Source: Patescibacteria group bacterium
Lineage (GTDB): Bacteria; Patescibacteriota; Minisyncoccia; Minisyncoccales; Staskawiczbacteraceae
Length of the DNA: 32,435 nt
Assembly (NCBI GenBank): GCA_018895235.1
Contig: JAHIOM010000014.1
Coordinates: 69,203-101,637 of the forward strand
Direction: 5' to 3'
Part shown: one piece after another, positions 1 through 32,435 of the stretch
How positions within the stretch are numbered: position 1 is the first letter of the stretch
Layout: each line of letters opens with the position of its first letter
Position numbers and translations under genes: made by a program
The notes under the pieces: model-generated
The model's database searches: none
The model's input: only the letters and a program-made list of their open reading frames with translations
What the model was told of the DNA's origin: nothing

Positions 1-454
1 TGAATAATAATATATCCATACCTGCGTGTATCAACGTTGCCACTGCCAATCCAAAAACAGGTTTGTTTCGCTTAATAAAATAAGCGATGGTAATAGTTAA
101 GACAATCTGCATAACAAACCCGAGGTTACGCCTAAACCAAAAAGTAAAGCTTAAAAGATCACCAAGTCTCCCCATGATAATAACCATTGGCATGTCTTTA
201 ACGAACATCTCGAAGAGTGCGTAACCTAAACCTAAAAAGATACAATAATAAGGGAATTTGCCCCATCTGGAGACTAATAAAAACTTTATACCCTCCTCTA
301 CAAAACCAACGGCAATGATGAAATATGGAATAACAACCAATAAATTATCGAGTTTTGGGATTGGTATCTCAACCAACGAAGAAAATATGAGAAGGAACAG
401 TGCCCCGCTTGCTCCTGCTAAAAAAGCTACAATAACTTTGCTGGTTTTTATCAT
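1..454 (-). CDS. PrsW-like intramembrane protease (partial, C-terminus beyond window)
   Basis: This reading frame was missed by the ORF track because it runs off the left edge. Translation of the minus strand from ATG at 454 gives a hydrophobic protein of at least 151 residues with several membrane segments. It carries the three spaced motifs of the PrsW/M82 glutamic intramembrane protease family: EEGIK (EExxK type), a Gly-rich helix ending in ALFE, and HAGMD (HxxxD type). PrsW-type proteases cleave membrane substrates such as anti-sigma factors; the substrate here is unknown. The start at 454 is preferred over an in-frame ATG at 469 because GAGG lies 9 nt upstream of it. The assignment rests on motif recognition, so a CPBP-like relative is possible. 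Confidence 0.7.
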   Translation of the reverse strand, partial: MIKTSKVIVAFLAGASGALFLLIFSSLVEIPIPKLDNLLVVIPYFIIAVGFVEEGIKFLLVSRWGKFPYYCIFLGLGYALFEMFVKDMPMVIIMGRLGDLLSFTFWFRRNLGFVMQIVLTITIAYFIKRNKPVFGLAVATLIHAGMDILLF

Positions 455-490
455 ATAATAGCGCCTCATCGCGGACCCTAAATTAATATA

Positions 491-500
491 TTGACGTCAA
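491..500. promoter_or_regulatory. 10-bp perfect palindrome upstream of the PrsW-like gene
   Basis: TTGACGTCAA is self-complementary and lies about 35-45 bp upstream of the probable start of the PrsW-like gene. It could be an operator or part of a -35 box, but no well-spaced -10 box is visible, so the role is unknown. Confidence 0.25.
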
Positions 501-545
501 AATAAACACGGCCTGGTTTTTTTATATTTGTTTTTTCAATTTACC

Positions 546-571
546 AAAAAACCACCTTAATTAAAAGGTGG
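546..571 (-). terminator. Rho-independent terminator, hairpin family copy 1
   Basis: On the minus strand CCACCTT/AAGGTGG forms a stem with a short AT loop followed by a T run. It lies downstream of the flavoprotein gene and its 69-nt repeat. The same hairpin with the flanking TTACCAAAAA recurs at 2390-2416, and a diverged version at 1790-1814. Confidence 0.75.
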
Positions 572-585
572 CTCTTCTGGGATAT

Positions 586-654
586 GCGCGGGATCGTGAA
601 CAACGTTAGAACCGAGATTATGACAAATTACGAACAAATTCACATACCAGACCT
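586..654. repeat. 69-nt direct repeat, copy 1
   Basis: This matches 1887-1955 over 69 nt without any gap (10 mismatches by hand alignment). It lies in the 3' untranslated region of the flavoprotein gene, between its stop codon and terminator. It has no open frame of note and does not fold into a recognisable tRNA. In minus-strand RNA, position pairs 8-39, 9-38 and 10-37 can pair in both copies, with compensating changes, which hints at a structured RNA. Confidence 0.7.
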
Positions 655-701
655 TATCCCACCTTGCGACTAAATATAGTTTTGGAATAAAAAATGACAA
701 G

Positions 702-1778
702 TTATGAATTTCTTGGGTCTCTGATATTCTTTCTTAAAATAATAGCGGCAACCGGAAAAAGTATTTTTTTGAATGACTGATATCTGTATGATTGCCGTGT
801 GAATTTAACAGGGTCCCTATCAGAACAATGTTTAATAAACCATTTGTAAGCCCTTTTACCGAATGCCATAAAAAACAGGCGGTTCACCACAGAAGCCTTC
901 ATTCTTGGGATAAGATCCTTTTGGCAAAGCTCATAGAAATCCCTACCCTCAATAATACTTCTTGCAGCATAGTAACCAGACTTCATTGCGTATCTCATAC
1001 CAAAACCAAACAAATAATCCTGAAATCCGCCAGCCTCTCCAATATAAACTTTTCTGCTCTTTGGTATTTTAGGCAAAAAGAAATTTCCTGTCCCCACAAA
1101 TTTTTTAACATCTTCCATTTTGAAATTTTTATATTGCTTAAAAATTTCTAATGTTTTTTCTATATATTTATCAAGTTCTCTATAATTTCCGAAAATACAG
1201 GTAGCAAGTGTAGCCTGACCATCATGAACAAAAAAGTAAGAATACCCGTTTAGCGCGCAACTATCATCTAATAGCCCTATATGACAATCCTCTAAATCTG
1301 TCTTAAAGGCATAACCCGAAACTAATGCATCCTTGTTTGGGTCGTTTAGAACAGGCCCGGTTGCCATAATATCTACATCTTTTGATTTTATCGGATGATT
1401 ATAAAATATTTTTACCCCAAATGCCAAAGCTTGTTTTTTTAATCCCTGGTCTAACGAATCTTCCACGGTTCCCCTTCTTACTAAATAATAAGCCGAGCGG
1501 GGTAACTTAAAATCCCTATGGCAACCATCGGGCGCCCATAGAGAAAGTTTGTTAGACCCCCAGTAATAGAAATTTAATTCAATATTTATATCCTTTAAGA
1601 AATCTAAAGCGTCCTGTTCGTAGCTCCAATTCTCTATGCCTTGGAAATCGTTATTGAACCGTATGCCGCTGTCTTTTGTCATATCAAACACCTCAACCTT
1701 ATATCCCGCCTTAGCTAAATTGATAGCTGCTGTCAAACCAGATATTCCCGCACCTCCAATTTTGATGATTTTATCCAT
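702..1778 (-). CDS. Geranylgeranyl-reductase-like FAD-dependent oxidoreductase
   Basis: A 358-residue protein starting with a Rossmann dinucleotide-binding motif (GGAGISGLTAA, about residues 8-18) and an acidic residue ending the second strand (VEVFD), as in FAD-binding monooxygenase/reductase folds. A second FAD-contacting motif, GEAGGFQDYLFGFGMRYA, lies around residues 250-270 and is characteristic of the geranylgeranyl reductase group, which saturates isoprenoid chains of lipids or quinones. The C-terminal ~80 residues are basic and hydrophobic and may contact the membrane. No isoprenoid pathway genes are adjacent, so the substrate is unknown. The gene is preceded by a terminator hairpin and followed by the 69-nt repeat, so it is probably a single transcription unit. 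Confidence 0.75.
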   Translation of the reverse strand: MDKIIKIGGAGISGLTAAINLAKAGYKVEVFDMTKDSGIRFNNDFQGIENWSYEQDALDFLKDINIELNFYYWGSNKLSLWAPDGCHRDFKLPRSAYYLVRRGTVEDSLDQGLKKQALAFGVKIFYNHPIKSKDVDIMATGPVLNDPNKDALVSGYAFKTDLEDCHIGLLDDSCALNGYSYFFVHDGQATLATCIFGNYRELDKYIEKTLEIFKQYKNFKMEDVKKFVGTGNFFLPKIPKSRKVYIGEAGGFQDYLFGFGMRYAMKSGYYAARSIIEGRDFYELCQKDLIPRMKASVVNRLFFMAFGKRAYKWFIKHCSDRDPVKFTRQSYRYQSFKKILFPVAAIILRKNIRDPRNS

Positions 1779-1789
1779 ATTTATATTTT

Positions 1790-1814
1790 ACCAAAAAGCC
1801 GCCTAAATGGCGAC
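1790..1814 (-). terminator. Terminator hairpin, diverged family member
   Basis: On the minus strand CGCC-ATTTA-GGCG is followed by GCTTTTTGG. It sits between the 69-nt repeat copy 2 and the start of the flavoprotein gene, closing the deoxyribosyltransferase unit. The flanking TTACCAAAAAGCC is shared with the other two hairpins of the family. Confidence 0.6.
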
Positions 1815-1818
1815 TTAG

Positions 1819-1836
1819 TTCAAATCCCGTTGCCTG
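1819..1836 (+). other. tRNA 3'-end-like fragment
   Basis: TTCAAATCCCGTTGCCTG resembles the T-loop and 3' acceptor strand of the tRNA-Asp gene at 2428-2501 (TTCAAATCCCGTCGCCCG), with two mismatches, but in the opposite orientation. There is no upstream T-stem or remainder of a tRNA. It may be a remnant left by recombination, or chance. Confidence 0.3.
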
Positions 1837-1886
1837 TAACCCAAAATTAGATGAAATTTACGAACAAAAAATAGTGAAAAAACGGT

Positions 1887-1955
1887 GCGCGGCGCCGTGA
1901 ACAACGTTAGAACCACGATTATGGCTAATTATGAACAAATACACATACCAGACCT
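1887..1955. repeat. 69-nt direct repeat, copy 2
   Basis: This is the second copy of the element at 586-654, in the same orientation and without gaps. It abuts the stop codon of the deoxyribosyltransferase gene, so both copies occupy the 3' untranslated region of a minus-strand gene upstream of a terminator hairpin. Confidence 0.7.
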
Positions 1956-2367
1956 ATTTAGTTAAAAATTTATCAATTAGGTTAAAACAGTCTTCTGTAG
2001 TTTTATATTCTTTAATTATAAGCTTATTATTACCGCTTATCATCGCCGAAAGTTTTTTCTCGCCTGTATCTCGGAAAAGACAAAGTATTTTTTTGTTAAG
2101 TTCTTCTGCTAATCTTAATTCGTAGCCAACGCCTAATGACGGAGTAGAAACTTCTGCGATGACAACGTCTGCTTCCTTCACCCAATTTACATCTCTTTCA
2201 AATATATATTCATCGGTTAGATTTTTTTCTCCCAAATCATCTATTGTTTTAGCTCCGACATGTTCAGAAAGAACATCTCCATATTGTTTGAGATGTTGTA
2301 TCATCTTAAAATATTCTTCATTGTTCTCTCTGCCGCCCCTTATTGAACCTGCAAAATATATTTTCAT
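1954..2367 (-). CDS. Nucleoside 2-deoxyribosyltransferase-like protein
   Basis: A 137-residue protein of the nucleoside 2-deoxyribosyltransferase / RCL (DNPH1) family, whose members cleave or transfer the N-glycosidic bond of (deoxy)nucleosides or nucleotides. Visible family features are the N-terminal YFAGSIRGGRENNEEY, which resembles the RCL phosphate-binding start, and DVVIAEVSTPSLGVGYEL at about residues 67-84, containing the conserved Asp and the Glu of the GVGYE motif expected to be catalytic. Length is normal for the family and no signal peptide is seen. The function is probably nucleotide salvage or clean-up in the cytosol; whether it prefers nucleosides or 5'-monophosphates cannot be told. 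A terminator hairpin precedes the gene, so it is likely transcribed alone. Confidence 0.8.
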   Translation of the reverse strand: MKIYFAGSIRGGRENNEEYFKMIQHLKQYGDVLSEHVGAKTIDDLGEKNLTDEYIFERDVNWVKEADVVIAEVSTPSLGVGYELRLAEELNKKILCLFRDTGEKKLSAMISGNNKLIIKEYKTTEDCFNLIDKFLTK

Positions 2368-2389
2368 AATTTTATTAATTTATCCTACC

Positions 2390-2416
2390 AAAAAGCCACC
2401 TTAATTAAAAGGTGGC
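2390..2416 (-). terminator. Rho-independent terminator after tRNA-Asp
   Basis: On the minus strand GCCACCTT/AAGGTGGC is followed by TTTTTGG. It lies about 12 nt past the 3' end of tRNA-Asp and closes the tRNA/nuclease cluster. It is nearly identical to the hairpin at 546-571. Confidence 0.8.
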
Positions 2417-2427
2417 TTCGGAAAAAG

Positions 2428-2501
2428 CGCGGGCGACGGGATTTGAACCCGTGATCTCTGCCGTGACAGGGCAGCGCTTTTCCAAACTAAGCTACGCCCG
2501 C
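2428..2501 (-). tRNA. tRNA-Asp (GTC)
   Basis: A complete 74-nt cloverleaf reads on the minus strand: acceptor GCGGGCG/CGCCCGC, anticodon stem CTGCC/GGCAG with loop CTGTCAC (anticodon GTC), T-arm ACGGG-TTCAAAT-CCCGT, and discriminator G73 as expected for Asp. CCA is not encoded. Its first 15 bases overlap the end of the upstream LAGLIDADG gene, whose stop codon is tRNA positions 13-15. Confidence 0.95.
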
Positions 2502-3155
2502 ATTTTTGTAAATTTTATATTTTCTTTTTAAATAAATCAACTCAGTCATCTTATTATTGTTATACATAAACTTAAATAATTTTTTAGAATCGTTAACGCC
2601 ATAATTTAATCTCCATGTATTTTCACTCACATTTACTGATCCATCAGTCCCAACTATATTACCCAATTTAATTTTCAGATTATCTAAAATTAGTCTACTC
2701 CCCGAAGTAAATCGTGTACGCAAAGTATATGATTTATTTTTTCTATCTGGTTTTTTAAAATATCCCGAAAGTACATTGCCGTCACCATCAAAATATCCTC
2801 TAACAAAATGCGAAAAATATTGATCGGGTATTTTTGGTAAATCAATTATCTTACTTTTAGCTGGCATTAAACCCAATTTCAGTAAATCATTAAACATCTC
2901 CTTACTACCAATTTGTAAGCGGAACGCCTTTTTCCATTTATTATTTCTCTTACGTTCTGCAATTTTGTGGTTAGATCCAAACAACTCTCTAATTTTATAT
3001 AACAAATCTTTATCTGTTATTTCGAATTCTATAAAATGCGCACCTCTCTTATTTTTTATCATTGTTCCATCGGCCGTAAAAAATCCTAATACATAAGCCA
3101 TTTCTGGCGTCCACTTTTTGAAAAAATCTTCGTTCTTGGTTTTAAAAATTGGCAT
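2487..3155 (-). CDS. LAGLIDADG homing endonuclease, two-motif type
   Basis: A 222-residue free-standing endonuclease with two LAGLIDADG-type helices: AYVLGFFTADGTM (about residues 20-32) and HFVRGYFDGDGNV (about 116-128). Each ends in the acidic residue that coordinates the catalytic metal, so the enzyme looks intact. Proteins of this family make site-specific double-strand breaks at long target sites. The gene lies between tRNA-Met/Ile2 (13 nt upstream) and tRNA-Asp, and its last codons (AAT GCG GGC GTA GCT TAG) are the first 15 bases of tRNA-Asp. There is no intron in either tRNA. The target may be the tRNA cluster itself, which is inference. It is probably expressed from the tRNA transcript. 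Confidence 0.9.
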   Translation of the reverse strand: MPIFKTKNEDFFKKWTPEMAYVLGFFTADGTMIKNKRGAHFIEFEITDKDLLYKIRELFGSNHKIAERKRNNKWKKAFRLQIGSKEMFNDLLKLGLMPAKSKIIDLPKIPDQYFSHFVRGYFDGDGNVLSGYFKKPDRKNKSYTLRTRFTSGSRLILDNLKIKLGNIVGTDGSVNVSENTWRLNYGVNDSKKLFKFMYNNNKMTELIYLKRKYKIYKNAGVA

Positions 3156-3168
3156 TTTTAAAACTTAA

Positions 3169-3241
3169 TGCCGGAGGTGGGATTTGAACCCACGACCTCT
3201 GCCTTATGAAAGCATTGCTACTACCACTGAGCTACTCCGGC
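3169..3241 (-). tRNA. tRNA with CAT anticodon (elongator Met or Ile2)
   Basis: A 73-nt cloverleaf on the minus strand: acceptor GCCGGAG/CTCCGGC, anticodon loop TTCATAA (CAT), T-arm GTGGG-TTCAAAT-CCCAC, discriminator A73, no encoded CCA. The anticodon stem has an A27-G43 mismatch and a T31-G39 wobble. C11 and a normal 1-72 pair argue against an initiator. Elongator Met and lysidine-modified Ile2 cannot be separated by eye. Positions 8-10 (TAG) serve as the stop codon of the overlapping GIY-YIG gene. Confidence 0.9.
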
Positions 3242-3498
3242 TTTTTACGATTTCCGTATTTAATTAAATGCTCTTTCTTTCCTCTCCGCCATCCTTTTAT
3301 TTGTCTTTCTCTATTTAGGACTTCTATCTTCGTAAAAAATTCTTCTTTATAAACAATTTTTATCGGCTTATGTAATTTTGTATATCTGCCGCCTTTTTTA
3401 TGACTATGTTCTGCAAAGCGTCTATCTGTATTTGAGGTTGACCCAACATAAAAACTTCCATCCTCGCATTTAATTAAATACATAAACCACTTTATCAT
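3232..3498 (-). CDS. GIY-YIG domain nuclease (small, YhbQ/UPF0213-like)
   Basis: An 88-residue single-domain GIY-YIG protein. The first strand is MYLIKCEDG, followed by FYVGSTSN (the YIG element), the conserved Arg in DRRFAEH, and the Glu-containing RERQIKGWRRGKKEHLI near the end, so the catalytic Tyr, Arg and Glu positions appear present. Such stand-alone proteins are structure- or sequence-specific nucleases that are common in CPR genomes; the cellular role is poorly known. The last codons (AAG CCG GAG TAG) are the first ten bases of the downstream CAT tRNA. An internal Met at residue 6 is an alternative start. Upstream lies a repeat-rich spacer and the initiator-like tRNA. Confidence 0.85.
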   Translation of the reverse strand: MIKWFMYLIKCEDGSFYVGSTSNTDRRFAEHSHKKGGRYTKLHKPIKIVYKEEFFTKIEVLNRERQIKGWRRGKKEHLIKYGNRKKPE

Positions 3499-3500
3499 AA

Positions 3501-3525
3501 TGTATGCCCTTCGGCAGGCTCAGGG
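3501..3525. repeat. Short hairpin repeat (GCCCTTCGGCAGGCTCAGGGC type)
   Basis: TGCCCT and AGGGCA form a 6-bp stem around TCGGCAGGCTC. This G+C-rich hairpin stands out in the AT-rich spacer between the GIY-YIG gene and the initiator-like tRNA, directly upstream of the GIY-YIG start. It looks like an interspersed palindromic repeat. Confidence 0.55.
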
Positions 3526-3559
3526 CACTTCGCCTCGCCCAGTTGATCTTTTATTGGCT

Positions 3560-3589
3560 TGCACTGAGCGAGCGAAGCGAGTCGAAGTG
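3560..3589. repeat. Interspersed repeat adjoining the initiator-like tRNA
   Basis: GCACTGAGCGAGCGAAGCGAGTCGAAGTG has CACT/AGTG ends and an internal reiterated GAGCGA/GCGAAGCGAG core. It touches the 3' end of the tRNA at 3590 and, with the hairpin at 3501-3525, resembles mobile palindromic repeats that I recall from many environmental genomes. That recollection has not been checked here. Confidence 0.5.
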
Positions 3590-3660
3590 TTGCGCTGCCT
3601 GGAATTGCACCAGGGCCTCCAGCTTATGAGACTGGCGAGGTACTACTCCTCCACAGCGCT
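3590..3660 (-). tRNA. Initiator-like tRNA-fMet (CAT), atypical
   Basis: The minus strand folds as acceptor AGCGCTG/CAGCGCA with an A1-A72 mismatch, D-arm GAGG/CCTC giving an A11-T24 pair, anticodon stem CCAGT/GCTGG with loop CTCATAA (CAT), and T-arm CCTGG-TGCAATT-CCAGG. An unpaired 1-72 and A11-U24 are hallmarks of bacterial initiator tRNA. Two features do not fit: the anticodon stem lacks the three G-C pairs, and the T-loop has G where T55 (pseudouridine) is nearly universal. CCA is not encoded. Other identities are unlikely with CAT. Confidence 0.75.
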
Positions 3661-3666
3661 AGGCCG

Positions 3667-3695
3667 ATTTTAACATAAAAAAAGCAATTAAGCAA
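3667..3695 (-). promoter_or_regulatory. Probable promoter of the tRNA/nuclease cluster
   Basis: On the minus strand TTGCTT (3690-3695) and TAAAAT (3667-3672) are 17 bp apart, which would start transcription at or just before the initiator-like tRNA. The -35 box is weak. It overlaps the lepA terminator stem. Confidence 0.45.
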
Positions 3696-3707
3696 GCCAA
3701 CTTATTG
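3676..3707 (-). terminator. Possible lepA terminator
   Basis: On the minus strand AAGCAGGC and GCTTGCTT pair across the lepA stop codon, followed by AATTGC and a run of seven T. The stem is short and bulged, so read-through into the tRNA cluster is possible. Confidence 0.45.
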
Positions 3708-5492
3708 CCTGCTTTTGAATATCTCCAAAAATGCCTGGTGGGAAACTTCTACTTTACCTCTTTGCTTCAGCAGTTTTTTGCCTTTTTTCTGTTTTTCCAG
3801 AAGTTTTCTTTTGCGGGTTACGTCGCCTCCGTATAAATAACCGGTAACGTCTTTTCTCCTGGCCCTGATAGTTTCTCTAGCGATTACCTTACTTTGGACA
3901 ACCGCCTGTAAGGCAACTGAAAACTGTTCTGCCGGTAAAACCTCTTTTAGTTTCTCAACTAAAAACTTCCCTTCCCTATATGCTTCACTTTCAGCAACTA
4001 TTTTTGAAAACGCCTCTTCGGGAGTACCTGCGATCCAAATCTCCATTTTTACCAAATTACCCGGCCTAAATCCCAACACCTTATAACTCATTGAAGCATA
4101 ACCCTGGCTCACGCTTTTAATTTTATCGTATAAATTAGTGATAATACCGCGTAAAGGAATCTCATAAATAATAATCGCTCTGTCAAAACTTAAGTATTGG
4201 GTATCAATATATTTTCCGCCGAGTGATTTTAAAACTTCCATTAACTTGCTTAAGTAAATTGAGGGAGTTATCAATTCCAAAGACACCCATGGTTCTTCGC
4301 TTGATTTAATTTGGCTTACTTGTGGCCAATCTGAGGCTGAATAGATAAAATCTTCTTTTCCTTTCTGGTCAATTATTTTATACACTACCGAAGGTGTGGA
4401 AATCACGAGCTCCAAACCGAATTCCCTACGCAACCTTTCAGATATAATTTCAACGTGCAAGGTTCCCAAAAATCCACATCTGTAACCCCGACCTAGCGCC
4501 TCCTTGGTTTCAGGCTCGTAAATAAAAGCAGGATCTGAAAGTTTCAGTTTTGCTAAAGCATCTTTTAATAGATCGAAGTCATTAGCATCCTGGGGGTAAA
4601 AACTAGCAAAAACCATAGGGCTTGGTTCTTGATAACCGTGTAATGGTTCAATAGAATTATTTATCTTAAACTGAGAACTAATAACTATTGTATCCCCCAC
4701 TCTTACTTTGCCAGGTTCTTTAATTCCCGTGGCAATGTAGCCGATTTCGCCGGCTGAAAGTTTTTTTTGAGGTGATAAACCCGGATTAAAAAATCCGATT
4801 TCTTTTACTTCGGCCTCTGTTTTAGTGGCCATTAATCTTATCTTTTCTCCGCTTGAAATTTCACCATCAATAACACGGACAAAAGCGATAACTCCTTTAA
4901 AAGAGTCGTAATTAGAATCAAAGATTAAAGCTCTAAATGGTTTTTGGATATCTATTTCCGGAGCCGGCACAACCTCAATTACTTTCTTTAAAAGCTCTTC
5001 GACATTGGCGCCTGTTTTCCCTGATATCTTTAAAACTTCTTTCGGATCTATGTTTAAAAGATTGGCTATTTCCTGCTGGGATTGTTCAATTCTTGCATCA
5101 GCTGCATCAATTTTGTTAACTGCGGGAATAATTACCAAGTTTTGTTTTTTAGCCAAATCTAAATTAGCCAGTGTCTGGGCTTGAATGCCCTGGGTTGCAT
5201 CAACCAGTAAAATGGCGCCCTCAACCGCAGCCAGAGCTCTAGAAACCTCGTAGGAGAAATCAACATGGCCGGGGGTATCAATTAGATTCAAAATAAAATC
5301 GCCATAGTTCATCCTCACCGGCTTTAGTTTTATAGTAATCCCCTTTTCTCTTTCCAAATCCATCCTGTCTAAAAATTGGGGCTTCATTTTCTTCAACTCA
5401 ATGGTTTTGGTAATTTCCAAAAACCTGTCAGCTAAAGTTGACTTGCCATGGTCAATGTGGCTAGAAATAAGAAAATTTCTTATGTTTCCCAT
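3702..5492 (-). CDS. lepA: Elongation factor 4 (LepA), ribosome back-translocase GTPase
   Basis: A 596-residue translational GTPase of typical LepA length. The G domain shows HIDHGKST (G1), GITI (G2), DTPGH (G3), NKID (G4) and SGKTG (G5). Family-specific sequence follows, including FCGFLGTLHVEI-like RCGFLGTLHVEII in domain III and a Lys/Arg-rich LepA C-terminal domain with ARRKDVTGYLYGGDVTRKRKLL. LepA binds the ribosome and affects elongation or assembly under stress. G5 has Gly where Ala is usual. ATG at 5492 gives the conserved NIRNF start. It lies between murJ and the tRNA cluster on the same strand; a 142-bp spacer separates it from murJ. Confidence 0.97.
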   Translation of the reverse strand: MGNIRNFLISSHIDHGKSTLADRFLEITKTIELKKMKPQFLDRMDLEREKGITIKLKPVRMNYGDFILNLIDTPGHVDFSYEVSRALAAVEGAILLVDATQGIQAQTLANLDLAKKQNLVIIPAVNKIDAADARIEQSQQEIANLLNIDPKEVLKISGKTGANVEELLKKVIEVVPAPEIDIQKPFRALIFDSNYDSFKGVIAFVRVIDGEISSGEKIRLMATKTEAEVKEIGFFNPGLSPQKKLSAGEIGYIATGIKEPGKVRVGDTIVISSQFKINNSIEPLHGYQEPSPMVFASFYPQDANDFDLLKDALAKLKLSDPAFIYEPETKEALGRGYRCGFLGTLHVEIISERLRREFGLELVISTPSVVYKIIDQKGKEDFIYSASDWPQVSQIKSSEEPWVSLELITPSIYLSKLMEVLKSLGGKYIDTQYLSFDRAIIIYEIPLRGIITNLYDKIKSVSQGYASMSYKVLGFRPGNLVKMEIWIAGTPEEAFSKIVAESEAYREGKFLVEKLKEVLPAEQFSVALQAVVQSKVIARETIRARRKDVTGYLYGGDVTRKRKLLEKQKKGKKLLKQRGKVEVSHQAFLEIFKSRQ

Positions 5493-5634
5493 ATTTTAAT
5501 TATTTTTATTCCTATTATTTACTAAACCAACTTGGCTATATAAGCCAGTTGCCAATAGCCCTTTCTGCTGCAACTTGAAATTTTGGCTGCAAATTGATAA
5601 AAAATTCGTCAGCTTATACTGTGTATAAACCTCC
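5493..5634 (-). other. murJ-lepA spacer with a hairpin
   Basis: On the minus strand AACTGGCT-TATA-TAGCCAAGTT forms a hairpin about 60 nt before lepA, without a clear T run. A strong GAGGAGG overlaps the murJ stop but leads only to a nine-codon frame (ATG at the murJ stop). No other gene is seen. Confidence 0.4.
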
Positions 5635-7332
5635 TCATTTTTTACAATTTTCGCTCGAAATTTCTTCGTTTCGCGACGAAAAACTATTGGGCAACTGGCT
5701 TAAAATGAAGTTCCGCAAAAGCTTTACCTCAGGCAATCTGAAAAGACCGGCTGTTAACAAATAAATAACCAAACCTAAAATGCCGACAACGCTTGTTTGT
5801 AAAAAGAGGATTATAAAGGTTTCAGATCCCAAAAACCCTCCTAGCATTTGGCGCAAAAAATAAGATAAGGCCATTGTCAAAGTTGTAACTAATAAGACCC
5901 TACCGAAGAAAAACAACAACTCTTTTGCCTTAAAATCGCCTATTTTTTTCTTTAAAAGAAGTAATAACAAAACAAGCTGGAAAATCGCTGATAAAGAAAC
6001 AGCTAAAGGCAAACCAACCACAGCCAGGTTTTTCATTCCTTGAATTTTTAGGCCGCTAGCCACCATATTGGAAAAAGCATTATTAAAACTTAAAGCCCAA
6101 ACAAAAGAATAAGCTAGGGCCGTATTTATAGCCACGCTAATAATACTGGCTATTGTTGGAATAACAGTATTTTTTACTGAATAAAAAGTTTTTGATACCA
6201 AATAAATTAACCCCTGGGCAAAAAGGCCGAGCATAAACACCCCAAAACAAGCAGCGGTTAATTTGGTGTCTGTCCAATCAAAACGTCCCGCTCCAAAAAC
6301 AATCCTTACTAATTGGGCCCTTAAAATGAACGCCAAACCGCTTAATGGAATAATTAAAAAAAGAATCTGGCGAAAAACAGAAACGAATTTCTGCACTAAA
6401 GCCTCTTTTTCTCCTTTGGCAAAAGACAATGATAAAGCTGGAAAAACAGCAACGGCAAAAGGAACAGCAATTAAACCTATTATTGGTAAAGACAGGTCGT
6501 TGGCTAAATTAAAAACGCTAACACTCCCAGCCAACAAAGTAGAACCAATAATAGTAATTACAATTAGATTAATTTGAGTAGCAGCCAAACCAATAGCCCT
6601 TGGTATTGTTAATTTAATAGTTAGCAAAAAATCAGAATCAAAAAAACTAAATATTTTCTTGATTTTAAAACCGGTCTTAAATAAAGCTGGGGCCTGAATA
6701 AGTAAATGCATTAAGGCCCCAAAAACAATACCCCAGGCAAGGCCTTTAATACCCATAATCGGCACAAAGAACAAAATACCGACAATACTTCCTAGATTGT
6801 AAACTATCGGAGCTAAAGCCGTAATTAGAAATCTTTGGAAAATCCTTAACACAGCTGAAATTATATTGCTAATACCCATCAGTATCGGGCTTATAAACAT
6901 TATCCTGGTCAGCAGGGTTGTTATCTCTTTTTTATCCATCGAAAATCCTGGCGCGATTAAAGAAGTCAATTGAGGAGCTAAAATAAATAAAACTGCGCAG
7001 ACCAAAATCAAAACAAGCAAAGAAACATTTAATAAATTAGCTAAATAAGAAAAAGCTTTTTCTTTGCTTTTAACTAAGTTCTGGGTAAATATCGGGACCA
7101 CTGCCACACTTATGGCTCCTGTCATTAAAACTAAAGCAATAAAGTCGGGAATTCTAAAAGCAGTATAATATACATCTAACTCATTACCTGCGCCAAAACT
7201 ACTGGTTAATAAACGATCTCTGATTAAACCTAAAACAAAACTCAAAAAAGAGGCAATAGATAAAATCAGGGCAGCAGCTGAAATGCGCTGAGTTTGATGG
7301 TTTGATATTCTTTGAAGAAACTTTTTTATCAT
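5635..7332 (-). CDS. murJ: Lipid II flippase MurJ (MviN)
   Basis: A 565-residue polytopic membrane protein of the MOP superfamily, with about 14 hydrophobic segments. The N-terminus ASFLSFVLGLIRDRLLTSSFGAG matches the MurJ start, with the conserved Arg in helix 1, and the following GNELDVYYTAFRIPDF and AFSYLANLLN are also typical. MurJ moves lipid II across the cytoplasmic membrane for peptidoglycan synthesis. The length exceeds the ~510 residues of E. coli MurJ because of a C-terminal tail, as in many Gram-positive and CPR forms. The start codon overlaps the stop of the upstream CofE-like gene (TAATG), implying translational coupling. murB lies 24 kb away in this window. Confidence 0.95.
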   Translation of the reverse strand: MIKKFLQRISNHQTQRISAAALILSIASFLSFVLGLIRDRLLTSSFGAGNELDVYYTAFRIPDFIALVLMTGAISVAVVPIFTQNLVKSKEKAFSYLANLLNVSLLVLILVCAVLFILAPQLTSLIAPGFSMDKKEITTLLTRIMFISPILMGISNIISAVLRIFQRFLITALAPIVYNLGSIVGILFFVPIMGIKGLAWGIVFGALMHLLIQAPALFKTGFKIKKIFSFFDSDFLLTIKLTIPRAIGLAATQINLIVITIIGSTLLAGSVSVFNLANDLSLPIIGLIAVPFAVAVFPALSLSFAKGEKEALVQKFVSVFRQILFLIIPLSGLAFILRAQLVRIVFGAGRFDWTDTKLTAACFGVFMLGLFAQGLIYLVSKTFYSVKNTVIPTIASIISVAINTALAYSFVWALSFNNAFSNMVASGLKIQGMKNLAVVGLPLAVSLSAIFQLVLLLLLLKKKIGDFKAKELLFFFGRVLLVTTLTMALSYFLRQMLGGFLGSETFIILFLQTSVVGILGLVIYLLTAGLFRLPEVKLLRNFILSQLPNSFSSRNEEISSENCKK

Positions 7333-8027
7333 TATGTTTTTCGGATAATGATTATCGGTGTTTGCTCATCTGCCTGGCCAGCCGGGTTATCTTTTAAAAT
7401 CTTTAATAATAGTTTTTCTTTGCCTTTTAAGTCCTGGCTCTTGCCCAAAACATTACCGCCCAGATCATTAACATCGGCAACAAAAAAAGAAAAACCAAAC
7501 TGATTTTTTAATTTATCGCACAGTGAATCGCAGTCCAAAGGACCCAAAAGACCAACATCACCATATTGGGGATAGAATTTTCCGTAAAAGCCGTCCAGTT
7601 CATTTATCTGGTGGCCGGCTATTCTGTAAAAGGCGCCTGATATGCCGAATAATTTAGCAACCATACTGCAAATGCCGGCTAAAATTATCCTTGGCAAACC
7701 AGCCATATTAATGGCTATCTGCATCTTTAAGGGATTGCCCACTGAAAACCCATAAGGAGTTTTCTTGGCAAACTTGGATAAAAACTTAGCCCAAAAGCCA
7801 ACCTTAACATCTTTTTTAAAAATTATCCTCTTTTGGATAATAGAAACGATTTTCTGGCCCAAAGCAATAATGTCGCTTTTTTGGGCGACAGGCATAATAT
7901 ACTTCTGGACAATATTTTCAAAACTATCTTCTGAATCAATAAAATGGGTTTTGACGGGATAACGAGCCCATTGCTGTCCATCAACCTCTATTATCAATTT
8001 TTTACCTTGGTTGGGATTTATATCCAT
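7332..8027 (-). CDS. CofE-like (F420-0:gamma-glutamyl ligase family) protein
   Basis: A 231-residue protein resembling the F420-0:L-glutamate ligase (CofE) fold. Supporting segments are SDIIALGQKIVSIIQKR (compare the DIVVIAQKIVSKAEGR-type motif of CofE) and FFVADVNDLGGNVLG (the metal-binding DANDLN-type motif). No other F420 genes are present and CPR organisms are not expected to make F420, so a different amide-ligase role is likely. Its stop overlaps the murJ start (TAATG), so it is co-translated with a lipid II flippase; a task in cell-envelope synthesis, such as glutamate or amide addition, is an inference from this. No signal peptide is seen. The start lies only 6 bp from the palindromic element at 8034. 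Confidence 0.65.
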   Translation of the reverse strand: MDINPNQGKKLIIEVDGQQWARYPVKTHFIDSEDSFENIVQKYIMPVAQKSDIIALGQKIVSIIQKRIIFKKDVKVGFWAKFLSKFAKKTPYGFSVGNPLKMQIAINMAGLPRIILAGICSMVAKLFGISGAFYRIAGHQINELDGFYGKFYPQYGDVGLLGPLDCDSLCDKLKNQFGFSFFVADVNDLGGNVLGKSQDLKGKEKLLLKILKDNPAGQADEQTPIIIIRKT

Positions 8028-8030
8028 ATA

Positions 8031-8303
8031 TTAGAGTGCAGGATTCGGACCAAAATCAATTGAGCGGAACGAATTTAGTCAATCTTCAAGACACGAGAAG
8101 CGATACGTACCTTTAGGTACGTGAGTGACGAGAAACGCCGAAGGTTGGCTAAATTCGCCCGCCCCGAAGGGAAATTAAAAAATGGCCGATTTCTTCGTTG
8201 CTCCTCCTCAATGTGGCATTTACCATAATCTCGTTGTCGCGCCTAGAAATCGTCTCATTTTTTAATTTCTCAAGCTGATTCTGGTTCGAACCCTGTACTC
8301 TTA
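8031..8303. mobile_element. MITE-like multi-armed palindromic element
   Basis: This fills the 350-bp spacer between the CofE-like gene and rnpB. Terminal inverted repeats at 8034-8064 and 8269-8300 match over almost their whole length (GAGTGCAGGATTCGGACC against GAGTACAGGGTTCGAACC), and TTA flanks both ends. Inside are two further arms: 8072-8087 with 8140-8155 (16 bp, including G-T pairs) capped by ACGTACC-TTTA-GGTACGT, and 8171-8194 with 8245-8269. There is no open reading frame. The size, inverted ends and 3-bp flank suggest a non-autonomous transposable element, but a structured RNA is possible. The ends contain the tRNA T-arm-like GGTTCGAACC. Confidence 0.65.
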
Positions 8304-8342
8304 ATTGTATTCATTTTTTGGGATTTTTCAAATGCTTAGGGC

Positions 8343-8371
8343 TTGACTTGGTTCCAAAAATTTGGTAAAAT
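8343..8371 (+). promoter_or_regulatory. rnpB promoter
   Basis: TTGACT (8343-8348), a 17-bp spacer and TAAAAT (8366-8371) place the start at about 8378, exactly where the P1 helix of RNase P RNA begins. Confidence 0.88.
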
Positions 8372-8377
8372 ATAAAA

Positions 8378-8732
8378 GTCCTAGTAAGTTAGGTGATCGC
8401 TGGCCGCGAAAGTGGCTGGAGGAAAGTCCGAACACCAACGCCCTCAAAAGAGGGGTTAAAATAGTAGCGGCTAACAGCCGCCCACCGCAAGGTGCGAGGT
8501 GCGAACAGTGACGGCTTTGATCGAAAGATCAAGCATCCCGGTCCCGGGATAATTCTATAGCAATATAGAGGTGAAACGGCTAAATCCTTATTGGGTGCAA
8601 GAACAAAGCAGAAATTCGGGTTAAATTCATCTTGAATTTCTGTTAAAAGTAGTTCGCCAGAGCTAATAAGTAATTATTAGCCTAGACAGATGATCATCCT
8701 CGACAGAATTCGGCTTATCGACTTGCTAGGAC
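8378..8732 (+). ncRNA. rnpB: RNase P RNA (rnpB), bacterial type
   Basis: The catalytic RNA of RNase P, which trims tRNA 5' leaders. Diagnostic conserved segments are GAGGAAAGTCCGAACACC near the 5' end, the ACAGTGACGG-type core with GTGAAACGGCTAAATCC, GGGTGCAAGAACAAAG, and the 3' ACAGAATTCGGCTTATCGAC. The ends close a 12-bp P1 helix, GTCCTAGTAAGT with ACTTGCTAGGAC (one G-U pair), fixing both boundaries. It is the only clear plus-strand housekeeping gene here and converges on rnhA sequence. It has its own near-consensus promoter and terminator. Confidence 0.97.
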
Positions 8733-8741
8733 ATCAAAAAA

Positions 8742-8762
8742 TCCGCCTCGGGCGGACTTTTT
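8742..8762. terminator. rnpB terminator (bidirectional)
   Basis: TCCGCC-TCG-GGCGGA followed by CTTTTT on the plus strand; the minus strand also ends in a T run. The following CGGACTTTTTGATTA is repeated exactly at 13302-13316 beside the intact rnhA. Confidence 0.9.
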
Positions 8763-8788
8763 GATTATAGAAATATTTTAATTCTTAG

Positions 8789-8927
8789 ATTAATGTTTGG
8801 CTCTTGCGGGTATTGTCCAACGCTTCATTCACCAACCTGTCTGCTTCTTTGTTTTTTTCTCGTGAGATATATTTAAACTTTATTTTCTTAAAATCCAACC
8901 TTAGATTCCATAATTCCAAAAATAATT
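8789..8927 (-). pseudogene. Duplicated 3' end of rnhA (island left repeat)
   Basis: These 139 bp match 13327-13465, the last ~46 codons of the intact rnhA, at 137 positions (my count), in the same orientation. The copy has no start and breaks off four bases before the stop codon of the YdcF-like gene, so it is a non-functional remnant. Together with the intact gene it forms direct repeats bounding the 8.9-13.3 kb island. The low divergence points to a recent event. Confidence 0.95.
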
Positions 8928-8930
8928 ATT

Positions 8931-9488
8931 TTATAATTCCTCAATATTGCCATTAGCCAAATATTGGCGAATTTTTTCCCATTCAGTTAGCACTTTTTCT
9001 TTACCGATATCGTTTTGATGCCAATTATCCTTGGTAAAACCATAAATATCATAAGTAACCGGAATCAATTCCACAGTTTTAGGAAAATGTTTTTTTAAAG
9101 TCATTAGTGCTCTTCGAGAGTGATAATGTTTTACTACGGCAATTATTTTTTTAATTTTAGGGAAACCGATCTCTTGTTCGATTTTCTTTTTTGAAAACAA
9201 GACATTTTCTAAAGAGTTGGTCGACTTATTTTCTAAAATCAAACCTTCTTTTTTTACTCCTTTGGCGACTAAATCATTTACCATTTGTTCGGCTTCATTT
9301 TGACCAGTAATTTTATTAATACCACCGCTGAGCAATATTCTAGGAACCAGACCTTTTTGATATAACTGAAAAACTTTTTTTAACGCTTCTTGGTGTCTAG
9401 TGCCGAAGACAATCGCCAAATCGGCTTTGCGGAGTTGAGAATCTAAAAAAATGTATTTGGTAATTTTTTTTATTTCTTCTTTTTTCAT
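8931..9488 (-). CDS. YdcF/ElyC-like DUF218 protein
   Basis: A 185-residue protein of the DUF218 (YdcF/SanA/ElyC) family. Visible features are the N-terminal strand ADLAIVFGTRHQEALKK, a LVPRILLSGGI strand-loop, the conserved NEAEQM and ENKSTNSLENVLFSK segments (acidic residue and the family's N-T-x-EN-type motif), and VKHYHSRRALMTLKKHFP near residues 120-140. Family members are linked to envelope polysaccharide metabolism and possibly SAM binding, but the biochemical role is unsettled. There is no membrane anchor here, unlike many homologues. It has its own strong promoter inside the upstream terminator and no clear Shine-Dalgarno. It lies just inside the left rnhA repeat and has host-like AT-rich composition. 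Confidence 0.8.
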   Translation of the reverse strand: MKKEEIKKITKYIFLDSQLRKADLAIVFGTRHQEALKKVFQLYQKGLVPRILLSGGINKITGQNEAEQMVNDLVAKGVKKEGLILENKSTNSLENVLFSKKKIEQEIGFPKIKKIIAVVKHYHSRRALMTLKKHFPKTVELIPVTYDIYGFTKDNWHQNDIGKEKVLTEWEKIRQYLANGNIEEL

Positions 9489-9508
9489 AAATAACTTAGT
9501 TAGTGATA

Positions 9509-9537
9509 ATTATATATAAAAAGGGGCAGTTTGACAA
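9509..9537 (-). promoter_or_regulatory. Promoter of the YdcF-like gene
   Basis: On the minus strand TTGTCA (9532-9537) and TATAAT (9509-9514) are 17 bp apart. The -35 box lies in the loop of the upstream terminator hairpin, so the two signals are nested. Confidence 0.75.
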
Positions 9538-9546
9538 TCTGCCCCC
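9516..9546 (-). terminator. Terminator of the radical SAM operon
   Basis: On the minus strand GGGGCAG-ATTGTCAAA-CTGCCCC is followed by TTTTTATATA. The 7-bp perfect G+C-rich stem lies 7 nt after the radical SAM stop codon. Confidence 0.9.
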
Positions 9547-9552
9547 GACGCA

Positions 9553-11414
9553 CTACTTTTCGTCTTCCCAAAAGTAATGCTCTGTCATTGTATTGAGATC
9601 ATAATCCTGAAGGATTTCCGCTACTGATTCAGCGACTTTCTCGCTGTCAAACGATTTGACTGGCAACGATTCAAACGGTTGGATTAACCCTTTTCGTTCA
9701 AGAATTTCCATTTGGCTAATTACCGCTGGTTCCAGATTTTCGGTAGACTGTTCGTTAATCAAGGTGCGCAGACCTCTTAAGAGATTGCTATCAACCGGGA
9801 ATATCCGAGAACCGACCAAATCCAAGCAGTAGCTAGCGTCGTTTTTGCAAAACGGATACAGCCGAAACTGCCACGCACAGGAAATTTTCAGCGTTTCCCG
9901 AGCCTTGAGATAAGCAACGACTTGATTGATCCGATCCTGAACTTCTTTAAGCAAAGCTCTTATCTCGGCTCGATCGGCTCTGTCGACCCTTACCCAACTA
10001 ATGAGTCTAACCATAATATCAGCTTGAATTTCCCAAATCAGCCGTAGATATTTGTCATACTCTTGTCTGGCGTTAAACGAGGTTGACTTCTTTAGCCGAG
10101 CGACAATATCCTGGCAGTCCGCCTGCATCGGATCAATAATCCTGCTCCATACCAACTTTAAAGATTTGAAAACCCGTGCCACGCCGTTGTCGACAGTATA
10201 TTCATGATATCCCTCCTCAAAAGGAACGAGTTTTAACCGACCGCAGGCCAATAGTTGATCTTTGATTTCGGTTGAATCGTGAACTTTCAGGGTTTTTGAA
10301 ATACTTACGCCAAAAGATCTCGTTACTCGTAGAAATTCAAGGTCGGTCTCCAACTGACCTAAACTGGAATAGGGATTAAACATCATAAACCCTGGAATTA
10401 CGCTAAAACCCAACTCTTCAAGTAAGGTGAGCTTCTCGCTGATCTGAACTAGTGAAATCTCTTTTTATACTCCCGCAATATAGCGGGCACGGTCGACTCA
10501 ATGCCTACTAGTAAGCGCTCAAAGCCAGCTTTACGCATCAATGCCATAACCTTATGTTCAATGTCGTTGATGCGACAATAAGCCATAAGACTGACTTTAA
10601 CCCCTCGTCTAATAATTTCCTCGCAAATTCCGATTACTCTTTCACGTCCAGTCTCGCCAGGACCGAAAATGTTGTCGTCATTAAACTTAAACATACCGAT
10701 GTTGTAATCCCGATTGATGTTTTCCATTTCGTCGACAACGTTTTCCGGACCCCGACCGCGCCAACGAGGACCAGGGTTCTTGCATTTAAAAGCGTTCTGA
10801 GGACAAAAAGTGCAATTGCCGTAACAACCGCGACTTGAAATCAGATTGGCATACCCCATGCGCCCGAAAGCGTCAGTCAGAAAATCCCGACTCGGAAACG
10901 GTAACGTATCAAGATCTTTAATTAAAGGCCGCGGCTGATTAATTACCACAGAAGTGCCGTTATGGTAAGCCAACCCCGAAACACAGTTCCAGGGACTGCC
11001 GTAGTCAAGACATTCAACCAGATCGAGAAATGTCTTTTCACCTTCACCAACAACCACCGAATCAATCTCCGTCGCGCGATTCAAAAAATCCTCAGTGCAT
11101 AATGACGGTAAATAGCCACCCGAGGTTATATGACCGACAAAACCGCGTTTCCGAAGCAGTTCAACTGTCTTAAGAACCGAGGGTGCCGCACGCTGGGTAA
11201 GTGAAAATCCGACTACAGCGGGATTGTGGAAAAGAACAATGTCGACAGTCTGCTCCACCGACAAACCGTAGTAATCGGCTTGAAGAACAGATACTTCATA
11301 ATCTTCACTTCTTAAAACCGCCGCCAGGTACAAAAGGCCCAAGGGCTCTTTTGACTCGTGATCGCCAATCCGATTCCCCAAATAGACGTTAGGTAACACC
11401 AATAGAACGTTCAT
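9553..11414 (-). pseudogene. B12-binding radical SAM protein, frameshifted
   Basis: Two ORFs (10449-11414 and 9553-10413) are halves of one ~620-residue gene. The first has an N-terminal cobalamin-binding-like domain (MNVLLVLPNVYLGNR, PLGLLYLAAVLR, GFSLTQR, TSGGYLPS) and the radical SAM core with RGCYGNCTFC (CxxxCxxC 4Fe-4S motif) and GIEST. It stops after YKKRFH. The other frame continues the fold at KEISLVQISEKLTLLEELGF, then VIPGFMMFNPYSS, which is the expected next strand. One missing base in the T run at 10462-10466 (A run in the mRNA) explains the break. Members often methylate unactivated carbons; the substrate is unknown. GGAGGT precedes its ATG, which overlaps the methyltransferase stop by 4 nt. 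The sequence is clearly richer in G+C than the flanks. Confidence 0.85.
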
Positions 11415-12196
11415 AGTTGTACCTCCTTGGTTTTTTCTTGGGTTTTTCGAGCGATGAAGAAATACTGACCTTGCCAGCGATGTCGCTTAATCTCGCCGCT
11501 GTCGTAACCAACTACCAAACTGTCAACAACGTCAAATCCGCTCTTGACTAATAATCGCCGAACCTCGCCGTAAGAAAACCCGTGGACGAAACCTCTTATC
11601 CGTCGGCCGTTTAACGACAGGGTAAAGAATAAATTGCCCCGGTTTTCTAGGTCAGGGAATAAAGACCTGACGTACGTTCTAAGGGCGGTAAAAACCGATT
11701 GTCTAAAACTTAAACCTTCGCCCAAATGCCACCGGTTCATGAAATCAACAAATAACAACCCAGAAGGCTTAAGCACTCGACGGAACTCCCGAAAAGCTCT
11801 AATTCGTTGAGTTGGAGTGCCCAAATAACCGATGACGTTAAACAAACAGGTTATCGCCTCAAAAGATTCTTCCTAAAAGGGCAGAGAACGCATATCAGAA
11901 TGTACTAAACCGGCCAGACCTTTTGTTTTGGCAATTGCCAGCATTTTTGGTGAAATATCGGATCCATAAATTTCAATCATTGGTAAAGCAGAAAAAATAG
12001 ATTTTGTTCGAGTCCCTGTTCCACAACCAACGTCCAAAACTTTACCTGCTTTCAATCCCTCTCCAGTCATTTTTTCGACAATCAGTCTGTTAATTGCCGA
12101 TAAGTATTTATTCCTCGCTGAAGACTTAATCTCGTATTGATCGGATAAAGCGTCGAAATGATCACAAACAAGCGAAACAATTTCGTTATCCTTCAT
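11411..12196 (-). pseudogene. Class I SAM-dependent methyltransferase interrupted by an amber codon
   Basis: The ORFs at 11873-12196 and 11411-11845 are in the same frame (262 codons in total) and are separated by a single TAG at 11873-11875. The translation around it, RSLPF-stop-EESFEAITCLFNVIGYLG, is a normal post-II/motif III region. Motif I is VLDVGCGTGTRTK (about residues 52-64) and motif II ends in YGSDISP. A single substitution (for example CAG, AAG or GAG to TAG) explains the break; a programmed read-through is possible but unsupported. It is translationally coupled (ATGA) to the radical SAM gene, so the two probably acted on one small-molecule, glycan or peptide substrate. It has AAGGAG at good spacing and a near-consensus promoter. 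Confidence 0.85.
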
Positions 12197-12245
12197 GGCG
12201 TGATCTCCTTCGTTTAGTTGTTAACGTGCTTTTTTACCTAAATTT

Positions 12246-12274
12246 ATTATCACCAAATTTTAAAGTTTTGTCAA
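12246..12274 (-). promoter_or_regulatory. Promoter of the methyltransferase/radical SAM operon
   Basis: On the minus strand TTGACA (12269-12274) and GATAAT (12246-12251) are exactly 17 bp apart. The 5' untranslated region is about 45 nt and ends in AAGGAG eight bases before the ATG. The promoter is intact although both genes below it are broken. Confidence 0.88.
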
Positions 12275-12287
12275 GGGAAAGAGGTAA

Positions 12288-13275
12288 TGTATACAGACAT
12301 ATTGCACTTTTCTGGTAGTCTAAGGGCATATGAAAACTATGCCCAAATCAACAAAAGAAGAGAAGTTCAGGTGGATAAAACCCATTCTGGATAAAGAGAT
12401 ATCAATTAAGGACATGCCAAGGTCTGTCTTTTCTCGGAAAGGTCCTTAAAGTATTGGTTGGCTGCCTTTAAGGAGTTCGGCATCGATGGTCTGGAAAACA
12501 AATCAAGAAGGCCAAAAACCAATCCACGAGAAACGCCGATACGGATTAAAGAACGCATTATCGAGTTAAGAAAAGAAAAGAACGAATGCGCTCTGAAAAT
12601 ACAATGGGATTTAGAAGACGAAGGAATAGGCATACATTTTCAAACAATTCAAAAAATAATTAAAATTGAGGGATTAACAAGAAAATACCGAACAAGGAAA
12701 ATACATTACAACTATGTTAGAATACCATTAAAGAAAGGCGAGTTAGTGGAAATTGACGTTAAGTTTGTCCCGGATAGAATAGAGGGACAGAGATATTATC
12801 AATTCACTGCCATTGATTGCTCTTCAAGGTGGAGATATATGCAGGCATACGAAAACGCAGACAACGTGAGCTCGATAGCATTCTTAGAAGAATTGATGAG
12901 TGTTGCTGATTTCAAAATTCAAGCAGTAAAGACAGACAACGGCTCCTGTTTCACCAATAGATACACCGGCTACAATAAATCGTCCGACCCGTTAAATCTA
13001 AGACTGCATGCCTTTGATATTCTGTGTAGCAAGCTGGGAACTCCACACTGTTTGATTGACCCAGGCAAACCGCAGCAGAACAGCTTTGTGGAACGATCGC
13101 ACAGAACAGACCAGCAGAAGTTCTACGACCAGCTAATTTTTCAATCGTTTGAAGATTTAAAGTACAAATTAAGATTGTGGAATATGTATTACAACGATAC
13201 CAAGCATTGCGGACTTAATGGTAAAACACCTAATCAAGCTCTTAGATTATTCTGAGTGCAAAATGTATGTATCTA
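12288..13275 (+). mobile_element. IS481-like insertion sequence
   Basis: A ~988-bp element with imperfect terminal inverted repeats: TGTATACAGACATATTGCACT at 12288-12308 and the reverse complement of AGTGCAAAATGTATGTATCTA at 13255-13275 (16 of the 18 inner positions match by eye). It contains one transposase gene, whose stop codon lies at the edge of the right repeat. No convincing target-site duplication is visible. It forms the right part of the island and lies 30 bp from the terminator beside the intact rnhA. Confidence 0.8.
12330..13255 (+). pseudogene. IS481-family DDE transposase, frameshifted near the N-terminus
   Basis: The ORF track gives only 12458-13255 (265 residues), but the frame begins at ATG 12330 with MKTMPKSTKEEKFRWIKP, preceded by AAGGG. 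At 12414-12418 the frame slips by -1: GACATGCCAAGG needs one more G (ATGGCC) to continue as AKVCLFSERSLKYWLAAFKEF, a helix-turn-helix typical of the family. Downstream come GLENKSRRPK, an integrase core with EIDVKF (first D), KTDNGSCF (second D) and FVERSHRTDQQ (E), all catalytic residues present. Length would be about 308 residues. IS481 transposases are normally made from one frame without programmed shifting, so the copy is probably inactive, unless the base was lost in sequencing. Confidence 0.85.
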
Positions 13276-13283
13276 AAACAAAG

Positions 13284-13311
13284 AAAAAACCCGTGTTCCC
13301 ACGGACTTTTT
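13284..13311. terminator. Bidirectional terminator between the IS and rnhA
   Basis: CCGTG-TTCC-CACGG is flanked by an A run on the left and CTTTTT on the right, so it can end both the transposase (plus) and the rnhA operon (minus). Its right part, CGGACTTTTTGATTA, equals the end of the rnpB terminator region. Confidence 0.75.
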
Positions 13312-13322
13312 GATTAGTATTT

Positions 13323-13766
13323 TCATATTAATGTTTGGCTCTTGCGGGTATTGTCCAACGCTTCATTCACCAATCTGTCTGCTTCTTTGTTTTTGTCTCG
13401 TGAGATATATTTAAACTTTATTTTCTTAAAATCCAACCTTAGATTCCATAATTCCAAAAATAATTTTTGGATTTTCTCGTTTAAAACCTTATACTCGCCG
13501 TTGACCTGCAAAACCAAAAATTCAGAATCGCATCTTATTTCAATTTCCGTATGTTCAGCAAGTTTTTTACCAAAAAGCGCTTTGAATTTCTTCAGGGCAA
13601 AAATTACCGCCTGATATTCAGCTTCATTATTTGTTAAATTATCCCCCAGATATTCTCCGTATTTTTTCAGCTCCTGCTCTTTCTCGTTATAAATCGCAAC
13701 ACCTATTGCTGAAGGCCCCGGATTTCCCCGAGAGCCGCCGTCGGTATAAATGATAAATTTTTTCAC
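13323..13766 (-). CDS. rnhA: Ribonuclease HI family protein
   Basis: A 147-residue RNase H1-fold enzyme that cleaves RNA in RNA-DNA hybrids. The catalytic acids are visible: Asp in YTDGGSRGNPG (residues 7-17), Glu in NNEAEYQAV (about 46-54), Asp in RCDSEF (about 80) and Asp in NKEADRLVNEAL near the C-terminus. The TDGGSRGNPG start is typical of the YpdQ/archaeal-type subgroup rather than E. coli RnhA. It overlaps the stop of the recJ-like gene by 4 nt (ATGA), so it is the last gene of the pgk-recJ-rnhA operon. Its 3' 139 bp are duplicated at 8789-8927. Confidence 0.92.
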   Translation of the reverse strand: MKKFIIYTDGGSRGNPGPSAIGVAIYNEKEQELKKYGEYLGDNLTNNEAEYQAVIFALKKFKALFGKKLAEHTEIEIRCDSEFLVLQVNGEYKVLNEKIQKLFLELWNLRLDFKKIKFKYISRDKNKEADRLVNEALDNTRKSQTLI

Positions 13767-14902
13767 GGTTTGATAAAATATTTAGTTAAACATTTTTTAA
13801 ATTGTTCCAAATTCTCATTTTTAACTCTGAAACCTGATGCCGGAGGATGCCCGCCATAAGTTATCAAAAGGTTTTTGCAAGAATTCATTGCGTCAACTGA
13901 ATTTAATTCTTTGGAAACCCTTACCGAGCCGTAAGATTCGGACTCGCCCTTTTTAAATATGAAAGCCGGTTTCCCATATTTTTGAGAAAGTATTGAAGCA
14001 ACAGAGCCGGCTAAAATCAAAGGCCAGGAGGAATCTCCCTCAAATATAATTGCTTCTGTTAGTTTGGCTGCTATTTTTCTTTCAACTGCCCGGACCATTT
14101 CTTTCACCTGAAATTGTTTTTTATCGGCCCTGTCGATTAAATTTTGAGCTATTTTCTTGGCTTCTTCAAAAGAAGGGGTAATTAAAAGAAGATATACTTG
14201 GTTAATATTATCTATTATCTCACAAGTATTTAGGGCTGCAATAATTTTTTGAAGGTTGCCCCTGCTATCACCTAAAATCTCAAAGAACGCCCGCAATCCG
14301 GGCCGAAAAGTATTGGGGAAAACACTTAAACCCTCTTCAATAAAAACCTTATTATCCTCTTCTTGAGGCATCATATCTGCCAAGGTTGCCAAAGCGGTCA
14401 ATTCAAGAAAACTGTTTTTCAGATTCCCGGAAGGTTTTTCTCCCAAAAGAACCTGAGAAAGTTTAAAAATTATTCCCGCAGTCGCTAACCCCTTAAAGGG
14501 ATATTTATCACCTTTTTGTTTGGGATCAACAACAACTGATGCTTCGGGAAGACGGCCTAATATCTGATGATGGTCAATAATAACTATTTCGAATCCTCTT
14601 TTTTTAGCCAACCTTACTTCTTTAAAGTTCCCTATACCTAAATCCAAAGAAATAAGCAATGATGGTGTTATATCTTTTAATTGGTCAAGAGCTTTCTCGG
14701 TAATGCCATAGCCGTCATTTTCCCTATTGGGAAAAAAAACAGCAGAGATTTGACCGCCCAAATTCTGAATGGTTTCTTTTAATATTACAACCGAGGCAAC
14801 GCCGTCTAAATCCGCATCGCCATAAAGTATGATCTTCTCTTTGTTTTTTACGGCTTTTAAAATGCGCTTAGCGGCTTTTTTTAAGTTTTTTATTTCTGTC
14901 AT
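13763..14902 (-). CDS. RecJ-like DHH/DHHA1 single-strand exonuclease or phosphoesterase
   Basis: A 379-residue DHH-superfamily protein. Motif I is YGDADLDGVAS, further Asp-containing segments include LISLDLGIG, motif III is VIIDHHQ, and the C-terminal DHHA1 motif is YGGHPPASGF. This matches RecJ-type exonucleases that degrade single-stranded DNA 5' to 3' in recombination and repair. It is much shorter than E. coli RecJ (577 residues) and lacks room for the C-terminal OB-fold region, so activity on short nucleic acids (nanoRNase-like) is an alternative. It overlaps both pgk (upstream) and rnhA (downstream) by 4 nt, indicating translational coupling in one operon. Confidence 0.87.
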   Translation of the reverse strand: MTEIKNLKKAAKRILKAVKNKEKIILYGDADLDGVASVVILKETIQNLGGQISAVFFPNRENDGYGITEKALDQLKDITPSLLISLDLGIGNFKEVRLAKKRGFEIVIIDHHQILGRLPEASVVVDPKQKGDKYPFKGLATAGIIFKLSQVLLGEKPSGNLKNSFLELTALATLADMMPQEEDNKVFIEEGLSVFPNTFRPGLRAFFEILGDSRGNLQKIIAALNTCEIIDNINQVYLLLITPSFEEAKKIAQNLIDRADKKQFQVKEMVRAVERKIAAKLTEAIIFEGDSSWPLILAGSVASILSQKYGKPAFIFKKGESESYGSVRVSKELNSVDAMNSCKNLLITYGGHPPASGFRVKNENLEQFKKCLTKYFIKP

Positions 14903-15978
14903 CCTTTTGGTCTTAATGCCTCCAAACCAGGGAGCGGCTCTCCGGCGATAAAACTTAGCATAGCTCCTCCACCGGTTGAAACATGGTCAAATTTGGAAAT
15001 CAGGCGCTTTCTATTTAAGAATTCTATTGTTTCTCCCCCTCCGGCCACGGAAAAACAAAACCATTTTCTGGCAATTGCTTTGGCGATTTTAAAAGTTCCT
15101 TTCTGAAATTCCTCTTTTTCCGTCATTCCAAAAGGACCATTCCAAAAAATTGTCTTTGCTTTTCTAATTTTCTTTTTAAAAAGCTTTATTGTTTTTGGCC
15201 CTATATCTAATCCTTTTCCCTCGCAAATAATACTATCAACCGGTCCTATTAACTTTTCTGGATATTTAAAAACCATTCCTGTTTTTTCTATTTCTTCTTT
15301 AATTAAGCCACTTATTAAAACAAAATCAGCAACTTCTAAAATTTTATCAATAACTTTTGATTTCGTCCCTACTTTTTTCCCGCCGATCAAAGCAATCATC
15401 GGCTTTTTCGGATTTTTCAATAACCTTTCCAGATTTTGAATTTCTTTTTCGATTAAAAAACCGATGCCACATGGCAAGTACTGAGGAACCCCGACAACCG
15501 AAGCGTGAGACCTATGGCAAACGCCAAAAGCATCGTTAATATAAATATCGCCGAGCCGTGAAAGAGATTTGGCAAACTCTGGGTCGTTATCGGTTTCCTC
15601 TTTGTAAAATCTTAGATTTTCTAAAAGCAAAATTTCGGAGGGCTCTAAACCAAAAATATATTTTTCAATCTCATAACCCTTGCAGCTTGGCGTTTTTGTT
15701 ATAGAAACATCTAAGTGTTCTGATATTTCCAAAATTTCTATTAATCTTTCTTGAATTTTATCCATCTGCAACTCAGGCACCATTTCCCCCTCCGGATTCC
15801 CTAAATGGCTCATTAAGATTATTTTTGCCTTTTCTTTAAGTAAATATTTTATTGTCGGAATCGTCTGGCGGATTCTAAAATCATTTAAAATGTTCCCTTG
15901 CTCGTCTAAGGGAACATTGAAATCACATCTTACCAAAACCCGTTTGTTTTTAACATTAAAATCGCGAACGGTTTTCAT
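14899..15978 (-). CDS. pgk: Phosphoglycerate kinase
   Basis: A 359-residue phosphoglycerate kinase, which transfers phosphate from 1,3-bisphosphoglycerate to ADP in glycolysis. Recognised segments are RCDFNVPLDEQG (residues 18-29), MSHLGNPEGE, LLLENLRFYKEE, FGVCHRSHASVVG, the nucleotide-site WNGPFGMTEKEEF and the C-terminal STGGGAMLSFIAGEPLPGLEAL. It is shorter than the usual ~390 residues and has altered motifs: GGKKVGTKSKV where GGAKVSDK-type is usual, and AGGGETIEF where GGGD is typical, as seen in divergent CPR enzymes. It is the first gene of the operon with recJ-like and rnhA. A small AATACT-C-AGTATT palindrome lies just upstream of its start. Confidence 0.95.
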   Translation of the reverse strand: MKTVRDFNVKNKRVLVRCDFNVPLDEQGNILNDFRIRQTIPTIKYLLKEKAKIILMSHLGNPEGEMVPELQMDKIQERLIEILEISEHLDVSITKTPSCKGYEIEKYIFGLEPSEILLLENLRFYKEETDNDPEFAKSLSRLGDIYINDAFGVCHRSHASVVGVPQYLPCGIGFLIEKEIQNLERLLKNPKKPMIALIGGKKVGTKSKVIDKILEVADFVLISGLIKEEIEKTGMVFKYPEKLIGPVDSIICEGKGLDIGPKTIKLFKKKIRKAKTIFWNGPFGMTEKEEFQKGTFKIAKAIARKWFCFSVAGGGETIEFLNRKRLISKFDHVSTGGGAMLSFIAGEPLPGLEALRPKG

Positions 15979-16001
15979 TATTTTTAATACTGAGTATTAT
16001 T

Positions 16002-17888
16002 CTAAAATTTTACTGTTTCCCCCGGCTTTATCTCTCCTTTTTTTGTCTTGTCTTCTATTGTCTCGCTCTCTTTTTTAGGATTTTCTTCTTTTCCTTCTTC
16101 TTCTTTTTTCTCAAGCCCCGTTAGAGGCTTAATAACCATACCCTGAGGTTTTTTCTCAGACCTCTCAGCCTCTAACGGGGCAAGCGATTCTTCTAGGGCT
16201 TTTCTTAATTCTGCTATATCCACCTCTTTTCTTTTTGGTTTTTCTTTCTCAATCTTTTTTCTCGGGTACGAAAAAGGAACTGCTTCTTTCCCAAACGCCT
16301 CTTTCAGAGAAATCATTGGTTTTTCTACTGCTCTTTCTCTTTGATTAAATTCCATCCTAGAAGGACTATCCTCACGGGGTTTTGTTGGGTTTATTCTGTT
16401 AAATTGTTCGTCTCGGCGAACACCACCTGGGCTCCCTTCGGGACGAGATTTAGCTGGATGAATTTTTTTAAGGCAGTTCTTGCAATAAACCGGCCTTCCT
16501 TTTTCCGGCTGGAAAACAACTTTTGTAGGTTTGCCGCAAGAAGAACACTGGGCGTCATAAAGGGTTGGTGCTTCTGAATGAGCTCTAGCAACCGGCTTCT
16601 GCTGCTGTTGTTCCGCTAAACCTGTCCAACGTCTGATTTTGTCTTCAACTATCTCTCTTTTGACGCTATACCTTTCCCGGCTGGCTTTGATAATTTTTTC
16701 CCTATTGGATTCTTCTTCTACGGGAAGCGGCGGCAGAGTTTCTGCTGAAAAAGGACGGCCAGCCATTCCATCAATCATTAATTTCAAATAAATATTATAT
16801 TTAGTTAAACTAACCAAATCCTGGGCGGTAAAATCCGGCATAAACTCTCTTTCCAAAAACTCGGCGTCTTCGGCTCCTATTCGGAAAAGAATCAAGGTTC
16901 CGACATTGCCGAAAACAGCGTCTCTTACCTCTTCTTCCATTTGAGTGATGTATTGATGTCCTAAAGTTAGACTTAATCGATATTTTCTGGCTTCAGATAG
17001 AATGTTGGCAAAAGACATGGTAGCAAAGTTTTGGAATTCATCAACATAGAGATAAAAGTCCCTTCTTTTTTCCTCGGGAATATCCACTCTCGACATTACC
17101 GCTAATTGAATTTTTGTGATTAAGAGGGCTCCTAAAAGCCTTGAATTGTCTTCCCCTATTCTTCCCTTAGATAAGTTGAGAATTAATATCTTTCCCTCGT
17201 CCATAATCTTTCTCATATCAATAGTTGATTTTACCTGGCCGACTATGTTTCTAATTAATGGATTTGAAACGAATTGGCCGACTTTATTTTGAATAGCAGC
17301 TGTTGCTTCTATTTCGTAACGCTGAGTATAACGGGCGTATTCATTAACCCAGAATGACTTAATTACCGGATCTGTTACTTTAGCCACCACCTTCTCCCGA
17401 TATTCGACATCTGCCAGCATCCTGTTAACGCCCAAAATAGTTGATTCGGGGTATTCGAGAAGGGCCAAAATAGTATTATTTAAAATATATTCCATTCTGG
17501 CTGACCAAACGTCGGGCCAAACCTTTTTAAAAACACCCATTAACCCGCCCGCCACTAAATGGCGGTATCTGAAATCAACTTGTTCCATCACGTTGAAGGC
17601 GATCGGGAAATCAATATCAGCCGGATTAAAATAAACCACATCGTTTACTCTTTTTGAAGGAATAAAATCCAATAATCCTTCAGATGCCTCACCGTGAGGA
17701 TCAACAAAAGCCATCCCATTGCCTTTTTTAATATCTTGAATAGCCATATTCTCCAAAAGAACCGTCTTACCCATGCCGGTTTTACCAATAACATAAACGT
17801 GCCGCCTTCTATCATCGAGCTTTATTCCAAATTTTTTTCTTTGGTTGCGAAAGGTTGTTTCGCCTAAAAGAGTTATTTCTTCTTTCAT
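16002..17888 (-). CDS. Type IV secretion VirD4/TraG-like ATPase with C-terminal zinc ribbon
   Basis: A 628-residue AAA-like DNA/protein translocation ATPase of the VirD4/TraG/HerA group. Walker A is GKTGMGKTVLL (about residues 36-45), followed by FVDPHGEASEGLLDFIP; Walker B is FYLYVDEFQNFAT (about 278-290), then SEARKYRLSLTLGHQYITQM typical of TraG C-terminal domains. At about residues 445-475 there is a CSSCGKPTKVV...YCKNC zinc ribbon, followed by a ~150-residue low-complexity charged tail. No N-terminal membrane helices are present, so it probably docks onto the membrane protein encoded just upstream. It is likely part of a CPR type IV pilus/secretion or DNA-transfer apparatus; no VirB4 or relaxase is in the window. 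Confidence 0.82.
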   Translation of the reverse strand: MKEEITLLGETTFRNQRKKFGIKLDDRRRHVYVIGKTGMGKTVLLENMAIQDIKKGNGMAFVDPHGEASEGLLDFIPSKRVNDVVYFNPADIDFPIAFNVMEQVDFRYRHLVAGGLMGVFKKVWPDVWSARMEYILNNTILALLEYPESTILGVNRMLADVEYREKVVAKVTDPVIKSFWVNEYARYTQRYEIEATAAIQNKVGQFVSNPLIRNIVGQVKSTIDMRKIMDEGKILILNLSKGRIGEDNSRLLGALLITKIQLAVMSRVDIPEEKRRDFYLYVDEFQNFATMSFANILSEARKYRLSLTLGHQYITQMEEEVRDAVFGNVGTLILFRIGAEDAEFLEREFMPDFTAQDLVSLTKYNIYLKLMIDGMAGRPFSAETLPPLPVEEESNREKIIKASRERYSVKREIVEDKIRRWTGLAEQQQQKPVARAHSEAPTLYDAQCSSCGKPTKVVFQPEKGRPVYCKNCLKKIHPAKSRPEGSPGGVRRDEQFNRINPTKPREDSPSRMEFNQRERAVEKPMISLKEAFGKEAVPFSYPRKKIEKEKPKRKEVDIAELRKALEESLAPLEAERSEKKPQGMVIKPLTGLEKKEEEGKEENPKKESETIEDKTKKGEIKPGETVKF

Positions 17889-17989
17889 AAAAATAATGCC
17901 AATATGCTAATTCAATGCTAATTTCGCGAATTGCGAATCGATTCGTAATTTGTAGATTGGCATATTATTTGTAGATTAGCATCATGTTG
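17889..17989. repeat. Spacer with nested inverted repeats
   Basis: The spacer contains CGAATCGATTCG, a perfect 12-bp palindrome (17934-17945), flanked by ATGCCAAT/ATTGGCAT and several TGCTAAT/ATTAGCA copies in inverted order. It looks like an interspersed palindromic repeat inserted between the two T4SS-like genes. It would fold in the mRNA. Confidence 0.6.
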
Positions 17990-19378
17990 TTATTCTACTG
18001 GTAAATCAGGCGGCGGGCCACCCTTCTTGGCTTCTACCCGGGTTACTGTAGGGATACTGATTCCGCTAATTTTAGTGGGAAAATGAAAAAGAGTAGCTAA
18101 TTCCTCGGTGTTAAAAATAGGGCATAGTTCCAGCAAATCTGGAAATAGCGGCGGGAATCTCAAAACATAATAAATAAAAAGCTTTTTTTGCCTTAAAAAC
18201 TTTCTTCTTGCCCGCCAAATATAGTGAATTTTTGACCTTGTTTTTAATGAGAAACGAAAATGATTTAAATTCTGGGCTGCAAAATGCATAAAATAGGCCC
18301 TAACAATTTTTCCATGAGGACCGTGAAAAGCATCTCTTTTGGCTAAATAAAGACCCCTGATACTAGTTTTAAAAGCTAATTTTTTAATTTTTTCTTCAAT
18401 TGCTGCAAGAATTTCTCTTTCTCCTGGCGTGAGAATCATTTCTTTTTCTCCCTCTTCGGAACGAGCCGGAGACAGAAATTTTTCTTCCCCTTCTTTTGGC
18501 GGAGAAAAAAGTCCAAAAGCTATCGCGCTAATTACCTCTTGAATATACTCCACAAAAGACTTGGTTTTCTTTTCCGGCCTTCTGGAAAGTTTGGCGATTA
18601 GTTTTTTCGCCTCCTCTCTCCAAGGAATATCTACGTCAGCAACAGGTGTGGTTATCATTTGGAACCAAACTTGCTCCCCCGGCCCTACTCTGGCCATATC
18701 CTCAAGCAAAGAAACAATAGGATCAATTCTTTTTTCTTCTTGAGATATTCTTTCACCTTGAGGTTCAAAAAACTTTGAATATGTCTTAATGGGATAACTG
18801 TTTTCCCGACCTAAAATATAATCCTCTCCATAAAGATCCCAATCTTCGTTGGGAATGTTCTGAGGAACATTTTTGGTATAATCAGCCGCTGGTGTAATCT
18901 CTAATTCTGGGTAATGCGAATAAAGAACCGATTCAATAACATGACGATGGTCGGTTGAACATCTGATATAAAAGTGAATTTCCCCCTCAATGCTTGCTAT
19001 TTCCCAAGAACACCAATATGGACCCAATGGCAATTCTCCTTCGCACCATATTTCCCTCCAATTTGGTTTATCAACAATACTCCAAATAACGCTAAAAACA
19101 TCTTCCATCGCAGAAAGAGGGGCTAAAACTTCTTTTGGAGGAATAAGCTCTAACATCACCCATTTGTTTTTTGGATACCAAAAATCCCATCCTACCCACC
19201 ACAGATAAAGGCTTTGCAAACGATAGGCTAAAATAAGGGGGGCTAGCAACCACCACCAGACCCTTAATACGGGAACGGCAAAAACAACTGCCAGCAAAAT
19301 CAGCCACCAAAAGGGAGTCCAGATGATTTTCTTCGGCGCTTCCAACCACCAAAAAAGGTCAACAAATTTCATAAGCAA
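17990..19378 (-). CDS. Trp-rich membrane protein of the T4SS-like operon
   Basis: A 462-residue protein with a hydrophobic, Trp-rich N-terminus (two membrane segments within the first ~65 residues, such as WTPFWWLILLAVVFAVPVL and WWWLLAPLILAY) and a large soluble domain of about 400 residues, presumably cytoplasmic. It is not a characterised family to my knowledge, but its position directly before a VirD4/TraG-like ATPase recalls conserved CPR pairs. A role as membrane platform for the ATPase is inference. The track starts at TTG (19378); ATG at 19372 is the more likely start. No Shine-Dalgarno is visible. It is separated by 18 nt from the small membrane protein upstream. Confidence 0.7.
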   Translation of the reverse strand: MLMKFVDLFWWLEAPKKIIWTPFWWLILLAVVFAVPVLRVWWWLLAPLILAYRLQSLYLWWVGWDFWYPKNKWVMLELIPPKEVLAPLSAMEDVFSVIWSIVDKPNWREIWCEGELPLGPYWCSWEIASIEGEIHFYIRCSTDHRHVIESVLYSHYPELEITPAADYTKNVPQNIPNEDWDLYGEDYILGRENSYPIKTYSKFFEPQGERISQEEKRIDPIVSLLEDMARVGPGEQVWFQMITTPVADVDIPWREEAKKLIAKLSRRPEKKTKSFVEYIQEVISAIAFGLFSPPKEGEEKFLSPARSEEGEKEMILTPGEREILAAIEEKIKKLAFKTSIRGLYLAKRDAFHGPHGKIVRAYFMHFAAQNLNHFRFSLKTRSKIHYIWRARRKFLRQKKLFIYYVLRFPPLFPDLLELCPIFNTEELATLFHFPTKISGISIPTVTRVEAKKGGPPPDLPVE

Positions 19379-19396
19379 TAAATAAATATAATGTAA

Positions 19397-19606
19397 TTAA
19401 AAAAGCTGGGGTATATATTCCAGCAAAAGTGAAAACGCGATTACTACTAAAAAACCGACTATAAAAAACTTAAACGTATAAAGCAGCGGAACTATTAAAT
19501 AAGTAAACCTGGCCTGATGCCAGTAATAGGTCAGGCCAAAAAATATTGCGTAAAAAACAATTGTTAATAAAAAAAGTATCTTTATTAACAAGAGAAAGTA
19601 TATCAT
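19397..19606 (-). CDS. Small two-helix membrane protein
   Basis: A 69-residue protein consisting almost entirely of two predicted membrane helices (about residues 5-27 and 40-65) joined by a short loop with HQARFTY. No family is recognised. It is the first gene of the operon with the Trp-rich protein and the VirD4-like ATPase, with AAGGA just before the ATG and a promoter about 20 nt upstream. Its size and topology recall the small hydrophobic VirB2/VirB3-like or pilin-like subunits of type IV systems, but no sequence motif supports that. Confidence 0.65.
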   Translation of the reverse strand: MIYFLLLIKILFLLTIVFYAIFFGLTYYWHQARFTYLIVPLLYTFKFFIVGFLVVIAFSLLLEYIPQLF

Positions 19607-19621
19607 AATCCTTATTCTTGT

Positions 19622-19651
19622 ATTATACTACGCGGTTTGGGTTTTTCTCAA
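19622..19651 (-). promoter_or_regulatory. Promoter of the T4SS-like operon
   Basis: On the minus strand TTGAGA (19646-19651) and TATAAT (19622-19627) are 18 bp apart. The -35 region lies inside the last codons of the sigma4/HARE-HTH gene, with the start about 10 nt before the small membrane gene. Confidence 0.7.
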
Positions 19652-20656
19652 GATATATTTCCCTTGCTCGTCTTTCAAAAAATATTTCTTGTCGTTCAAA
19701 TTCATTAGAACGGTGTTTTTCGCCACGAGACGTTGGGAAAGCACTCTTTCAATGAGCTTATCTTTTGCTACGGGTCCGCTGTTCTCTTTCATAATATTAA
19801 TAAGAACATCTTTAACGGTCCCTGGGTTGTACCCCCATGATTTTAAAGCGTATGTACCTCTTCCCACCAAAACAAATCTTTGGTCTTTTATTAATTCATT
19901 ATGAACGGTCTGAGGAAGAGTTTTCTTATTCGGCAAGTTATAGTTAAACTTATCAATAAGACCAGCCACCTTAGTGAAGTGAAGCGGTTTTTCCTCTTTT
20001 TTAAACACCAAGAAAGCCCTATCCCTTACTCCTCTTGGGTTAATTTCCGGCCATTCAACTAAACCTATTTTTTCTTCGTTGTTTTCTTTAATGTTTTTTG
20101 ACACTTCAAGATAAGATAAAAGGGCATTAGTATTTAAATTATATTTAGAGCTAAAATTGGTTAAAAAATCTTTCTTGGCCAAAAGATTATTGTCTTTTTT
20201 GAGACCGGCAACAAAAGAAGATAAATTTTTCTTAATGGTCTGTTCGCCGTCTGGCAAGATTGTCCAAAAAGAATAAAAATCTCTTTTTTCGCAAACGCGG
20301 GAAAATTGCTCTCCCAAGCTTAGTAAAAACAAAATATAGGGTTGAAAATTATCTCCACCCAAATCCGCTAAAACCAGGTCTTCCCTTTTAAAATTGCCGC
20401 TGTTTTTAAAATAAGTTAAAAATTCTTTAAATAGTTTATCTAAAGTTTCTTTCTTTTGATTTTTAATATGGGAAAAACCCGTTGCCTCTATCTGGCGCAC
20501 TCTTTCTCGGGTAAGGTTTATGCTGCTGCCGATTGATTCCAATGTTTCTCTTTCTTTTTGGCCTATGCCAAAACGCCGGCTGAAAACTTCTTTTGTTTTG
20601 GCCGGAAGATCCTTTATTAAAGAGGAATATGTTTGTGAATAGTTGGTTTTTGACAT
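19628..20656 (-). CDS. Sigma-70 region 4-like protein fused to HARE-HTH-like domains
   Basis: A 342-residue probable transcription factor. Residues ~20-65 resemble sigma-70 region 4, with ESIGSSINLTRERVRQIEATGFSHIK matching the conserved -35-binding helix-turn-helix. There is no sigma region 2, so it cannot be an ordinary sigma factor. Residues ~215-275 (FLVFKKEEKPLHFTKVAGLI ... DQRFVLVGRGTYAL) match the HARE-HTH fold, also found in the RNA polymerase delta subunit, and a second winged-helix-like unit follows to the C-terminus (VKDVLINIMKENSGPVAKDKLIERVL ... YFLKDEQGKYIL). It likely binds RNA polymerase or promoter DNA. It has its own promoter after secF and its 3' end overlaps the T4SS promoter. 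Confidence 0.8.
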   Translation of the reverse strand: MSKTNYSQTYSSLIKDLPAKTKEVFSRRFGIGQKERETLESIGSSINLTRERVRQIEATGFSHIKNQKKETLDKLFKEFLTYFKNSGNFKREDLVLADLGGDNFQPYILFLLSLGEQFSRVCEKRDFYSFWTILPDGEQTIKKNLSSFVAGLKKDNNLLAKKDFLTNFSSKYNLNTNALLSYLEVSKNIKENNEEKIGLVEWPEINPRGVRDRAFLVFKKEEKPLHFTKVAGLIDKFNYNLPNKKTLPQTVHNELIKDQRFVLVGRGTYALKSWGYNPGTVKDVLINIMKENSGPVAKDKLIERVLSQRLVAKNTVLMNLNDKKYFLKDEQGKYILRKTQTA

Positions 20657-20688
20657 AAAAATAAAGGTTTTATTAATTGTTATTGTCT

Positions 20689-20717
20689 ATTTTGCCATAT
20701 TAAATATAAGCTGTCAA
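20689..20717 (-). promoter_or_regulatory. Promoter of the sigma4/HARE-HTH gene
   Basis: On the minus strand TTGACA (20712-20717) and CAAAAT (20689-20694) are 17 bp apart, immediately after the secF stop codon, with a ~30-nt leader to the ATG. Confidence 0.7.
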
Positions 20718-20718
20718 G

Positions 20719-21621
20719 TTAAATATTCGGGGACTTTCGCTCTTTCCATTTCAGCCAAGTAACCAACAGGGGCGCTGCTAAAAATAAGGAAGAATAGGTT
20801 CCCGCCACAATTCCCACAATTAAAGTTAAAGAAAAGTATTTAAGGGTTTCTCCTCCCAATAAAAATATCGCAAAAAGCACTAAAAGCGTACAGGTTCCCG
20901 TGCTAAGCGATCTGAAAATTGTTTCATTAAGACTTTTGTTAACCAGCTCCTTAAAATCATCACCCCTTCTTTTTAAAAGACTTTCTCTCACCCTGTCAAA
21001 GATAATAACTTTATCGTTTATAGTGTAGCCCAAGATGGTAAGCAGGGCCGTGATAACGGGAATGTTAAACTGAGCGTTATAATATTTTCCCAAAATCGCA
21101 AAGAAACCAATAGTTAATAAAACATCGAAAGTAAGGGCAATAATTGAAATTACGCCGTACTGCCAGCTTGAAAGAGGCCAAGAAACATTCTTAAAAGCAA
21201 TACTGATATAAACAAGAAGAACTATTAAAGAAACGACTACTAAAACAATGGTCTTTTCTCTTAATTCCCTGCCTATTGTGGGACCTATGTTTTCAAATCC
21301 CTTTTCTTCAAGGTTAGAAAGCTCTTGGAGTTGAGAAACAATTTTTTGATGGGTCTCGCTGTCAATTTCTTTTGTTTTAATTACAACCTCTCTTTCCCCT
21401 CTTGGTTGAATAATTATCTCCCCCAGTTCAAGATTATTTATTTTCTCTTGAATTAATTGGTTTGAGGGCCGATTTTCAAACTCAACTTCCAAAATACTGC
21501 CACCTGTAAAATCAATCCCGAATTTCAAACCGAAAGAGAGCAAGCAGACAACAGCTAACACTAAAAGCAAAAGAGAAAGAAGATAATAAATTTTTGTTAT
21601 TTTTAGAAACTGTATGTTCAT
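20719..21621 (-). CDS. secF: Protein translocase subunit SecF
   Basis: A 300-residue RND-type protein with six membrane segments. The family signature GLKFGIDFTGGSILEVEF occurs after helix 1 (about residues 31-47), followed by a periplasmic domain with REVVIKTKE, then ENIGPTIGRELREK before helix 2 and LTILGYTINDKVIIFDRVRE (the conserved SecF D-R-x-RE motif) in helices 4-5. With SecD it uses the proton gradient to help release secreted proteins from the translocon. Length is normal. It lies 15 nt after secD on the same strand and is co-transcribed with it. Confidence 0.96.
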   Translation of the reverse strand: MNIQFLKITKIYYLLSLLLLVLAVVCLLSFGLKFGIDFTGGSILEVEFENRPSNQLIQEKINNLELGEIIIQPRGEREVVIKTKEIDSETHQKIVSQLQELSNLEEKGFENIGPTIGRELREKTIVLVVVSLIVLLVYISIAFKNVSWPLSSWQYGVISIIALTFDVLLTIGFFAILGKYYNAQFNIPVITALLTILGYTINDKVIIFDRVRESLLKRRGDDFKELVNKSLNETIFRSLSTGTCTLLVLFAIFLLGGETLKYFSLTLIVGIVAGTYSSLFLAAPLLVTWLKWKERKSPNI

Positions 21622-21636
21622 GCTTTTTTTATCTTT

Positions 21637-23061
21637 TTATTTCCAAAGCCACATTGGTCTTGGCGTTTTTCCTCTTGAAAAAAACTTTAAAAAATGGTTG
21701 GTGATAAAAATTGAAGTAAACATGCCGATTATATTACCCAACATTAAAGTTAGGGCAAATCCTTTTACAAAACTGGTGCCGAGAAAGAATAAAACTAAAG
21801 CAACTAAAATAGTGGTAAAATTCCCATCGCGGATTGAGGGCCACGCTCTTTTCAAACCCTCGGCAATGCTCTGCTGAAAGGTTTTACCGCTTTTTATTTC
21901 TTCTCTCATACGAGAGAAAACCAAGATGTTGGCATCGACGGCCATACCCATTGATAATATAAAACCGGCGATTCCGGCCAAGGTCAGGGTAATTGAAAAA
22001 AGCTTAACCAAACTTAACATTAAGACGATATAAAATAATAAGGAAAAAGAAGCAAGAAGGCCCGGGATTCTGTAAAAAATAATCAAGAAAAGAAGAATCG
22101 CTAAAAATCCTAAAATTCCCGCCAAAAGCGATTCTCGCAAGGAAACCTCTCCCAGAGTAGGGCCTACTGCTTTTTGAGAAATCGGAGTACCTATTTTAAC
22201 AGGCAGAGCGCCAGAGTTTAACCGCCTTACGATTTCGTTTGCCCTCTGGGTACTCATATCTCCTGTAATTACCGCCTTACCTCCGGATATTTTATCTTGG
22301 ACAATCGGCGCATAAATATCGGCTTGAGTGATTTGGTTATCAGCGTCAGTATCGACAATAGACATTCCGTCTAAAAATATAGCTAACGGATTTCCCACAT
22401 TTCGTTCCGTAACCTGCTCAAACAATACTGCTCCTTCGTCGTTAAATTGAAGTTGAATCGTCGGCTTATAACTTGTTTGATCAAAAACAACTTGTGATTT
22501 CTTTAAATATTTGCCTGTTAATTCCGTGGGTTTAAAATATGGGTGCTGAAAAGCCAATTCCCAATTTTCAACTTCCTGCATCTCTTCAATTGTTTTGCCC
22601 TGAACTTCTGTTATTTTATCTATAATCTGTTTTGTTTCTTCTTCTGTCCTCTGCTCTAAAAATTCAAGATATGGCGTCTCACCTATCATTCCTATTGCTT
22701 CATCAACATCTTTTATCCCGGCCAACTCAACAATTAACCTGTTTTCTCCGCTTACTTGGACTGATGGCTCTGTCACTCCAAAAAGGTTAACCCTTCTTTC
22801 AATAACATCTCTGAGCCCTGCCATTACCTCTGCTTTATCTTTATCATCAATATTAGTTAAATCAGCTTCGTAAATTAAGCTTACCCCGCCTTGTAAATCC
22901 AAACCTAATCTAAATGGCTTTGTCCAAAAATGAGAAAAATTTAAAGAAAGCCTTTGATTCAAAAGATCAACGCCCTTATTAAAATAATCGGAGTAAACAA
23001 AATTCCCAGCGAAAAATGCCAGGAGCAAAATACCGATAAAGATTAGGTTTTTATGCCGCAT
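21637..23061 (-). CDS. secD: Protein translocase subunit SecD
   Basis: A 474-residue partner of SecF. Helix 1 is followed by FRLGLDLQGGVSLIYEADL (the conserved D-LQGG motif), a large extracytoplasmic P1 domain with RRVNLFGVTEPSVQVSG, the pore-facing segment GALPVKIGTPISQKAVGPTLGEVSL, and a five-helix membrane domain including GMAVDANILVFSRMREE (the conserved Asp in helix 4). The size fits short Gram-positive/CPR-type SecD with a separate SecF. It acts in the cytoplasmic membrane with SecA-driven export; secA lies 1.4 kb upstream on the same strand. The 131-bp upstream spacer has a TGTGTT/AACACA hairpin but no convincing promoter. Confidence 0.96.
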   Translation of the reverse strand: MRHKNLIFIGILLLAFFAGNFVYSDYFNKGVDLLNQRLSLNFSHFWTKPFRLGLDLQGGVSLIYEADLTNIDDKDKAEVMAGLRDVIERRVNLFGVTEPSVQVSGENRLIVELAGIKDVDEAIGMIGETPYLEFLEQRTEEETKQIIDKITEVQGKTIEEMQEVENWELAFQHPYFKPTELTGKYLKKSQVVFDQTSYKPTIQLQFNDEGAVLFEQVTERNVGNPLAIFLDGMSIVDTDADNQITQADIYAPIVQDKISGGKAVITGDMSTQRANEIVRRLNSGALPVKIGTPISQKAVGPTLGEVSLRESLLAGILGFLAILLFLIIFYRIPGLLASFSLLFYIVLMLSLVKLFSITLTLAGIAGFILSMGMAVDANILVFSRMREEIKSGKTFQQSIAEGLKRAWPSIRDGNFTTILVALVLFFLGTSFVKGFALTLMLGNIIGMFTSIFITNHFLKFFSRGKTPRPMWLWK

Positions 23062-23192
23062 TTATTAATAAAAATTATCTTGTATAATATTTGTAAGTGA
23101 GGAAGAATGGAAAAAATTTATTTTTGCCTTTTGACCGAACGCGCAAATATGTGTTAAAAACACAATACCTTTTTTCTGGTAAATAATCAAGG

Positions 23193-23657
23193 CTATTCTA
23201 ACTTTTCTAATATCTTTAATTCTAATCTATCAGTATTTGTATCATAGATAGCAAAAGTGGGTTTATATATCTGGCCGGCTGCTTCGCCGGGGTTTATCAT
23301 TCGGCAGTCCCCTGTTCTTTCCTCCCAAGGACGATGAGTATGACCGTAAAATACCAAGTCGTATTTCGCGGTTTGCGCTAATTCTTTTGCGGTTCCCGGA
23401 TAATGTGTAAAGGATATTCGTTTTCCACCAAATTCAAATTCTATTTTTTCCGGCAAATCTTTTAAATTATGATCGGCATTTCCTCGAACGAATTTTACCT
23501 CACCCTTAAAATTATTTTTGATTTCATCAGTTGCTTCTTGTGAATTAATATCACCGCAATGTAAAAGCAAGTTGATTTTTTCTTTATTCAACCAGTCAAC
23601 CACTTTTTTTATATTCGTTAAATTATCGTGAGTGTCTGAAATAATCGCAATTTTCAT
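23193..23657 (-). CDS. YfcE/MJ0936-family metallophosphoesterase
   Basis: A 154-residue calcineurin-like phosphoesterase. The metal-binding motifs occur in order: SDTHDN (residues 7-12), HCGDIN (about 33-38), VRGNADHN (about 58-65), FTHYPG (about 84-89) and FYGHTHRPW (about 103-111). This is the YfcE-type small single-domain form, which hydrolyses phosphodiesters in vitro; the natural substrate is unknown. Length is typical. Its ATG overlaps the stop of the upstream Fic/Doc-like gene by one base, so it is translated in the same operon as that toxin-antitoxin pair, though it is probably not part of the toxin function. Confidence 0.9.
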   Translation of the reverse strand: MKIAIISDTHDNLTNIKKVVDWLNKEKINLLLHCGDINSQEATDEIKNNFKGEVKFVRGNADHNLKDLPEKIEFEFGGKRISFTHYPGTAKELAQTAKYDLVFYGHTHRPWEERTGDCRMINPGEAAGQIYKPTFAIYDTNTDRLELKILEKLE

Positions 23658-24082
23658 TAATTTTTTAAATCAACGATATAACTTTTTAAAAATTTAACAA
23701 TCGCCATTACGGTTTCGTCCTTAAATTTCGGGCTGCTTGTTGCCACCCAAACGGCAAAATTGTAAAACTCTTTTTGATCAACGCTAATCCATTTCTTGTT
23801 CTTGTGCAAAAAAACCATCAGAGTCGTCATTGCTATGCGTTTATTGCCATTCTGAAATGGATGATTTTTAATTATGAAATAAAAAAGGATTGCGGCTTTG
23901 CCGATCAATCCTTTGTATAAGAATTTTTTCTCAAACTTTTGGAATGGAGCGAATATTGAACTTTCCAAAATGTGTGGAAAACGAGTCGCAAAATCCGGGA
24001 TTGGTTCATCGAAAGACATCAACTCTTTTGCTAATCTAAAAGCAGTATATTCCATTTCTTCAACAGACAATAATTTTATCAT
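23657..24082 (-). CDS. Fic/Doc-family toxin (death-on-curing-like)
   Basis: A 141-residue Fic-fold protein with the motif HPFQNGNKR at about residues 75-83. The catalytic His, Gly/Asn anion-hole residues and Lys-Arg are present (GNKR as in Doc rather than GNGR of AMPylators). The acidic residue usual at the fifth position (HPFxD/E, metal-binding) is Asn here, which may weaken or change activity. Doc phosphorylates EF-Tu and Fic proteins AMPylate targets; which applies cannot be told. It overlaps the upstream helix-turn-helix gene by 4 nt (ATGA), the classic arrangement of a toxin-antitoxin pair. No N-terminal inhibitory helix is evident. Confidence 0.82.
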   Translation of the reverse strand: MIKLLSVEEMEYTAFRLAKELMSFDEPIPDFATRFPHILESSIFAPFQKFEKKFLYKGLIGKAAILFYFIIKNHPFQNGNKRIAMTTLMVFLHKNKKWISVDQKEFYNFAVWVATSSPKFKDETVMAIVKFLKSYIVDLKN

Positions 24083-24336
24083 GTATCCCCAAGCATTTTT
24101 AAGGTTTGACCGTATTCTTTAACGGTTTTTTTGACAGCTGCGTCTATTTCTCTTTTGCCTTCATCTGAAATTCCCATCGGCAGGATACCAGTCAGATTTT
24201 TTTTACGTATAATAAAACTTCTGCCGACTTTCATGGCTTTAATCTTTCCTTTTTTAATCTTTTTGAAAACAGCAACTCTGCTTATGCCTAAAATTTTCGC
24301 AAGTTCTGCTGTTGATAGAAATTCTTTATTTTTCAT
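24079..24336 (-). CDS. Helix-turn-helix (excisionase/MerR-like) antitoxin
   Basis: An 85-residue protein with an N-terminal DNA-binding domain: LSTAELAKILGISRVAVFKKIKKGKIKAMKVGRSFIIRKKNL (residues 6-47) is the excisionase-type winged helix. The C-terminal ~35 residues (ISDEGKREIDAAVKKTVKEYGQTLKML) form a predicted amphipathic helix that could bind and neutralise the Fic/Doc-like toxin encoded 4 nt downstream. No S/TxxxE(G/N) Fic-inhibitory motif is seen. It probably represses its own promoter through the GTTAAC repeats upstream. No strong Shine-Dalgarno is present. Confidence 0.8.
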   Translation of the reverse strand: MKNKEFLSTAELAKILGISRVAVFKKIKKGKIKAMKVGRSFIIRKKNLTGILPMGISDEGKREIDAAVKKTVKEYGQTLKMLGDT

Positions 24337-24347
24337 AAAAGATATAC

Positions 24348-24401
24348 GTTAACTAATTAATTATATGTTAACAGTGGATAACCGCTTTGTCAACGGTTAA
24401 C
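24348..24401 (-). promoter_or_regulatory. Toxin-antitoxin promoter with GTTAAC operator repeats
   Basis: Three copies of the palindrome GTTAAC lie at 24348-24353, 24367-24372 and 24396-24401. On the minus strand TTGACA (24388-24393) is followed after 17 bp by TAACAT, which overlaps the middle GTTAAC. An AACCG/CGGTT inverted repeat lies in the same stretch. Repressor binding here would block the promoter, consistent with autoregulation. Confidence 0.55.
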
Positions 24402-24431
24402 GGAGTTTTTCCTGGTTATTTCTTGTCTTTT

Positions 24432-26873
24432 TTACCGACCGTGACAGTGCTTATATTTCATTGGTCGGCCATCGGGATGTTTCGCCCCACATGGACAGGG
24501 ATCATTGCGACCTACTGTTTTTTTATCTCCGACTTTTATTGGCTGCGGCTGAATCGGCTTTTGTTTTGTTACTTCTGCTTTTAAAATGCTGTTGGCGATC
24601 ACTGCTTCAACCTCGCTTAATAATCTCTGGAACATTCTTCTGCCTTCGTTTTTATACTCTATCAAAGGATCCTGCTGGCCATAAGCCCTCAATCTAACAG
24701 AATCCCGCAGATACTCCATATTTTCCAAGTGTTCTATCCAAAAAGTATCTAAAGCCCGCAAACAAACCAGTTTATCAATCTGTCTCATAACATCCTGACC
24801 AACTTCTTTTTCTTTTTTATTGTAATCTTCTTCTGAAACTCCATTCTTTTTTAAAATTTCCAAAACATATTCTTTTAAAGTATTATTTTCAGCTCGTTCC
24901 AAAATCTCTTTCCTTTTTTTATAAAACACCCCTCGGTGTTTATTCATCACTTCGTCGTATTCTAAGACATGCTGCCTGACATCAAAATTAAATCCTTCAA
25001 CTTTTGCCTGGGCTGATTCAATCACCTTAGAAATCATACCCGACTCTATTGGTTCGTCTTCCGGCACTTTAAATGTTTCCATTATTGGTTTTATCCTGTC
25101 GCCGCCGAAAATTCTCATTAAATCGTCCTCTAAAGATACAAAAAACTGGCTGGAACCCGGGTCTCCCTGTCTGCCAGACCTTCCTCGCAATTGGTTATCA
25201 ATCCTTCTGGCTTCATGCCTTTCAGTACCAATCACGTGCAATCCGCCTGCTTCAATAACTTTTTTCTGGTCCGTTGGATCAGACGGATTTCCGCCCAAAA
25301 CAATATCAACTCCCCTACCCGCCATATTAGTAGCAATAGTAATGGCGCCGGTTTTTCCTGTTTGAGCAATAATTTCCGCTTCTTTCTGGTGATTCTTAGC
25401 GTTTAAAATATTGTGGGGAATTCCTTCCTTCTCTAATAATTTGCCCAGATACTCATTTTTATCAATTGAAACTGTACCAACCAGAACCGGCTGGCCAACC
25501 TGATAACATTTTTTAATTTCTCTTACGACTGCTGTAAATTTACCGTTAACAGATTTGAAAATTTTATCAGACGCATCTTTCCTTACCATTGGTTTGTTGG
25601 TTGGAACGGAAATAACATCAAGCTTGTAAACCTTATCAAATTCTTCTGCTGAGGTTAGGGCTGTACCCGTCATACCTGACAGGGTTTTGTACATTCTGAA
25701 ATAGTTCTGGAAAGTAATTGTTGCCCAGGTTCTTGATTCCTCTTGGACTTTCACTCCTTCTTTTGCTTCAACTGCCTGATGAAGGCCCGAGGACCATCTG
25801 CGCCCCGGCATTAATCTGCCGGTGAACTCGTCAACTATTACAACCTCACCCTCTTTTACCACATAATCCCTGTCTTTTTGAAAAAGATTTCTGGCTTTTA
25901 GGGCTGACTCTAACTGGTGGGTTGTAGCAATATCATTTTCCAGCCAAGGATCAGAACCCAAATCTTTTACTATTTTATTCTGACCGCCTTCGGTAAAGGT
26001 GACTGCTTTCATTTTCTCATCAATTTCATAATCTTCTTTTTCTTTCAGCCGACTGATAACTTTGGCAAAATGATAATATTTTTCAGTTGATTCTCCGCCT
26101 GGCGAAGAAATTATTAATGGCGTCCTCGCTTCATCAATTAAAATTGAATCAATTTCATCCACAATAGCAAAATTATGGCCCCGCTGAACCTGCTCTTTTA
26201 AATCATAAACCATATTGTCCTTTAAATAATCAAAGCCAAACTCATTGTTGGTGCCATAAGTAATGTCTGCCAAATACGCTTCTTGCCTGGAAACCGGTTT
26301 TAAAAAATCTTCTATAATTTTAAAACCCCCAAGCTTATCACGCATTTGGTCTTTTTCTGTGTCGGGTTTTTTGTAATCAGGGTCGTATAAAAACGACTGG
26401 GCATGATTAATGCAGCCAACAGTTAGCCCTAAAAAATTATATATCTGCCCCATCCAAACAGTATCTCTTATGGCCAAATAATCATTAACCGTAATAATAT
26501 GAACTCCTTTTCCTGTTAAAGCATTTAAATATGCAGAAAGGGTTGCAACTAAGGTTTTACCTTCCCCGGTTTTCATTTCAGCAATCTTGCCTTGGTGCAA
26601 AGTAATGCCGCCCATTAGTTGAACGTCAAAATGCCGCTGCTTTAGCGTTCTTTTTGCTGATTCCCTAACTAAAGCAAAAGCTTCGGGCAGCAGCTCGTCT
26701 AAACTTTTCCCCTGAGTTATTTTCTCTTTTAGTGCTTGGGTAGCTTGCGAAAGGTCCTTGTCGGATTTATCTTTGAATCCTGCTTCAAGCAAGTTTATTT
26801 GGGAAACTAACGGATATAGTTTTTTTAAGTATTTTTGGTGAGTATCGCCAAAGATTTTCGTAATTATTGACAT
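24432..26873 (-). CDS. secA: Preprotein translocase ATPase SecA
   Basis: An 813-residue SecA motor, slightly shorter than E. coli SecA (901). NBD1 has MKTGEGKTLVATL (Walker A, about residues 96-108) and VDEIDSILIDEARTPLIIS (Walker B/DEAD region). The two-helix-finger and NBD2 regions include GMTGTA, TNMAGRGVDIVLGG, and NQLRGRSGRQGDPGSSQFFVSLEDDLM. The C-terminus ends in VGRNDPCPCGAKHPDGRPMKYKHCHGR, the zinc-binding CxCx(n)CH motif that binds SecB or ribosomes. It drives Sec-dependent export with SecD/F encoded downstream. A weak promoter (TTGTTG, 17 bp, TAAAAT) may lie between the upstream hairpin and the gene. Confidence 0.98.
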   Translation of the reverse strand: MSIITKIFGDTHQKYLKKLYPLVSQINLLEAGFKDKSDKDLSQATQALKEKITQGKSLDELLPEAFALVRESAKRTLKQRHFDVQLMGGITLHQGKIAEMKTGEGKTLVATLSAYLNALTGKGVHIITVNDYLAIRDTVWMGQIYNFLGLTVGCINHAQSFLYDPDYKKPDTEKDQMRDKLGGFKIIEDFLKPVSRQEAYLADITYGTNNEFGFDYLKDNMVYDLKEQVQRGHNFAIVDEIDSILIDEARTPLIISSPGGESTEKYYHFAKVISRLKEKEDYEIDEKMKAVTFTEGGQNKIVKDLGSDPWLENDIATTHQLESALKARNLFQKDRDYVVKEGEVVIVDEFTGRLMPGRRWSSGLHQAVEAKEGVKVQEESRTWATITFQNYFRMYKTLSGMTGTALTSAEEFDKVYKLDVISVPTNKPMVRKDASDKIFKSVNGKFTAVVREIKKCYQVGQPVLVGTVSIDKNEYLGKLLEKEGIPHNILNAKNHQKEAEIIAQTGKTGAITIATNMAGRGVDIVLGGNPSDPTDQKKVIEAGGLHVIGTERHEARRIDNQLRGRSGRQGDPGSSQFFVSLEDDLMRIFGGDRIKPIMETFKVPEDEPIESGMISKVIESAQAKVEGFNFDVRQHVLEYDEVMNKHRGVFYKKRKEILERAENNTLKEYVLEILKKNGVSEEDYNKKEKEVGQDVMRQIDKLVCLRALDTFWIEHLENMEYLRDSVRLRAYGQQDPLIEYKNEGRRMFQRLLSEVEAVIANSILKAEVTKQKPIQPQPIKVGDKKTVGRNDPCPCGAKHPDGRPMKYKHCHGR

Positions 26874-26950
26874 TGTTTTTTATTTTGAGTAAAGCGAAAA
26901 TCAAGGTTCTGCCAGGAGGCATGGTTCTTATTTTAGATGAAAAGGACTTA

Positions 26951-26990
26951 AACAACAAGCCCCGCCTAAGCGGGGCTTGTTGTTTTGTTG
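26951..26990. terminator. Strong terminator hairpin after the surface-protein gene
   Basis: AACAACAAGCCCCGC-CTAA-GCGGGGCTTGTTGTT is a perfect 15-bp stem, 17 nt downstream of the surface-protein stop and 78 nt before secA. The T-rich tail is better on the plus strand, but the stem can end minus-strand transcription and insulate secA. Confidence 0.85.
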
Positions 26991-27001
26991 AGTTATTTTA
27001 T

Positions 27002-29758
27002 TTACTTTTTAAAACCTCGGATAACCCTTGATAATCCTACTAGAACTAATATCACAATAATGATTATCAGTAATATGTAAATCGGCCTGTTAAGATTAAC
27101 CCCCAGCAAACCAGCCAACCATCCTTCTGATTCGGAAATTATCTGTTGTCCTTCTTTCAAGAAGTTAATCTGGACATTATCTGAATCCGAACCGCTGGCA
27201 GTAGTAATTGTTCCTACAACATCAGCTGCTGGCCTGAATATTGAGCTTTCTGAAGTAATCTCACCCTTAAATGTTATGATCTTGGTGGTTCCTGGAGCCA
27301 AAGAGCCCAAGGTTACTCCGCTTCTAATATCTCCATTATACGGAACACCTTCAAGCATTAATTCTCCCTTGTATAACACCTCTTGAGGAAAATCAACTTT
27401 AACTACTACGTTATCCATTGTTCTGTTTTCTCCATTACTAACAACTGCAAGGAAATCAATTTTTTCTATTGAGCCGGCGCTAAAAGACTTTAACCATTGA
27501 ACTGCTTCGCTTTCTTTTTTGCCAAAAAGGGTAAGAGCTAAACCGATAACCTGGCAATCATTCTCACAAGAAGATATGGTTTCACCGCAATTACAAGCTC
27601 CGTCTCCGCAGTAGTCACAAACATTACAATAATCAATTGATCCCTTGGCGCAAGTGGCTCCATCGCAACGGAGTTCGTTTTGGCATTGGTTATTGAAACA
27701 GTTATCTATTGTACATTCATTTGCGTCCTGACAATCACGATACTTATCCTGCCTTACATTTAAAGAATCGTACCAGTAAAGATCGCTGTCATAGCATTTT
27801 TTGGCGTAATGAAGGATATATGAGGAACCACCGCAGCCTGATTTTGGCTGACAAACTGAATTACCATAAACACAAGTTTCTTCAGTTGAACAATAATCAA
27901 CCGTTGTCCAGCTGGATAAACCTGTCCAGCTGCTCCAAATACCGGTACAAGAAGCGCTGTATCCTGAACAATATTGATTTCTAGTTTTTGTTCTTTGCCC
28001 GACATCTGAACCGCAGGCTGAACCCCAAGGACAGCCGTATTCATTTTGGGTTTCGGTGTTACAAATTGAAGAGGTGTTTTTATAATGGCAGCCGTCACAA
28101 CAAACACCTGAAGTACACTCGCAGGCACTTGTACAAGATCCATTCTGGCAGGTTTGACCATAACCGCAGGTCTGGACAAATTGGTTGTCTGAGTAAGAGG
28201 TGGTGCTATAGCAAGCATTACCCGTACAACCTCGGTTGTAGCAGGTTCTTTGGCGGTAAATACTGTTGCCTACACAATAATTAGATCCTGTATCAGTACA
28301 ATAGCTGTCGCCGCAGTCCTGGTATTTTTCTTGTCTACCTCCAAGGTAGTCATACCAATAAACATCATTGTCGTAGCAGTTTAAATAGCGGTTCTGGTTC
28401 TGTCCACCGCACTGGTTGTTTTGGCAGGTTTGGCCTGATGCTGAACAATCCTGGTAATTATCGTATCTTAGGGACTGCTGACAAACTCCAGCAGAACACC
28501 ATCTTATGTTTTTTTGTCTTTGTAACCAGGTTGAACCTGAACATTGATAGTTTGAGGTCCAACTGTCATCTCCGCAGTCCTCGTACATTTCCTGCCTGGT
28601 GCCTTGAGAGTCGTACCAGTAAACATCGTTGTTGTAACATTGTTTGTAGGAATGATTAATATTCTGGGAGTTTACGCTAACTGAACAATTTGCATTGCCT
28701 GTTTGTGTCCCCGAGGTAACACTTACTGTAGCTGTATATGTTCCTGCATTTGGGAATGAGTTTGAACAGCTTTGAGAAGACCCTGCACAAGACCCTGACC
28801 AGGAATAAGTATATGAACCTGTGCCTCCTGAGGATGAAGAGCTGAAGTTTACTGTTTGATTGGTGTTGGCTGGGTTGGGTGAAGCAGAACAGGAGATAGA
28901 TAAAGAAGGAATAGGTTGACTGACATTAACTGAACAGTTAGCTGACCCTGTTTGTGTTCCTGAAGTAACGCTCACTGTAGCTGTATATGTTCCTGAGTTT
29001 GAGAATGAGTTTGAACAGTTTTGAGAAGATCCTGTGCAAGACCCTGACCAAGAATAAATATATGAACCTGTACCTCCTGAGGATGAAGAGCTGAAGTTTA
29101 CTGTTTGGTTGGTGTTGGCTGGGTTGGGTGAGGAAGAACAGGAGACATTAAGAGTGGGAGTGGGAGGAGAATAGCTTGCCAGAGTTATAAATTCTGAAGG
29201 ATAACTTTTGTAAGCGCCATTGTTCACGCCCATAACAAAACCGCGACCGTTCCCAGATATACTATTATAATCACTCAGCGGCATTTCTATGGTCCTAGTA
29301 ACCACCCATATAATATTTCCCGAACATCTTGAATCTGTTTCTCCGCGCACTACTACTTGAAAACTGGGGTTTATTAAATGGTATTGAGATGGCCAAACGC
29401 CAATAACAGGGTTTAGGTGCCAGCAACACTTTCTACTTCCATAACCACCAATCCCGCATTCCCCTCCTGGAAAATTAAGAGTACATACCTGTGTTTTTGT
29501 ACCAAAAAGCCAGTGGGTGGCGGCTATCCCCGACCAGGGAGTTTGCTTACATATCTTACCCTCTATGACCAAGGTAATTTTATTTGTAGCGTTATTATAG
29601 CTAGTGGAGTAGGTTGCAACTGGCCTTGTTGTATAGTTGCTCGCTTGAGTCCCATAGCAATACCAATGGGCATATGTAATGCTTGGTATAAACAGGATTA
29701 CAAAAAATCCCAAAATTATGGATATATATAATAGTTTCTTATAATTAAACATATTCAT
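27002..29758 (-). CDS. Secreted, membrane-anchored surface protein with PKD-like and Cys-rich repeats
   Basis: A 918-residue exported protein. Residues 1-30 are a signal peptide (KKLLYISIILGFFVILFIPSITYA). Two PKD-like repeats occupy about 204-276 and 286-359 (SSSPNPANTNQTVNFSSSSSGG type), nearly identical to each other. Three Cys-rich modules with CYxxDxYWYD...RQxxYxDC recur at about 373, 460 and 660, mixed with other Cys clusters. At about 760-850 there is a DUF11-like beta-sandwich (AVVSNGENRTMDNVVVKVDFP). A helix at about 887-910 (IYILLIIIIVILVLVGL) followed by RVIRGFKK anchors it. It probably acts in adhesion or host contact; disulphides imply an oxidising surface. It has a consensus promoter. 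Confidence 0.88.
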   Translation of the reverse strand: MNMFNYKKLLYISIILGFFVILFIPSITYAHWYCYGTQASNYTTRPVATYSTSYNNATNKITLVIEGKICKQTPWSGIAATHWLFGTKTQVCTLNFPGGECGIGGYGSRKCCWHLNPVIGVWPSQYHLINPSFQVVVRGETDSRCSGNIIWVVTRTIEMPLSDYNSISGNGRGFVMGVNNGAYKSYPSEFITLASYSPPTPTLNVSCSSSPNPANTNQTVNFSSSSSGGTGSYIYSWSGSCTGSSQNCSNSFSNSGTYTATVSVTSGTQTGSANCSVNVSQPIPSLSISCSASPNPANTNQTVNFSSSSSGGTGSYTYSWSGSCAGSSQSCSNSFPNAGTYTATVSVTSGTQTGNANCSVSVNSQNINHSYKQCYNNDVYWYDSQGTRQEMYEDCGDDSWTSNYQCSGSTWLQRQKNIRWCSAGVCQQSLRYDNYQDCSASGQTCQNNQCGGQNQNRYLNCYDNDVYWYDYLGGRQEKYQDCGDSYCTDTGSNYCVGNSIYRQRTCYNRGCTGNACYSTTSYSDNQFVQTCGYGQTCQNGSCTSACECTSGVCCDGCHYKNTSSICNTETQNEYGCPWGSACGSDVGQRTKTRNQYCSGYSASCTGIWSSWTGLSSWTTVDYCSTEETCVYGNSVCQPKSGCGGSSYILHYAKKCYDSDLYWYDSLNVRQDKYRDCQDANECTIDNCFNNQCQNELRCDGATCAKGSIDYCNVCDYCGDGACNCGETISSCENDCQVIGLALTLFGKKESEAVQWLKSFSAGSIEKIDFLAVVSNGENRTMDNVVVKVDFPQEVLYKGELMLEGVPYNGDIRSGVTLGSLAPGTTKIITFKGEITSESSIFRPAADVVGTITTASGSDSDNVQINFLKEGQQIISESEGWLAGLLGVNLNRPIYILLIIIIVILVLVGLSRVIRGFKK
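28680..29147. repeat. Internal tandem duplication (two ~220-bp copies)
   Basis: 28680-28899 and 28929-29147 are close copies, encoding the two PKD-like domains of the surface protein. Long identical blocks such as GAGGATGAAGAGCTGAAGTT show a recent duplication or continuing gene conversion. Confidence 0.9.
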
Positions 29759-29806
29759 AAATATGTATTTTTTCTTAGTTTTTAAACTCTTGTTTGAATT
29801 AATAGT

Positions 29807-29835
29807 ATTATATCAAATTGCGCTGTTTTTGTCAA
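29807..29835 (-). promoter_or_regulatory. Consensus promoter of the surface-protein gene
   Basis: On the minus strand TTGACA (29830-29835), 17 bp and TATAAT (29807-29812) match the sigma-70 consensus at all twelve positions, predicting strong expression with a ~40-nt leader. It is the best promoter in the window. Confidence 0.92.
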
Positions 29836-29910
29836 TATCGAAGGGGTAATTCTCCGTCGGGTTTTTGTACTACCAAATTACAACAATTTTAAAATTTTTG
29901 CAAATATTTT

Positions 29911-29936
29911 AAAACACCTCGAACATCGAGGTGATT
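29911..29936 (-). terminator. Terminator of the arginine decarboxylase gene
   Basis: On the minus strand CACCTCG-ATGTT-CGAGGTG is followed by TTTTAAAATATTT. It lies about 30 nt after the stop codon. Confidence 0.8.
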
Positions 29937-29963
29937 TAAAAAGACAAAATTTTATCAAATGCA

Positions 29964-30506
29964 CTACGGCACAAAAATTGCTGCTGCTACTACTGTAGTC
30001 CACAAACCATTCTTATTTCCTTGGGCCGTCTGAGTAACATTGGAAGAGGCAATAATTTTACCTGACATTTTAAAAACCTTTTCTTTTTCATCCCAGGCGC
30101 TTTCGGGATTAAATTCAATGCCGAGAGTCGTCGCCAGCATTGTCGCTGCTAAATCTTCAGTATAGTCGCTGACTTTTTCTTCTATTTCTCCAAAAGAATG
30201 GTGTTCTGAAAGATAACCGTATTGGTTATCTCCTGCCGGCACGGCACAGCCGATTGAGGCACCAATTAACCTGTTTGGTTCATTTGTTTCGGTCCTTGCT
30301 AAAACAGTAAAAACCACCTCGCCGGCTTTTAAAAGTTCCAGTCCTTTCTCGCGAGGCACCCTTTTGCAACCCGGAGGCAAAATACTAGAAACCGAAACTA
30401 AGTTGAATTTTTCAATTCCGGCGCTTCTAAGAGCTAACTCAAAAGAGCTTAATCTTTCTTTGGAAACTCCTACTCCTTTGGTAAAGAAAAACTTTGTTGG
30501 GATCAT
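29964..30506 (-). CDS. Pyruvoyl-dependent arginine decarboxylase (PvlArgDC)
   Basis: A 180-residue enzyme that converts arginine to agmatine and CO2, using a pyruvoyl group made by self-cleavage. The start [20 protein letters not shown] and the segment [16 protein letters not shown] (about residues 35-50) match the family; the Ser-Ser pair in VSSILPP is the expected cleavage site that yields the beta chain and the pyruvoyl-capped alpha chain. [11 protein letters not shown] and [11 protein letters not shown] follow as in archaeal and chlamydial homologues. Agmatine can feed polyamine synthesis or acid resistance; no agmatinase or antiporter is in the window. It lies 40 bp after hpf on the same strand. 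Confidence 0.92.
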
Positions 30507-30546
30507 TAATTTATTAAATTATTATAATTAGTTAGTTATTTTCCAA

Positions 30547-30957
30547 TTAACTTTTATTTTTGCGGAATCTGGCGTCTGGGGCTATATGTAAAGATTTTTT
30601 AAGACTTCTTGCTTGTCTCCGCCTCAAATCAATTTTCCTCAATTTATATCTTTTAATCTCTTGCTGCATTTCATCTTTTACCTCAACAATCGCAGACCTC
30701 AAATCTTCTCTTGTTGCTTCGCACCTAATGCTTTTCCCCGGTAAATGCATTTGGACTTCTACCCTAAAAAACGGCCCTTTTTGATGGTGTCTGGTTTCTT
30801 TTTCTACTTCCACAAAAACCTCAACCAGCGGTTTACCGATAGTTCCCTCTTTTCTTAATATATTAATGAATTTTTTAAGACCCCCTATCTTTTCTTCTAT
30901 AAAAGTATCTATTGATTTACTTGGTTCGATATTTTTTGATCTAATAATGATTTTCAT
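30547..30957 (-). CDS. hpf: Ribosome hibernation-promoting factor / RaiA family
   Basis: About 136 residues when started at MKIIIRSKNIEPSKSI (ATG at 30957); the track start at 30996 adds 13 residues encoded by a hairpin and is unlikely. The fold is the short YfiA/HPF type: FIEEKIGGLKKFI, VEVFVEVEKETRHHQKGPFFRVEVQMHLPG, then IRCEATREDLRSAIVEVKDEMQQEIKRYK. It binds the 30S subunit in stationary phase and blocks tRNA/mRNA sites. The C-terminal tail is basic (RKIDLRRRQARSLKKS), unlike the dimerising domain of long HPF. No Shine-Dalgarno precedes the start; instead two hairpins and a TTCATAATTATGAA palindrome overlap it. Confidence 0.9.
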   Translation of the reverse strand: MKIIIRSKNIEPSKSIDTFIEEKIGGLKKFINILRKEGTIGKPLVEVFVEVEKETRHHQKGPFFRVEVQMHLPGKSIRCEATREDLRSAIVEVKDEMQQEIKRYKLRKIDLRRRQARSLKKSLHIAPDARFRKNKS

Positions 30958-31041
30958 AATTATGAATGAGGAAGGAAAATGAAAACTTGTTTTCATTTTC
31001 CGACCGAATGATTAATTATATAGACCGGAGGTCTCTATAAG
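30953..31041 (-). promoter_or_regulatory. Hairpin-rich leader of hpf
   Basis: The murB-hpf spacer holds a perfect 12-bp stem, GGAAAATGAAAA-CTTG-TTTTCATTTTCC (30974-31001), a second hairpin TATAGACC/GGTCTCTATA (31019-31039), and TTCATAATTATGAA (30953-30966) spanning the hpf ATG. The structures could end murB transcription or control hpf translation. Confidence 0.5.
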
Positions 31042-31042
31042 T

Positions 31043-31960
31043 TTAGAAGCCTAAGTATTGTATTTCTTCTTCTAATTCTATTTTGAATTTACTTTTTACT
31101 TTTTGTTTTATTATTTTTATTAATTTTACCACATCTTTGGCTTTAGCTCCTCCCAAATTAACAATAAAGTTAGCGTGCTTTTCGGAAATTTGAGCGCCAT
31201 CTATCTTTTTTCCTTTTAAACCGCACTTGTCTATTAGTTCGCCGGCCGAGAACCCTTTTGGATTTTTGAAAATACAACCGGCCGAAGGAAAAATAAGTGG
31301 TTGTTTTCCTTTTCTATAAAACTGGAATTTTTTAATTTTACCTTCAATTTCTTTTTTACCGCCCTTTTGTAATTCTAAAATGACAGAGAGGATTATAAGA
31401 TTTTTATTTCTTTTAAAAATGCTGTTTTTTTCGCCAAACCTGCATTCTTTTTTAGATAAATCACTAATTTTTAAATTATTGGCGTCTAAAATTTCTACAC
31501 TTTTTATTATCTCTGCCATTGTAGAACCAAAGGCTCCAACATTGCCATAAGCTGCGGCCCCCAAAGTACCTGGTATTCCAACCGCCCATTCCAAACCCCT
31601 TAATGATTTCTTAACGCTGAAAACTACTACGCTGCTTAAGATGGCCCCCGCTTCAGCATAAATAGTTTCTAGTCTAGAATTGTGGTTTTTAATTTTTAAT
31701 TTTGAGTTTTGAATTTTTATCACCAGTCCCTTATATCCCCTATCTGAAACTAATAAATTACTTCCTCCCCCAAAAATAAAAAACGGCAAATGATTCTTTT
31801 TTGCTACTTTTATAGCTTGAACCAGTGCTTTTGGGTTTTTTGCCACAAAAAAATATTTTGCCGGCCCGCCGATTTTAAAGGTGGTATACTCGGCCATTGA
31901 TATATTCTCTTTTATTCCCGGCAAATCTTTTATTTTCATAACGCCTAAATTATTTTTCAT
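31043..31960 (-). CDS. murB: UDP-N-acetylenolpyruvoylglucosamine reductase (MurB)
   Basis: A 305-residue FAD/NADPH enzyme that reduces enolpyruvyl-UDP-GlcNAc to UDP-MurNAc in peptidoglycan precursor synthesis. Motifs: TTFKIGGPAKYFFV (about residues 26-39), FIFGGGSNLLVSDRGYKG (FAD binding), GLEWAVGIPGTLGAAAYGNVGAFG, PSAGCIFKNPKG with the proton-donor position (Cys, in place of the Ser of E. coli), and the C-terminal catalytic-type Glu in LEEEIQYLG. Met at residue 8 (31939) is an alternative start that avoids overlap with the upstream gene. A Lys/Asn-rich stretch, QNSKLKIKNHNSRLE, at about residues 83-97 comes from an AT-rich reiterated sequence. Confidence 0.95.
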   Translation of the reverse strand: MKNNLGVMKIKDLPGIKENISMAEYTTFKIGGPAKYFFVAKNPKALVQAIKVAKKNHLPFFIFGGGSNLLVSDRGYKGLVIKIQNSKLKIKNHNSRLETIYAEAGAILSSVVVFSVKKSLRGLEWAVGIPGTLGAAAYGNVGAFGSTMAEIIKSVEILDANNLKISDLSKKECRFGEKNSIFKRNKNLIILSVILELQKGGKKEIEGKIKKFQFYRKGKQPLIFPSAGCIFKNPKGFSAGELIDKCGLKGKKIDGAQISEKHANFIVNLGGAKAKDVVKLIKIIKQKVKSKFKIELEEEIQYLGF

Positions 31961-32435
31961 TTGATAAAAGCAGTTTGAGAAAGAATATTGTTTCTGTTTT
32001 AAGTTTTGCCCGCGCCCAATCTTTTTGCGGCTCGCTAAGAGATTCTCCTAAGCCGTCAAGAATACGGCGGTTATCCGTTTTTTCTAATAAATCTATGCAT
32101 TTTTGCAAAACTTCTTTAAACGTCTTTTTTGAACAATTTTCTACTATTGTTTTGTTAATGTCCCAATTATTTTTTGCGAAAAAATAAACATCAAAAATAT
32201 CTCGGCTTGTTTTTCCGACGCGCTTGTGCATTGCCATTAACTTGTGGGCGAACATATCTTCCTTAACCATTACCAGCATAGAAATGCCAAGCAGGGTTTT
32301 TAGTTCATATTTTGAGCCAAATTTTCTGCGATTAACTTCAATTTTTATATTTTGAGATTTCTCGTCGTACGAAATTACATTAATTAAATTAAATCTTTTA
32401 ACGTGGGAATCAATTACTTTTCCATAACTTGCGGC
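31950..32435 (-). CDS. AbiEii/AbiGii-type nucleotidyltransferase toxin (partial, N-terminus beyond window)
   Basis: The track shows 109 residues from an internal Met, but the frame is open to the right edge, giving 162 residues of the C-terminal part. The order KIEVNRRKFGSKYELKTLLG, then VMVKEDMFAHKLMAMHKRVGKTSRDIFDVYFFAK is characteristic of the AbiEii (DUF1814) nucleotidyltransferase family, in which the K of AHKLxA and the RDxxD segment are conserved. These are toxins of type IV/phage-defence toxin-antitoxin pairs. The nucleotidyltransferase GS-D motif would lie outside the window, as would any AbiEi-like antitoxin. Its stop overlaps the annotated murB start by 11 bp. Confidence 0.78.
   Translation of the reverse strand, partial: AASYGKVIDSHVKRFNLINVISYDEKSQNIKIEVNRRKFGSKYELKTLLGISMLVMVKEDMFAHKLMAMHKRVGKTSRDIFDVYFFAKNNWDINKTIVENCSKKTFKEVLQKCIDLLEKTDNRRILDGLGESLSEPQKDWARAKLKTETIFFLKLLLSNEK

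Follow-up and report, generated by a model that had tools for sequence, protein, structure and literature searches.

A putative cellular family of tRNA-specific free-standing homing endonucleases, partly collaborating with tRNA introns

Two nuclease genes in a lepA-anchored tRNA cluster

The window analysed here is a stretch of 32,435 nucleotides from a Patescibacteria group bacterium (GCA_018895235.1, contig JAHIOM010000014.1, positions 69,203 to 101,637 of the forward strand). Using ORF prediction, ARAGORN, Rfam and Pfam, we recovered the gene order given in the first-pass annotation, namely initiator tRNA-Met, GIY-YIG, tRNA-Met(CAT), LAGLIDADG and tRNA-Asp, all on the minus strand. In order of transcription, the features are:

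3702..5492 (-), lepA (elongation factor 4), the anchor of the locus
3589..3660 (-), tRNA-Met(CAT), initiator-like by its A1/A72 mismatch, first of the tRNA cluster downstream of lepA (ARAGORN, Rfam)
3499..3588 (no strand assigned), palindromic repeat, ACTTCGACTCGC...CTGAGCCTGCCGAAGGGC, running from the exact 3' end of the tRNA to just ahead of the GIY-YIG start codon
3232..3498 (-), GIY-YIG nuclease gene, 88 aa (PF01541, 62.7 bits)
3169..3241 (-), second tRNA(CAT), elongator Met or Ile2 (ARAGORN, Rfam)
2487..3155 (-), LAGLIDADG_3 homing endonuclease gene, 222 aa, with both LAGLIDADG motifs (PF14528, 50.4 bits)
2427..2501 (-), tRNA-Asp(GTC), intact and intronless, the proposed target gene of the LAGLIDADG nuclease (ARAGORN, Rfam)

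The overlaps described earlier are both present: the GIY-YIG stop codon (TAG, 3234-3232) forms bases 8-10 of the second tRNA(CAT), and the LAGLIDADG stop codon (TAG, 2489-2487) forms bases 13-15 of tRNA-Asp. ARAGORN and Rfam also agree with the earlier description of the window tRNAs as intact and without introns, and a hidden intron was sought in them with Rfam and none was detected. An island or integrase explanation was rejected, as no tRNA fragment lies next to the window nuclease genes. Genomic islands integrated at tRNA genes occupy the tRNA 3' end and leave a duplicated fragment; the nucleases here are on the tRNA 5' side.

The LAGLIDADG protein of the window was modelled by AlphaFold2 with a pLDDT of 90.9 and a double LAGLIDADG fold. 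Its closest solved fold in PDB is I-Tsp061I (E 2.2e-12), and I-AniI and bI3 are also among the matches. According to the model, it is an enzyme of the monomeric two-motif type, in which each of two helices of the LAGLIDADG fold would carry an acidic catalytic residue. Across the aligned homologues, the catalytic Asp is present in 205 of 205 sequences for motif 1 and in 206 of 207 for motif 2. The genome of the window also encodes a second, larger LAGLIDADG_3 gene (L304, G000:C11:10046-12239; open frame of 342 aa) with no tRNA nearby.

The palindromic repeat, which starts with ACTTCGAC..., abuts tRNA 3' ends exactly. In 427 kb, 8 of 19 distinct motif sites have an offset of 0 from the 3' end of a tRNA; the loci are window 3499-3588, L032, L034, L035, L037, L072, L317 and L337. 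It looks like a small element that inserts at tRNA 3' ends.

Filled, empty and decayed loci in related genomes

The comparison among relatives proposed in the first-pass annotation found the same lepA-Met-Met-Asp locus filled, empty or with remnants, and close relatives without one or both nucleases. Because these loci share the lepA anchor, the empty and the filled ones are orthologous. Several genomes of the same family have empty loci, with a gap of 5-60 bp between the two tRNA-Met genes. In other genomes of the family, the locus holds GIY-YIG (twelve genomes), a 23S_rRNA_IVP gene (PF05635; six genomes), an ORF of a helix-turn-helix (HTH) family (several genomes) or combinations of these. 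The LAGLIDADG gene is intact at this locus in the window's genome (G000) and in G030, and decayed in G004 and G005. The nucleases are thus optional genes between conserved genes and missing from related genomes, as is typical of free-standing homing endonucleases. Most short tblastn matches upstream of nuclease-free tRNA-Asp genes proved to be translated tRNA and were rejected as nuclease remnants; those that look real are limited to G004, G005 and G471.

In the GIY-YIG clade of the window, all 12 genes follow an initiator tRNA (one of them with an intron) and 10 of the 12 directly precede a second tRNA-Met; the stop codon is at -9 in several of these genomes. Among the wider GIY-YIG homologues, roughly half have no tRNA nearby and the others lie close to tRNAs for Gln, Trp, Ala, Gly, Ile or Ser, which makes the status of the window's GIY-YIG gene as a homing nuclease less certain. 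With less evidence than for the LAGLIDADG gene, the GIY-YIG gene may likewise be read as a free-standing homing nuclease.

Two other kinds of genes occur beside these tRNAs. The HTH family, a third and uncharacterised family of about 225 aa, has an LYWxEG motif besides the HTH, and most of its matches directly adjoin the 5' end of a tRNA (chiefly Met, in other cases Asp or Ile), sometimes after an intron-bearing initiator tRNA. Its loci include L063:644-1318, L080:1723-2403(-), L087:661-1338, L086, L088, L038, L371, L367 and L387; searches of Pfam, NCBIfam, PHROGs and folds gave it no placement. The 23S_rRNA_IVP-type four-helix genes, which are known from rRNA insertions, lie between two tRNA-Met genes in L068, L076, L081, L083, L085 and L090.

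The LAGLIDADG family is tied to tRNA genes

The LAGLIDADG protein has homologues in 34 of 98 relatives, nearly all adjoining a tRNA. Wider searches and fetched regions extended the family to 203 distinct members (>150 bits). For 196 of these, a same-strand tRNA lies no more than 100 bp away; it nearly always follows the ORF immediately on its 3' side, mostly overlapping it or within ~45 bp. The most frequent partners are Asp (85), Leu-GAG (44) and Cys (22), with fewer members at Leu-CAA (where the nuclease is on the 3' side), Leu-TAG, Leu-CAG, Leu-TAA and Phe. Of the seven members without a tRNA, four are located close to or at the end of a contig, and in a fifth (L164) the tRNA-Asp is split by an intron. 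Asp-linked members were also detected in Omnitrophota. None of 11 distant LAGLIDADG_3 genes (295-424 aa) has a tRNA within 100 bp, and a viral origin of the tRNA link was rejected, since 1 of 80 viral relatives adjoins a tRNA. Of the two outcomes named in the first-pass annotation as refuting, namely the same nucleases at unrelated sites with no tRNA link and tRNA overlaps that are not conserved, neither was found for the LAGLIDADG gene or for the GIY-YIG clade of the window.

The target tRNA tracks the phylogeny of the nuclease: on the nuclease tree, the tRNA label changes 18 times (minimum 14), and labels that were shuffled change 101 times on average. The upstream neighbour varies (Met, Val or none within 100 bp) and the downstream tRNA is constant, which identifies the tRNA as the fixed element. 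These observations bear on the possibility that ordinary selfish or stray nuclease genes merely survive here, at a transcribed and harmless spot, and that the tRNA is not their target. Unrelated ORF types (GIY-YIG, the HTH family and 23S_rRNA_IVP) do share the gap between the initiator and second tRNA-Met genes, as expected if the spot itself is favourable. However, such shelter would not explain why clades keep to one tRNA among dozens, why only the 3' neighbour is constant, or why tRNA-Asp introns (described below) go with the Asp clade, and we consider it unlikely.

Stop codons inside tRNAs

The search for similar nuclease-tRNA junctions in relatives, suggested with the first description of the overlaps, was positive: 107 of 181 LAGLIDADG members on the 5' side of a tRNA stop within it. 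In Asp-linked members, these stops are at bases 8-10 (36 members), 13-15 (15) and 20-22 (4), and in Leu-GAG members at bases 33-35 (9). The remaining 74 of the 181 stop before the tRNA start, only a short way upstream. In three loci (L120, L121 and L132), the LAGLIDADG ORF runs through the entire tRNA-Asp with no stop.

At loci not picked for a nuclease, an upstream ORF of >=80 aa ends inside the tRNA for 10 of 231 tRNAs, and at least 8 of these ORFs are GIY-YIG, LAGLIDADG or members of the third, nuclease-like family. Nuclease ORFs ending in tRNAs thus exceed chance, and the LAGLIDADG family offers an explanation for ORFs of this kind.

RNase P cleaves tRNAs at the 5' end, and the first-pass annotation had proposed that this cleavage, by removing the stop codon from the nuclease mRNA, could silence nuclease expression. 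On such a reading, tRNA maturation would destroy the message and the overlap would be a selected regulatory device. The many members that end in the tRNA fit this proposal, but those that end ahead of it do not, nor does the clade that sits 3' of tRNA-Leu(CAA). The stops also occur in several frames, at the first conserved triplet met. As these are triplets that the tRNA must keep, encountered in different frames, they point to snug insertion and not to one conserved regulatory junction; insertion of a gene without its own stop codon accounts for the pattern. The data thus give no support to RNase P silencing as a general design, and we regard a selected switch of this kind as very unlikely.

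Group I introns beside the nucleases

In 28 loci with LAGLIDADG homologues, tRNA-Asp is split after U35 by a sequence of 201-321 nt, and joining the halves in silico restores tRNA-Asp. Rfam identified the inserts as group I introns in others of these loci and in all eight from a survey of 384 genomes of the class. The introns contain no ORF. The nuclease is encoded outside, 5' of the 5' exon or overlapping it, and usually ends in that exon, an arrangement different from group I introns that carry the nuclease ORF inside.

In the class survey, any member of the LAGLIDADG family was found in 95 of 384 genomes (25%) and the split-tRNA-Asp pattern in 8, with the nuclease directly upstream in 7 of the 8. 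The association of intron and nuclease is significant (Fisher, 3e-4; 384 genomes), with the caveat that the pattern was built from nuclease-bearing loci, which could inflate it. The sole exception of the eight (L206, G801:C12:17489) has a tRNA-Asp group I intron and no adjoining nuclease. Intron state changes 16 times on the nuclease tree. Within the LAGLIDADG family, introns were confirmed at Asp only; none is seen in the clades of Leu, Cys and Phe.

In other relatives, introns of 256-284 nt also interrupt the initiator tRNA, near GIY-YIG (G011) or a gene of the HTH family. Initiator tRNA genes with group I-type introns of this size in the anticodon region are seen in L063, L074, L077, L079, L080 and L087.

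A nuclease gene outside and an intron in tRNA-Asp form the layout of collaborative homing, as at cyanophage psbA. It is seen in the family; the window copy has no intron at its locus. Some LAGLIDADG proteins are group I intron maturases. That the nuclease is now a domesticated maturase or tRNA-processing factor for the neighbouring tRNA, as its fold matches to the maturases I-AniI and bI3 and the introns beside it might suggest, is very unlikely, given that the tRNA was scored as intronless for 62 of 85 Asp-linked members, both catalytic Asp residues are retained, and the sporadic distribution with remnants is a misfit with a host function.

tRNA-Asp sequence changes and possible self-protection

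We found R11, an altered position 32 or an odd anticodon loop in tRNA-Asp in 27 of 62 genes with a nuclease and no intron, 8 of 109 without a nuclease and 0 of 23 with nuclease and intron, counts that ignore relatedness. An independent-pairs test yielded 6 supported pairs, which is too few; the median number of differing pairs was 2, and both differed as expected. One of three R11 alleles in nuclease-free genomes belongs to G005, which bears a nuclease remnant, and R11 is also present in remnant-bearing G004. The pattern suggests that the altered genes may be resistant target alleles. The tRNA-Asp of the window has no R11, no change at position 32 and no intron, which counts against the homing reading.

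Y11-R24 is a near-universal tRNA pair. Patescibacteria tRNA genes may have been remodelled in an arms race with resident tRNA-cutting nucleases, a proposal to which we give somewhat less than even credence. Alleles with a nuclease but no protective intron would carry compensated D-stem changes that invert Y11-R24, or a changed anticodon-loop position 32; the tRNA would thus be resistant, and such scars would outlive the nuclease.

Probable homing at tRNA genes

We conclude that both nucleases of the window are probably free-standing homing endonuclease genes targeting the tRNA gene that follows, with LAGLIDADG clades each bound to one tRNA. The evidence consists of the linkage, orientation and snug position of the genes, the target-specific clades, the sporadic presence with remnants and the association of intron and nuclease. 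From these sequence patterns, we read the family as practising intronless homing at tRNA genes and collaborative homing at tRNA-Asp. The LAGLIDADG enzyme would cut the cognate tRNA gene in a genome without the element, and donor-templated repair would copy the nuclease gene, located no more than tens of bases from the cut, together with the 5' part of the donor's tRNA. The tRNA bases would often provide the stop codon of the nuclease, and the donor allele would be protected from its own enzyme. Because the nuclease gene sits outside, the tRNA remains whole. The part of the earlier proposal that holds is that both genes are optional, tRNA-linked, intron-external and of homing type, hence candidate intronless tRNA homing genes; RNase P silencing as a conserved design found no support.

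Comparison with known systems

Most of what is known of free-standing homing nucleases and of collaborative homing comes from phages. In the literature searched, we found no report of a cellular tRNA-specific homing nuclease family like the LAGLIDADG family described here. Judged from sequence, this appears to be a family of free-standing homing endonucleases that is cellular and tRNA-specific and that partly collaborates with tRNA introns. Some 200 members on bacterial chromosomes serve as natural cases; on the tree, the target tRNA switches about 18 times and the intron state changes 16 times, so that how nucleases and introns unite into mobile introns becomes directly testable. The family also makes tRNA genes a likely habitat for nuclease genes outside introns, and points to a battleground there with possible effects on tRNA sequence in these reduced genomes.

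LAGLIDADG/GIY-YIG insertion sequences have been described in CPR rRNA genes (PMC11270868). They share the host group, the nuclease superfamilies and group I introns with the present loci, but are inside rRNA genes, in introns or insertions, and the text of that paper does not mention tRNA. I-Ssp6803I of the Synechocystis tRNA-fMet group I intron (Bonocora and Shub 2001, as cited in PMC3984707) is, according to that citation, likewise a homing endonuclease specific for the anticodon region of an intron-bearing tRNA, but encoded within the intron, whereas the present nuclease is encoded outside.

The closest known systems are phage SegB and F-CphI. SegB of phages T4/T6, a free-standing GIY-YIG homing endonuclease in the tRNA region, cuts within tRNA genes; its 386 phage homologues are enriched near tRNAs, and the segB 3' end has microhomology with a tRNA 5' end (PMC2988022, PMC13096335). 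With its intron-external gene among tRNA genes, SegB of the T-even phages is probably the nearest functional relative. It differs in being a GIY-YIG enzyme of phages with no tRNA isotype preference reported and no tRNA introns, whereas here we find bacterial chromosomes, LAGLIDADG as well as GIY-YIG, one-tRNA clades, stop codons inside tRNAs and group I introns in the target tRNA. F-CphI and the cyanophage psbA intron perform collaborative homing, in which the intron blocks self-cleavage (PMC6083498, PMC3984707). F-CphI is an EndoVII-type phage enzyme with a target in a protein gene; the present enzymes are of the LAGLIDADG type with a predicted chromosomal tRNA target, their gene extends into the 5' exon, and the majority of members are intronless.
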